Both the position numbers and the translations under genes were made by a program. 48,266 nucleotides of DNA from a virus: positions 1-48,266 of IMG/VR virus record IMGVR_UViG_3300035232_000630. One strand, given 5' to 3'. Positions 1 to 48,266 of this stretch are shown here, in pieces. How positions within the stretch are numbered: the stretch's first letter is position 1; each line of letters opens with the position of its first letter. A model generated the notes under the pieces. That model saw nothing but the letters and a program-made list of their open reading frames with translations, did no database searches and had not been told where the DNA came from.

Positions 1-129
1 GTTGTACATTGGTATATGTCCTTAGGAACAAATGCAACTATGGAACAGTCTGGACTAGTTAGTGTTGTTGTAGGTGCCGGTGCGGCCTGGTTCGGCTTAT
101 ATACCGGATCTAGTAAAAATAACAAATAA
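1..129 (+). CDS. C-terminal end of a small membrane protein (partial)
   Basis: An open frame enters from the left edge and stops at 127-129, giving 42 residues. It contains a hydrophobic glycine/alanine/valine-rich stretch (around residues 18-35) that looks like one transmembrane helix, followed by a short polar tail ending in Lys. The start lies outside the window. A small phage membrane protein such as a holin-like or inner-membrane protein would fit, but nothing here proves that. It is followed after 17 bases by the DnaJ-like gene. Confidence 0.5.
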   Translation, partial: VVHWYMSLGTNATMEQSGLVSVVVGAGAAWFGLYTGSSKNNK

Positions 130-146
130 CACCGATAAGTAGTAGT

Positions 147-947
147 ATGGACTATTACTCTACACTAGGTGTTTCTAAAAACGCTTCCGATAAAGAACTT
201 AAACAGGCATACAAGAAAGCAAGTATGCAACATCATCCTGACAGGGGCGGTGACGAAAATAAATTCAAAGAAATTAACGAAGCATACAGTACATTAAAGG
301 ATCCGCAAAAACGACAGCAATATGATAATCCACAGCCTCAATTTAATTCTCAAAATATGGGAGGCATGGGAGGGTTTGAAGACTTATTTGCTCAGTTTGG
401 ATTTCGACAACAACAGCAACAACGTAATCCTGACATAACGATTGTAGCTGATATTACATTAGAGGAATGTATATCAGGTAAACAGTTACTAGCAACATAT
501 AGACTACGTAATGGTAAAGAAGAAACTGTTGACATAACAATTCCTCCTGGTGCAAACGACGGTAATATGGTTAGATACCAGGGACTAGGTGAACAAATTA
601 TACAAGGTCCTAGAGGGAATCTAATCGTTAAAATACAAGTACGGAGACATCCAATATTTGAAAAAGATGGTATTAATTTAATTATGAAACACAAAGTTAG
701 TGTATTTGATCTATTGTTAGGATGTCAAAACAATATACCAACTTTAGAAGGTGGCACTATTAGACTTTCAATACCACAAGGAACTAAACCAGGTGTTACG
801 TTTAATGTATCAGGGCACGGACTGCCTGATATACACAACGGCAGGAAAGGTAATATGTATGTAGTGATTGATGCATACACTCCTAAAATAGAAGATCCTG
901 TATACCTAATAAAATTAAAAGAAATAAAAGACAGATTGGCTAAGTAA
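147..947 (+). CDS. DnaJ-like co-chaperone (type II, CbpA-like)
   Basis: This 266-residue protein starts with a clear J domain (about 1-62) carrying the HPD tripeptide at residues 30-32, which stimulates ATP hydrolysis by an Hsp70 (DnaK). A short Gly/Met/Gln-rich linker (about 63-95) follows, then two beta-rich substrate-binding domains like those of CbpA and DnaJ (about 96-255). The CxxCxGxG zinc-finger repeats of classical DnaJ are absent, so it is a type II J protein. It probably recruits the host DnaK to phage substrates. It lies directly upstream of a ClpA-type unfoldase, so the two could work together in protein quality control or selective proteolysis during infection. The family call is firm; the client proteins are unknown. 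Confidence 0.88.
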   Translation: MDYYSTLGVSKNASDKELKQAYKKASMQHHPDRGGDENKFKEINEAYSTLKDPQKRQQYDNPQPQFNSQNMGGMGGFEDLFAQFGFRQQQQQRNPDITIVADITLEECISGKQLLATYRLRNGKEETVDITIPPGANDGNMVRYQGLGEQIIQGPRGNLIVKIQVRRHPIFEKDGINLIMKHKVSVFDLLLGCQNNIPTLEGGTIRLSIPQGTKPGVTFNVSGHGLPDIHNGRKGNMYVVIDAYTPKIEDPVYLIKLKEIKDRLAK

Positions 948-950
948 ATG

Positions 951-979
951 TTGACAACACACTATTACTTTGTTATAAT
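951..979 (+). promoter_or_regulatory. sigma70-type promoter for clpA
   Basis: TTGACA at 951-956 and TATAAT at 974-979 are separated by exactly 17 bases, a perfect bacterial sigma70 consensus. The predicted transcription start is near 986, ahead of the AGGA ribosome binding site and the clpA start at 1015. This suggests expression by unmodified host RNA polymerase, typical of early or middle phage genes. Confidence 0.8.
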
Positions 980-1014
980 ATAAGAAGTAAATTTAAGATA
1001 GGAATTAAAATTAA

Positions 1015-3249
1015 ATGGTCGAACCAAGTGAAGCATTACAATTAGTTTTCGATAAGGCAATGAAAGATGCTAAGAAACTAAAGCACGAATACGTTACAAT
1101 TGAGCATCTTTTGTATGCAATGCTATGTGAACAAGAATTAGCAAAAGCACTAAAAGGGTTTGGTGCCGACTTAGACTACATTAAAACAAATTTAGAACAT
1201 CACTTAAAAACAAATTGTGATGAACTAAAAATGGAAGTTACTAAGTTTAAGCCTAAAAAAACACAAACAGTAGAGCGTGTGTTAAATAGAGCATTTACCC
1301 AAACACTGTTTAGTGGTAGAGCAAATATTGAATTAACTGATGTAATATTAAGTATTCTTAGCGAAAAGAAAAGCGTTGGTTGTTATTGGTTAGAGAAAGG
1401 CAATATTAATAAAGAAAAATTTGCCGAATATATTAATAACGAAGTTGATGGATTCGAAGATGAAAATTCAGGACAGGCTGACCGTGCTTTACATGCATTT
1501 ACTACAAACCTTAATAGTGAAGTCGAAGCTAATAGGATTGATCCAGTAATTGGAAGGAAAGATGAGCTTGATAGTATTGCACTATCATTAGGTCGACGTT
1601 CAAAAAATAATGTTATATTAGTAGGTGACCCAGGCGTTGGTAAAACTGCTATTGCAGAAGGACTTGCTTGGAAAATTGTTAATAATGAATGTCCTGAATT
1701 TCTAAAAGAATACAAAGTTTTTAACCTAGACATTGGTGCTATGCTTGCTGGTTCAAAGTATCGAGGAGACTTTGAAGAACGTTTTAAATTAGTACTTGCT
1801 GGACTTAGGAAAAAAGGTAAGACTATTATGTTTATTGACGAAGCACATATGATGAATGGTGCTGGTTCAGGCGGACAAGGATCTAATGATTTAGCTAACA
1901 TGTTAAAACCTGCTCTTACTAAAGGCAACTTAAAAGTAGTTGCATCAACTACTTGGGAAGAATATAGAAAGTCTTTTGAGAAGGATCGTGCATTAATGCG
2001 TAGATTCCAACGTGTAACAGTTGATGAACCTACAACACAAATAACTAATGATATTTTGCATGGCATTAAAAAGTATTACGAAGAGTTTCATAATACAACT
2101 ATTACCGACGAAGCAATTAGTGAAGCTATTAAGTTAAGTGTAAAATACCAATCAGATAAAAAATTACCAGATAAAGCTATTGACTTAATTGATGTAGCAT
2201 GTTCACGTTTCAATCTAATTGAACACGAAGGTGAAAAAATTATTGACGCCGCAGGGATACAGTTTGAGCTTGCTAAAATGATTAAAATGCCTAAGGAACA
2301 AGTTGCTGAAAAAGAAACTGAAAACTTAATGAATCTTGAAGCTAACCTTAAGAAAGTTGTATACGGACAAGACCTAGCAATTGAATCTATTGTGGATAAG
2401 ATACTAGTTAGCCAGGCAGGTCTTAAACCTGACGATAAACCAGTTGGTAGCTTTGTTCTTATGGGGCCAACAGGTACTGGTAAAACAGAAACAGCAAAAC
2501 AACTTGCCGCACAACTTGGGGTATCTCTTGTAAGATTTGATATGTCAGAGTATCAAGAACGTCATAGTGTTGCTAAACTAATTGGGTCACCTCCGGGCTA
2601 TGTAGGTCATGAAGAAAGTGCTGGCCAGCTTATTGTTAAGTTACAAGAAAATCCAAACTGCGTATTATTACTTGATGAAATTGAGAAAGCACATCCAGAT
2701 GTATCACAAATTTTATTACAAGTTATGGATAATGGTAAGATTACAGGATCTAATGGTAAAGAAGCAGATGCACGTAATTGTGTACTAATTCTTACAACTA
2801 ACTTAGGAGCCCGTGATGCAGAGAAAAATACAATTGGATTTAATGATAGTATGGAAACTGTAGCTGATGATTCTGAACTAAAGCGTTTCTTTGCTCCAGA
2901 GTTTAGAAATAGACTTGACGGTGTAATTACCTTTGGTAAATTGTCTAAAGAAGTAATGATGAAAATTGTTGGTAAGTTCCTTGTTGAGCTAAGACAAATG
3001 GTAACCGATAAAGGAATTAAAATTAAAATTTCTGATGAGGCACTTGACTACTTAGTAGACAAAGGATTTGATGCTAAAATGGGTGCAAGACCTTTGCAAC
3101 GTGTTATCGATAAAGATATTAAGCGTCCGTTATCAAGACTTATGTTGTTTGGTGATCTCAAAAATGGTGGTAGAGTCATTATTAATGTTAAAGATAATGC
3201 AATTGATCTAGTAGCTGAAGTAAAAGAAGTTAAAGTTGAAACAGTTTGA
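1015..3249 (+). CDS. clpA: ClpA-type AAA+ protein unfoldase
   Basis: The 744-residue product has the complete ClpA layout and nearly its length (E. coli ClpA is 758). There is a Clp N-domain repeat pair (about 1-145), a first AAA+ module with Walker A GDPGVGKT at 204-211 and an FIDEAH Walker B, and a second module with Walker A GPTGTGKT at 484-491 and an LLDEIEKAHP Walker B. There is no ClpB-type coiled-coil middle domain. An IGF tripeptide at 607-609 sits where ClpA and ClpX carry the loop that docks onto ClpP. The protein should therefore unfold substrates and feed them to a ClpP peptidase; none is encoded in the window, so host ClpP is the likely partner. It has its own consensus promoter and follows a DnaJ-like gene. 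Confidence 0.93.
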   Translation: MVEPSEALQLVFDKAMKDAKKLKHEYVTIEHLLYAMLCEQELAKALKGFGADLDYIKTNLEHHLKTNCDELKMEVTKFKPKKTQTVERVLNRAFTQTLFSGRANIELTDVILSILSEKKSVGCYWLEKGNINKEKFAEYINNEVDGFEDENSGQADRALHAFTTNLNSEVEANRIDPVIGRKDELDSIALSLGRRSKNNVILVGDPGVGKTAIAEGLAWKIVNNECPEFLKEYKVFNLDIGAMLAGSKYRGDFEERFKLVLAGLRKKGKTIMFIDEAHMMNGAGSGGQGSNDLANMLKPALTKGNLKVVASTTWEEYRKSFEKDRALMRRFQRVTVDEPTTQITNDILHGIKKYYEEFHNTTITDEAISEAIKLSVKYQSDKKLPDKAIDLIDVACSRFNLIEHEGEKIIDAAGIQFELAKMIKMPKEQVAEKETENLMNLEANLKKVVYGQDLAIESIVDKILVSQAGLKPDDKPVGSFVLMGPTGTGKTETAKQLAAQLGVSLVRFDMSEYQERHSVAKLIGSPPGYVGHEESAGQLIVKLQENPNCVLLLDEIEKAHPDVSQILLQVMDNGKITGSNGKEADARNCVLILTTNLGARDAEKNTIGFNDSMETVADDSELKRFFAPEFRNRLDGVITFGKLSKEVMMKIVGKFLVELRQMVTDKGIKIKISDEALDYLVDKGFDAKMGARPLQRVIDKDIKRPLSRLMLFGDLKNGGRVIINVKDNAIDLVAEVKEVKVETV

Positions 3250-3907
3250 AACAGTTAAACTATTTTATGATACCTACCTTTACAAAGTAAGTATAACAAA
3301 TACATTAGCGACAATCTTTAGAGAGAAAAAACTTTCTGAGGCAAGAAAGACACTTGACGAGTATCAAACACAGTTAGAAAATACTGGACAAATTGTTGAA
3401 AATAGAGGGAGACTTGGAAGAGTAATAAGTATTCCAACTCTCACTCATGCTCAAGCATTGTATAGTGAATTTTCATCGCAAAAACAAAATAGTTATAAAC
3501 TTAGAATTGAACAGCCTTATATAGTTGTGTATTCAAATGATTTGTACTGGATTGAACACTTAGAAAAAAACGTAGATTTTGTTACAGAGGTATGGAAACC
3601 TAAAGATAGCACTTCAATAAATTTATTAGAACCTAATATTATTATCAGTGAAGGACCAATTGCTTTTGAGTATAAAGTTACTGTTGGTAATGATGTCGAT
3701 CCTAGCTTTGCAAGATGGGCTAGAAACAATTATGATAAAGTAAAAGTGGGCAAAAAGTTTTTAAATTTAGTAGAAACTAGTTCATATGTTAACGGAATGT
3801 ATTTCTATGCTAGAGATGCAAAGATATTACAATTTATTAATATCATTATAGGCGGTGCTATACGTCGAGTTGATAAAATTATTAACAAGACACATATTGA
3901 TAAATAG
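3236..3907 (+). CDS. conserved-looking phage protein of unknown function
   Basis: A 223-residue protein that I do not recognise. The only start giving the long frame is TTG at 3236, inside the last codons of clpA, with a weak purine-rich stretch (AAAGAAG) upstream, so it is probably translationally coupled. It is mixed alpha/beta, with an N-terminal helical part (about 1-55) and no evident signal peptide or membrane segment. The start region is a tandem 10-base duplication (TTGAAACAGT twice, 3236-3255). No motif supports a function; a virion-assembly role is conceivable from the following structural-type gene but is unproven. Confidence 0.6.
   Translation: MKQFETVKLFYDTYLYKVSITNTLATIFREKKLSEARKTLDEYQTQLENTGQIVENRGRLGRVISIPTLTHAQALYSEFSSQKQNSYKLRIEQPYIVVYSNDLYWIEHLEKNVDFVTEVWKPKDSTSINLLEPNIIISEGPIAFEYKVTVGNDVDPSFARWARNNYDKVKVGKKFLNLVETSSYVNGMYFYARDAKILQFINIIIGGAIRRVDKIINKTHIDK
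3899..3906 (+). promoter_or_regulatory. possible T4-like late promoter box (weak)
   Basis: GATAAATA overlaps the stop codon of the preceding gene and sits 5 bases before the next start. It matches the box found ahead of other structural genes here, but initiation from it would leave almost no leader, so it may be coincidental. Confidence 0.2.
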
Positions 3908-3911
3908 TTAT

Positions 3912-4250
3912 ATGGCATACAGTGAAACTATTTTAACAACACAAACACACCCAGCAGACAGTACTAGTGTAACTGTTACTGGAACCGCATTTAAAGGTGA
4001 TGGATTCTACGGTCGAAGCGACGGTATTCATACAGTTCAATATGACTATTCGAGTTATATTGGAACAACTGTAATACAAGGTACATTAGCAAAATCACCA
4101 GTAGAAGCTGACTGGTTTGATGTGTTGACTACTACAGAATCTAGTTTTACAGGTGCAAAGATACAAAATTTCACAGGTAACTATGTTTGGGTTAGAGCAA
4201 AAATAACATACACAAACGGATCGGTAACCAGTATTCGATTAAATCATTAG
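3912..4250 (+). CDS. small beta-rich protein, probable virion component
   Basis: A 112-residue protein rich in Thr, Ser, Tyr and Gly with alternating hydrophobic residues, suggesting a compact beta-sandwich. The start at 3912 (MAYSETIL) was chosen because it follows the preceding stop. An in-frame upstream extension exists but would overlap the neighbour and adds an unlikely N-terminus. Small proteins of this composition are common among neck, tail and fibre accessory proteins of marine myophages. That role is inferred from composition, since no specific motif is present. Confidence 0.6.
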   Translation: MAYSETILTTQTHPADSTSVTVTGTAFKGDGFYGRSDGIHTVQYDYSSYIGTTVIQGTLAKSPVEADWFDVLTTTESSFTGAKIQNFTGNYVWVRAKITYTNGSVTSIRLNH

Positions 4251-4259
4251 GAAAGTAAA

Positions 4260-4853
4260 ATGGAACACTTTATTAATATAGTGATGGATAAACAAGAAGT
4301 AACAGAACAACTAGACGAGTCTGTATTTCCTAATTCTGTCGTATTAGAAACAGCACAAGATGTAACAATATATCAAATACCTTTAGATAGAGAACTAACT
4401 AACGAAGAAGCAGATGAATATGCTGATCGTCTTAGTAAGTATATGTTTTCTGAAGGATATGACGACTTTGATATCGAAGTGTCTTTAGGTAACGAAGATG
4501 ATATTGCTGAAGAAACGTATGAAGATGACGATGAATTTTATCAGCAGTACGGTATGATGCATTATAACTTAGACGATGATCCGATGGACGAAGCAGAGTA
4601 TCAAGGACGTAAAGTAAAACTTGGTAAGCCTATGCAAGGTGACGTTAAGAAGTTTAAGGTATATGTAAAAGATCCTAAAACAGGCAACGTAAAGAAAGTA
4701 AACTTTGGACACGGTGGCTCAAGTGTTAAAGGTAAAGCAATGAGCATCAAGAAAAATAATCCAAAAAGACGTAAGAGCTTTAGAGCAAGACATAACTGTG
4801 ATAATCCAGGGCCGCGTACAAAAGCACGTTACTGGTCATGTAGGAAGTGGTAA
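4260..4853 (+). CDS. phage protein with acidic N-half and basic C-terminus
   Basis: A 197-residue protein with strikingly split charge. Residues about 45-115 are very acidic (runs of Asp/Glu). The C-terminal 60 residues are basic and end in a conserved-looking block with RARHNCDNPGP and WSCRKW. I recall similar C-terminal blocks in T4-like marine phages, but no function is known to me. The paired Cys residues in the basic tail could bind metal or nucleic acid. The start has an AGGAAAG ribosome binding site. A prohead-core or DNA-packaging-associated role is possible but not shown. Confidence 0.6.
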   Translation: MEHFINIVMDKQEVTEQLDESVFPNSVVLETAQDVTIYQIPLDRELTNEEADEYADRLSKYMFSEGYDDFDIEVSLGNEDDIAEETYEDDDEFYQQYGMMHYNLDDDPMDEAEYQGRKVKLGKPMQGDVKKFKVYVKDPKTGNVKKVNFGHGGSSVKGKAMSIKKNNPKRRKSFRARHNCDNPGPRTKARYWSCRKW

Positions 4854-4854
4854 T

Positions 4855-5199
4855 ATGCGTATAGATGAGTTCAGTACTGATACTAGAGATGCATTTAAAC
4901 CTGACTTTGATGTAGTTAACGACTTATGTATATTCATGCGTAATGATCCACAATTTTATCGTAAGGTTTATTTTCCTATGATAAGTGGCATGGCAGAATG
5001 CTATGAACAACAAGGAAAGTTTGACGCTCAAGCAGACCTTTATCCAGTTGTAGATCAAGGAATTAAGGTATATGTAACAAGGTTTAAACTTGCTAAAACT
5101 CCAGGCGAAATATTTACTTCTGAAGAAAGAAAAGCAGTTGCTAAGAAAATCTGGCAAGAAGAAATGGGTGAGATTCGAAAAGGCACTTATAAAAAATGA
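4855..5199 (+). CDS. hypothetical phage protein, 114 aa
   Basis: Start 4855 (MRIDEFST) lies 1 base after the upstream stop. The frame is open further upstream, but that would run inside the preceding gene. The protein is mostly alpha-helical, charged and soluble, with no signal peptide. Its centre (residues about 20-75) has the look of a compact helical domain. Its 3' end overlaps the next start by four bases (ATGA type), so it is co-translated with the nucleotidyltransferase-like gene. Function unknown. Confidence 0.6.
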   Translation: MRIDEFSTDTRDAFKPDFDVVNDLCIFMRNDPQFYRKVYFPMISGMAECYEQQGKFDAQADLYPVVDQGIKVYVTRFKLAKTPGEIFTSEERKAVAKKIWQEEMGEIRKGTYKK

Positions 5200-6605
5200 T
5201 ACTTAGAGAATTATACGAAGCAAACGGAAAAACAGCAGTAATTGCGTTTGGTCGTATGAATCCTCCTACCATAGGGCATAAGAAGCTTGTAGATAAGATG
5301 GAAGGTATGCCAGGAGATCATTATGTTTTCTTAAGTCATACCCAAGACGCTAAAAAGAACCCACTGAGTTTTGATGAAAAAGTTCGTTTTGCAAAAGCTA
5401 GTTTTGGCTCACACGTAATTGTAGGTAACGAAGGTGTTAAAACTATTATACAAGCAATGCAAAAAATTGAAAGTTTAGGTTATACTGACGTAATCTACGT
5501 TGCAGGATCTGATAGAATTGCACAATTTGAAAAACTACTAAACGATTATAACGGTAAAGACTATACATTCCAAAGTATTAAAATTGAAAATGCAGGTGAA
5601 CGTGATCCCGATGCTGATGGAGCAGAAGGTATGAGTGCTAGTAAAATGAGATCTTCAGCACTAGAAGGAAACTTTGAAGATTATGAAGACGAAACTGGTA
5701 AAAAGCAACCTGGCTTTAAGAGTGGGGTAGCTAATCCTAGTATTGCACAAGATATGTACGATACTATAAGAAAGAACATGGGCGTAAACCAAGACGAAAG
5801 TATTACAGAATATGTAGGACCAATTATAGGTGCTCTTAAATACGGAAAATATGCGTTTAAGATTGCTAAATGGATTTATAAAAATAAATGGTCGATTGCA
5901 TTTTTTACAGCGGCTTGGAAAACTATTGATTGGATCGGCGATGCTATAGCATGGGCTAAAAGATTCTTAGACCATCCTATCACACAAGCCTTAGGCAGAT
6001 ACGGCTTACCAGCAGTAGCACTTGCTGTAGCTCTTTATGGTGGCAGAAAGTTATATATGCAACTTATAGATATGGAGCGTGAAGGCTTAGACGAAAAAGA
6101 AATGAAAAAACGACTTGCAGAATTTGAACCGGATACTTCAGAAATACAGGCATTTGAAAAAGAAATGGAAGACCTTATAGCTGATACGAAAGAATCCTAC
6201 GGTTCTGTTATTGACGATTTAGATTTATCTGAAGAAAGCAAACAAGCGTTAAAATTAATAAAACAACATAACGAAGAAAGTTTAGAAGAATTAAATTTAT
6301 TTAAAAATAAACAATCTAATAACGGTAGCGTTAAAGAACAAGATCCAAACAAAATGAAAGTACTTGATTGGATTGCAGATAGAGTTGATGGCAAGGAACA
6401 TTTTTTAAGTTTTTATAGAAAAGGAGCCGCGTGGAGTGGTAAATTACTTTTTATCAGACCAGATGCGGCAAAGAAGTTTATCAATAAGTTTGAGGAATAT
6501 GACGAATACCAAAATGAAATGAAACAAGCATTAACTAGTGTACAAACTACTAGTACCTTATTCAAACGATTAGATATAAAACATGAAATAAGACGAGCAA
6601 CGTAA
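5196..6605 (+). CDS. cytidylyltransferase-fold protein fused to a membrane-associated domain
   Basis: A 469-residue two-part protein. Residues about 12-195 form a nucleotidyltransferase of the HIGH superfamily: GRMNPPTIGH with TIGH at 25-28, and SASKMR at 147-152, equivalent to the ISxTxxR nucleotide-binding motif of NMN adenylyl- and cytidylyltransferases. Residues about 205-290 contain two or more hydrophobic or amphipathic stretches likely to contact membrane, and the rest is acidic and helical. The substrate cannot be read from sequence; NMN or another phosphorylated metabolite are candidates. The long membrane-like C-terminal extension is unusual for this family and may reflect a virion-associated or ejected protein. 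Confidence 0.65.
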   Translation: MILRELYEANGKTAVIAFGRMNPPTIGHKKLVDKMEGMPGDHYVFLSHTQDAKKNPLSFDEKVRFAKASFGSHVIVGNEGVKTIIQAMQKIESLGYTDVIYVAGSDRIAQFEKLLNDYNGKDYTFQSIKIENAGERDPDADGAEGMSASKMRSSALEGNFEDYEDETGKKQPGFKSGVANPSIAQDMYDTIRKNMGVNQDESITEYVGPIIGALKYGKYAFKIAKWIYKNKWSIAFFTAAWKTIDWIGDAIAWAKRFLDHPITQALGRYGLPAVALAVALYGGRKLYMQLIDMEREGLDEKEMKKRLAEFEPDTSEIQAFEKEMEDLIADTKESYGSVIDDLDLSEESKQALKLIKQHNEESLEELNLFKNKQSNNGSVKEQDPNKMKVLDWIADRVDGKEHFLSFYRKGAAWSGKLLFIRPDAAKKFINKFEEYDEYQNEMKQALTSVQTTSTLFKRLDIKHEIRRAT

Positions 6606-6607
6606 TT

Positions 6608-6817
6608 ATGGATATTGCTGAATTACAAAAACTTGCTGGAATAAACGAGTACAATGGTTACACTGAATATTCTTTAGAAAATATTAGCGATGCGGCTAAT
6701 GCTAATAAGAAAAAAGAGCGTGAAAAGAATATTAGGCCAGGCGATAAAGAATGGTTTGAATTATGGTTTAGTCAACCTAAGATGCAAGGTGTTACATTTA
6801 GGGGCCGTAAAAAATGA
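6608..6817 (+). CDS. small hypothetical protein, 69 aa
   Basis: A small charged protein starting at an ATG two bases after the preceding stop and overlapping the next gene by four bases. It opens with MDIAELQKLAGI, resembling short N-terminal peptides in marine phage structural operons, and ends in a basic tail (FRGRKK). No function can be assigned. Confidence 0.5.
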   Translation: MDIAELQKLAGINEYNGYTEYSLENISDAANANKKKEREKNIRPGDKEWFELWFSQPKMQGVTFRGRKK

Positions 6818-8184
6818 AGTTTAGAAGTATAAAAGATATTGAAAATTTTATTCCTAAAAAAGGTAGCTTTAAGCATTATCTCAGAAAAATAGAAGAAGAA
6901 GGCCGTATTGTAAAAGGCGTTAATACTACTGTTGATGTAGGTGTTAATCAAGTACCAATCGAAGCTAAAAAGTTAGGAAATACTGTTGATAAAGATGGAC
7001 GTCCGCCAACTCTTTCTACTAAAGTAAAAGGTAAAAGTACTAATGTACTATTTAACTTGGGTTTGGCTGAATCAAAGATTGACAACATCAATGAAAGTGT
7101 GTTATACTTATTACACAACCTAAAGGAAAATATGGGTGAAATAAGTAAAACAACAAAAATATATGTTGATATGGACGGCGTACTTGCAGACTTCTTTACA
7201 GCATGGGCCGATTTAATGGGTAAAGATAGCTATAGAGACATTAAAGATATAGGGCCGGCATTACAAAAAATAAAAGACACAGATGACTTTTGGCTTAACT
7301 TACCTTTAACTAAAAATGCTATGGCATTACTAAGTGTTATTAAGCAAGTAAAAGGTGAATATAATATACTAAGTAGTCCTTTACCAGGCGATCCTAACAG
7401 TGAACCACATAAGCGTGTATGGATACAAAAGCACTTATCTAAATTTATGCCTACCGATGTAATAATTACACATGATAAACCAAAATATGCTACCAACAAA
7501 GACGGAACACCTAATATACTAATTGATGACTACGGTGTTAATATTAGTGCTTGGGAAGCCGCAGGTGGTATTGGATTTAAACACAAAGATCATAAATTTG
7601 AGCGTACAGCAAAAGCAATTAAACAAAAAGTAACAGCTAACGAAGGTGAGGCGATCCCAAATCCAAAAGACACTTTTTTAACAAAAGCAGATACAGCATA
7701 TGACTCTATACGTGTAGGCAAAAGTATTTCTAATTTGTCAAATGCTAAAAAGACAGATAACAGAGACGAACCTGATGTAATGATTATTCCGTTTGGTGGT
7801 AAGAAAGAAAAAGAACATCTTAAGAAAGGTCTTAAAAAAGCAGGATACAACACACAAGATGCTGATAAGCCTGGTGACGATACACAAGTAGACGAAGAAT
7901 TAGTTAAAGATAAAAAACAACCAAACTTAAAAGAACCATCAAAACCTAGTAAATATACAAAACGTAAACAAGCATTTACTAAAGATAAAGAACCTGTTAA
8001 AACTGAAAACTTTGCTGACGGTAAGAAAAAAGGCAAAAGCAAGCCTGGCAGGGTAAAGAAGTCAGGTGCTAGTTGTAATGGTAGTGTAACTAAACTACGC
8101 AAACAAGCAAAAACTGCGTCAGGTGAAAAAGCAAAAATGTATCACTGGTGTGCCAATATGAAATCAGGACGCAAGAAAAAATAG
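6814..8184 (+). CDS. HAD-type 5'(3')-nucleotidase-like domain with phage-specific flanks
   Basis: In this 456-residue protein, residues about 115-270 match a HAD hydrolase of the 5'(3')-deoxyribonucleotidase type. YVDMDGVLADFF carries the nucleophile pair D119/D121, followed by a conserved ILSS segment and LIDDYGVN as the metal-binding acidic motif. Such enzymes dephosphorylate (deoxy)nucleoside monophosphates. Residues 1-106 are basic and unassigned. The C-terminal 110 residues are Lys-rich and end in a block with ASCNGSVTKLRKQAK and YHWCANMKSGRKKK that I associate with marine T4-like phages. A promoter-like sequence and a good ribosome binding site precede an internal ATG at 7132, so the HAD part may also be made separately. 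Confidence 0.7.
   Translation: MKFRSIKDIENFIPKKGSFKHYLRKIEEEGRIVKGVNTTVDVGVNQVPIEAKKLGNTVDKDGRPPTLSTKVKGKSTNVLFNLGLAESKIDNINESVLYLLHNLKENMGEISKTTKIYVDMDGVLADFFTAWADLMGKDSYRDIKDIGPALQKIKDTDDFWLNLPLTKNAMALLSVIKQVKGEYNILSSPLPGDPNSEPHKRVWIQKHLSKFMPTDVIITHDKPKYATNKDGTPNILIDDYGVNISAWEAAGGIGFKHKDHKFERTAKAIKQKVTANEGEAIPNPKDTFLTKADTAYDSIRVGKSISNLSNAKKTDNRDEPDVMIIPFGGKKEKEHLKKGLKKAGYNTQDADKPGDDTQVDEELVKDKKQPNLKEPSKPSKYTKRKQAFTKDKEPVKTENFADGKKKGKSKPGRVKKSGASCNGSVTKLRKQAKTASGEKAKMYHWCANMKSGRKKK
7079..7108 (+). promoter_or_regulatory. possible intragenic sigma70 promoter
   Basis: TTGACA (7079-7084) and TATACT (7103-7108) are 18 bases apart inside the preceding gene. A ribosome binding site (AAAGGA, about 7122-7127) and ATG at 7132 follow, exactly before the HAD domain. 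This could express the nucleotidase domain alone. Confidence 0.4.
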
Positions 8185-8206
8185 TAAATATAGCAAAGGA
8201 GTACCA

Positions 8207-8773
8207 ATGCTTGAACACTTTTTATTACCTGACCTTGAAATAGACAAACAGCTATTCAGTAAAAAAGTACATGAACAATGTAACACCTGGGGACATTTTG
8301 GAACTGGGCGTTTTAAGTTTTTTGTCGGATTGCCCGATGACGAAACATTAGATTATTTAGATAACACTTTTCAAAATGCCGGAGATATTATTGTACGAGT
8401 AAACTACAATAGAGTTAAGGCAAATAATATCATTGGGCCGCATACTGATTACGAAAGCGGTTGTACACTTAACATACCAATTGAAGGTGACTTTGCAAAT
8501 AGTTCATTAGATCATTATGAATGGACTGAACCAGTTACAGTTATTTCACCAGCACAAGACTTTGATAATGTTCCAGAAAGTAGATTTTATCCACATAGTG
8601 AAATAGAAGAACAAATTAGTTATACTGTCCCTATTTGCTTTGATACACGTATACCACATGGTGTTACAAATCAAACGGCACAAGATAGATTTATATTAGG
8701 TTGCAGTTTTCATACAGACTTAACAAACGCAGATTTAAAACGTATGTATGATGCAGGAGAGTTACTTAAATGA
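8207..8773 (+). CDS. 2OG-Fe(II) oxygenase-like protein
   Basis: A 188-residue protein with the facial-triad pattern of Fe(II)/2-oxoglutarate oxygenases: H79-x-D81 in GPHTDYESG, distal H151 in RIPHGVTN, and R161 ten residues on to bind the 2OG carboxylate. The length suits a minimal double-stranded beta-helix. It is a paralogue of the minus-strand gene at 33892-34476, with similar C-terminal ends (TDL...Y..G.L). An AAAGGAG ribosome binding site precedes it. The substrate is unknown; protein side chains or a small metabolite are both possible. Confidence 0.65.
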   Translation: MLEHFLLPDLEIDKQLFSKKVHEQCNTWGHFGTGRFKFFVGLPDDETLDYLDNTFQNAGDIIVRVNYNRVKANNIIGPHTDYESGCTLNIPIEGDFANSSLDHYEWTEPVTVISPAQDFDNVPESRFYPHSEIEEQISYTVPICFDTRIPHGVTNQTAQDRFILGCSFHTDLTNADLKRMYDAGELLK

Positions 8774-9015
8774 CCAGTGTTATTGGGCATAATAGTAAAA
8801 GCAAACTTATAATTGATCTTAATGACATATATGATCAAAGAGCTAGGAAGAAAAAAGAACTTGATTTTTATACTAAAGAATTAGAAAAGTTAATGAAAAA
8901 ACTTGGTATGATACAACACGAAATTGGTGTTAATGAAGCAATTATTAGGCTAATTGAAAATGAACAAATATTAGATTTACAGGAAGCTATTAGAGAAAAA
9001 AGGAAATCATTATGA
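8770..9015 (+). CDS. small coiled-coil protein
   Basis: An 81-residue, highly charged helical protein. Residues about 22-78 have regular spacing of Leu/Ile among Lys and Glu, as in a coiled coil. It overlaps the oxygenase stop (ATGA) and is itself overlapped by the next small gene. Function unknown; a structural or scaffolding helper is possible. Confidence 0.55.
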   Translation: MTSVIGHNSKSKLIIDLNDIYDQRARKKKELDFYTKELEKLMKKLGMIQHEIGVNEAIIRLIENEQILDLQEAIREKRKSL

Positions 9016-9191
9016 GTATACTTAATAACGAATATACCCAACCGTGTGTGTACGATAGTGGGCTTTGGGTTACTTTAATGTGTCCACATTCTTTTACCGA
9101 AAGCACCAAAATAGTTGTTAAAGATGATAAGTATATACAGTACGAAAAGACAGGATTGTTTAAGGTTACAAATAATTATGTAAGGAAGTAA
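9012..9191 (+). CDS. very small hypothetical protein, 59 aa
   Basis: The ATG at 9012 overlaps the stop of the coiled-coil gene in the ATGA arrangement used throughout the window, and the frame runs to TAA at 9189-9191. The product has two Cys (residues 12 and 24) and a mixed beta-like pattern. The tight coupling supports translation; no function is recognisable. Confidence 0.45.
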   Translation: MSILNNEYTQPCVYDSGLWVTLMCPHSFTESTKIVVKDDKYIQYEKTGLFKVTNNYVRK

Positions 9192-9192
9192 A

Positions 9193-9324
9193 CTGGAAAA
9201 ACATGTAAACAAGTGCAAATCTTGTGGTCATGACTGCCACTGTAGAGATGTAAATTGTAAACACTGCGTTAATGACGTTTGCGGTGTATGTAAATGTAAG
9301 GATAGCGATAATGAGAGCAAATGA
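9193..9324 (+). CDS. cysteine-rich micro-protein (possible CTG start)
   Basis: A 43-codon frame encodes a product with nine cysteines in closely spaced pairs (CKSCGHDCHC and CKHC, then CGVCKC). The pattern strongly suggests a metal-binding knuckle. No ATG, GTG or TTG is available in frame after the preceding stop. The best start is CTG at 9193, near an AGGAAG sequence that overlaps the previous stop. The CKHC and CxC motifs reappear in the protein at 9553-10191. Its end overlaps the next start. Confidence 0.4.
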   Translation: MEKHVNKCKSCGHDCHCRDVNCKHCVNDVCGVCKCKDSDNESK

Positions 9325-9532
9325 ATTTATAAAAGAAGAAGCAACAGCAGGCGCTACTAGTGCTAGTATGATGGCTAGTATATCAAGTGTAGTTGGCGGT
9401 AAACGTAAAATTACTAAAACAGGTAGGTATGGCGCACCTAAGGCACCACAAAAACTTAATGCAGATGGTACCGCAGTAAATGCACTAGATATGAAAAATA
9501 ATGTCATGGGCGGCAAAACAATAAAAAGATAA
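9311..9532 (+). CDS. small hypothetical protein, 73 aa
   Basis: Start 9311 (MRANEFIKEE) is preferred over an upstream in-frame ATG because the longer version would lie over the Cys-rich micro-gene. The N-terminus 'RANEFI.EE' resembles short headers of marine phage structural-operon proteins. A Ser/Ala/Gly-rich stretch is followed by a basic tail. No functional motif is visible. Confidence 0.45.
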   Translation: MRANEFIKEEATAGATSASMMASISSVVGGKRKITKTGRYGAPKAPQKLNADGTAVNALDMKNNVMGGKTIKR

Positions 9533-9535
9533 ATA
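9528..9535 (+). promoter_or_regulatory. T4-like late promoter box GATAAATA
   Basis: The GATAAATA octamer lies 17 bases before the start at 9553, with an ACGGAG ribosome binding site between. It is close to the T4 late-promoter core TATAAATA recognised by the gp55 sigma factor, and it recurs before other genes here at comparable spacing. Confidence 0.5.
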
Positions 9536-9552
9536 CTTTGTAACGGAGTTTA

Positions 9553-10191
9553 ATGATGAAGAAAAAAGATATTATGGAAGGCTTGGGCGAATTAGCAGAT
9601 ATTGCAGAGCGTGACCATGAAGTACAAATGGCTCGTGCTGAGCTATACAAATTAGCAAAGTATGCAGTTAAGCTACACGATATGCTAAAACGTGTAAGTG
9701 AAGCAGAAGGCTTAGAAGGCTGGGTACAATCTAAAATTACTAAATCCGCAGACATGATTGGAAGTGTGTATCATCATTTAGACTACGAAGAAAGCCCAAT
9801 GGCGGAGGGTAAAGACAAAAAACCTGTAGCTGATAAAGATAAAATGGTAGTCCGTAAAGTTGATAAAGACGGCAACACTAAAGCATACCAGAACATGAAA
9901 GCAGGCAACCCTAATTACATCGATAAAACTAATGAATCATTAGACGAATCTCAAAAAGACACACACTGCTCAGATAAATGCTGTGGGTCTGATGTTAAAA
10001 GAGAAGACTGTAAATGTGCTCCAGACTGTAAACACTGTAATTGCAACGATGACAGTATTCCAGAAGGCAAAAGTCCTCATAAAAAAGGTACTAAAAAGTA
10101 TAAGAAACACATGGCGGCAAAACATGCTAACATGGGAGAATCTTATAAAGATACCTTAACCAAAAGACTTAAACAAGCAACCCAAAAATAA
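9553..10191 (+). CDS. phage protein with Cys-rich metal-binding-like segment
   Basis: A 212-residue protein. Residues about 1-75 are helical and charged. Residues about 140-172 contain ten cysteines (CSDKCCGSD, CKCAPDCKHCNC) resembling a zinc or iron-binding knuckle. The C-terminus is Lys-rich. Two adjacent ATGs (9553, 9556) could start it, after an ACGGAG ribosome binding site and a GATAAATA box. The Cys segment echoes the micro-protein at 9193-9324. I do not recognise a function. Confidence 0.55.
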   Translation: MMKKKDIMEGLGELADIAERDHEVQMARAELYKLAKYAVKLHDMLKRVSEAEGLEGWVQSKITKSADMIGSVYHHLDYEESPMAEGKDKKPVADKDKMVVRKVDKDGNTKAYQNMKAGNPNYIDKTNESLDESQKDTHCSDKCCGSDVKREDCKCAPDCKHCNCNDDSIPEGKSPHKKGTKKYKKHMAAKHANMGESYKDTLTKRLKQATQK

Positions 10192-10201
10192 AATAAAACA
10201 C

Positions 10202-10230
10202 TTGACAATCACCTAAATATACAGTATAAT
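10202..10230 (+). promoter_or_regulatory. sigma70-type promoter for the dsbA-like gene
   Basis: TTGACA (10202-10207) and TATAAT (10225-10230) are separated by 17 bases. The spacer contains ACCTAAATATA, which also occurs in the queE promoter at 24136-24164. An ACGGAG ribosome binding site and ATG follow at 10261. Confidence 0.8.
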
Positions 10231-10260
10231 ATAAACTGTTATACTTTAACGGAGAGTGAA

Positions 10261-10521
10261 ATGAGTGAACGTACCTATGGTGGCGAAGAAAAGGCGAAGC
10301 TAGAACGTCTTGTAAATGAAGGCGTGACAGTACTACAAGAAGTAGAAGACTTACAGGCTGGATTAAAGGATACTGTAAAAGCAGTAGCCGAAGAACTAGA
10401 TATTAAACCAAGTTTAATTAATAAAGCAATTAAGATTGCACAAAAAGGTGACTGGGCTCGTGTATACGACGAGTTTGATGATCTTGAAACTCTTGTTACT
10501 ACAGTTGGGCGTGATAAGTGA
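10261..10521 (+). CDS. DsbA-like double-stranded DNA-binding protein
   Basis: An 86-residue protein that is nearly all helical and acidic. Its length and pattern (GGEEKAKLERLVNEG, a central helix, then INKAIKIAQKGDW) resemble T4-type DsbA proteins. In T4, DsbA is an 89-residue dsDNA-binding protein implicated in late transcription. The assignment rests on recalled similarity to marine T4-like phage proteins and the size, so it is moderate. A consensus promoter precedes it and a small membrane-protein gene overlaps its stop. Confidence 0.5.
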   Translation: MSERTYGGEEKAKLERLVNEGVTVLQEVEDLQAGLKDTVKAVAEELDIKPSLINKAIKIAQKGDWARVYDEFDDLETLVTTVGRDK

Positions 10522-10793
10522 ATAAAGTAATAGTTTTTTTTAAAGATAGTCATCAAAGTAGTCCACTGGCATTCTATTGCGAAATGATTGAAGCAATATT
10601 TTTAATTAGTGCAAGTGCAATACTCAGCTTTACTATATTAGATCCTGCTACAAAAATATTTGTACCAATGTATCTAATTGGTAGTTTGCTTGGTATTGTT
10701 AGTGGAGTAATTCGAAATGCGGCATTTGTGGTTATACTATGTAGTTGGTTTACATTAATGAATGCATACGCATTAGTACAACTGTTTTTATGA
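10518..10793 (+). CDS. small integral membrane protein
   Basis: A 91-residue protein starting at GTG 10518, which overlaps the previous stop. It has about three hydrophobic segments (around residues 20-42, 48-65 and 66-90) and few charges after residue 25, so it should sit in the host inner membrane. Function unknown; phage membrane proteins of this size include holins, anti-holins and exclusion proteins, but no specific signature is present. Confidence 0.55.
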   Translation: MNKVIVFFKDSHQSSPLAFYCEMIEAIFLISASAILSFTILDPATKIFVPMYLIGSLLGIVSGVIRNAAFVVILCSWFTLMNAYALVQLFL

Positions 10794-11359
10794 GAATACT
10801 AGTTGCTGGAGATAGCTTTGCGGCACAATGGCCAGGCAACAATGGTTGGGTTAAATTACTTGCAAAAGAATTTGATGTGACTAACGTTGCTCAGGCCGGT
10901 GTTAGTGAGTATAAAATATTAAAGCAACTAAAACAAGAAAACATAGATGATTACGATTGTATTATCGTAAGTCATACAAGTCCTAGTAGAGTACATACAC
11001 CAAGTCATCCTTTACATAAACATGGTTTACATAAAGATTGTGATTTATTGTATAACGATATTGATCGAACAAGTTTCTTTAACCGTAGTCTATCAGCCGC
11101 AAAAGGCTATTTTAAATATCATTACGATGACCAATATCATTGCGATATATACCATCTATTACGGAAAGAAATTAATAATATATTAGCAACAAAAAATTAC
11201 ATTAGCATGTCACATATAGATATTGCAAAATTATTTATTGTTGAAGATAAACATATTGATTTTAGTGAATTTTGGAAAGAGAACAAAGGCAAAGAAAACC
11301 ACTATAGTAAAAAAGGCAACCAGAAACTGTGCAATATAATTGTTGACGCAGTTAAATAA
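10790..11359 (+). CDS. SGNH-hydrolase-like protein
   Basis: A 189-residue protein beginning MRILVAGDSFAAQW. GDSF is block I of SGNH/GDSL esterases and acetyltransferases, with Ser as nucleophile. A downstream Asn/Gly block, and a terminal HYSKKGNQK segment that could supply the catalytic His, fit the fold. The start at 10790 overlaps the membrane-protein stop; an upstream in-frame ATG would lie inside that gene. Two further SGNH-like proteins occur in the window (23329-24150 and 34460-34996). The substrate is unknown; deacylation of surface glycans or lipids is typical of the family. Confidence 0.55.
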   Translation: MRILVAGDSFAAQWPGNNGWVKLLAKEFDVTNVAQAGVSEYKILKQLKQENIDDYDCIIVSHTSPSRVHTPSHPLHKHGLHKDCDLLYNDIDRTSFFNRSLSAAKGYFKYHYDDQYHCDIYHLLRKEINNILATKNYISMSHIDIAKLFIVEDKHIDFSEFWKENKGKENHYSKKGNQKLCNIIVDAVK

Positions 11360-11371
11360 ACATGTTATAAT
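11343..11371 (+). promoter_or_regulatory. sigma70-type promoter for DNA polymerase
   Basis: TTGACG (11343-11348) and TATAAT (11366-11371) are separated by 17 bases. They overlap the 3' end of the SGNH-like gene. A leader of about 60 bases carrying a hairpin precedes the polymerase start. Confidence 0.75.
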
Positions 11372-11408
11372 AATAACAATACGCTGTATAATCGGCATGT
11401 AGAAGGCA

Positions 11409-11426
11409 CGTTGGCCATAAGCAACG
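11409..11426 (+). promoter_or_regulatory. putative gp43 translational operator hairpin
   Basis: CGTTG (11409-11413) pairs perfectly with CAACG (11422-11426) around an 8-base loop, GCCATAAG. The ribosome binding site AAGGAG follows immediately at 11427-11432 and the polymerase ATG at 11437. T4 gp43 represses its own translation by binding a hairpin with a 5-bp stem and 8-base loop next to its ribosome binding site. The geometry and position here are the same, though the loop sequence differs from T4 as I recall it. Confidence 0.55.
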
Positions 11427-11436
11427 AAGGAGCAAA

Positions 11437-14106
11437 ATGAGTTACGTAGACGCACTGTTTGACCGCGACCATGATCAGATCAAGGTAGTTGAACGCAAAG
11501 ACGGAAAGAGATCTTTCCGTGAATATCCTGTAAAATATACATTCTATTACAAAGATCAAAGAGGCAAGTACAAAAGTGTGTACGGAGATCCTCTAAGTCG
11601 TATTGTATGTAAAAACACAAAAGACTTTCGTAAAGAAGTTGCTATTAATAGAGATAAGCAACTATTTGAAAGCGACATTAATCCTATATTCCAATGTTTA
11701 AGTGAAAACTATCTTAATCAAGATGCACCTAAACTAAACATTGCATTTTTCGATATTGAAACAGACTTTGATCCAGAGCGTGGCTTTGCTGATCCTAGTG
11801 ATCCGTTCATGCCTATTACAAGTATAAGTGTATATTTGCAATGGATGGAAACAATGGTATGTTTAGCAGTACCTCCCAAGACACTTACTATGGAAGAAGC
11901 ACACAAGACACTTGAAGGTATTGACAATGTAATTCTATATGAAAAAGAAAGTGAAATGATTGATACTTTCTTAACACTAATTGAAGATGCTGATGTATTA
12001 AGTGGTTGGAATAGTGAAGGATATGATATTCCGTACACAGTAAACAGAACTAGCCGTGTACTAAGCAAAGATGACACACGTAGATTTTGTTTATGGGGGC
12101 AACTTCCGAAAAAACGTATGTATGAAAAGTTTGGTAAAGAAAGTGAAACATTTGATCTAGTAGGTCGTGTACATTTAGACAGTTTAAACTTGTATCGTAA
12201 GTATACGTATGAAGAAAGACACAGCTATAGACTTGATGCTATTGGAGAGATCGAAGTAGGTGAGAACAAAGTTCCGTATGAAGGAACACTTGACGCACTT
12301 TACAACAACGACTTTAGAAAGTTTATTGAATATAATATTCAAGATACTGCACTACTTGACAAACTAGATAAAAAATTACGTTTTATTGATCTAAGTAACG
12401 AACTAGCACACGCTAATACTGTTATGCTACAAACTACAATGGGTGCTGTTGCTGTTACAGAACAGGCTATTGTTAACGAAGCACATCACAGAGGTTTACA
12501 AGTTCCTAATAGGCAGAAACGTGATGATGAAAACACGCAGGCGGCTGGTGCGTATGTTGCATTTCCTAAAAAGGGCTTACACAAATGGATAGGTTCAATG
12601 GATTTAAATTCACTATATCCTAGTGTTATTCGTGCATTGAATATGGCGCCTGAAACTGTTATAGGACAGATACGTCCAGACATGAGCGATGCCCGTGTAC
12701 ATGAAGATATGGGGCTAAAGAAAAAGAGCTTTGCAGGTAGTTGGGAAGGACGTTTTGCTACAGAAGAATACGATGCTGTTATGGAACAAAAACGTGACAT
12801 TTCTCTTAATGTAGACTTTGAAAACGGAGAGACTGTAGTAATGAGCGGTGCAGAAGTTCATCGACTTATATTTGATAGTAATAATCCTTGGATGCTTAGT
12901 GCTAACGGTACTATCTTTACAACAGAGTTTGAAGGTGTTATTCCAGGCATTCTAAAGCGTTGGTATAGCGAACGTAAAGACTTACAGAAGATGCTTAAAA
13001 AAGCAAAAGATGCAGGCAACGCCGCAGAGATTGAGTACTGGGACAAACGACAGCTAGTTAAGAAGATTAACTTGAACAGTTTGTATGGTGCGATTCTTAA
13101 TCCTGGTTGTAGATTCTTTGATAAACGTATTGGACAAAGTACAACACTAACAGGACGCACTATTGTTAAGCATATGTCAGCAGAAGTTAACAAAACTATT
13201 ACAGGCACATATGATCATACAGGTGAAGCAATGATATATGGCGACACTGACTCTTGTTACTTTAGTGCATGGCCTGCTTTGAAGGCAGATGTTGAAGCTG
13301 GAAAAGTACCTTGGAGCAAGGAAAATGTTATTACACTTTATGATCAAGTTTGCGAAGCGGCGAACTTAACATTTCCTGAAATGATGCAAAAATCATTTCA
13401 TTGTCCAAAGAGTAGGTCGGACGTTATTGCGGCGGCTAGAGAAATTGTAGCTGAAAGCGGATTGTTTATTACTAAAAAGCGTTATGCGGCACTAGTTACA
13501 GACATTGAAGGCTTTAGAACAGATGTTGATGGTAAAGCAGGCAAAGTAAAAGCAATGGGCTTAGACTTGCGTAGATCAGATACACCTGTGTTTATGCAAG
13601 AGTTCCTAAGTGAGCTATTACTTATGGTACTTACAGACAAACCGCAACAAGAAGTATTAGATAGAATCACTGTGTTTAGACAAGACTTCCATGAACGTCC
13701 CGGATACGAAAAAGGTTCGCCTAAACGTGCAAACAAAGTCGGTCACTATCAGCGTTTAGAAGAAAAGCAAGGCAAGGCAAATATGCCAGGCCATGTACGA
13801 GCAAGTATTAACTGGAATACACTAAAGCGTATGAACGGCGACAAGTATTCACAAGAGATTGTTGACGGTATGAAAGTTATTGTTTGTAAACTAAAACAGA
13901 ATCCGCTGGGTTATACAAGTGTAGCATATCCAACAGACGAGCTTCACATACCTGATTGGTTCAAAGAACTGCCATTTGACGATTCAGCAATGGCAGAAAC
14001 AATTATTGATAACAAACTAGACAACTTAATTGGTGTGCTTAACTATCCACTAGAAGATACTAAGCGACACAACACATTTACAAGTTTGTTTGACTTTGGA
14101 GAGTAA
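11437..14106 (+). CDS. 43: T4-type family B DNA polymerase (gp43)
   Basis: The 889-residue product matches T4 gp43 in length (898). It has the 3'-5' exonuclease motif FDIETDF (D106, E108), a polymerase motif A DLNSLYPS beginning at D389, a KKINLNSLYG segment, and motif C YGDTDS with D603 and D605. It is the replicative polymerase and proofreader. An AAGGAG ribosome binding site precedes the ATG, with the probable autoregulatory hairpin just upstream and a sigma70 promoter before that. A clamp gene lies about 2.4 kb downstream, while the clamp loader and helicase genes are outside the window. Confidence 0.97.
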   Translation: MSYVDALFDRDHDQIKVVERKDGKRSFREYPVKYTFYYKDQRGKYKSVYGDPLSRIVCKNTKDFRKEVAINRDKQLFESDINPIFQCLSENYLNQDAPKLNIAFFDIETDFDPERGFADPSDPFMPITSISVYLQWMETMVCLAVPPKTLTMEEAHKTLEGIDNVILYEKESEMIDTFLTLIEDADVLSGWNSEGYDIPYTVNRTSRVLSKDDTRRFCLWGQLPKKRMYEKFGKESETFDLVGRVHLDSLNLYRKYTYEERHSYRLDAIGEIEVGENKVPYEGTLDALYNNDFRKFIEYNIQDTALLDKLDKKLRFIDLSNELAHANTVMLQTTMGAVAVTEQAIVNEAHHRGLQVPNRQKRDDENTQAAGAYVAFPKKGLHKWIGSMDLNSLYPSVIRALNMAPETVIGQIRPDMSDARVHEDMGLKKKSFAGSWEGRFATEEYDAVMEQKRDISLNVDFENGETVVMSGAEVHRLIFDSNNPWMLSANGTIFTTEFEGVIPGILKRWYSERKDLQKMLKKAKDAGNAAEIEYWDKRQLVKKINLNSLYGAILNPGCRFFDKRIGQSTTLTGRTIVKHMSAEVNKTITGTYDHTGEAMIYGDTDSCYFSAWPALKADVEAGKVPWSKENVITLYDQVCEAANLTFPEMMQKSFHCPKSRSDVIAAAREIVAESGLFITKKRYAALVTDIEGFRTDVDGKAGKVKAMGLDLRRSDTPVFMQEFLSELLLMVLTDKPQQEVLDRITVFRQDFHERPGYEKGSPKRANKVGHYQRLEEKQGKANMPGHVRASINWNTLKRMNGDKYSQEIVDGMKVIVCKLKQNPLGYTSVAYPTDELHIPDWFKELPFDDSAMAETIIDNKLDNLIGVLNYPLEDTKRHNTFTSLFDFGE

Positions 14107-14108
14107 TT

Positions 14109-14300
14109 ATGTGGATGTTAGTTTTTATATATTTTTATGAAGTTACCCCGTATGTAGAACTTGTTTCTGGACACACAACTATGATGGAATGTTTTCAAGC
14201 AAGAGAAGCACTTAGCGAAGAGGTAGGTAAAGGTAGTGGCTATTTCAAACCTGAACAGCAAGCAATTTGTATTAATATGAATGAAGGCGAAGAAATATGA
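14109..14300 (+). CDS. small protein with hydrophobic N-terminus
   Basis: A 63-residue protein with a hydrophobic, aromatic N-terminal stretch (MWMLVFIYFYE) that may insert in membrane, followed by a polar part with two Cys (residues 29 and 54). The start lies 2 bases after the polymerase stop and the end overlaps the cupin gene by four bases. Function unknown. Confidence 0.5.
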   Translation: MWMLVFIYFYEVTPYVELVSGHTTMMECFQAREALSEEVGKGSGYFKPEQQAICINMNEGEEI

Positions 14301-14626
14301 GAGTAAGTGTAAATGATATAGGAGGCGAAGTTGCTAAGGAAGATGAAAGATATATTGTTAAAGATAATACGACATTAAAAAATTTAGTAGTAAGTAGTAC
14401 ACGCCTAAACCCACGCAAGGCAACAACAGGCCATAAGCACCCCGGACAAGAAGAAGTATATTACTTTATTGAAGGAACAGGTAAAATGGAACTTGATGAC
14501 GAAACAATTAAAGTACAGCCAGGCGATGTAGTATTAATTGAAGATGGTGTATTTCACCGAGTGCATGCAGGTATGTATGAAGAGCTATACTTTATTTGTG
14601 TGTTTGACGGTAAGAGGAATCATTAA
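14297..14626 (+). CDS. cupin-fold protein
   Basis: A 109-residue single-domain cupin. The first motif is GHKHPGQEEVYYFIEGTG, with metal ligands His, His and Glu. The second is PGDVVLIEDGVFHRV, with the last His. Such proteins are metal-dependent isomerases, epimerases or sugar-binding enzymes. It begins a four-gene run with a cytidylyltransferase, a phosphomannomutase-like HAD protein and a nucleotide-sugar dehydrogenase, so a sugar-phosphate isomerase or epimerase role is a reasonable inference. Overlaps on both sides indicate one operon. Confidence 0.75.
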   Translation: MRVSVNDIGGEVAKEDERYIVKDNTTLKNLVVSSTRLNPRKATTGHKHPGQEEVYYFIEGTGKMELDDETIKVQPGDVVLIEDGVFHRVHAGMYEELYFICVFDGKRNH

Positions 14627-15030
14627 TGAAAGTAGGATTTACCTGTAGTACTTTTGACTTATTACACGCAGGCCATTTGATTATGTTGCGTGAAGCAAAA
14701 GAACAATGTGACTATCTTATATGCGGATTGCAAGTTGATCCAAGTATAGATAGAAAAGAAAAGAACGCACCAGTACAAACAGTAGTAGAGCGTTATACAC
14801 AACTAAAAGGTGTTGAATATGTAGATGAAATTATTCCATACGGCACTGAAGAAGACCTCGAAGACATCCTTAGTATGTATCCAATTGATGTACGTATACT
14901 AGGTGAAGAATATCGAGACAAAGACTTTACAGGCAAAGATATTTGTCGTAAACGTGATATTGAATTACACTTTAACAAGCGAGATCATCGCTTTAGTTCA
15001 AGTGATTTACGGAGAAGAGTTTGTGAATAA
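14626..15030 (+). CDS. glycerol-3-phosphate cytidylyltransferase-like enzyme
   Basis: A 134-residue protein of TagD/GCT type. It has CSTFDLLHAGH with H14 and H17 of the HxGH signature, a central RYTQLKG, and RFSSSDLRRR near the C-terminus in place of the RxxxISTT motif. The length equals that of B. subtilis TagD (129). These enzymes transfer CMP to a phosphorylated alcohol or sugar, making CDP-glycerol or a similar activated unit. The start shares a base with the cupin stop. The exact substrate cannot be read from the sequence. Confidence 0.78.
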   Translation: MKVGFTCSTFDLLHAGHLIMLREAKEQCDYLICGLQVDPSIDRKEKNAPVQTVVERYTQLKGVEYVDEIIPYGTEEDLEDILSMYPIDVRILGEEYRDKDFTGKDICRKRDIELHFNKRDHRFSSSDLRRRVCE

Positions 15031-15727
15031 ATTTATATTTGATGTTGATGGTACACTAACCCCAAGTCGTGGGAAAATTAATTTAGAATTTAAGCAGTTT
15101 TTTAATACATTTTGTTTAACTAATGATGTATATCTTGTTACAGGTAGTGATAAGCCTAAAACTGTAGAACAAATAAGTGAAGAAACTTATAATTTGGCAA
15201 AACGTGTATATAACTGTTCAGGTTGTGATGTATGGGAAGCTAATAAGTCTGTAAGATCATCAGATTGGAATATGCCTAGAGAACAACTATCTTGGTTAGA
15301 AGATAAACTTGAAGAAAGTCGCTTTGTACTACGCACAGGACAACATGTTGAACAGCGTAATGGTATGGTAAATTTTAGTATTGTTGGCAGAGGTGCTACA
15401 ATAGGCGAACGTAAGCTGTATGTAGAATACGATCAAGAAAACAACGAACGTCAAACTATAGCAGACTTGTTTGAACATAGATTTATTAACATGCAGGCTA
15501 CAGTGGGCGGTGAAACAGGAATTGATATTGCTCCTAAAGGATCAGATAAAAGCCAAATACTTGTAGATTTTGCAGAAGAAGACACTGTACACTTTTTTGG
15601 TGATGCAATGTTTGAAGGCGGCAATGATTATCCTTTAAAAAGATCGTTATGGGAACGCGGTAATAGTTCTACACATCAAGTACATGATTGGAAAGATACA
15701 TGGGCTAAACTAAAGGAGCTCAAATGA
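15023..15727 (+). CDS. eukaryote-type phosphomannomutase-like HAD enzyme
   Basis: A 234-residue protein starting at GTG 15023 after GGAGAAG, overlapping the cytidylyltransferase stop. DVDGTLTPSR (7-16) gives the HAD nucleophile and acid/base Asp pair. The cap region (NGMVNFSIVGR), an E/D-rich YVEYDQ, and HFFGDAMFEGGNDYP near the C-terminus follow the alpha-phosphomannomutase (PMM2) layout closely, at nearly the same length (246). It probably interconverts hexose 6- and 1-phosphates, feeding nucleotide-sugar synthesis. Phage-encoded PMM of this eukaryote-like class is uncommon. A simple sugar phosphatase is the alternative. Confidence 0.75.
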   Translation: MNKFIFDVDGTLTPSRGKINLEFKQFFNTFCLTNDVYLVTGSDKPKTVEQISEETYNLAKRVYNCSGCDVWEANKSVRSSDWNMPREQLSWLEDKLEESRFVLRTGQHVEQRNGMVNFSIVGRGATIGERKLYVEYDQENNERQTIADLFEHRFINMQATVGGETGIDIAPKGSDKSQILVDFAEEDTVHFFGDAMFEGGNDYPLKRSLWERGNSSTHQVHDWKDTWAKLKELK

Positions 15728-16503
15728 GAATATTAATAGCAGGGTATGGATTTGTAGGACATGCTTTTGACAAAGCAGTTAATATGACAAACGAAATTAC
15801 AATAAGTGACCCTGCAAAAGGTTACTTAATTAACCATAACGATTTAGTGCAACCACAAGCTATTGTAATATGTGTTAGCACACCACAAGGTTCACATGGC
15901 GGATGTCATATGGATAATGTATATGAAGTAATTGAACAATCTCCTGATGTGCCTATCTTAATTAAAAGTACTATTAGTTTAGAAGGGTGGGAAATGTTAA
16001 AACATGTATTTCCTAACAAAAGTATATGTTTTAGTCCAGAGTTCTTACGTGCAGAAACAGCAGACGAAGACTTTAAAAACATGGACTATACCATAATTGC
16101 AGGAGATCCAAAAGATACAGAATTTTGGAATAATTGGTTCAAACAGCAAGTATGTTGGGTTGACTTAGAAATATATAACTGTCCGGTACCTGAAGCAATT
16201 ACACTCAAGTATGCTGAGAATAGTTATCTTGCACTTAAAGTAAGTTTCTTTAATCAGTTATACGACTTTTGTCAAGTAACAAATCAAGACTTTGAAACTA
16301 TGCGTAAACTATTATGCTTAGATAAAAGAATAGGTAATAGTCATAGTATGGTTACAGAAGAAAGAGGTTGGGGAGGACATTGTTTTCCTAAGGATACATC
16401 TGCTTTCCTAAAAACAGCAGAGAAATATAGTTATGATCTAAATATACTTAGAACAGCAGTAGATTATAATAAAAAAATAAGAAAAACTATTGACAACCAG
16501 TAG
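15724..16503 (+). CDS. short UDP-glucose/GDP-mannose dehydrogenase-family protein
   Basis: A 259-residue protein with an N-terminal Rossmann motif (IAGYGFVG, residues 5-12). It also has the family's KYAENSYLALKVSFFNQ central helix with catalytic Lys and Asn, and GWGGHCFPKD with the catalytic Cys at 220. It lacks the C-terminal UDP-binding domain found in typical 390-450 residue members and ends soon after the catalytic Cys block. It may oxidise or bind a nucleotide sugar in a reduced form, or need a partner. It follows the phosphomannomutase-like gene with a four-base overlap. Confidence 0.78.
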   Translation: MRILIAGYGFVGHAFDKAVNMTNEITISDPAKGYLINHNDLVQPQAIVICVSTPQGSHGGCHMDNVYEVIEQSPDVPILIKSTISLEGWEMLKHVFPNKSICFSPEFLRAETADEDFKNMDYTIIAGDPKDTEFWNNWFKQQVCWVDLEIYNCPVPEAITLKYAENSYLALKVSFFNQLYDFCQVTNQDFETMRKLLCLDKRIGNSHSMVTEERGWGGHCFPKDTSAFLKTAEKYSYDLNILRTAVDYNKKIRKTIDNQ

Positions 16504-16518
16504 TTTAAGTGTTATAAT
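16490..16518 (+). promoter_or_regulatory. sigma70-type promoter for the sliding clamp
   Basis: TTGACA (16490-16495) and TATAAT (16513-16518) are exactly 17 bases apart, overlapping the end of the dehydrogenase gene. Initiation near 16525 would exclude an ATG at 16528 from efficient use and supports the start at 16540. Confidence 0.8.
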
Positions 16519-16539
16519 ATAAAGAGAATGGAGATATAC

Positions 16540-17268
16540 ATGAAAGATATATTACAAGACGTGGTAGCACATACACATGCACTAGGCTTTCTTAGCATAG
16601 TTAAAGTAACAAACGAAAATGGTACAACTATTGAGTCTATGGCTGATGATAGAAGTGTTATTTTAGGTGCAACAACGCATACACCAGTTGGTGAATTTGA
16701 AGGCACATTTGGTATGCCTAACTTAGATAAGTTAGCATTACATTTGAAAAATCCAGAATATCAGAAAGATGCAAAACTTGATGTAGTTAAAGCCGAACGT
16801 AACGGAGAAACTATTCCTACGCATATCCACTTTGAAAATGCAACAGGTGACTTTGAAAATGACTATCGCTTTATGAACAAAGCAATTATCGAAGAGAAAC
16901 TAAAGACTGTTAAGTTTAAAGGTGCGGCATGGAATGTAACGTTTAGTCCTAGCGTAGCAAGTATTACACGCATGAAGCTACAAAGTGCGGCACATTCAGA
17001 AGAACCTACATTTAACGTAAAAACTGTAGATGAAAACTTAGTGTTTAGTTTTGGTGATGCATCAACACACGCTGGCGAGTTTGTATTTCAGCACGGAGTT
17101 GACGGTACACTTACACATACTTGGAGTTGGCCGGTAGCACAAGTACAGGCGATTCTTAACTTAGATGGCGATGCAACTATGAGTATTAGTGATCAAGGTG
17201 CTATGCAAATTAGTATTGATAGCGGTATGGCAAAATACGACTACATTCTTCCAGCACAGAGCAAGTAA
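16540..17268 (+). CDS. 45: DNA polymerase sliding clamp (gp45-like)
   Basis: A 242-residue protein whose size and two-domain beta-alpha pattern fit the T4 gp45 trimeric clamp (228 residues). It has a segment MPNLDKLALHL like the gp45 region around its LNGFLGILSLV. Its last 70 residues alternate beta strands with a final strand ending in DYILPA. It would encircle DNA and tether gp43. An ATG at 16528 is in frame, but GGAG at 16530-16533 and the promoter position favour ATG 16540. It is followed 3 bases later by the dpdA-like gene, so clamp and base-modification gene share a transcript. Confidence 0.65.
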   Translation: MKDILQDVVAHTHALGFLSIVKVTNENGTTIESMADDRSVILGATTHTPVGEFEGTFGMPNLDKLALHLKNPEYQKDAKLDVVKAERNGETIPTHIHFENATGDFENDYRFMNKAIIEEKLKTVKFKGAAWNVTFSPSVASITRMKLQSAAHSEEPTFNVKTVDENLVFSFGDASTHAGEFVFQHGVDGTLTHTWSWPVAQVQAILNLDGDATMSISDQGAMQISIDSGMAKYDYILPAQSK

Positions 17269-17271
17269 GAT

Positions 17272-18840
17272 ATGAATAAAGACTTAACAACAGCACAAAA
17301 CGATTACGCACATTTTTTGCCAGCATTGAGCGGCTTTTATGCGACATATATAGGCAAGCAACGTTATCCTGATCCTGTTAAAGGTCTTTATGTTGAAGAT
17401 GCACGTATTCCAAGTAACTTTAATAACGGAATGGAAAGTCTTAATTATCTTAATAAAACTGAAGGACAGTTTCAGTATAAATGGACGCTATACTCTGCAG
17501 GACATGCAGAATTAGATACAAATAAACATAGTCCTAAAGAAGATATGGTTCGTAACAGAGATAGAGAAAACACTTGGTTACTTGGTGACTCAGGTGGTTT
17601 CCAAATTGGTAAAGGTGTTTGGGAAGGCGATTGGAAAGATCCTAACTGTCCTAAAGCACAAAAGAAACGTGATGGAGTGTTACGTTGGATGGATGCATAC
17701 ATGGACTATGGAATGATACTTGATATTCCGGCCTGGGTAGCACGTTCGCCAGCAGGACAGAAAGCAACAGGTATTAGTACATATCAAGAAGCTGTTAATG
17801 CCACACGTATTAACAATGACTACTGGATGAAGCATAGAACAGGTGCTTGTAAGTTCTTAAACGTACTACAAGGTGAGAATCATACTGATGCAGAAGATTG
17901 GTATCAGCAGATGAAAGATTACTGTGACCCAGTTAAGTATCCTGACAATCATTTTAATGGATGGTCAATGGGTGGACAGAACATGTGTGACGTACATTTG
18001 GTTCTTAAACGTCTAGTTGCATTGAGATTTGACGGACTACTGGAAACAGGCGTACACGATGTAATGCACTTCTTAGGCACAAGTAAACTAGAGTGGGCTA
18101 CACTACTAACTGACATACAACGAGCAGTTCGTAAGTATCATAATCCAAACTTTATGATTACATTTGATTGTGCTAGTCCTTTTCTTGCTACAGCTAATGG
18201 ACAAATTTATTGTGAACTTGAAACTGAAGATAGATCAAAATGGGTGTATCGAATGGTGCCTAGTATTGATGACAAAGCATTAGCATCTGATACTACTGCA
18301 TTTGGTAGTTCTTTTGTACGTGAAGGTAAACATACTAGTTTCAAGGATAGTCCTATAACAGACGGGTTAGAAGCAAAAGACATTTGTCATTATGGACCCG
18401 GAATGTTAAACAAGATTGGTAAAGAAGGCAAGACTAGTTGGGATAGCTTTTCATATGCTATTCAAATGGGACATAACGTATGGAGTCATATTAATGCTGT
18501 ACAAGAAGCAAACAGACAATATGATGCAGGTGTAATTCCTAATATGCTAATAAGAGATCGAGATGGATTAAAGTTTAAAGATGTTGTAGAAGCAGTGTTT
18601 ATGGCAGATAATCGAGAAGATGCAAATGCAATACTTGATGCATATTCTAAATTCTTTGATACTATTATCGGTACTAGAGGCAATACTGGAAAACGTATTG
18701 TAAATGCAGAAACACAATTTCAAAATCATTATGAAACAGTGGATATCGAGTCTATAGTTAGCGAAGACGATCTAATGGTATGGGAAAAATCAAAAGAACA
18801 ATATAAACCTGTAATGGATAATAATCTTTGGGAGATATAA
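17272..18840 (+). CDS. dpdA: DpdA-like DNA 7-deazaguanine transglycosylase
   Basis: A 522-residue protein of the tRNA-guanine transglycosylase superfamily. It has LLGDSGGFQIGKG with the acid/base Asp at D106, GWSMGG at 230-235, and ITFDCASPF with the probable nucleophile D299. The spacing and phage context fit DpdA, which swaps guanine in DNA for a 7-deazaguanine such as preQ0. QueD- and QueE-like genes for preQ0 synthesis lie 1 and 5 kb downstream, supporting DNA rather than tRNA as target. The modified base would protect the genome from restriction enzymes. It is transcribed with the sliding clamp. Confidence 0.85.
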   Translation: MNKDLTTAQNDYAHFLPALSGFYATYIGKQRYPDPVKGLYVEDARIPSNFNNGMESLNYLNKTEGQFQYKWTLYSAGHAELDTNKHSPKEDMVRNRDRENTWLLGDSGGFQIGKGVWEGDWKDPNCPKAQKKRDGVLRWMDAYMDYGMILDIPAWVARSPAGQKATGISTYQEAVNATRINNDYWMKHRTGACKFLNVLQGENHTDAEDWYQQMKDYCDPVKYPDNHFNGWSMGGQNMCDVHLVLKRLVALRFDGLLETGVHDVMHFLGTSKLEWATLLTDIQRAVRKYHNPNFMITFDCASPFLATANGQIYCELETEDRSKWVYRMVPSIDDKALASDTTAFGSSFVREGKHTSFKDSPITDGLEAKDICHYGPGMLNKIGKEGKTSWDSFSYAIQMGHNVWSHINAVQEANRQYDAGVIPNMLIRDRDGLKFKDVVEAVFMADNREDANAILDAYSKFFDTIIGTRGNTGKRIVNAETQFQNHYETVDIESIVSEDDLMVWEKSKEQYKPVMDNNLWEI

Positions 18841-18841
18841 A

Positions 18842-19057
18842 ATGGGGAACTATAGCGATGCACATGATAAAATTGTTGTACACTTAAAAGAAGTTATAAA
18901 AAAACATAGATCATTAGATGATGAAATTATCGAACTTCAAAAATCATTTGCAACAGATCAAAAAGTAAACATGATGAAGACTAAAAAACTTTGGTTTAAA
19001 GATGAAATTAATAGACTTGAAAATGAACTAAAAGCATTAGGAAACGGTAACTTATGA
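18842..19057 (+). CDS. small coiled-coil protein, 71 aa
   Basis: A highly charged, helical protein with hydrophobic residues at heptad-like spacing through residues about 8-66, ending in KALGNGNL. It is wedged between the dpdA-like gene (1 base before) and the next gene (four-base overlap). No function is recognised; a partner subunit for a neighbour is possible. Confidence 0.5.
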   Translation: MGNYSDAHDKIVVHLKEVIKKHRSLDDEIIELQKSFATDQKVNMMKTKKLWFKDEINRLENELKALGNGNL

Positions 19058-19578
19058 AGAGAGATTATGAATCGGGCGAAAGCTGGGATGTTAAGTTCTT
19101 TACAGGAGTAGAAGTAGAACTTACTCCTGCATTTGGTATGAAAACATTATTTGTAACTAGATTACAAGATGTAGAAGAAATACAAAGAATATATAAAAAA
19201 GAAAAATGCGAACATATCTTTTTTGGTGCTAATCATAGCTTTAATCCAACTGAAGAGCCTGAATGGAACGAGTGGGAATATATGATTAAAAACTTCCTAA
19301 AAGAAGATATATTATGTAGTTTAGATATTCCAAGTACAATTGACTTAGAATGGGTATTAGAACTAGGTCTTACAGAGTACGAAAACTTTATTCCACAAAT
19401 ACGTGTTGTAGTACCTTATGTAAAACAGTGGAACTATAACACAATGGTTAAAATTGATGACAAAGACTTTAAAGCAAGTAACCCAGGTGTTTGGTGCCAT
19501 AGCCTACACGACTTAATGGACAGAAAAAAGTTTACTGATTGGACAAAGTATGGCCTTGACAAAGTGATAAAAAGGTAG
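19054..19578 (+). CDS. protein of unknown function in the deazaguanine operon
   Basis: A 174-residue mixed alpha/beta protein with conserved-looking segments: DVKFFTGVEVELTPAFG, EHIFFGANHSFNP, KIDDKDFKASNPGVWCHSL. The alternating strands and helices and the acidic and His-containing loops suggest an enzyme. It lies between the dpdA-like and queD-like genes, and I recall similar proteins beside 7-deazaguanine genes in other phages. GTP cyclohydrolase I motifs are absent. No function should be assigned beyond its association with the pathway. Confidence 0.5.
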   Translation: MKRDYESGESWDVKFFTGVEVELTPAFGMKTLFVTRLQDVEEIQRIYKKEKCEHIFFGANHSFNPTEEPEWNEWEYMIKNFLKEDILCSLDIPSTIDLEWVLELGLTEYENFIPQIRVVVPYVKQWNYNTMVKIDDKDFKASNPGVWCHSLHDLMDRKKFTDWTKYGLDKVIKR

Positions 19579-19584
19579 TATAAT
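19556..19584 (+). promoter_or_regulatory. sigma70-type promoter for the queD-like gene
   Basis: TTGACA (19556-19561) and TATAAT (19579-19584) are 17 bases apart. The -10 box overlaps a possible ATG at 19583, so the transcript starts downstream of it and the queD-like protein most likely begins at 19649. Confidence 0.7.
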
Positions 19585-19648
19585 GAATGCAACAAATGAA
19601 AGATATTACGATTATATGATGCGTAGATCTAGAGAAGAGGATATAAAG

Positions 19649-20053
19649 ATGGATAAACAAAATGCTATGAATAATGCAGAACGAAGTATTTGGGTAACCT
19701 TTAATAAAGAAGGTGTACATATGTACCCTGGTGCTGACACAGACCCTAAACTAGCAACCGGCGATTGGGATGACGTATCATTCCTTGGTATTCCACATCG
19801 TCATATTTTTCACTTTAAAGTTCGTATCCAGGTATTCCACAACGATCGAGACATTGAATTTATTCAATTTAAACGTTGGATGCAAAGATTGTATGACGTC
19901 GAAGGCGTACTAGAACTCAACCACAAGAGCTGTGAAATGATTGCAGATGACTTGTATCAAGAAATTTCTACAAAATACCCAGGCCGATTTGTAGAAATCA
20001 GCGTAGCTGAAGATAATGAAAACGGCTGTTCTATTTACTACCCGAAACCCTAG
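19649..20053 (+). CDS. queD: QueD-like 6-carboxytetrahydropterin synthase (T-fold)
   Basis: A 134-residue protein resembling the PTPS/QueD T-fold family (E. coli QueD is 121). H50-R-H52 in GIPHRHIFHFKVRI matches the HGH zinc pair followed by the first beta strand, and H24 may be the third ligand. DIEFIQFKRWM matches the 'MVxDFxxLK' segment. The CEMIADDLYQEI helix and a final strand with SVAEDNENGCS match the C-terminal half with its conserved Glu. The Cys usually four residues before HGH is missing. QueD makes 6-carboxytetrahydropterin, the QueE substrate. Start 19649 has an AGAGG ribosome binding site and fits the promoter. Confidence 0.58.
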   Translation: MDKQNAMNNAERSIWVTFNKEGVHMYPGADTDPKLATGDWDDVSFLGIPHRHIFHFKVRIQVFHNDRDIEFIQFKRWMQRLYDVEGVLELNHKSCEMIADDLYQEISTKYPGRFVEISVAEDNENGCSIYYPKP

Positions 20054-20078
20054 TGCTATTAAAAAGAGAGAAACAAAA

Positions 20079-20276
20079 ATGGCAATTGAATTTAATCGTA
20101 ATGCGTATAATAGAGTATTTAACGACTTGGATAAATTCCGCGACTACTGTCGCTTTGAAGGTAAGGTCTTTAATGAAAAAGATCTTTATAAAGAAGATGC
20201 ACCTGTTTGGATTGCATATAACAAATACCAAGGATGGTTACGTGCAAAAGCCCGTAAAAATTTAAGGAAAAACTAA
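20079..20276 (+). CDS. small hypothetical phage protein, 65 aa
   Basis: A small basic, helical protein rich in Tyr, Arg and Phe (for example RDYCRFEGKVFN and YQGWLRAKARK). The start at 20079 has an AGAGAG-type ribosome binding site; an upstream in-frame ATG lies inside the preceding gene. Its stop overlaps the glycosyltransferase start. I recall similar small proteins in marine T4-like phages, with no known role. Confidence 0.55.
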   Translation: MAIEFNRNAYNRVFNDLDKFRDYCRFEGKVFNEKDLYKEDAPVWIAYNKYQGWLRAKARKNLRKN

Positions 20277-21334
20277 TGACTATATACATTGTAGATATCG
20301 AAGCAGTTGACACCCGCTATACTAAGCAATGGAAGGAACACCTTCCTAAACAAGTGCGCCGAGCTACAAATGAAGAAGTCACTGTAATAAGTGGAGGAGA
20401 AGTACCTCAGGCAACTACGCCTGGGGCTTTCCTTAACTTTGCAGGCACAAATAATTACAAGTCACAACAGATGTTAGAAATTAGCAGATTATTTGCTAAT
20501 GGTGAAATTAAAGACGAGGATTATTTTTTATATACAGATGCTTGGAACCCTACAGTTATTCAATTACGCTATATGGCAGAACTATTAGGCGTTAACGTTC
20601 GAATTGGTGGGTTATGGCATGCAGGTAGTTATGATCCACAAGACTTCTTAGGCAGACTTATAGGTAATCGTCCTTGGGTACGCCATGCTGAAATGTCAAT
20701 GTATGAATGTTATGATGATAACTTCTTTGCAAGTGACTTCCACATTGATATGTTTACAGATGTATTTGACGAAGACTATGCAATAGACTGGGACAAAATA
20801 AATCGTGTAGGCTGGCCTATGGAATACTTAAAAGGTAGTTTACAACAATATCAAGGAATGGAAAAACGTGATATTATTTTATTTCCGCATAGAGTTGCTC
20901 CAGAAAAACAAGTTGATATTTTTCATGATTTAAAACAAGCACTACCGCAATACGAATTTATTGTATGTCAAGAACAGATGCTTACAAAAAATGATTATCA
21001 TAATTTGTTAGGTGAAGCTAAACTTGTGTTCAGTGCTAACTTACAAGAAACATTAGGTATTAGTTGGTACGAAGGTGCAGTAGTAGACGCTATTCCTATG
21101 GTTCCTGACAGATTAAGCTATAGTGAAATGGCACTACCACAATTTAAGTATCCAAGTGAATGGACTACTTCTTATAAAGCATACTTACAACATAAAGACG
21201 AAATTATAAACCAAATTATAGAGTATATGGAAAATTATGATGATTACTTGCCTGTAATACGCAAGCAAGTAAATACACTTAACAAAGAATTTTTTAGTGG
21301 TGACGAACTTTATAGGGCAATATCAGATGGGTGA
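20276..21334 (+). CDS. GT-B-type glycosyltransferase-like protein
   Basis: A 352-residue protein with a probable two-lobe GT-B arrangement. The second half contains the strand and loop IILFPHRVAPEKQ, then KLVFSANLQETLGISWYEG and AIPMVPDRLSYSEM, resembling the donor-binding Glu-rich region of retaining glycosyltransferases. An N-terminal DxD-like catalytic motif is not evident. The target could be DNA carrying a modified base, a host surface glycan or a virion protein. Context with dpdA/queD makes DNA a tempting but unproven option. The sugar-nucleotide genes at 14.3-16.5 kb could supply its donor. Confidence 0.5.
   Translation: MTIYIVDIEAVDTRYTKQWKEHLPKQVRRATNEEVTVISGGEVPQATTPGAFLNFAGTNNYKSQQMLEISRLFANGEIKDEDYFLYTDAWNPTVIQLRYMAELLGVNVRIGGLWHAGSYDPQDFLGRLIGNRPWVRHAEMSMYECYDDNFFASDFHIDMFTDVFDEDYAIDWDKINRVGWPMEYLKGSLQQYQGMEKRDIILFPHRVAPEKQVDIFHDLKQALPQYEFIVCQEQMLTKNDYHNLLGEAKLVFSANLQETLGISWYEGAVVDAIPMVPDRLSYSEMALPQFKYPSEWTTSYKAYLQHKDEIINQIIEYMENYDDYLPVIRKQVNTLNKEFFSGDELYRAISDG
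20405..20426 (+). other. intragenic RNA hairpin
   Basis: CCTCAGGC (20405-20412) pairs with GCCTGGGG (20419-20426), with one G-T pair, around a 6-base loop about 130 bases into the glycosyltransferase gene. CTTTCC follows. It may be chance coding structure or an attenuator or processing site. Confidence 0.3.
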
Positions 21335-21644
21335 TGACAGTTACACAATTACTATCGGTAAAGCTACTGGTGGACTTAGTTATGTAGAGCCTACTTACAA
21401 TTTTGACGATTTAATTGCAGACAGCGGTACTATTACTATTGACACATCAACATATAGCATAAATGATTCGGTTATATCAAATGATTATATTACTATAACA
21501 GAACCAGAGGCTCACAATGTGTACGACATTAACGAAATAGAAGAAATGTGTAGCGAATATCCTGCATTAGCAAAAGCATACGAAAACTTTAGGACAATGT
21601 ACGATATGGTATTACAAGATTATAAAGGTAAACAAAATGATTAA
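21327..21644 (+). CDS. hypothetical acidic protein, 105 aa
   Basis: Start 21327 (MGDDSYTI) overlaps the glycosyltransferase stop by eight bases; an in-frame ATG further up lies inside that gene. The first 60 residues are Thr/Ser/Ile-rich and probably beta structured. The last 40 are helical and acidic (EIEEMCSEYPALAKAYENF). No function recognised. The stop overlaps the phosphoribosyltransferase start. Confidence 0.5.
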   Translation: MGDDSYTITIGKATGGLSYVEPTYNFDDLIADSGTITIDTSTYSINDSVISNDYITITEPEAHNVYDINEIEEMCSEYPALAKAYENFRTMYDMVLQDYKGKQND

Positions 21645-22176
21645 GAAACATTACTATAGCTGGACCGATGTAGAACGTATGTGCGTCAGTATTGTAAATC
21701 AAATGTATAAGGACAATTGGCGTCCTGATTACATTGTAGGTATTACAAGAGGTGGCAACGTACCTGCTACTATTATCAGTAACATGACTGGCATACGTTG
21801 TGAAGCACTTAAAGTAAGTCTACGAGACGATGCTAGTGAAAGCGAATCTAATTGCTGGATGGCTGAAGATGCATTTGGTTACAACGATGGTACAAAAGTA
21901 ACAGCAGGTCCATTAGAAAAGAAAATTCTTATTGTTGATGATATTAACGATACAGGTGCAACATTTAATTGGATTACAAAAGACTGGCAAGCAAGTTGTT
22001 TGCCTGATGATCCTAAATGGAATCGTGTATGGGGTAATAATGTAAAATTTGCGACTCTTACAGATAATTTAGCAAGTGAATCAATTAATCCAATTGCATA
22101 CACTTGTCACGAAGTAAATAAAGCTGAGGAGGACGTCTGGTTAGTTTATCCTTGGGAAAACGTAGGAGTATACTAA
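21637..22176 (+). CDS. type I phosphoribosyltransferase
   Basis: A 179-residue protein with the PRPP-binding signature ILIVDDINDTGATF (VDDINDTGAT at 100-109) and an upstream loop GITRGGNVPA (35-44). This is the layout of hypoxanthine/guanine or xanthine phosphoribosyltransferases, which make a nucleotide from a free purine base and PRPP. The exact base cannot be told. Purine salvage would suit phage DNA synthesis, and a deazapurine substrate is an open possibility given the neighbours. It overlaps the following oxygenase start by one base. Confidence 0.75.
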   Translation: MIKKHYYSWTDVERMCVSIVNQMYKDNWRPDYIVGITRGGNVPATIISNMTGIRCEALKVSLRDDASESESNCWMAEDAFGYNDGTKVTAGPLEKKILIVDDINDTGATFNWITKDWQASCLPDDPKWNRVWGNNVKFATLTDNLASESINPIAYTCHEVNKAEEDVWLVYPWENVGVY

Positions 22177-22787
22177 TGGATAATATTGATAGAATGGATC
22201 TTTTTCCAGTACCTATTTTTGGTGCTGAATTTGATAAAGCTGAAGAATTAAGAAAATCTATGATGCCGGTATTAAAAGGCATCGAAGATAATGACGATAA
22301 CCCTCATGTGTATAGTGCAAATGGTTATACTAACTACAATCCAACACAACAAATTATTGAACGTCCTGAGTTAAACGATTTACGTGAGTTTATTGGTGAT
22401 GTTGGTTTAGAAGCAAATAAAACTATTGGATTAAGAAATAATTTAATGTTTACTGGCAGTTGGTTTAGTATTAATAGATTGTATAGCACACATATGCCAC
22501 ACAATCATATTCCAAGTACATGGAGCGGAGTATACTATGTACAAGCAGACGAAGAAGATGGAGTATTAAGTTTCATTGATCAAAATAAAGAAAGTAATTG
22601 GCCCTGGGCTAATGGCATTGAAACTAATGCATATTCAACTACACAATTTAGTATTAAGCCAAAAACAGGAAGGCTAATTATCTTTCCTGCATACTTACAA
22701 CATATGGTCGGTGAACAAAAACAAGATACTGAAAGAGTAACAATTAGTTTTAATCTTTCAATAACAATGGACGAAATGAATGGATAA
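22176..22787 (+). CDS. 2OG-Fe(II) oxygenase, TIGR02466-like
   Basis: A 203-residue protein with the pattern of the TIGR02466 putative 2OG-Fe(II) oxygenase family common in marine phages and bacteria: HMPHNHIPSTWSGVYYV, then GVLSFIDQ, then GRLIIFPAYLQHMVGEQ, then RVTISFNLS. The histidines of HNH, the distal His before MVGEQ and the later Arg provide the metal and 2OG ligands. The start at 22176 forms a TAATG overlap with the preceding stop; an upstream in-frame ATG lies within that gene. The substrate is unknown. Confidence 0.72.
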   Translation: MDNIDRMDLFPVPIFGAEFDKAEELRKSMMPVLKGIEDNDDNPHVYSANGYTNYNPTQQIIERPELNDLREFIGDVGLEANKTIGLRNNLMFTGSWFSINRLYSTHMPHNHIPSTWSGVYYVQADEEDGVLSFIDQNKESNWPWANGIETNAYSTTQFSIKPKTGRLIIFPAYLQHMVGEQKQDTERVTISFNLSITMDEMNG

Positions 22788-23130
22788 ACCTTGGACTGAT
22801 GTATTAATAGATACAAAAGATTTTACAGTCTATAAAGACGGCTATCCAGTTACAGAAGGACATGTTCTTTTTGTGCCGAGAGAAGAAAATTGGAAGTCTA
22901 TGACGAAATGTTTCGAAGCCGCATACAAATGGGGTTACGATTGGGTTGAACGTGGTTATTGTGATGCGTTTAACATTGGACAAAATGTAGGAGAATCAGC
23001 AGGGCAAACTGTAATGTATCCACATGTCCATCTAATTCCCCGAAGAAACGGGGATATGGAAGACCCAAGAGGAGGAGTGCGACATGTTATTCCTAGTAAG
23101 GGCAATTATAGAAAGGAAGAGCAAGAATGA
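22780..23130 (+). CDS. HIT-family nucleotide hydrolase/transferase
   Basis: A 116-residue single-domain histidine-triad protein. The active-site segment QTVMYPHVHLIPRRNGD aligns with FHIT QTVKHVHVHVLPRKAGD, keeping the catalytic His (H82 and H84 present) while the first His is Tyr. The upstream FNIGQNVGESAGQ segment is typical. HIT proteins cleave dinucleoside polyphosphates or nucleoside phosphoramidates. The start overlaps the oxygenase stop and a ribosome-binding-rich 3' end couples it to the next gene. Confidence 0.82.
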   Translation: MDKPWTDVLIDTKDFTVYKDGYPVTEGHVLFVPREENWKSMTKCFEAAYKWGYDWVERGYCDAFNIGQNVGESAGQTVMYPHVHLIPRRNGDMEDPRGGVRHVIPSKGNYRKEEQE

Positions 23131-23336
23131 AGGTTGGTGATGTAATCATTAATGCGGCCAAGAAACAAGCAGAAGGCGAAGTTGCAGTTCATTTAGCTAA
23201 CATAGAGGTTTATAAAACTATGCCTGCAGGTATTGGTGAACACTCAGATGTTACTGAAGCAGTAATAGCAGAGCTTGATAAATTAGCCGCGGCACAAGAC
23301 CGTATCGATATGATTGAAAAATACTTTAATGGGTAG
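23127..23336 (+). CDS. small hypothetical protein, 69 aa
   Basis: A 69-residue, mostly helical protein with an Ala-rich middle and acidic C-terminus, starting at an ATG that overlaps the HIT stop after AAAGGAAG. Its own end overlaps the next gene. No recognisable motif. Confidence 0.5.
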   Translation: MKVGDVIINAAKKQAEGEVAVHLANIEVYKTMPAGIGEHSDVTEAVIAELDKLAAAQDRIDMIEKYFNG

Positions 23337-24150
23337 AACACTATTTTTAGGTGATAGTCATACATGCGGGTACGACACTCTACCAGGGTTTATAGGCCCT
23401 GGTAGCTTTAGCGTATGGCAAGAAAATAATTATGCAGAAATATATGCAAAGGAATACAATAAAAATGTTGTTGTGTATGCAATGCCTGGTAGTAACAATA
23501 GAGCATATTCAGACTGGCTAGGCAGTATGTTTAAAAAGTACGATGATATCGACGAAGTATTTGTACTACTAAGCAGTATGAATAGATTTATGTTAGGACA
23601 CAATCAAAAACTATTAGCTGACACTGTTCCGATTGATCAGTTTACACACTTTGAAGGACAATCTGAAGACGGTCTTAGTGATAGGTATTTAGATGCAACT
23701 ACTGTAGGTGATTACTTTCAACTATATCAAAAGCCAATTGAACAAGATTACAGTAACTTTCCTGGTATTGAATTTAGTTATGAAACTGGACTAACTAAGC
23801 CTGATTTGAGAGAGTCAACTTACATGGAAATTAAAACATTTTTTGAACTTAATACACACTTAGAACAACGTGACTTTTTTAAAGATGTATACACATGGGA
23901 TAATATGTGTGCTGATAGAAACATTCCAGTATATCTTTTTCAAATGAGAGAAAGACTACAGTTTCCAAAAGATCTCGACTTTTACGGCAAGTTAAAAGCT
24001 ACAACAGTAGCAGAAACTAGCGTAGAAACATACTTTAAGAAGAAGAATCTTAATCCTGATAAGTATCATACTGACGATGGCGAACATTATAACAAACAAT
24101 TTCATCATTTAATTGCTACAAAATTTTTAAAACACTTGACAAAGACCTAA
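23329..24150 (+). CDS. SGNH/GDSL hydrolase-like protein
   Basis: A 273-residue protein starting MGRTLFLGDSHTCGYD; GDSH is SGNH block I with the candidate nucleophile Ser. A later MPGSNNRAYS segment may be the Gly/Asn blocks, and a C-terminal DDGEHYN segment could supply the Asp-His pair. The start at 23329 overlaps the previous stop by eight bases; an upstream in-frame ATG is internal to that gene. SGNH enzymes commonly remove acyl groups from glycans or lipids. A strong hairpin lies about 50 bases after the start codon. Confidence 0.6.
   Translation: MGRTLFLGDSHTCGYDTLPGFIGPGSFSVWQENNYAEIYAKEYNKNVVVYAMPGSNNRAYSDWLGSMFKKYDDIDEVFVLLSSMNRFMLGHNQKLLADTVPIDQFTHFEGQSEDGLSDRYLDATTVGDYFQLYQKPIEQDYSNFPGIEFSYETGLTKPDLRESTYMEIKTFFELNTHLEQRDFFKDVYTWDNMCADRNIPVYLFQMRERLQFPKDLDFYGKLKATTVAETSVETYFKKKNLNPDKYHTDDGEHYNKQFHHLIATKFLKHLTKT
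23380..23405 (+). other. strong intragenic hairpin
   Basis: CTACCAGGG (23380-23388) and CCCTGGTAG (23397-23405) form a perfect 9-bp stem with an 8-base loop just inside the SGNH-like gene. No U-run follows, so intrinsic termination is uncertain. It could attenuate or be an RNA processing or protein-binding site. Confidence 0.4.
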
Positions 24151-24164
24151 ATATAGTATATAAT
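24136..24164 (+). promoter_or_regulatory. sigma70-type promoter for queE
   Basis: TTGACA (24136-24141) and TATAAT (24159-24164) have a 17-base spacer containing ACCTAAATATA, shared with the promoter at 10202-10230. A GGAG ribosome binding site and ATG 24188 follow. Confidence 0.8.
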
Positions 24165-24187
24165 AAACTATACAATGGAGTTAAAAT

Positions 24188-25084
24188 ATGAAATTAAGAT
24201 ATAGCGAAGCATTCTATTCTGTACAAGGTGAAGGTAAATTTGTAGGAGTACCTAGTGTGTTCTTACGTACCTTTGGTTGTAACTTCCGTTGCATGAACTT
24301 TGGCCTAGATAGAAGCGAGCCAATGCGTGATGTAAAACAAAAAACAGGTATTATACACAATCAAGAAGTACAAGGCTTATTAGATAGTGATATACATAAC
24401 ACTACTAAAGAGTTTAATGACTTACCAATTATACACACAGGATGTGATACATATGCAAGTATCTATCCTGAATTTAAAAAATTTAATAGACAAGCTACAG
24501 TTGAAGAAGTTGTAGAACATTTACTTTCACTTACTCCTAACGGTAAGTGGACACAAGATAACGGCCAAGACATACACTTAATTATGACAGGCGGCGAACC
24601 GTTGTTGGCGTGGCAACGATTGTACGTAGAACTATTTGAACATCCACGCATGCAGGATTTAAAAAATGTTACATTTGAAACAAACACTACACAAAACTTA
24701 CACGATGATCTCTACAACTATCTCAACGACAACGACAGGATTACTGTCACATGGTCATGCTCCCCAAAACTTAGTGTTAGTGGAGAACCTTGGGATACTG
24801 CTATTAAACCTAAAGTTGCTCATGAGTACAGTCTTGTGGACGGCAGTGACTTGTATCTCAAGTTTGTTGTCGCTGATCGTACTGATATTGAAGAAGCTGG
24901 TAGAGCTGTTGACGCTTACCGCAAAGCAGGTGTGGAATGTCCTGTGTATCTTATGCCGTTGGGCGGCAGGAGCGAAGAATATAACCTCAATGTTCAAGAA
25001 GTCGCAAACATATGCATGGAAAAAGGATGGCGGTTTACACCCAGACTACACATCAGTCTCTTCGGAAACGCATGGGGTACATAA
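24188..25084 (+). CDS. queE: QueE-like 7-carboxy-7-deazaguanine synthase (radical SAM)
   Basis: A 298-residue protein with the QueE opening SEAFYSVQGEGKFVGVPS and RTFGCNFRC (C31, C35), then MTGGEP (133-138) for SAM binding and a C-terminal RLHISLFGNAWGT. QueE contracts 6-carboxytetrahydropterin to 7-carboxy-7-deazaguanine. The usual CX3CX2C cluster motif is broken: the third position is Phe. An insertion of about 50 residues carries HTGCDTYAS, where C86 could be the third cluster ligand. The length exceeds usual QueE proteins (about 210-245). It has its own promoter. Confidence 0.82.
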   Translation: MKLRYSEAFYSVQGEGKFVGVPSVFLRTFGCNFRCMNFGLDRSEPMRDVKQKTGIIHNQEVQGLLDSDIHNTTKEFNDLPIIHTGCDTYASIYPEFKKFNRQATVEEVVEHLLSLTPNGKWTQDNGQDIHLIMTGGEPLLAWQRLYVELFEHPRMQDLKNVTFETNTTQNLHDDLYNYLNDNDRITVTWSCSPKLSVSGEPWDTAIKPKVAHEYSLVDGSDLYLKFVVADRTDIEEAGRAVDAYRKAGVECPVYLMPLGGRSEEYNLNVQEVANICMEKGWRFTPRLHISLFGNAWGT

Positions 25085-25147
25085 GAACAGTCAGTTGGAA
25101 AAGGCTATGAAGGCACCAATTGATCAAGACGCAATAAGGAAGGCAGG

Positions 25148-25549
25148 ATGGTAAATATGAAATGGTTAGATAAACTAACAGGCAAGAAACAAAAAACTGA
25201 AGTAAAGCAAGAAAAAGAACTAACTTCAGAAGAACAACGCAGAGCTATTCTTGATAAAGAAAAAGAAGAAGCAACTGCTAAAGGCGAAGCGTGGGTTGCA
25301 GTACTAGATACACAAGTAAATCCAGAGAATATTCGAAACGGGTTCTTTGAGATCGATTGGAACAATCAATTTATTGAAGAATTACTTGATGTAGGTTATA
25401 CCGGAGAAACAAACGAAGAAATTGTTGATCAATGGTTTAGAACTGTTGTATCACAAATGCTTGAAGAAGAAGGACACAGCACAACAGATAGAGGTGCTGG
25501 TTATGTTAATGTAGTTCCGCTTTCAAAAGGCAAAAGCGAAGTAAGTTAA
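25148..25549 (+). CDS. conserved phage protein of unknown function, 133 aa
   Basis: Residues about 1-45 are charged and helical (Lys/Glu/Gln-rich). Residues about 50-130 look like a compact domain with AWVAVLDTQVNPENIRNGFFEIDWN, a segment I associate with marine T4-like phages. ATGs at 25148 and 25157 are both usable; the first lies close to an AGGAAGG ribosome binding site. No enzyme motif is visible. Confidence 0.6.
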   Translation: MVNMKWLDKLTGKKQKTEVKQEKELTSEEQRRAILDKEKEEATAKGEAWVAVLDTQVNPENIRNGFFEIDWNNQFIEELLDVGYTGETNEEIVDQWFRTVVSQMLEEEGHSTTDRGAGYVNVVPLSKGKSEVS

Positions 25550-25552
25550 TGG

Positions 25553-25581
25553 TTGACAAATCGTATATAATCGTATATAAT
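25553..25581 (+). promoter_or_regulatory. sigma70-type promoter for the exonuclease, in a tandem repeat
   Basis: TTGACA (25553-25558) and the second TATAAT (25576-25581) are 17 bases apart. Another TATAAT lies at 25566-25571, too close to pair with the -35 box. Confidence 0.75.
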
Positions 25582-25590
25582 CGTATATAT
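25561..25590 (+). repeat. three 10-bp tandem repeats within a promoter
   Basis: TCGTATATAA occurs twice and TCGTATATAT once, head to tail. Each unit carries a -10-like element. Gain or loss of one unit would move -10 boxes by one helical turn relative to the -35 box. Confidence 0.75.
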
Positions 25591-25610
25591 AAACAACAAT
25601 AGGCAAACTA

Positions 25611-26600
25611 ATGGCAACTTATATTCTAGTAGATACAGCTAACACATTTTTTCGTGCTAGGCATGTAGTACGTGGCGACATTGACACTAAGGTAGGTATG
25701 GCAATGCATATTACACTTAGCGGTGTTAAGAAAGCATGGCGTGACTTTAATGCTGATCATGTTGTGTTTTGTTTAGAAGGACGCAGTTGGCGCAAAGACT
25801 TTTATGAGCCTTACAAACGTAATAGACAAGTAGCACGTGATAAGATGACTGTAACTGAGTCAGAAGAAGACAAAGTGTTTTGGGAAATCTTTGACGAGTT
25901 TAAAGACTTTGTTACAGAGAAGACTAATTGCACTGTTATGCGACATCCGCAACTAGAAGCAGATGATCTTATTGCTGGTTGGGTACAAGCACATCCTAAT
26001 GACAATCATGTTATTATTAGTACTGACGGTGACTTTGCACAACTAATTGCTCCTAATGTAAAGCAGTATAACGGCATACAAAACACTATCATTACACACG
26101 AAGGTTACTTTGATGATAAGAAACTAGAGCCAGTAATTGATAAGAAAACTAAAGAAGCTAAGCCTGCACCCGATCCTGCATTTATGTTGTTTGAGAAGTG
26201 TATGCGTGGCGACACTAGTGACAATGTGTTTAGTGCTTACCCTGGTGTACGCAAGAAAGGTACTAAGAACAAAGTAGGTCTTATTGAAGCATTTGCAGAC
26301 AAGGACACTAAAGGCTACAACTGGAATAACATGATGCTACAGCGTTGGGTAGATCATGAAGGTGCAGAGCATCGTGTACTAGATGACTACAATCGTAATG
26401 TTGTACTGTGCGACTTATCTGCACAGCCCGGTAACATTAGAAGTATTATTAATGACGTTATAGAAGATAATATGACGCCTAAAGAAGTGACGCAAGTAGG
26501 CATGCGTCTTATGAAGTTTTGTGCTAAATGGGATATGCAACGTATTGCAGACCAGGCACAACAATTTGCAGAACCATTACAAGCGAGGTATCCACAGTGA
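25611..26600 (+). CDS. rnh: 5'-3' exonuclease / T4 RNase H-like flap nuclease
   Basis: A 329-residue FEN-superfamily nuclease (T4 RNase H is 305). Metal-binding acidic residues are visible: D8 in ILVDTANTFF, EADD at 116-119, STDGDF with D139 and D141, and GDTSDN with D201 and D204. It removes RNA primers and flaps from Okazaki fragments. A consensus promoter in a tandem repeat precedes it. Its stop overlaps the next gene's GTG start. Confidence 0.9.
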   Translation: MATYILVDTANTFFRARHVVRGDIDTKVGMAMHITLSGVKKAWRDFNADHVVFCLEGRSWRKDFYEPYKRNRQVARDKMTVTESEEDKVFWEIFDEFKDFVTEKTNCTVMRHPQLEADDLIAGWVQAHPNDNHVIISTDGDFAQLIAPNVKQYNGIQNTIITHEGYFDDKKLEPVIDKKTKEAKPAPDPAFMLFEKCMRGDTSDNVFSAYPGVRKKGTKNKVGLIEAFADKDTKGYNWNNMMLQRWVDHEGAEHRVLDDYNRNVVLCDLSAQPGNIRSIINDVIEDNMTPKEVTQVGMRLMKFCAKWDMQRIADQAQQFAEPLQARYPQ

Positions 26601-27061
26601 CAATAAAAGCAAAAGAAGTTTTAAAAGGTAAATTTTGGATTGTTGAAGAAAACGGCAACAAAGTAGGTACTCTTAGTGCGGCTGAAGAATGTTATACTTT
26701 TAGTTGTGCAACAGGTGTAGAAGTTTTTAGTAGTTTTACTCAGCTTAAAGAGAAATTAGGCAAAGTTAATTGGACTGCTGGAGATGCTCCTGTAGACGGA
26801 GAAAAAGATTGTCACGGTTATCCAACTAGCTGTATTCCGTATAATCCAATGTATGACGTTAAGAATAAACTACCATTGTTTACTAAAAGTAATAAAAGTA
26901 AAAGTTTATACTGTGGTGGATATTACTGTATTGAATTTGAAAAAGGTTGGGTTAAAAGTTTTTGTCCTAAATTAATTACTATTGAACGATATAACTATAG
27001 TGGACCTTTTAAGACAGATATTGAAATGCGAACGGAGTTAAGTCGTGTCAACAACCTCTGA
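26597..27061 (+). CDS. hypothetical protein, 154 aa
   Basis: Starts at GTG 26597, overlapping the exonuclease stop; an ATG upstream in frame is inside that gene. The product is beta-rich with seven Cys, including CHGYPTSC and YCGGYYC, which might bind metal or form disulfides. It is not similar to T4 RegA as far as I can tell. Function unknown. Confidence 0.55.
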   Translation: MTIKAKEVLKGKFWIVEENGNKVGTLSAAEECYTFSCATGVEVFSSFTQLKEKLGKVNWTAGDAPVDGEKDCHGYPTSCIPYNPMYDVKNKLPLFTKSNKSKSLYCGGYYCIEFEKGWVKSFCPKLITIERYNYSGPFKTDIEMRTELSRVNNL

Positions 27062-27293
27062 GCCATTAAACACTAGTGCAATACAAAATTTTATTCAACA
27101 AGTAAAAAGTGCAGAAACTAGTAATGCACGAGAAGTAAAACTAACTATACAACAATCTAAAAATCTTGCATATACTTTAGGTATTGTAATGTCAAGATTA
27201 CATGGCGATTTAGAAATGTTTGTTAAGCAAAATGCTTCTGCGCCAGACGAAGAAATAGAAGTACAGTTAGATGGTGGCACTAATTGGAAGTAA
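27045..27293 (+). CDS. small helical hypothetical protein, 82 aa
   Basis: Starts at GTG 27045 within the end of the preceding gene, after an ACGGAG ribosome binding site. It is mostly helical (VKLTIQQSKNLAYTLGIVMSRL) with an acidic end. No recognisable domain; a DNA-metabolism accessory role is only a guess from position. Confidence 0.55.
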   Translation: MSTTSEPLNTSAIQNFIQQVKSAETSNAREVKLTIQQSKNLAYTLGIVMSRLHGDLEMFVKQNASAPDEEIEVQLDGGTNWK

Positions 27294-27318
27294 ACTACTA
27301 ACTTAATGGTCTAAAAGA

Positions 27319-27326
27319 GATAAATA
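27319..27326 (+). promoter_or_regulatory. T4-like late promoter box GATAAATA
   Basis: GATAAATA lies 28 bases before the start at 27355, in a real intergenic gap, with an AAAGGAAC ribosome binding site between. It matches the other boxes in the window. Confidence 0.55.
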
Positions 27327-27354
27327 TATGCGTAGTTAATTAAAAGGAACGCAT

Positions 27355-27645
27355 ATGAGTAGACCAAAACCTACGATAATACTGGAACATATTAATAAAA
27401 AAACCTATCGTAGTGAGCAAGTTTTAGTAGCAGAAGCAATATGGTCAGTCTTTTACAAGAACGAACCATTCAATCTCAAAAGCTCTAACATGCTTACAAA
27501 CTATCCAGGACCTAAATATAAAAAGGTTTCATTTTCTAATCCAGGACATGCACACAATCTAGCTAAAAAATTAAACGATATGTTTGATTGCGAAGACTTT
27601 GCTGTACATAAACTAACTTCGGGCGAAGTAGTAACCGAAGAATGA
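27355..27645 (+). CDS. hypothetical phage protein, 96 aa
   Basis: A basic N-terminal half (RPKPTIILEHINKKTYRSE) is followed by a helical part ending in an acidic tail. I recall comparable small proteins in marine T4-like phages. It has a late-type promoter box and ribosome binding site. Its end overlaps the next ATG. Function unknown. Confidence 0.55.
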   Translation: MSRPKPTIILEHINKKTYRSEQVLVAEAIWSVFYKNEPFNLKSSNMLTNYPGPKYKKVSFSNPGHAHNLAKKLNDMFDCEDFAVHKLTSGEVVTEE

Positions 27646-28028
27646 ACTGGAAAGTTACATACACTAAAATTTTCTTAAAACAACTAAACATCGCTATTAG
27701 CGAAGCAACGTTGAAAGAATATATTCCTGTTTGGTGGCAAAATAATAGATCAAAAGAAACAGGCGGCCTAAGACTTACTGACGAAGGCATACGTGTATTA
27801 ACTGACGATGTACAATTATCTACATACGATGTACCATTTCCTAAAGACTTTGAACTTACAACTAATACGATTATTTGGTTAGATCAATTCATTGACTGTC
27901 CTTGGTGGTTAGGTAGACACGGAATTGTTGTTACGGACGAAAGAAAAGCAGTCGAATTAAGTCTTTTTAGCGGAGATGTTCGTAAATACGGAATAACAAA
28001 AGCATTAAATAGGCAAAATAAAGGTTGA
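27642..28028 (+). CDS. hypothetical phage protein, 128 aa
   Basis: A mixed alpha/beta protein with several Trp residues (PVWWQNN, CPWWLGRHG) and a Lys/Arg-rich end. It overlaps the preceding gene in ATGA fashion. The RLTDEGIRVL segment resembles a short DNA-binding-like helix pair, but this is weak. No function assigned. Confidence 0.55.
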   Translation: MNWKVTYTKIFLKQLNIAISEATLKEYIPVWWQNNRSKETGGLRLTDEGIRVLTDDVQLSTYDVPFPKDFELTTNTIIWLDQFIDCPWWLGRHGIVVTDERKAVELSLFSGDVRKYGITKALNRQNKG

Positions 28029-28052
28029 CTTCTTGTACAAAGATGTTATTAT
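28025..28052 (+). promoter_or_regulatory. sigma70-like promoter for moxR-like gene
   Basis: TTGACT (28025-28030) and TATTAT (28047-28052) are 16 bases apart, ahead of a 50-base leader, an AAGGA ribosome binding site and ATG 28105. Confidence 0.55.
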
Positions 28053-28104
28053 ATATGTATAGTTAGAAACTAGGCACTGATAACTTAACACAAGGAATGC
28101 AAAT

Positions 28105-29190
28105 ATGGAAAATTTAGTAGTACGTCAAGTTAGCCCAAATGGGGCAAAGAAAAGCATTAAACGAGCTTTTACAAAGAAACGTCCAATCTTTTTATGGGGA
28201 CCTCCAGGTATTGGTAAGTCAGAAGTAATTGAACAAATTACTGATGAACTTGGAGATAGTAAACTAATTGATATTCGTTTATCACTATGGGATCCTACAG
28301 ACATTAAAGGTATGCCGTATTATAGTGCAAACGATAATACAATGAAATGGGCACCGCCAGCAGAACTTCCTACAGAAGAAGAAGCGGCGAAATACAAATG
28401 GGTTGTAGTCTTTTTAGACGAAATGAACTCTGCGGCGCCAGCAGTACAAGCGGCGGCGTATCAGTTAATTCTTAATCGTCGAGTAGGACAGTATAAACTA
28501 CCAGACAATGTATTACTTGTGGCGGCAGGTAATAGAGATGCTGACAAAGGTGTTACATATAGAATGCCTGCTCCGTTAGCAAACAGATTTGTTCACTTAG
28601 AACTTCGTGTTGATTTTGACGATTGGTTTCAGTGGGCAGTACAGAACAATGTACACAAAGACGTTGTAGGTTACTTAACTTTTGCTAAGAAAGACTTATA
28701 CGACTTTGATCCGAAATCACCGAGTCGTGCTTTTGCAACACCTCGTTCATGGACGTTTGCGTCTGATTTGATCGAGGACGACGACGATGAGACTACTACT
28801 GATTTAATCAGTGGTACAGTTGGAGAAGGTTTGGCTGTCAAGTTCATGGCTCACCGCAAAGTAGCGGCGAGTATGCCTAATCCAACTGAAATACTAGCAG
28901 GGAAAGTAAAAGAGCTGAAAACTAAAGAAATCAGTGCCATGTATTCCTTAACAGTTTCACTCTGTTATGAGTTAAAAGAAGCATCAGACAAAGGCGATAA
29001 AAAGTTTGATGACAAAGTTAACAACTTCCTGCGATTTGCAATGGATAACTTCGAAACAGAATTAGTTGTAATGGGTATACGCCTTGCTATTACACAGTAT
29101 CAACTTCCAATCGATCCAGACGAAGTTGAATGTTTTGATGAATTCCATGAGCGTTATGGAAAGTACATACAGGCCGCAAACGGTCAATAA
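28105..29190 (+). CDS. MoxR-like AAA+ ATPase
   Basis: A 361-residue AAA+ protein of the MoxR group. It has Walker A GPPGIGKS (32-39), Walker B FLDEMN (103-108), a sensor-like LLVAAGNRDADKG, and the arginine-finger region APLANRF. MoxR ATPases act as chaperones that remodel or activate a partner, typically a VWA-domain protein encoded next door. That is the case here (29285-30577). The partner also has a metallopeptidase-like motif. The pair has its own promoters, with a hairpin between the two genes. Confidence 0.88.
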   Translation: MENLVVRQVSPNGAKKSIKRAFTKKRPIFLWGPPGIGKSEVIEQITDELGDSKLIDIRLSLWDPTDIKGMPYYSANDNTMKWAPPAELPTEEEAAKYKWVVVFLDEMNSAAPAVQAAAYQLILNRRVGQYKLPDNVLLVAAGNRDADKGVTYRMPAPLANRFVHLELRVDFDDWFQWAVQNNVHKDVVGYLTFAKKDLYDFDPKSPSRAFATPRSWTFASDLIEDDDDETTTDLISGTVGEGLAVKFMAHRKVAASMPNPTEILAGKVKELKTKEISAMYSLTVSLCYELKEASDKGDKKFDDKVNNFLRFAMDNFETELVVMGIRLAITQYQLPIDPDEVECFDEFHERYGKYIQAANGQ

Positions 29191-29197
29191 TGTATAA

Positions 29198-29225
29198 AGG
29201 TAGGGTGTTCTTTTGCACCCTACCT
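29198..29225 (+). terminator. perfect intergenic hairpin, possible terminator or processing site
   Basis: AGGTAGGGTG (29198-29207) pairs with CACCCTACCT (29216-29225), a perfect 10-bp stem with an 8-base loop. It lies 8 bases after the moxR-like stop and just before the next promoter. No clear U-run follows, so factor-dependent or weak intrinsic termination, or mRNA stabilisation, are all possible. Confidence 0.5.
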
Positions 29226-29236
29226 GTCCATTTAGG

Positions 29237-29264
29237 TTGACATATAGTGTAAAGATGCTATACT
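29237..29264 (+). promoter_or_regulatory. sigma70-like promoter for the VWA gene
   Basis: TTGACA (29237-29242) and TATACT (29259-29264) are 16 bases apart, followed by an AAGGAG ribosome binding site and ATG 29285. Confidence 0.65.
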
Positions 29265-29284
29265 ATATAAGTAATAAGGAGAAC

Positions 29285-30577
29285 ATGGCAATGACAATAG
29301 ATACTAAAGGCTTTACACCAGTAGAACTTACAGACGAACAACTTGCCGAAATGCGAGAAGAAGTACACGATCGTGTAATTGTTGCTCGAGTAGGACTATT
29401 ACTTAGACATCCATTCTTTGGTAATATGGCAACACGTATGGCAGTTAAATCATGTGATGATTGGTGCCCTACTGCCGCAACAGATGGCAAAAATCTTTAC
29501 TACAATACACAATTTTTCAATATGCTTACAAACAAACAAATTGAATTTGTTATTGCACATGAAATATTGCATTGTGTATTTGATCATATTGTAAGACGTG
29601 AAGATAGAGACGGCCAAATATATAATATTGCATGTGACTACCTAGTTAATAACTGTCTTGTAAGAGATAAAATTGGCGAAGTTGTAACACAAATTAAAAT
29701 CTTTCAAGATTTTAAATACGACAACTGGAGTTCAGAACAAGTATACGACGACATATTTGAAAAATATGACGATGAAGAACTTAAACAACTTGGAGAACTA
29801 TTAGACGAACATATCGATTGGGAAAAGTCAGACGATAATGGTAAAGATAAAAAGGGCAATGCACCAGGTGCAACTGGAGATAAAAAAGGCAAAGGGCGAC
29901 CTACATATACTAAAAAAGAATTAAAAAAGATACGTGATGAAATTAAAGAAAGTATGATTTCGTCTGCACAAGCCGCAGGAGCAGGCAACTTACCAGGTGA
30001 AGTAGCACGTATGATCAAAGATCTTACAGAACCTAAAATGAACTGGCGTGATCTTATTAGACAGCAAATACAAACAACTATACGTAATGACTTTACCTTT
30101 CAACGTACATCACGTAAGGGTTGGCATACAAATGCAATTATTCCAGGTATGAATTTTATGGAAACAATTGATATTTGTGTTGCTATAGATATGTCAGGAT
30201 CAATTGGAGATATACAAGGTAGAGATTTCTTAAGCGAAATACAAGGTATTATGGAAGAGTATCCAGAATATAATATTAAAGTATGGTGCTTTGATACTAA
30301 GGTTTATAACGAGCAAGACTTTAGTCCTTCTACAGGCGAAGATTTACGTGACTACGAAATTATGGGCGGTGGCGGAACAGACTTTATGGCTAACTGGACT
30401 TACATGAAAGAACAGGACATTCAGCCTAAAAAGTTTATTATGTTTACAGATGGATATGCTTGGGATAGCTGGGGTGATCCAGACTACTGTGATACACTAT
30501 TTGTGATACATTCTAATAGGGATAAGAGTCTTGAAAGTCCTTTTGGTGTATCTGTACACTACGATGAGGCGGCATAA
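29285..30577 (+). CDS. metallopeptidase-like / VWA-domain protein (DUF2201 type)
   Basis: A 430-residue protein with an N-terminal zinc-peptidase-like domain: HEILH at 92-96 gives HExxH. A Lys/Gly/Asp-rich linker (about 180-215) follows, then a C-terminal von Willebrand A domain with MIDAS residues D302-x-S304-x-S306 (IDMSGSIGD), Thr in GGGGTDF (365) and Asp in MFTDG (389). This is the layout of DUF2201-type proteins that pair with MoxR ATPases. The start was placed at ATG 29285 after AAGGAG; a longer frame from 29213 would cover the promoter. Peptidase activity is inferred from motif only. Confidence 0.85.
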   Translation: MAMTIDTKGFTPVELTDEQLAEMREEVHDRVIVARVGLLLRHPFFGNMATRMAVKSCDDWCPTAATDGKNLYYNTQFFNMLTNKQIEFVIAHEILHCVFDHIVRREDRDGQIYNIACDYLVNNCLVRDKIGEVVTQIKIFQDFKYDNWSSEQVYDDIFEKYDDEELKQLGELLDEHIDWEKSDDNGKDKKGNAPGATGDKKGKGRPTYTKKELKKIRDEIKESMISSAQAAGAGNLPGEVARMIKDLTEPKMNWRDLIRQQIQTTIRNDFTFQRTSRKGWHTNAIIPGMNFMETIDICVAIDMSGSIGDIQGRDFLSEIQGIMEEYPEYNIKVWCFDTKVYNEQDFSPSTGEDLRDYEIMGGGGTDFMANWTYMKEQDIQPKKFIMFTDGYAWDSWGDPDYCDTLFVIHSNRDKSLESPFGVSVHYDEAA

Positions 30578-30841
30578 GTGCTAAAAGAACCTAATCCTTT
30601 AAATATTTACAAATTAAGAACCTTACAAGTACCTCCACCGCATTTTGAATATTGTAGTATGCCAATGACATACAACTTAACAGAAGCAATGTCTACATGG
30701 GTACATGATAATCTTAAAGGTAGATATTACATAGGATCAACTATTGATCAAAACTATAAAACTGTTTTAAAAATAGGATTTGAAGAGCCAAAAGAATTAA
30801 GTTATTTCATGTTGGCGTGTCCACTTTTAAAGTACAAATAA
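30578..30841 (+). CDS. small hypothetical protein, 87 aa
   Basis: Starts at GTG 30578 immediately after the VWA stop. It has a Pro- and Tyr-rich N-terminal half and a C-terminal KTVLKIGFEEPKELSYFML segment. No motif recognised. Co-transcribed with the MoxR partner gene, which is the only hint to its job. Confidence 0.45.
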   Translation: MLKEPNPLNIYKLRTLQVPPPHFEYCSMPMTYNLTEAMSTWVHDNLKGRYYIGSTIDQNYKTVLKIGFEEPKELSYFMLACPLLKYK

Positions 30842-30844
30842 ATA
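30837..30844 (+). promoter_or_regulatory. possible late promoter box AATAAATA
   Basis: AATAAATA overlaps the upstream stop, about 34 bases before the structural-type gene at 30878. It differs by one base from the GATAAATA boxes elsewhere. Confidence 0.3.
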
Positions 30845-30877
30845 AAGTACGCATATATATAATATAGGAGTTAAAAT

Positions 30878-31129
30878 ATGAGCGAAAAAACCGAAACTAC
30901 AGAAGAAGTAAAAACTGAAACACCAGTTGCAGATGCGGCTACAGAAGGTCAAGCACCTGCAGATCTTTCTGTACAAGACTTACAAGCACTTAAAATGATT
31001 ATTGATGTTGCTAGTTCGCGTGGTGCATTTAAGCCAAATGAAATGGTTCAAATTGGCCAAACTTATAATAAATTAGACGGATTTTTAGCGGCAGTTGCCG
31101 CTCAACAACCAAGTCCAGAAGGAGCATAA
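30878..31129 (+). CDS. small virion-type protein, 83 aa
   Basis: The N-terminal 30 residues are acidic and Thr/Ala-rich, apparently disordered. The rest forms two helices (DLSVQDLQALKMIIDVASSRGAF and the following stretch). I recall similar proteins preceding virion genes in marine T4-like phages. A GGAG ribosome binding site is present. It is separated by one base from the next gene. Confidence 0.55.
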   Translation: MSEKTETTEEVKTETPVADAATEGQAPADLSVQDLQALKMIIDVASSRGAFKPNEMVQIGQTYNKLDGFLAAVAAQQPSPEGA

Positions 31130-31130
31130 T

Positions 31131-31766
31131 ATGGCGGCAAATATAAAACACGTTGGTAGACTAAAGACCAACAATAGAAAAGCAATCGTAGCATTTAGAG
31201 TTATTCCAGAGGATCCTTTAAATTGTTTAGTAGTAATGACAGAAAGTCTCGAAGCAGGCGATCATGATGCATTAATTAGTCTAGTTGATAGTACAACTGG
31301 TCAAACAGAATACGAATTAGGTTCAGCAATGATGAGAACTAAACTACCAGATGGTTCTAATATGCTTGCACGATTTAGTGCAACTGGTAAGCTAATGAAG
31401 ATGCCAACTAGTGAAATTGAAATGACACCAAACTTTCAATCTAGTGTAAATCTTGCAGAGCTTAATCAAATTATGGCAGATAATAAAGGCGTAACTGTAG
31501 CAGATCTTGCTGTTAAAGATCCAAATCAAACTACTACAGAAACTGCACCAGTAGCACCAGTAGCACCAGCAACTAATGTTGCTCCAGAGATGACTGCAAT
31601 GGATGAAGCACTTAATACTGCAGAACAGCCAATGACTGACGAAGTGATGGCGGCTAGCTTAAGAAGCCAAGCTGATGCAATGTTTAAAGAGGCCAAGTCT
31701 CTACGCGAACAAGCTGAAGAACTTGTTCCGACTAAGCGTAAGACAAAGTCTAAAGAAAGTGCCTAA
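31131..31766 (+). CDS. probable virion structural protein, 211 aa
   Basis: The first 110 residues form a beta-rich domain (NIKHVGRLKTNNRKAIVAFRV). An Ala/Pro/Val-rich linker (APVAPVAPA, about 140-150) and a helical, charged C-terminus follow. The start at 31131 has a strong AAGGAG. The composition and the neighbouring fibre gene suggest a structural or assembly protein; no specific family is claimed. Confidence 0.55.
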   Translation: MAANIKHVGRLKTNNRKAIVAFRVIPEDPLNCLVVMTESLEAGDHDALISLVDSTTGQTEYELGSAMMRTKLPDGSNMLARFSATGKLMKMPTSEIEMTPNFQSSVNLAELNQIMADNKGVTVADLAVKDPNQTTTETAPVAPVAPATNVAPEMTAMDEALNTAEQPMTDEVMAASLRSQADAMFKEAKSLREQAEELVPTKRKTKSKESA

Positions 31767-32076
31767 AGAAGGAAAGCTACACCCCGACCTAATTAAACAT
31801 TGGCCAGAAATATTCAAAGACATAGATGTTAGATCAATTCCATTAGAGTATCTTAATGCAGTATATGTTACATTTGATGACGGTAAAGTATGGGCTATTG
31901 AATTAGATGAAAATGCTAATAAAGATGCTAAACCAGAAGATATTGAGTACGGATTAGAAGAATTATTAGATCAATACGAAGACGTCATTGAAAATGTTGA
32001 TTTTAGAATAAACACTAAAAAAATTAAACATGATATGCAAAGAAGAACAAAACACTTCCTAAAGAAAGGAAAGTAA
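31759..32076 (+). CDS. virion-operon protein, 105 aa
   Basis: The best start is GTG 31759 (VPKEGKLHPDLIKHWPEIF), overlapping the previous stop by eight bases. An in-frame upstream ATG lies entirely inside the preceding gene. It has a short beta part followed by acidic and then basic helical segments. No known domain. Confidence 0.5.
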   Translation: MPKEGKLHPDLIKHWPEIFKDIDVRSIPLEYLNAVYVTFDDGKVWAIELDENANKDAKPEDIEYGLEELLDQYEDVIENVDFRINTKKIKHDMQRRTKHFLKKGK

Positions 32077-32089
32077 TTCTTTACGAAAA

Positions 32090-32097
32090 GATAAATA
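32090..32097 (+). promoter_or_regulatory. T4-like late promoter box GATAAATA
   Basis: GATAAATA lies 31 bases before the tail-fibre start at 32129, with a CAGGAG ribosome binding site between. It is the clearest late-promoter candidate because it directly precedes a virion gene. Confidence 0.6.
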
Positions 32098-32128
32098 CTG
32101 TTAGTAATAGATTATCAGGAGTTACCAA

Positions 32129-33895
32129 ATGAGTTTACGCATTAGAAGAGGTACAGACAGCCAGCGCCAAGGAATTACTCCGCTAGAAGGCGAGCTGATC
32201 TACGCAACAGACACCAAAAAGCTATATGTAGGAGATGGATCCACAGGTGGTGGTATTGTTGTTGATTCTTCTGCTGGCACATCAAATTTAAACGACTTAG
32301 CTAATGTTACAGCACCAAGTCCAAATGTTAACGATGTCATTAAATGGAACGGTTCTAATTGGATTACAGCGGCACAAAATGCGGCCGCAATACTTAATGA
32401 TTTAACTAATGTTAATATATCTGGCATCAAAACTGGCGATTCATTATTATGGAACGGTACTGCATGGGTTAATGGCATGCCTAGTGGCGATGGTAGTAAT
32501 ATGAACATTAATGTTGTTGGTGATGACAGTTCAGTCATAGTTAACAGTTCTACTAGAACTATTAATGCACTAACTGTTACTGCTAACTTAGTAGGTGACC
32601 TGTTTTCTGAAGATGGTACAAGTAAAATTATTAGTAATGGTAGTACTGCAGGACAAGCTATATTTACAGGTGACTTAGAAGGTAACGTAAATGGTAGTGT
32701 GTTTACAACAAATAGTACAAGGATTATTGACGGCGACACTGCTAATATTGTTGGGCAAAGCATTACTGCAAATGCAGGATTTATTGGTGATGTAAATGGT
32801 GACTTAACTGGTACAATTAATGCAACAGGTGTATTAGATGGCGACTTAATTGGTAGTGTATTTGCAGACGATTCAAGCATTGTAATTGATTCTGTAGGTA
32901 AAAAAATATACGGTGATTTAATTGGTACAGTTGCAGGTGATGTAAATGGTGACTTAACTGGTCAAGTTGTAGGTAGTCTAACAGGTAATGTTGTAGGTAA
33001 TTTAACAGGTAATAGTACAGGTACACACTTAGGTGATGTACAAGGTAGTGTATTTGCAGACGATAGTTCATTAGTAATCGACGGAGTATCTGGTAGCTTT
33101 GTAGGAGGAATTAATACTTCAGAAACTGCAAACTTTGAAGAAAATACACAAATGTTTAGAAATGTTCCTTCTAGTGGAACTAGAAAACAACTATCTGTAT
33201 ATTCAAATCAACACGGAGCGTTTTCTCAAACAGCTATGAATATCACCAACACTGGTGATACTGCTGTAGCAAACGAATTAGGCTTCTTTAAGGTACGTGG
33301 CCCAGCAGACGCATTTACAGCTACGCAAGCAAGTGATAGCTTAGGCGGTGTAAGTTGGTCTGCATATGATGGTTCAGCGGTACAAGTTGGTAATAGTATA
33401 AAGTCAGAGGTTGTAAGTATATCAGCAAACAACCTTGCGGCAAAGATGTGTTTTTATGTTAGAAACGGTTTAATTGCTACATATGTAAAGAAAGCAGAAT
33501 TGTCAGAAACTGGTGTATTTAAAGTTGATACCGTAGACTCATTTACAGCTGATGCTGATTTAACTCTAAGTGCTAACGGCACTGGTAATGTTAAAATTGT
33601 AGGCGGTTTATTTGGTGACGTACAAAGTCTTAGTGGACCAGGTGCAATTAGTGTAACAACACTACACACGGAAATAACAACAACTGGTACAGATGCATAC
33701 ACATTAGCTAATGGTACAGCAGGTCAAATTAAAACAATCGCAATGATTGTTGATGGCGGTGATGGAACACTTACTCCGACTACACTTGCAAACGGATCAA
33801 CAATTACATTTAACGATGCTAACGATAGTGTTACAATGATTTATGGTACTAATGGTTGGCAAGTACTTGCATTACAAGGTGCTATTGTAGCCTAA
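32129..33895 (+). CDS. tail fibre/adhesin-like structural protein
   Basis: A 588-residue protein. Its first 45 residues (SLRIRRGTDSQRQ, GELIYATDTKKLYVGDG) match the small N-terminal domain seen in many phage fibre and tropism-determinant proteins. Residues about 170-330 consist of short repeats of the type GDLTGxVxGxLxGN, typical of elongated trimeric beta-structured fibres. The C-terminal 270 residues look like a globular tip, with a final domain ending in GTNGWQVLALQG. It probably contacts the host or decorates the virion. It is the last plus-strand virion gene and converges with the minus-strand island, the two stop codons overlapping. Confidence 0.8.
   Translation: MSLRIRRGTDSQRQGITPLEGELIYATDTKKLYVGDGSTGGGIVVDSSAGTSNLNDLANVTAPSPNVNDVIKWNGSNWITAAQNAAAILNDLTNVNISGIKTGDSLLWNGTAWVNGMPSGDGSNMNINVVGDDSSVIVNSSTRTINALTVTANLVGDLFSEDGTSKIISNGSTAGQAIFTGDLEGNVNGSVFTTNSTRIIDGDTANIVGQSITANAGFIGDVNGDLTGTINATGVLDGDLIGSVFADDSSIVIDSVGKKIYGDLIGTVAGDVNGDLTGQVVGSLTGNVVGNLTGNSTGTHLGDVQGSVFADDSSLVIDGVSGSFVGGINTSETANFEENTQMFRNVPSSGTRKQLSVYSNQHGAFSQTAMNITNTGDTAVANELGFFKVRGPADAFTATQASDSLGGVSWSAYDGSAVQVGNSIKSEVVSISANNLAAKMCFYVRNGLIATYVKKAELSETGVFKVDTVDSFTADADLTLSANGTGNVKIVGGLFGDVQSLSGPGAISVTTLHTEITTTGTDAYTLANGTAGQIKTIAMIVDGGDGTLTPTTLANGSTITFNDANDSVTMIYGTNGWQVLALQGAIVA
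32786..32962 (+). repeat. 27-bp direct repeat in the fibre gene
   Basis: A 27-base sequence at 32786-32812 (GGTGATGTAAATGGTGACTT...) recurs identically at 32936-32962, 150 bases apart and in the same reading frame. Recombination between copies would remove exactly 50 codons without a frameshift. Confidence 0.85.
32852..33064 (+). repeat. 21-bp direct repeat in the fibre gene
   Basis: The 21 bases GGTAGTGTATTTGCAGACGA(T) at 32852-32872 recur at 33044-33064, 192 bases apart (64 codons), also in frame. They code the segment GSVFADDS that punctuates the repeat region. Confidence 0.85.
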
Positions 33896-34476
33896 GTAAA
33901 CAACTTACCAGAATTATAAAGTTCAAATATCTCAGGACCTTCTAGGTCAGTTGTAAACTGACAATTAAATCTGTAATCATCTGTATCGTTTACTGCATTG
34001 TGATATTCTTGTAGATTAAAAATTACAGGAAGATTATGACTGTAATCAACACTACACTGTAATTCAAATACAGCATTGTCATAGTCTGAGTAACTTCCTT
34101 CTATTAATTTAAAGAAATTAGTTGGTCCATATACGCTCATATCAAACGGATATATCGGAAAGTTTATTAGTGTAACTCTAGGCGGAAGCCCTTCTACTTT
34201 TCGATCAGTATGTATCTTACCATCTGTATAAGGTGTTTGTCCTAGTATTTCATATGAAACTGGTATATTAAAACGTTTGCCAACTTCGTCCATAAGTTTT
34301 GTAGGAATTAAGTTACGTGGACAGAACCAATTCCAATCATATTTTCCGTACTTATTATGTCTATAATTAGCACTTCTGATATAATCTTCAGCATTAGATA
34401 AAATATTATCTGCAAGTTTTTTGCGTGTTTCAGGTGTAAAATTTATACCTTCTACATACTTAAAATACGGCTCCAT
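33892..34476 (-). CDS. 2OG-Fe(II) oxygenase-like protein
   Basis: A 194-residue protein with H89-T-D91 (KIHTDRK), distal H159 (QEYHNAVN) and R169, the spacing of a small 2OG-Fe(II) oxygenase. It resembles the plus-strand gene at 8207-8773, ending in the same TDL...ELYNSGKL style. Its N-terminus (MEPYFKYV) resembles that of the oxygenase at 38468-38977. It is the last gene of the minus island; its stop overlaps the fibre stop. An AAAGGA ribosome binding site precedes it. Substrate unknown. Confidence 0.62.
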   Translation of the reverse strand: MEPYFKYVEGINFTPETRKKLADNILSNAEDYIRSANYRHNKYGKYDWNWFCPRNLIPTKLMDEVGKRFNIPVSYEILGQTPYTDGKIHTDRKVEGLPPRVTLINFPIYPFDMSVYGPTNFFKLIEGSYSDYDNAVFELQCSVDYSHNLPVIFNLQEYHNAVNDTDDYRFNCQFTTDLEGPEIFELYNSGKLFT

Positions 34477-34996
34477 CTTTTATATCCTTTCTAATTTGTT
34501 GTGCAAAAATTATATGACTAAGTTTACCTGGATGTTTATCATCTGTTCCGTAGTCATGTAACTCCATTTTATGCTTTTTAGTATTTACAAATGTATAGCA
34601 ACTTAAATAATCTAAATAGGTAATATTATTTTGTTTTGTATATAACCTAGCATAATCCTCGTACAAGTAAAAATCTTGTTCAGCATGATAATCTGAAAAA
34701 TACTTTTTATATAATGTACTATCAGAATCTTTCCATACTCCGATATGTTTAAAGTTATTTTCGCCTTTTAACCAACAATATCGTGTTATTTCAGGCCATG
34801 CTACAATACAAACATCATCTTTTTCAAATTTAAAATGTCGCATTGCATGTATAATATAACGTCCACTACATCCTATTTCAGCACAATTTACAACTTCACA
34901 GTCTAATAATAGTCCTAATTCTTTTGGCCAATTAGTGCTACATGCTTCGCCAACAGTATTAGAACAACCAAATGCTACAATTCTATTTACGGCCAA
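34460..34996 (-). CDS. SGNH-hydrolase-like protein
   Basis: A 178-residue protein that starts with TTG at 34996, about ten bases after AGAAGGA, and reads MAVNRIVAFGCSNTVGE. GCSN occupies the place of the GDS block with Ser as nucleophile. A later Asn/Gly-containing CAEIGCSGRYI block and a C-terminal DDKHPGKLSH segment fit blocks II-V. It is the third SGNH-like protein in the window. It overlaps genes on both sides, so it is co-expressed with the AMP-ligase. An acyl-transfer or deacylation role is an inference. Confidence 0.55.
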   Translation of the reverse strand: MAVNRIVAFGCSNTVGEACSTNWPKELGLLLDCEVVNCAEIGCSGRYIIHAMRHFKFEKDDVCIVAWPEITRYCWLKGENNFKHIGVWKDSDSTLYKKYFSDYHAEQDFYLYEDYARLYTKQNNITYLDYLSCYTFVNTKKHKMELHDYGTDDKHPGKLSHIIFAQQIRKDIKDGAVF

Positions 34997-35681
34997 TATA
35001 ATACATCCTTCTACCCATGTCTAATGCTACATTATCGCCTGTAGCAAACCATTCATCATATATACTAGTTGGTCCTTTAACATAAAGTTCTTGCTTTACT
35101 ATTTTCCAATCGCAATAATAGGTATCTCCCATAATAGTATAATCATCTGGTGATCGTTGTTTAACATACTGTACTTTATCCATACTATCAAATTCTATAT
35201 TAATAGTAATTGGTCCTATTTCGCTCATTCCCCAATTAGGTTGTACAATAGCCCCTTTACTTACAAAAGCTTCTATCATTTCCCAACTAACAGGATCGCT
35301 TCCGCCTAGTATACGCTTACCAGTAAGATCACAATCTTTAAATCCTTTTGTATTCATTAATGCAGTCATTTGGGCAGGCGCTAAAAATGTATGTGTATAA
35401 TCTACAAAGTCTTTAAGGAAAGAATAAGGATTAAATTTAATTACAGTAAAATCTGCACCTATACTATAAGCAGGTAATGTTTGTGTTAATAACCCTCCTG
35501 CATGTGTCATACGAGTCACTGTAAGCACCTTAGAGCTTCGTACAAGCTGTTGTGCATCAATAGCAACATCAATGCAAGCCTGCAAGTTATCAGGCGTTCT
35601 AAGAACCATCTTAGGTTCACCTGTAGTACCACTACTGCTTATTTCTACACCGTTTTTAAGTATATGTGCATAATCTATCAT
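34983..35681 (-). CDS. minimal AMP-forming (ANL) acyl/aryl ligase
   Basis: A 232-residue protein of the acyl-CoA synthetase/NRPS adenylation superfamily. It has the phosphate loop SSGTTGEPK at 16-24, a later NWGMSEIGP (A5-like), and WFATGDNVALDMGRRMYYIGRK at the C-terminus (A7/A8 region). Normal family members exceed 450 residues. This one lacks most of the N-terminal subdomain and ends exactly at the hinge, so the whole C-terminal domain is missing. It could form an acyl-adenylate without thioester formation, or need a partner. It resembles MenE-like short ligases. The gene overlaps its neighbours and seems intact. Confidence 0.78.
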   Translation of the reverse strand: MIDYAHILKNGVEISSSGTTGEPKMVLRTPDNLQACIDVAIDAQQLVRSSKVLTVTRMTHAGGLLTQTLPAYSIGADFTVIKFNPYSFLKDFVDYTHTFLAPAQMTALMNTKGFKDCDLTGKRILGGSDPVSWEMIEAFVSKGAIVQPNWGMSEIGPITINIEFDSMDKVQYVKQRSPDDYTIMGDTYYCDWKIVKQELYVKGPTSIYDEWFATGDNVALDMGRRMYYIGRK

Positions 35682-36700
35682 TGTTCGTACCTTGCTAAAC
35701 TATTGTTTATTTGATTATTTACACGTACAAAATTTGTACGTTTGTGTAACTGATCTATATGTTCTGCACCCACATATGTACATACACTTCTTAAACCACC
35801 TTGTATCTGCTTTATAACGCTTGTAATTGACCCTTTACAAGGTATTAACAAATCTCTACCTTCGTTAGGTCTATACTCTTGTTCTGTTGGCTTTGTACGA
35901 TTATACATAGTTGTACTGCCTAATCCGTAAAAGTTTACATATTTTTTACCATCTATTTCTACAATATTGTCGCACTCTTCTGACTTAGAAACCATACCAG
36001 CTACCATAACCATTTTAGCACCAGCGCCGATTGCTTTGCAAACATCGCCAGCAGTGACACATCCTCCATCAGATATAATATTAACTCCAAATTTTTGTGC
36101 TTCTGTATAGCAATCTATAATAGCACTTAGTTGAGGTATACCGACACCAACTTCTGAACGTGTTCTACAAGCGGCTCCGCTACCAACACCTATTTTTACA
36201 AAAGTAGCACCTGCTTTAGCTAATCTTTCTATAGGACTTGCTGTTGCTACATTGCCAGCACATATTTGTATATGTGGAAATTTTTCTCTATATAGTTTTA
36301 TTGTATCAATCATACCTTGCATATTAGCATATACATTTGCAATGTCAACATTAATAATTCCTATGTCAGGAAACTTAGTTACAACTGCTATTGTCTTTTC
36401 TATATCCCAAGACTGTACACCGCTTGTAATAGCTATAAACCGCTTGTCCTGCATAGTTTCTAACTCTGCTATATGTTGCTCCGCAGTATATTCTTTATGT
36501 ATAAATGTAAACACTCGCATTGGTGTTAGTAGTTTAGCAATCTTATAAGTACCAGTGCTGAGCATATTTGAGACTACTACAGGTACCGCAGTAGTGTCTA
36601 ACCAATCAATTTCTATATTAATTTTTTTGCGTGTAAGGGGATTATTGCTTATACAAGGCTCTATAAGTACATCACTAAAATCTAATTTAATATCGTTCAT
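35678..36700 (-). CDS. guaC: GMP reductase-like enzyme
   Basis: A 340-residue protein closely following E. coli GuaC (347). The N-terminal LDFSDVLIEP, the loop GVGSGAACRTR with catalytic C178 and T180, the SDGGC phosphate site, E280 in EYRPNEGR, and a GGLRSVCTYVGAEHIDQL end all match. IMP dehydrogenase-type CBS domains are absent. GMP reductase converts GMP to IMP with NADPH and release of ammonia. Residue 179 is Arg where E. coli has Thr. In a gene island of radical SAM enzymes and ligases it may redirect guanine nucleotides or act on an analogue. It overlaps the ligase gene. Confidence 0.88.
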   Translation of the reverse strand: MNDIKLDFSDVLIEPCISNNPLTRKKINIEIDWLDTTAVPVVVSNMLSTGTYKIAKLLTPMRVFTFIHKEYTAEQHIAELETMQDKRFIAITSGVQSWDIEKTIAVVTKFPDIGIINVDIANVYANMQGMIDTIKLYREKFPHIQICAGNVATASPIERLAKAGATFVKIGVGSGAACRTRSEVGVGIPQLSAIIDCYTEAQKFGVNIISDGGCVTAGDVCKAIGAGAKMVMVAGMVSKSEECDNIVEIDGKKYVNFYGLGSTTMYNRTKPTEQEYRPNEGRDLLIPCKGSITSVIKQIQGGLRSVCTYVGAEHIDQLHKRTNFVRVNNQINNSLARYEQ

Positions 36701-37272
36701 CTTGTTCTTTCAAGTAACATTTGATAACACGGATATACTTGCCATCCATCTTGTGCAGGTAATATATCATTTCTAAAAAATCTTTGTTTGTATCCTCCTG
36801 AAAACAATGCAAATTCTTTATCATGCATAAAAGGCGGAGAATACAACGTTCCACTTAACGGATTTTTTTTATTAATAGATCTACTTTGCTCACCTATATA
36901 AAGTCCACCTATTTTTAAAACACTATCTAATTTATTTCTATACTCAAGTAACTGTTCTTTAGGCCAACAATGTAGAAATCCAAAATCTAAAACAACATCA
37001 AATGTTTGATCAGTCCAAGTAGTTATTATTACATCTTGTTGTATAAAAGTTGCATCACATAATTTTTTTGCTTGCTTAATTGCTACAGCTGACGAATCTA
37101 ACCCAATAACAGTATGTCCATTATCGACTAGGAATTTACTATTTCGACCTGAACCGCATCCTAAGTCTAATATATTAGACTTGGTAGGTATTTGTTCTAG
37201 TACTTCTTCTAATAAAGAAGACGGATCATAGCCCCAAGCCGCATTACCTCTTTCATACATTTCATCCCACAT
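36697..37272 (-). CDS. SAM-dependent methyltransferase (copy 2)
   Basis: A 191-residue class I methyltransferase with ILDLGCGSGRN as motif I, GLDSS at the end of the second strand, and DVVLDFGFLHCWP as motif IV. Its overall pattern (AWG near the N-terminus, a YPC block at the end) matches the adjacent copy at 37262-37912, so the two are tandem paralogues. The chemotype resembles small-molecule O/N/S methyltransferases such as the TehB type. Overlaps with both neighbours place it in the island's transcript. Confidence 0.8.
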   Translation of the reverse strand: MWDEMYERGNAAWGYDPSSLLEEVLEQIPTKSNILDLGCGSGRNSKFLVDNGHTVIGLDSSAVAIKQAKKLCDATFIQQDVIITTWTDQTFDVVLDFGFLHCWPKEQLLEYRNKLDSVLKIGGLYIGEQSRSINKKNPLSGTLYSPPFMHDKEFALFSGGYKQRFFRNDILPAQDGWQVYPCYQMLLERTR

Positions 37273-37912
37273 TGTAGTTCTCCTCTATTTTTTTTACTAC
37301 AAAATTCCAACAAGGATATTTTCCATATCCGTTTTGAGGTGGCAATACATCATCTTCTAATAACTCAAATTTAAACTTAGAAAACGCATCTAAAATTTCT
37401 TTTGATTCTAACTGCGGCGGAACATATAAGTTACTAATTATAGGAGATTCCTTAACTAACCTTCCTGACTGATTACAGTATATGCCTCCGTTAGAAAGAC
37501 TATTCCAAATATTACTTACATATAAACTTCTATATTCATATGGAACAAAATGAAATAAACCAAAATCAATTATTACATCAAACTTTTTATTAATCCAAGT
37601 ATCGTTAATTAAATCTTTGCAATAAAAGTTGCACGACGATTCTTTTTTATTTGCTAGATCAATTGCACTTTGCGATATGTCAACTCCGGTAACACTATAC
37701 TTTAACTGTTCTAAATATATAGAGTTTCTACCTTCGCCGCAACCTATATCAAGAACGTTGTAACCAGTAAAGTAAGTTATAAACTTATCTAAGATAGTAG
37801 CAGGTGTACTTCCCCAAGCAGGTGATCCCGAATTATATATATTATTCCAAAATTCAGGCATTTCTACTTCATACTTATTAAGGTTTTTGTTGACAGGATA
37901 TTGATTAAACAT
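37262..37912 (-). CDS. SAM-dependent methyltransferase (copy 1)
   Basis: A 216-residue class I methyltransferase: motif I VLDIGCGEGRN, VTGVDISQSAID, motif IV DVIIDFGLFHFVP. The start was set at ATG 37912 (MFNQYPVNK), eight bases inside the preceding gene; the frame is open further upstream but would lie within that gene. It shares with its neighbour an N-terminal AWGSTP/AWGYDP segment and the ending DVLPPQNG...YPCW. Duplicated methyltransferases suggest two methylation steps or two sites on one product. Confidence 0.8.
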   Translation of the reverse strand: MFNQYPVNKNLNKYEVEMPEFWNNIYNSGSPAWGSTPATILDKFITYFTGYNVLDIGCGEGRNSIYLEQLKYSVTGVDISQSAIDLANKKESSCNFYCKDLINDTWINKKFDVIIDFGLFHFVPYEYRSLYVSNIWNSLSNGGIYCNQSGRLVKESPIISNLYVPPQLESKEILDAFSKFKFELLEDDVLPPQNGYGKYPCWNFVVKKIEENYNVG

Positions 37913-38471
37913 TAAATTCCTTTTGTGCTTCTTCGTATGATAATGTTGTTGCCCAGCTACAAACAATTCTAGGAGTGTCACTGTTATTAATAATATTATG
38001 CGGTTTTGCAGTATTTACTAAAGTAGGAACTGTTAATATATGATCGTAATGTTTCTGCGAATCTTTTATATATGTAATATATTCATTAGAATACCAATCA
38101 TTTAATACATTGCCAAACATAGCATGTACCTTGTTGACTGGAGTTCCACCAGTATAAAATCTTGTAATTGTATTAGCAGTATTACTAATTGGAATGTTTA
38201 TTGCACTATTTCTCTGATTATCTATATGAACTGGCCACGACCCTCTAGTACTTTTCATAAATTTAAGGTACCTACTTAAACTTGGATATTTCTTTCTTAA
38301 CAATGAAAGCTCAGCGTATTCATTTATATCGATAGGAAATTTATCAGTAAATTTTTGTAATGATCCTGGATCAGATGATTCGAGCCACTCTGGAGTTATT
38401 AATTTAGAAGCAATTTCTTGAAAAATAGATATGTTAAACACATCTGTAATTTCAGTTATATAAGTGTTCAT
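37905..38471 (-). CDS. 2OG-Fe(II) oxygenase-like protein
   Basis: A 188-residue protein with the pattern H82-I-D84 (WPVHIDNQRNSAINIP), distal H158 (AKPHNIINN) and R168 (PRIVCSW). The spacing fits a small Fe(II)/2OG or AspH-like oxygenase. It overlaps the following methyltransferase and the preceding oxygenase (ATGA), so two oxygenases and two methyltransferases are translated one after the other. The product acted on is unknown. Confidence 0.58.
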   Translation of the reverse strand: MNTYITEITDVFNISIFQEIASKLITPEWLESSDPGSLQKFTDKFPIDINEYAELSLLRKKYPSLSRYLKFMKSTRGSWPVHIDNQRNSAINIPISNTANTITRFYTGGTPVNKVHAMFGNVLNDWYSNEYITYIKDSQKHYDHILTVPTLVNTAKPHNIINNSDTPRIVCSWATTLSYEEAQKEFNV

Positions 38472-38977
38472 ATCATAATACTCCTTAACTGTTTATCATA
38501 TAAACTGCATACTTTATTAAAAGCTTCTTCAAAACATAATTGAAATACTATCCTTGTTTCGTTGTCTTTTGTAAAATATACATTATGATAATATTCACCT
38601 GTATTTAATATTGCACCGTGGCCTTCATAATCTGCTTCACATAAAAACATTTTATTATCATTATAAAAATGTGTAACACCAGAATTTTCAGTCAGTGGAA
38701 AACTAACAACTGTTTGACGGGGTATATATGTGCCATCGAATTCGTTATGTCTATTCTTGTCTTTGTGTATTACACTATCAGATTCGTTTATTCTTAACAT
38801 TTGACATGTGCAATTTAAACCTGTTGTATTAAATTTTTGTATGGTACTTGGAAATTTAAAGAAACTTATTTTATAACTTATATCTACAAATGCATCAGGA
38901 GCAGTAGCTATATCTAATAACTCTTGCTTTGTTTGGTTACTAATTGCATACGGTATAAGTTTATAATAAGGTTCCAT
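38468..38977 (-). CDS. 2OG-Fe(II) oxygenase-like protein
   Basis: A 169-residue protein with H71-K-D73 (VIHKDKNRH), a strand-rich VVSFPLTENSGVTHFY, distal H131 (GEYYHNVYF) and R142. This is the metal and 2OG ligand pattern of prolyl-hydroxylase-like folds. Its N-terminus MEPYYKLI resembles the oxygenase at 33892-34476, suggesting duplication. It is coupled to the aminotransferase upstream by overlap. Confidence 0.6.
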   Translation of the reverse strand: MEPYYKLIPYAISNQTKQELLDIATAPDAFVDISYKISFFKFPSTIQKFNTTGLNCTCQMLRINESDSVIHKDKNRHNEFDGTYIPRQTVVSFPLTENSGVTHFYNDNKMFLCEADYEGHGAILNTGEYYHNVYFTKDNETRIVFQLCFEEAFNKVCSLYDKQLRSIMI

Positions 38978-39806
38978 ACTCTACCTTTTTATCTTTATAC
39001 TTTGACACTAATAAGTTAGTAATATTTCCAACTACAGTAGTAGGTGTTACACCGCCGCTTGAACTTGTTATAAAGACCTCGTCAGCAGAGTTGAACATAG
39101 ACTGTGTTATAGGCATTCTTTTAAATGCAATATTATTTTCATTAGCAATGTCTTCAACTACACTCATAGTAATACCTTTTAAAACATTCTTATCTGCTGT
39201 ATAGATTGAACCATCTTTAACAATACCCACATTAAATCCCGGTCCTTCTGTTACATGGCCATCTATATCAATAAGCACAGTAGTATCAAATCCAGCAGGT
39301 GTGTTACGCTGACTCAAAGTTAAATCAATCCAAGCCATGTTTTTATATTCTTGTCCGTAGTAATCATCATTAACTCTATTTGTATGTTTATCTAAATATA
39401 ATCTCACTAACGGAGACTTTGCTATAGGATAACTTGGCTTTATATACATAGCAAAATTTACAGGACAATTTTCTAAATCTCTTGGATTACCACTAGGCGG
39501 AAATCCTCTCCAGATTAAAAACCATACAAATGCATTATCAATTGGATTGCGATTTGCTAGTTCTTTAATAACCTCTAGAGGATCAGTCCATTCAGGATCA
39601 GGTAATTTTAACCCGTATCGTTCTGCACTATTTTTAAATCTTTGCAAGTGTCTTTCATAACAAAATGCTTTGCCGTTATATACAGGCATAACATCATATG
39701 TAGCATCACAGTGAATGAAACCGAAGTCAAGAATACTTGGCCCAATTTCTCCTAGTGGCTTATATTCACCGTTTTTATATGCTATTAAATCTAATACGTT
39801 AGTCAT
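38961..39806 (-). CDS. class IV PLP aminotransferase (BCAT/DAAT/ADCL type)
   Basis: A 281-residue enzyme. K155 in EYKNMAWIDL is the PLP-binding Lys. E187 in HVTEGPGFNVG and the segment TADKNVLKGITMSVVEDIA follow the class IV fold, at the family's normal length. Members transaminate branched-chain or D-amino acids, or cleave aminodeoxychorismate. The phage enzyme could supply or remove an amino group on the island's product. The frame begins with TTG-ATG; ATG 39806 after AAAGGT is the likely start. Confidence 0.85.
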   Translation of the reverse strand: MTNVLDLIAYKNGEYKPLGEIGPSILDFGFIHCDATYDVMPVYNGKAFCYERHLQRFKNSAERYGLKLPDPEWTDPLEVIKELANRNPIDNAFVWFLIWRGFPPSGNPRDLENCPVNFAMYIKPSYPIAKSPLVRLYLDKHTNRVNDDYYGQEYKNMAWIDLTLSQRNTPAGFDTTVLIDIDGHVTEGPGFNVGIVKDGSIYTADKNVLKGITMSVVEDIANENNIAFKRMPITQSMFNSADEVFITSSSGGVTPTTVVGNITNLLVSKYKDKKVEYGTLL

Positions 39807-40056
39807 CAAAATGTACCTTTTGTAGTTGAGGGTCGTCAGGCAATTTTTTCTTAAGTACTTTAAGACGATTGATACGCCACTCTAACAATTTAAAGTCAAG
39901 TACCCAAGGAAAAATTGCATGAACTAAACTTCCTATACAAACTAGTAATAGGAAAAAGAATTCGTTAATTGCAAGTCTAAAATGCCACCAATACCCTGCA
40001 TTAGGTTTACCGGCCTTTGTCTTTGCTTCTTGCAAGTGTTTAAAATTATACCACAT
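39799..40056 (-). CDS. small single-span membrane protein
   Basis: An 85-residue protein with one hydrophobic segment (about residues 33-50, FFFLLLVCIGSLVHAIFPW) between a basic, aromatic N-terminus and a charged C-terminus. The 'HAIFP' ending of the segment resembles small capsule- or envelope-associated phage proteins. It may anchor neighbouring enzymes or their product at the membrane. A promoter-like sequence lies upstream inside the GNAT-like gene. Confidence 0.55.
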   Translation of the reverse strand: MWYNFKHLQEAKTKAGKPNAGYWWHFRLAINEFFFLLLVCIGSLVHAIFPWVLDFKLLEWRINRLKVLKKKLPDDPQLQKVHFDD

Positions 40057-40597
40057 AATTACCTTTCAGCAAACTTCTACGCCTAGTGTATTCTTTAATA
40101 TTTAATTTCCAGACGGTTTGTTCAGTATAGTATAACACTATTTCACTATGCTTGTCAAGTATTTTTTGTTTAGCTAGTAAGCCCATTAGTCTGTGATTCC
40201 TGGAAGATTTGCCGTTAGAGTGATCATGGTGTGTATTAGTAGTAATATATAACTGATCACTAGGGCACCATTCAATAAACTTAGGTATCATTTCTCTCTG
40301 TGTAATACTGTTCCAATCGCCTTTACCTAGTCCTTTAAATGTATCAGTCTGAGGTAATTCGCATCCCCTAAACATTATACGCCAAGCATTAGGTGAAACT
40401 TCTGGCAAAGGGTGGCAGCCTGCTACTGCTATTATTTTGTTATCTTTAATTGCACAAAAGTATTCGCCTTGTTCTTTACACCATAATAACTTCATTGTTT
40501 CTAAAGATTTGTTATTTTCATATTTTAATTCTAAACACTTATTACAAAACTGTTGAAGCATACTAAGATGTTTATCTTTTATTATTTCTATTTTCAT
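40046..40597 (-). CDS. GNAT-like acetyltransferase (tentative)
   Basis: A 183-residue protein whose centre (YFCAIKDNKIIAVAGCHPLPE) looks like the paired strands of a GNAT fold, with helices before and after. The acetyl-CoA-binding QxxGxG/A motif is not clear; a KGLGKGDW segment may substitute. It overlaps the membrane-protein gene and the AspH-like gene. The call is tentative, since it could be a phage-specific fold. Confidence 0.4.
   Translation of the reverse strand: MKIEIIKDKHLSMLQQFCNKCLELKYENNKSLETMKLLWCKEQGEYFCAIKDNKIIAVAGCHPLPEVSPNAWRIMFRGCELPQTDTFKGLGKGDWNSITQREMIPKFIEWCPSDQLYITTNTHHDHSNGKSSRNHRLMGLLAKQKILDKHSEIVLYYTEQTVWKLNIKEYTRRRSLLKGNYVV
40129..40158 (-). promoter_or_regulatory. 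sigma70-like promoter inside the GNAT-like gene
   Basis: On the minus strand TTGACA (40153-40158) and TATACT (40129-40134) are 18 bases apart. It would drive the membrane-protein, aminotransferase and downstream genes. Confidence 0.5.
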
Positions 40598-41220
40598 TAT
40601 TTTTGTTCAAAGTTATCTGTTATAATCTTAAACGAGTCTTCGTTTAATGCTACATTAGCTACTAACCAATAACTTGGTAGTGTAGATGTATTAAATAATG
40701 AATGTACTTTTGCAGTATCTAAAAAATATAGTTTTCCTTGTTGCCAGTTGAGAAGTTTATCTTCTAGAATAAAAGGACATTGATTTACTAACGGAGAAAT
40801 AAGACGTACACTATTAAAATTACTACCTCTAAAGTCTCTATGCTTTGGAAAAAATCCTCCGGGATCTAGTTTAAGTATATGTGTACGAAATATATGAGCT
40901 TTGTATGGTCCTAAAAAATCTTGTATTTTCTCATTTTCTAAAAATGCAGGAGTCGGAACATTAAATTCTGACTCTTCAATAGTTGTATTATTTTCTATAT
41001 TATACTGATGTAAACTATCAAGATCCGGAATACCTGTCATACCGCCATCATAACTAGTAAGACTAAGCCCCCATCTATTAAAATTATTTCTTGGGTTATA
41101 CTTAACATAGGTAAAATTTTCTTCTGTCCATTTTATATACTTGTTTGCACCAAACTCATCTTTAGATTTAAGACTTATTTGATTACCATATTGTGTTAGT
41201 AAGGAATATAAATTGTGCAT
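40597..41220 (-). CDS. aspartyl/asparaginyl beta-hydroxylase-like oxygenase
   Basis: A protein of about 207 residues. FFPKHRDFRG gives an H-x-D pair, followed by VRLISPLVNQC and a distal His in DTAKVHSLFNTS, the layout of AspH-type 2OG oxygenases. The frame is open from TTG 41244, but ATG 41220 (MHNLYSLL) is the more natural start. It is divergent from the plus-strand radical SAM gene at 41277. Such enzymes hydroxylate peptide side chains or small molecules; the target is unknown. Confidence 0.6.
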   Translation of the reverse strand: MHNLYSLLTQYGNQISLKSKDEFGANKYIKWTEENFTYVKYNPRNNFNRWGLSLTSYDGGMTGIPDLDSLHQYNIENNTTIEESEFNVPTPAFLENEKIQDFLGPYKAHIFRTHILKLDPGGFFPKHRDFRGSNFNSVRLISPLVNQCPFILEDKLLNWQQGKLYFLDTAKVHSLFNTSTLPSYWLVANVALNEDSFKIITDNFEQK

Positions 41221-41276
41221 ACTAATAATTATCACATATAGCAAAGTGTAGCAATAAAGGTGGATAACTACAGTAT

Positions 41277-42263
41277 ATGGACTTTAAACGATTATCAATA
41301 GAAAAATGGAACACTGACTATACTATTCAGTGGAGACCTCTTGACATGTGCAACTACGATTGTAGCTACTGTAGTCCTAGCAATCATTTAGCTATTAATA
41401 AAAAACAAATTCCAAAAGTAGATACTCTTATAGAAGCATCTATAAAACTACGCAATAGTATTCCTATTGATAAGGAAACAATGATTGTTATTACCGGTGG
41501 AGAACCTTTCTTAATACCTAATATTGACAAATGGTTAAAATATCTATCAGATAACAACTTTCATATTATGATGTTTACAAATGGTAGTATGCCTTTAAAA
41601 ATGTACGAAAAATGTAGAGATACGTTTTCTTTTAAAAATTTAGAGATGAAAATAAGTTTTCATCCTGAAACTGCTGATATAAAACAAATTGTAAATCTTG
41701 CAGTTATGATTAAAGACTCTGGTGGTGATATTGAAATAAGAGCCATGCTTGTAAAAAGTCTTTTTCACAAAGTGAATGAGTTAGAACAACAACTACTAAA
41801 ACATAATATTCCAACTGTAAAGTTACCGGTATTTCCTTTATACAATAAACAAACAAAAACATTTAATCAGCCATATGAATCAAGTAGATATTTAAAAGGG
41901 TATAAGCAATCCATAGGAAATGACGGATACTTTACTAACGAAGAACTTATACAACTAGATAACTTAAAAGATAATACACAAGATTATCTACCTGACGTTT
42001 TATTAGATGATAAACGTATGCCGTTGTCAAAGTTTATTGCAAGGGGTATGAATAAATTTCAAGGCTGGCAATGTGAAGTTGTAAAACGTAAATTACTTAT
42101 AGAAGCAGATGGTAGAATGAAACACGGTGTATGCGGTAACGAAGGAGTTATTGGTAACATATTTACTGATGATGTTCCAATTTTCAAAGATACTACGACA
42201 ACTTGTAAACAAGAACAATGTCATGTAGCAGAAGAAGTAATGATTACTAAATTTTACGCTTAG
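41277..42263 (+). CDS. radical SAM enzyme with C-terminal Cys cluster (inverted in island)
   Basis: A 328-residue radical SAM protein with MCNYDCSYC (C25, C29, C32) and ITGGEP (GGEP at 74-77). The C-terminal 75 residues carry GWQCEVVKRKLLIEADGRMKHGVCG and CKQEQC, an SPASM-like set of four or more Cys for an auxiliary iron-sulfur cluster. It is most similar in layout to the minus-strand gene at 42247-43359, with which it converges, overlapping by 17 bases at the 3' ends. It is the only plus-strand gene in the island. AAAGGTGG lies 13 bases before the ATG. Reaction unknown. Confidence 0.85.
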   Translation: MDFKRLSIEKWNTDYTIQWRPLDMCNYDCSYCSPSNHLAINKKQIPKVDTLIEASIKLRNSIPIDKETMIVITGGEPFLIPNIDKWLKYLSDNNFHIMMFTNGSMPLKMYEKCRDTFSFKNLEMKISFHPETADIKQIVNLAVMIKDSGGDIEIRAMLVKSLFHKVNELEQQLLKHNIPTVKLPVFPLYNKQTKTFNQPYESSRYLKGYKQSIGNDGYFTNEELIQLDNLKDNTQDYLPDVLLDDKRMPLSKFIARGMNKFQGWQCEVVKRKLLIEADGRMKHGVCGNEGVIGNIFTDDVPIFKDTTTTCKQEQCHVAEEVMITKFYA

Positions 42264-43359
42264 GTATTTTTGAATCAGCTGAACTTACACAACTTTTTGT
42301 AATACAAGTTTTAGGTGTCTTAAACAGCTCGAAACCTGTTTCTATGTTGCCTAGTGGTGCATCATGGCACGAATAGCTTCTTTTTACCGAACCGTCAGGC
42401 TCGCGTATTATAAGTCCGCTGTAACCGGCATTGCATGCCCATCCTTCAAAATTGTTAAAATTAAAGGCATTAAAGCGTTCTGCTTGGTCCATATAGTGCT
42501 TATTACCTTTAGAGTCTTTTAGTTCAACTTGCATATGCCAAGGTACACTAGCATCATTTTTACCATCTACATCATGTGGAATTTTAAAAGTTGGTTTAGG
42601 ACGACCGGCCCACTTGCGTTTACTTTCTGTGTATGCACGTTGTGGCATACCGTTATATAACCGTTTTAGGTCCTCCGGTTTGTATCCATCAACCACCCTA
42701 CTAGCAGTAGGGTCTGATTGCGGCTTGAGTGTAACGTTGATTCCTTGCTCGTGGAAGAACAGAGCGTTCTCCCAATCTCTTTCAAACCAGTCTGGAACCA
42801 TAACCATATTGATTGTAACTTGTACATCGTGCTCCTGACAGAAGATTAGTTTATCTGCAAAGTCTTGCATCTTCTCAATACTATTTACGTGTTCTGTATG
42901 TAAACTTGCTGTAATACTTGCTCTATGGAAAGGCTTAACACGCTCTACATACTGTTCGTGCCACTTCATGTTACGTGACATGTTTGTTGTCATATGCACA
43001 GAGGTATAATTAGTGTTGCTAACATCATCAGCCAAATGTTGTAAGATGTCCAAGTATCCTGGATGGAATGTAGGCTCACCACCACTTAAACTAAAATGAA
43101 AACTATTAAACCCATTATCACGTGCTTGCCTCTTTATCTCATCAATAGTTGCTAAACACAATTCTGTAGGTCTATGGTCTTTTCTATCTGACCTAGCATA
43201 AGGCCAACAGTAGGAGCATTTGTAGTTGCAGAATCTTCCCAATAACCAACTGACTGTAAAGGTGTCACGATATAGCAAAGTACGCTGACCAACACTAACG
43301 ATATCGTCAAAAGGTATCTTAGTAAAATCATAATTTGACCATTTTAAATCTTCATTCAT
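42247..43359 (-). CDS. radical SAM enzyme with C-terminal Cys cluster
   Basis: A 370-residue radical SAM protein with RFCNYKCSYCW (C44, C48, C51) and SLSGGEP (GGEP at 93-96). The C-terminal region GWACNAGYSGLII, YSCHDAPLGNI and CITKSC is a candidate auxiliary-cluster (SPASM/twitch-like) domain. It is a paralogue of the plus-strand gene at 41277. It has its own promoter and an ATG start at 43359. SPASM enzymes often modify peptides, but small-molecule reactions are also known. Confidence 0.87.
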   Translation of the reverse strand: MNEDLKWSNYDFTKIPFDDIVSVGQRTLLYRDTFTVSWLLGRFCNYKCSYCWPYARSDRKDHRPTELCLATIDEIKRQARDNGFNSFHFSLSGGEPTFHPGYLDILQHLADDVSNTNYTSVHMTTNMSRNMKWHEQYVERVKPFHRASITASLHTEHVNSIEKMQDFADKLIFCQEHDVQVTINMVMVPDWFERDWENALFFHEQGINVTLKPQSDPTASRVVDGYKPEDLKRLYNGMPQRAYTESKRKWAGRPKPTFKIPHDVDGKNDASVPWHMQVELKDSKGNKHYMDQAERFNAFNFNNFEGWACNAGYSGLIIREPDGSVKRSYSCHDAPLGNIETGFELFKTPKTCITKSCVSSADSKIPKRKI

Positions 43360-43364
43360 AGTTT

Positions 43365-43393
43365 ATTATAGCACCTTCTATTTAGTTAGTCAA
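43365..43393 (-). promoter_or_regulatory. sigma70-type promoter for a radical SAM gene
   Basis: On the minus strand TTGACT (43388-43393) and TATAAT (43365-43370) are exactly 17 bases apart, overlapping the end of the upstream radical SAM gene and placed right before the start at 43359. The leader would be nearly absent, so it may serve as an internal promoter for this and downstream genes. Confidence 0.6.
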
Positions 43394-44425
43394 TGGTAGA
43401 TATTTTCCGGTTTCTAATAATCCCACACAGTTACACTCGGGCATCCAAGTACGACAAGTCATTTCGTGTGTTGGTGCTTTATATTTTTTAACAAAGTCTC
43501 TAGCAAATATATTAGTATCAGGACCAACACGAGCAGTACAAGATAATCTGCCCATATCTCCGTTATAATCAATCTCAAGCCATTCTTGCGGTGCTAAACA
43601 TTTATAGCCAGAAAATGTTCCTTCAAGAGAATTTTTTTGTGACACAGGAAAAAATCGTTCAACGCCGGTTTCTTTAGTTTCAATAGTATGCGGTGTTATC
43701 AATGTCCGACGCACAAGAGCTTCTGGTAGCTGTTCTATTAGAGGTGTTGAATTTCGATCTTTCTTAGCAACATATTCACTAACTAAATTATTTACTATGT
43801 CGTGTTGCTCCTGTGTTAAAGGAGTAAATGCATCATTTCTTGATGTGCGCCTAAGTGTATTAATTACTACATTACAAAGACCGTACTCTGGTGCAGTTGT
43901 AAACATTAAAGATTTATATTTTGCAATCGCATCATCAAAATTTTGAGATCCTAGCATTACACTAAATGTTACAGTGCGACATTTTCCGTTAACTGCTTTT
44001 AGTAAATCAATATTATGTTGGATATCGGATTCAGGATGTACTGAAACAATAAGCCGATGCACATACTGTATATTTTTTTCCCACCAAGCAATAGGTCTTG
44101 TTCCGTTTGTAACTACACCTACGTAACTATTATCATCTGCATTTGCCATAACTGATAATAGTTTTCCAAAACCTTTTTGTGCAGTAGGCTCTCCTCCTGT
44201 AAGGTTCCATCGTATTTGCCTATTAGGGTCTCCCTTTCGTACTTCTTTTACTAAATGAGTAATATTTTTTATAAGTGTATCATCTACTACAGGCGGTCGA
44301 TGCGTTCCTAAATTAGCATGATCAAAACAATATGCACATTTAAAATTACACCAATTGCCCATCATCCATGAAATACATATGTGTGCATTTGTAACTCTTA
44401 AAACTTTATTGCCGTTATATTTCAC
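43382..44425 (-). CDS. radical SAM enzyme
   Basis: A 347-residue protein with NWCNFKCAYCF (C26, C30, C33) and NLTGGEP (GGEP at 77-80). The C-terminal part (GYKCLAPQEWLEIDYNGDMG, LSCTARVG, CRTWMPECNC) holds additional Cys that could ligate an auxiliary cluster. Translation starts at GTG 44425, overlapping the upstream stop (GTGA). It is clearly related to the other radical SAM proteins here, though diverged. Substrate unknown. Confidence 0.86.
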   Translation of the reverse strand: MKYNGNKVLRVTNAHICISWMMGNWCNFKCAYCFDHANLGTHRPPVVDDTLIKNITHLVKEVRKGDPNRQIRWNLTGGEPTAQKGFGKLLSVMANADDNSYVGVVTNGTRPIAWWEKNIQYVHRLIVSVHPESDIQHNIDLLKAVNGKCRTVTFSVMLGSQNFDDAIAKYKSLMFTTAPEYGLCNVVINTLRRTSRNDAFTPLTQEQHDIVNNLVSEYVAKKDRNSTPLIEQLPEALVRRTLITPHTIETKETGVERFFPVSQKNSLEGTFSGYKCLAPQEWLEIDYNGDMGRLSCTARVGPDTNIFARDFVKKYKAPTHEMTCRTWMPECNCVGLLETGKYLPLTN

Positions 44426-45570
44426 TGTGCATATTCCTTTGCTAGATTATACATTTCTAAGTTTACATCTTCAAAACTACAACCTTGATAGGAATCTAAA
44501 ATAGTTACTGATTTTAAAAAACTAGTTAATTCGTTATCAGTTTGTATATCTGCTAGTAAAGACTTATTAAACATCCGTTCTCTTTTTGAATTTCCATCTA
44601 ACATCCATTTTTTTCTTTCTTCAATAGGAAGTTGATACACTGACAAATAATTAGGATGTTCAAGAAAATTAAAGTACACTTCTATATTATGGTCATTTGC
44701 AAAATGTAAAAACTCTTTAGCGTGATTTACATTTTGGATTGATACTGTATTATTAATATTTAATGTAACTGGAGTGTCTTTCCATTTTAAAATAGTATTA
44801 TAGATTTGATCCCAAACTACTCCCCATCTAATAACACTAGCTAAGTCACCTATTGCATCTAAGCTCAAAGTAATTGATACTCTTGGAAATGATAACAATG
44901 TTTCTAATGTTTTGTCTTTAGGCCATACACTTGCGTTTGTAAAAATATTTAAATCTAATTCATCTTTATCTTCTACTTCATCATATAATTTTTCTATAAA
45001 CCAGTCTATATTTTTTGAATAAAACGGCTCGCCACCTAAAACTTTAACTTTACGCATTTTAGAAAAATCAGTATTAGTAATTACTTTTTTAAACTGTTCT
45101 GCAAATTCCTTTGGTGTTTTTCTATAAACCTTTCCATGAGTTTGAATCCGTTGTTTTGCAAATGCATTTAGTACAGGTTTTGCCGATACCCATTTACTGC
45201 TTGCATCAGTACCACAAGACCTACACATCATATTACATGTATAATCTAAAGCAATTTCCATGTCCTGTATGTATCCAGGATGTATTCGTGTTTTTTGATA
45301 AAAGTCTTCTGAATAGGTTCTTCTACTTTCTTGGTTAGTTGCTTCTTTCTTCCAACACGAAGCACAAGCAACTGAATCAATATTATTTTCAATATCAAAT
45401 TTTATTTTTTCATAAGGACTATTGTTATGCAATTTATCTAACGTATCTACATCAAATATAGTAGGCAATGGATTATCGCTATCTCTCTGATACTTGCAAC
45501 AAGGCCAAAGCTCTCCCTTTGGATCAACTACTGATACTCCTACTTTACTATGTACACATGATCTTATCAT
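44422..45570 (-). CDS. radical SAM protein with N-terminal twitch/SPASM-like Cys domain
   Basis: A 382-residue protein in which the extra Cys domain comes first: GELWPCCKY (C24, C25) and ACASCWKKE (C69, C72). The radical SAM motif TCNMMCRSC (C112, C116, C119) follows, with VLGGEPFY later. This swapped order is known in 'twitch' radical SAM proteins of phages and marine bacteria. The C-terminal 150 residues complete the barrel. It overlaps the PP-loop gene upstream and the radical SAM gene downstream, so translation is coupled. Confidence 0.85.
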   Translation of the reverse strand: MIRSCVHSKVGVSVVDPKGELWPCCKYQRDSDNPLPTIFDVDTLDKLHNNSPYEKIKFDIENNIDSVACASCWKKEATNQESRRTYSEDFYQKTRIHPGYIQDMEIALDYTCNMMCRSCGTDASSKWVSAKPVLNAFAKQRIQTHGKVYRKTPKEFAEQFKKVITNTDFSKMRKVKVLGGEPFYSKNIDWFIEKLYDEVEDKDELDLNIFTNASVWPKDKTLETLLSFPRVSITLSLDAIGDLASVIRWGVVWDQIYNTILKWKDTPVTLNINNTVSIQNVNHAKEFLHFANDHNIEVYFNFLEHPNYLSVYQLPIEERKKWMLDGNSKRERMFNKSLLADIQTDNELTSFLKSVTILDSYQGCSFEDVNLEMYNLAKEYAQ

Positions 45571-46376
45571 TTTATGTTATTTTGCTCCATAGCCCAATTT
45601 CTTTCTTCACACCAATAACACACTCCGCAAGTTACTGAAATATCATCTCCTCGTTCATAGGAAAATTCTTTAATAATTTTATCGTCAACTTGATCTTCAA
45701 ATACTTCTATACTACCTTCGCAAGACCTTGTTAAGTTAAATAAATCCATTATATCATGATCAATATACTGTTTTACTACCCAATCTTTTGACATGTATAT
45801 AAATGGCTGAGATTCAATATTTTTATAATGAACAAATTGAAACGGATCTATTTCTTCTCTATTTCTATTTTTATATTCACCGGCTCTTGAAGCATAAGGA
45901 TAATGACTAGTAGTTGCATTATAGTGCATATCAATATATAATGTCTCTACAAGATATTTTCTGTATTCATCTATTTCAACATATTCTGCTGTTCTTTCTT
46001 CACCTGCTAAACTATATTCTTCATATTTTTCTGGAATGAAATTTCTATGTAATATTACTGTTGAATGAAAATTATTAGTATAATAATTTGTTAGCCAATC
46101 TATAACTCTATCAGAAACATCAAGTTGCCAAGGCTTAGTCTTCCAACATCTAACATGATTAATTATATGTACTTCACAATGTTGATTTCGTTTTTTTAGT
46201 TCAGTCATTAATAGATAAGCTAGTAATGCACTATCAGCACCGCCGCTTAGATCAATAGAAACTCTAGTAACCCAATCATCTAATACAATTGGTAATCCAC
46301 CTACGTTAAAAAAGTTTCCTGCACTGCTTTTTAAAAATGCGTTATTAATATCTTTTATATCGTGTGTATAAATCAT
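45567..46376 (-). CDS. PP-loop ATPase with QueC-like C-terminal Cys4 site (copy B)
   Basis: A 269-residue N-type ATP pyrophosphatase. SGGADS at 44-49 is the PP-loop, in the strand VSIDLSGGADSALLAYLL. At the C-terminus C219 and then CGVCYWCEER (C250, C253, C256) form the C...CxxCxxC-x-ER pattern of the QueC zinc site. QueC uses ATP to turn 7-carboxy-7-deazaguanine into preQ0. Overall similarity beyond these motifs is not obvious, and the partner gene at 46373 is a second copy. The enzymes may activate a carboxylate in the island's product instead. Confidence 0.7.
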   Translation of the reverse strand: MIYTHDIKDINNAFLKSSAGNFFNVGGLPIVLDDWVTRVSIDLSGGADSALLAYLLMTELKKRNQHCEVHIINHVRCWKTKPWQLDVSDRVIDWLTNYYTNNFHSTVILHRNFIPEKYEEYSLAGEERTAEYVEIDEYRKYLVETLYIDMHYNATTSHYPYASRAGEYKNRNREEIDPFQFVHYKNIESQPFIYMSKDWVVKQYIDHDIMDLFNLTRSCEGSIEVFEDQVDDKIIKEFSYERGDDISVTCGVCYWCEERNWAMEQNNIK

Positions 46377-47125
46377 TTAAACCTCCTAAATGCCCAGTAT
46401 CTTTCTATACAAGGAAAACAATTATTTTCACAATGGCTGTGTTCATCTAATGTTGTATATGTCTCGTCTGTGTAGTCTGCACAAGAAATTGTAAACGGGA
46501 ATAAACTTTCCATTAAATCTAATTTTTCGTATTCGTTAGCTACGGCCTTTTTGGTACATTCACTAAAAGGACTATTACATAATAAATCTGTAGTGTTATT
46601 AACTATACTAATAGGATCTGTATTTAACTCTATATCTCTTTTACTATCTCTTTTTTCTATATGATAAAATCCTTTTGTTATATCTTTGTAATGATTAACT
46701 GAAGGATAATTATATTCCATACTATCGTATTTTTCATAATTCCATCGCATTAAACTTTTAGAAAGTTTTTCTAATGGTGGATTAATTGTCATTCCCGTAT
46801 ATACTATGTCTAATTTATTTTGTTTATGAAAATTTAAAACAGCATTATTTAATAGTTGTTCGTATTCTGAATGTGGGCCTTCAACAAAGATATGTTGTGT
46901 AGGAGATACACCTGTTAAAACTTTTACTATTAATGCAATACGATTTGCATTGTCTCTATAAAATGGCTTTTTATCAGATACTAATGTAATTGGAAATATA
47001 TTAGTATTTGTACCTTTATAAAATTCACATATCTTATAATAAAGTAAACTACTATCAGTCCCGCCTGATAATTTTACAGCAACATTTTTAAAATTTTTGT
47101 TAAAATAATACGTTGGAGTTTTCAT
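46373..47125 (-). CDS. PP-loop ATPase with QueC-like C-terminal Cys4 site (copy A)
   Basis: A 250-residue PP-loop protein with SGGTDSS at 20-26 and C-terminal Cys at C215, C232, C236 and C239 (HCENNCFPCIERYWAF), again resembling the QueC zinc-binding end. It is a diverged paralogue of the next gene and overlaps both neighbours. It could adenylate a carboxylate or a nucleobase. A role in 7-deazaguanine synthesis with the QueD- and QueE-like genes is possible, but it is far from them and inside a radical SAM cluster. Confidence 0.7.
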   Translation of the reverse strand: MKTPTYYFNKNFKNVAVKLSGGTDSSLLYYKICEFYKGTNTNIFPITLVSDKKPFYRDNANRIALIVKVLTGVSPTQHIFVEGPHSEYEQLLNNAVLNFHKQNKLDIVYTGMTINPPLEKLSKSLMRWNYEKYDSMEYNYPSVNHYKDITKGFYHIEKRDSKRDIELNTDPISIVNNTTDLLCNSPFSECTKKAVANEYEKLDLMESLFPFTISCADYTDETYTTLDEHSHCENNCFPCIERYWAFRRFK

Positions 47126-48171
47126 ATATGTGTGTCCCCTTGTAGTTCTTTACATTTCATTACACATAATTTATAGTCCTGCATTTGACTATCAATATGA
47201 TTCCACCAGTTACCATTTATAATATTATCTAAATTGTTATCGTATAAATTATGTAGTTTAGGATCTATGTTAGAATTACTGTCCCATAGTTTAATTAATT
47301 CAGTAGGGTTACCCATCCAACAGCAAGGAGTTACGTATCCTTTGGCGCTAATATATATGTTGCCGTGCTCTTCGTGAAATGCTGTATTTTTTGATTTAAG
47401 TTTAGCAGGACACTTAACACAAGATAATGTTTCTCCTTTATCTCTAAGTTTTTTAACAGACTTACCGTCCATCTTGTCACCATCGGTTGTATCATGCCAC
47501 TTAGGAACTTTAACTTTTTTAACAATGTTTACTTCTTTTTGCCCTGGTATATCTAATCTATTAGACTGTAATAACTTTAATCCTTTAAATCCTTCACTGT
47601 CTAATCGTTGTTTTACTTCGTCTAATTGATGCTTGTTATGGTCAAACACAATAAATTGCCAAAATGCTTTTCCGCCAGCTTTTATAAATGCTCTAAAATT
47701 TGCTTGTAGCTTTTCCCAATTAACATTTTTTCTATATATATGATTTGTATCTTCTAATCCATCAATACCAAAAATTACATTAATTCTACTATTGGCACTT
47801 AGCTCTCCTAATTCTTGCCAAAATGCTTCATTTCTAGTTCCGCCATTGGTTGCGATGCCAATATTAGTATTTGGATTGCATATAGTTTGAAACCATTTAG
47901 TTATTTCAATCATTTCAGGATTAATTGTAGGCTCATCAACATTACCGCAGTAGTGTATAAACCGTAAATTATCCCAGTCATAAGGTCCAAACCAGTCTTT
48001 TACATTTTGTAAAGTAATATGATTATTATTAAGATTATTAGTTGCACGTTTAGTCCATTTATCATATTGCGAGATTAATTCTGCTCTATCACATTGAGGA
48101 CAGAAAGCATTACAATAATTTGTAAGCTCTATCTGTATTCTTCCTACTTGTGTAGTATCAAACCAATTCAT
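47122..48171 (-). CDS. radical SAM/SPASM-like enzyme
   Basis: A 349-residue protein with ELTNYCNAFCPQC (C20, C24, C27). The GGEP motif is replaced by a YCGNVDEPTINP segment. The C-terminal part has LSCVKCPAK, GYVTPCCWMGNP and CVMKCKEL, an SPASM-type pattern for one or two auxiliary clusters. It is the first complete gene of the minus island in this window; its start overlaps the stop of a gene running off the edge. SPASM proteins often act on ribosomally made peptides; no precursor is obvious here. Confidence 0.85.
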   Translation of the reverse strand: MNWFDTTQVGRIQIELTNYCNAFCPQCDRAELISQYDKWTKRATNNLNNNHITLQNVKDWFGPYDWDNLRFIHYCGNVDEPTINPEMIEITKWFQTICNPNTNIGIATNGGTRNEAFWQELGELSANSRINVIFGIDGLEDTNHIYRKNVNWEKLQANFRAFIKAGGKAFWQFIVFDHNKHQLDEVKQRLDSEGFKGLKLLQSNRLDIPGQKEVNIVKKVKVPKWHDTTDGDKMDGKSVKKLRDKGETLSCVKCPAKLKSKNTAFHEEHGNIYISAKGYVTPCCWMGNPTELIKLWDSNSNIDPKLHNLYDNNLDNIINGNWWNHIDSQMQDYKLCVMKCKELQGDTHI

Positions 48172-48266
48172 ACCTTATGTACCATAATATCTTTTTGAAT
48201 GCCGCAATCAATACCGTCATTCTCTAATGTTAATCTAATCTTTTTATCAACTACAACATCTCCTCT
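48168..48266 (-). CDS. C-terminal end of an unidentified protein (partial)
   Basis: A frame entering from the right edge ends at TGA (48168-48170), overlapping the radical SAM start by four bases. The 32 visible residues (ending GIQKDIMVHKV) have alternating hydrophobic residues. It shows that the island continues to the right. Nothing more can be said. Confidence 0.45.
   Translation of the reverse strand, partial: RGDVVVDKKIRLTLENDGIDCGIQKDIMVHKV

Follow-up and report, generated by a model that had tools for sequence, protein, structure and literature searches.

A conserved hairpin at the start of the polymerase gene

The window, which is the whole stretch of viral DNA analyzed here (48,266 nucleotides [nt]; IMG/VR record IMGVR_UViG_3300035232_000630), encodes a gp43-like family B DNA polymerase starting with the ATG at position 11437. 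Directly ahead of its Shine-Dalgarno (SD) sequence, we found a hairpin that ends 10 nt before the AUG (Table 1) and has a folding energy of -5.4 kcal/mol (RNAfold, hairpin alone). Direct reading confirmed the observation of the first-pass annotation that a 5-bp stem with an 8-base loop adjoins the polymerase ribosome binding site at exactly this place. Judged from the window sequence alone, the hairpin is not beyond chance expectation. Single-sequence folding by RNAfold was no better than for shuffles (z = -0.78), the fold of the 101-nt leader was also no better than that of shuffles (z = +0.64), and hairpins of this size with a perfectly paired stem (5 bp, 8-nt loop) are present in 650 of 13,780 40-nt stretches of the window (4.7%). 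Thus, the hairpin is significant because it is conserved in relatives and not by virtue of the single sequence.

Table 1. Features at the polymerase locus of the window
Feature	Position	Strand	Basis
Sigma-70-like promoter, TTGACG-17-TATAAT (11 of 12; TG before -10)	11343..11371	+	Sequence match
Hairpin 1, GCUG-UAUAAU-CGGC	11383..11396	+	Window fold and 83 marine-type leaders folded singly
S1 5' strand, GGC	11405..11407	+	Pairs with loop bases 11414-11416
Polymerase hairpin, C11409-G11413 paired with C11422-G11426; 8-nt loop GCCATAAG at 11414-11421	11409..11426	+	
S2 5' strand, CGUUG	11409..11413	+	Direct reading, fold, unit alignment
S1 3' strand, GCC (bases 1-3 of the 8-nt loop)	11414..11416	+	Unit comparison, S1 pairing count
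Loop L3, AUAAG; AA at 11419-11420 common to nearly all units	11417..11421	+	
S2 3' strand, CAACG	11422..11426	+	Direct reading, fold, unit alignment
SD sequence AAGGAG, directly 3' of S2	11427..11432	+	Direct reading
Family B DNA polymerase (gp43-like), 889 aa	11437..14106	+	PHROG 262 (E 9e-198); Pfam DNA_pol_B, DNA_pol_B_exo1

To analyze conservation, we used 80 close relatives from IMG/VR, which were found via the polymerase protein (87-100% identity). The exact pattern GTTGGCCNNAAGCAAC is present in 63 of them; in 9 of these 63 relatives, it is located 629-744 nt upstream of the polymerase, ahead of another gene. Eight of the remaining 17 relatives harbor variants of the pattern (L010, L046, L065, L066, L072, L074, L076, and L079). 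No pattern was detected in 9 of the 80 (L003, L004, L006, L007, L008, L012, L013, L016, and L017), and in these leaderless relatives (five of the nine were examined) the polymerase directly follows a small frame equivalent to 10518-10793 of the window. Six distinct leaders of polymerases with 90-92% identity lack the unit (L003, L006, L007, L012, L016, and L017), showing that the element is dispensable there. The window frame ahead of the leader (10790-11359) starts like an SGNH/GDSL esterase, as judged by eye and without Pfam support; neither this frame nor the leader is present in leaderless relatives (e.g., L004). The frames 3' of the polymerase (14626-16503) resemble heptose adenylyltransferase and UDP-glucose dehydrogenase and perhaps belong to a sugar-nucleotide cluster.

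A scan of IMG/VR with the pattern revealed at least 121 places, at least 83 of which are ahead of a polymerase of the window's kind. Among the matches listed, at least 81 have an SD-like site no farther than 12 nt away; one place has an SD-like site yet no polymerase. When bacterial and archaeal genomes were scanned for the marine stem pattern together with an SD, eight places were found, and only one of them, in L207, leads into a polymerase of the window's kind. L207, a contig of 335 kb, is assigned to a Neomarinimicrobiota MAG and is probably a phage sequence binned with it.

A common unit design, often in tandem

In distant relatives, whose polymerases are about 61-81% identical to that of the window, the letters of the element differ and its design is kept: GGY, a spacer of 1-5 nt, one half of a stem whose sequence is free, GCC, NNAAR, and the other half of the stem. 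In our strict definition of the unit, helix S1 (formed by GGY and loop bases 1-3), helix S2 (the stem), and one loop A were all required. A unit was present within 110 nt of the start in 167 of 195 distinct polymerase-found leaders, 104 of which have two or more units and 63 have one. Fourteen further leaders have a unit further upstream, ahead of an intervening gene, and 14 have none. The background was 187 units in 27,383 unrelated 110-nt windows (0.7%), a rate at which some of the 14 units further up may be chance occurrences. Many relatives have two units with their loops 27-30 nt apart, and the loop of the last unit begins 22-31 nt ahead of the polymerase start. The clade of the window has one unit and a separate hairpin (hairpin 1) rather than two units. 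In related marine and freshwater phages, the strongly conserved unit often occurs as two consecutive copies; units were not detected in the leaders of L239 and L280 or in relatives whose polymerase is 61-62% identical (L366, L367, L439, L441, and L448).

Two interleaved helices are supported by compensatory changes

Covariation across relatives, the check proposed along with the first-pass annotation, revealed a conserved structured element with compensatory changes at the polymerase ribosome-binding site. For S2, 46 distinct aligned units with 21 different 4-bp stems were analyzed. In these units, which were selected for S2 pairing, each of the five pairs shows changes on both sides, and 96.1% of the cells are paired. 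The covariation score was 1.06 compared to 0.32 in shuffles, and none of 500 shuffles scored as high. Sliding the S2 partner decreased pairing to 22-40%. Because the units were selected by S2 pairing, the independent evidence for S2 is the enrichment at fixed places over the background. The loop AA was likewise required in selecting the 46 units; where only the first A was required, the second was nearly universal.

S1 is paired in 44 of 44 trimmed units, in which the partners were chosen partly by pairing. Its middle pair is invariant. The variable pair is UG in 31 units, CG in 10, UA in 2, and AU in 1, and the other pair is GC in 43 units and AU in 1; full double changes are confined to a few lineages. 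Plain sister alignments, which are free of pairing choice, also contain such changes: GGC:GCC versus AGC:GCU in L010, and GGY:GCC versus GGA:UCC in L391 and L393.

S1 and S2 are interleaved and each is supported by covariation, S1 on the basis of few independent double changes. The natural reading of this arrangement is an H-type pseudoknot, and we consider the unit best read as such and not as a plain hairpin; S1 and S2 would coexist in it. In its natural layout, no nucleotide would separate the S2 5' strand from the S1 3' strand, the A-bearing loop would run beside S1, and the loop A's could dock in S1. A GGY/GCC hairpin (S1 apart) that switches with S2, the two being mutually exclusive, would also be compatible with the covariation.

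The element is largely confined to the polymerase gene

We searched whole records with a covariance model, R1, which covers S2 and the loop without S1. Across 13 records (6.7-246 kb), the top match of every record is at the polymerase, as established by manual comparison of the places with the loci. The window contains a single R1 match with E < 0.8, which is the leader. The best matches in the records of L365 and L373 (63% identity) are weak (14.2 bits) and are located at the expected place. Among 22 further records, many of which were picked for having no visible unit, eight gave an R1 match, one each and at the expected place, again judged by manual comparison. Matches away from the polymerase were few and weaker and, apart from three in long contigs that were inspected, reached 15.5 bits and lower. 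The match in L452 lies inside a reading frame, and that in L453, ahead of an ABC-ATPase-like frame, has no GGY at the usual distance. The match in L454 (about 600-630), with GGU, a 5-bp stem, and a 10-nt loop, follows the end of a short frame and is not at a gene start. None of the three is a proper unit.

In cargo-type loci, a gene lies between the leader and the polymerase. In 26 of 27 loci classed in this way, the intervening gene stops between -1 and +4 relative to the start of the polymerase. This contact or overlap would suit translational coupling, through which a leader ahead of the extra gene could act on the polymerase. The intervening genes are unalike: 2OG-Fe(II) oxygenase-like (just under the Pfam cut-off), Trp halogenase, GDSL lipase, and an unknown MFKKEKK type. 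In L036, L057, L087, L123, L167, and others, unrelated extra genes occupy one spot, resembling a cargo hot spot behind the putative operator. L167 contains the leader twice, before the extra gene (2111-2126) and before the polymerase (2792-2807). The upstream flank of the two copies is the same over at least 30 nt, which looks like a duplication that accompanied the insertion.

Leader type follows the polymerase tree

With the promoter-like sequence of the window (Table 1), transcription would start near 11378, just ahead of hairpin 1. Promoter-like sites with at most two mismatches were found in 51 of 207 leaders, compared to 3.4% of control windows. In the clade of the window, hairpin 1 takes the place of the first unit, and relatives have stems of other sequence at this position (GCUC/GAGC, GUUC/GAAC, GUCC/GGAC, and GCC/GGC). 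We considered hairpin 1 as a degenerate unit and rejected this by eye: in the window, it has neither the GCC nor the AA loop.

In a tree of 191 polymerases, tandem leaders occur on either side of the midpoint root, single units are mostly found in one clade, and leaderless polymerases appear at several places. The leader type changes label 27 times on this tree, compared to 84 times in shuffles, showing that it follows the polymerase. The tandem arrangement may be older than the single unit.

A putative translational operator

The element is structured, compensated, found at one gene, adjacent to the SD, and distributed along the polymerase tree. A translational operator is the best explanation for this combination, and, given the precedent of T4, the likeliest ligand is the polymerase. 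We therefore propose, with a probability of roughly 0.6, that the leader is an autogenous translational operator of the phage polymerase, built on an RNA different from that of T4; repressor function and ligand are here deduced from comparative sequence analysis. The operator would act in cis as a compact H-type pseudoknot, with S1 (GGY:GCC, 3 bp), S2 (4-6 bp of free sequence), the NNAAR loop, and the SD immediately 3' of S2. Free polymerase in excess of replication sites would bind and stabilize the knot, which would block 30S binding and shut off polymerase synthesis. With the polymerase occupied on DNA, the knot would breathe and translation would proceed. Where an extra gene lies in between, translational coupling would extend the effect to the polymerase. 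The knot thus probably lets the phage set the amount of its polymerase. The lack of the unit in some close relatives and in the deeper ones counts against this explanation.

The same structure would suit an operator for another protein, either a different RNA-binding protein of the phage or a protein of the host, because an S2 of arbitrary sequence and the small number of fixed bases are compatible with any shape-recognizing protein, and the structure itself names no ligand. We consider this unlikely, since the best R1 matches are at one gene only and RegA (PF01818) was found in just 1 of 14 records searched (G003:67731-68096), that of L365, whose polymerase leader has no strict unit. Promoter-like sites just upstream place the element near the mRNA 5' end, as expected for a structure that, without a ligand, sets basal translation or mRNA stability (a 5' hairpin or a stand-by site). 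Such a plain stabilizer needs no fixed GG..CC..AA, no compensated S1, and no doubled units, and this makes the explanation improbable.

The compact pseudoknot units bear a general resemblance to small riboswitches, and the position beside the SD and the tandem copies would fit one or two small aptamers, for example for a nucleotide. The fixed unpaired bases are few, mainly the AA, and in the genome scan, which was based on the marine stem sequence only, just one of the eight places leads into a polymerase of the window's kind; a small-molecule riboswitch is thus improbable. At the DNA level, GTTG-N8-CAAC is also an inverted repeat and might serve as a repressor site or form a single-stranded structure at replication. 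With the strand and the distance to the start fixed, an asymmetric and fixed loop, and G-U pairs in both helices, we give this explanation next to no weight.

To our knowledge, polymerase autoregulation has been worked out in detail only in T4 and its near relatives (PMC3014915). If the proposed autogenous operator is real, uncultured aquatic phages of a wide group control their polymerase gene by a different RNA fold, which is very small (about 20-25 nt) and varies naturally in copy number. The natural leader variants could then be used to test RNA recognition by a family B polymerase, and the unit would be a new, searchable RNA family. A more tentative proposal, to which we assign somewhat less than even odds, is that tandem minimal pseudoknots (3-bp S1, free S2, AA loop) are a new phage RNA family acting as a cooperative two-site polymerase sensor. 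The pair would be the ancestral state of a large uncultured clade, of which the marine clade with the window has kept a single unit, and would have evolved independently of the T4 operator.

Comparison with known systems

Searches against Rfam gave no gathering match, STAXI included, in the window or in 10 loci, and two leaders searched up to E 10 gave chance matches only, none of them to STAXI. The leader DNA had five weak matches in cultured phages, none of which was taken as a relative. Among the matches listed in literature searches, we found no published description of the element, which is weak evidence for its novelty.

T4 gp43 represses its own mRNA via a hairpin operator; according to a review, evidence for a pseudoknot is absent at this site, and the operator loops contain UAAC in T4 and RB69 and UAAA in RB49 (PMC3014915). 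The T4 sequence reads AGCCU-AAUAACUC-GGGCU. In both phages, a hairpin with a 5-bp stem and an 8-nt loop is located beside the ribosome-binding site of the same polymerase gene family. This part of the claim of a shared T4 geometry stands. However, the T4 hairpin ends 18 nt before the AUG instead of 10 nt, and pseudoknot S1, tandem units, the fixed GCC..AA, and another loop are found only on the side of the window. The loop of the window is GCCAUAAG; many relatives with GCCAUAAA contain UAAA, located elsewhere in the loop than in T4-type operators. In the T4 leader, no 3-mer just ahead of the stem pairs with the first three loop bases, as judged by eye. With R1, which comprises S2 and the loop only, T4 (L455) and the loci of 12 further cultured phages gave no match, and homology to the T4 leader was therefore not detected. 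A co-evolved T4-type loop is not supported: the loop provides half of a helix (S1) and a nearly invariant AA. As to conserved polymerase autoregulation, the element is conserved, covarying, and specific to the gene in the records searched, and autogenous control is the simplest reading, but the element is not that of T4.

Two other systems are similar in architecture. T4 gene 32, also a replication gene, is under autogenous control via a leader pseudoknot, according to the same review (PMC3014915). The described architecture is alike, whereas the gene and the ligand are different. The STAXI motif is described as pseudoknots in tandem copies close to genes whose products handle DNA (PMC2864571). 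It shares with our units both the tandem arrangement and the kind of neighboring gene, and differs from them by its reported UUCG loops and two or three repeats.
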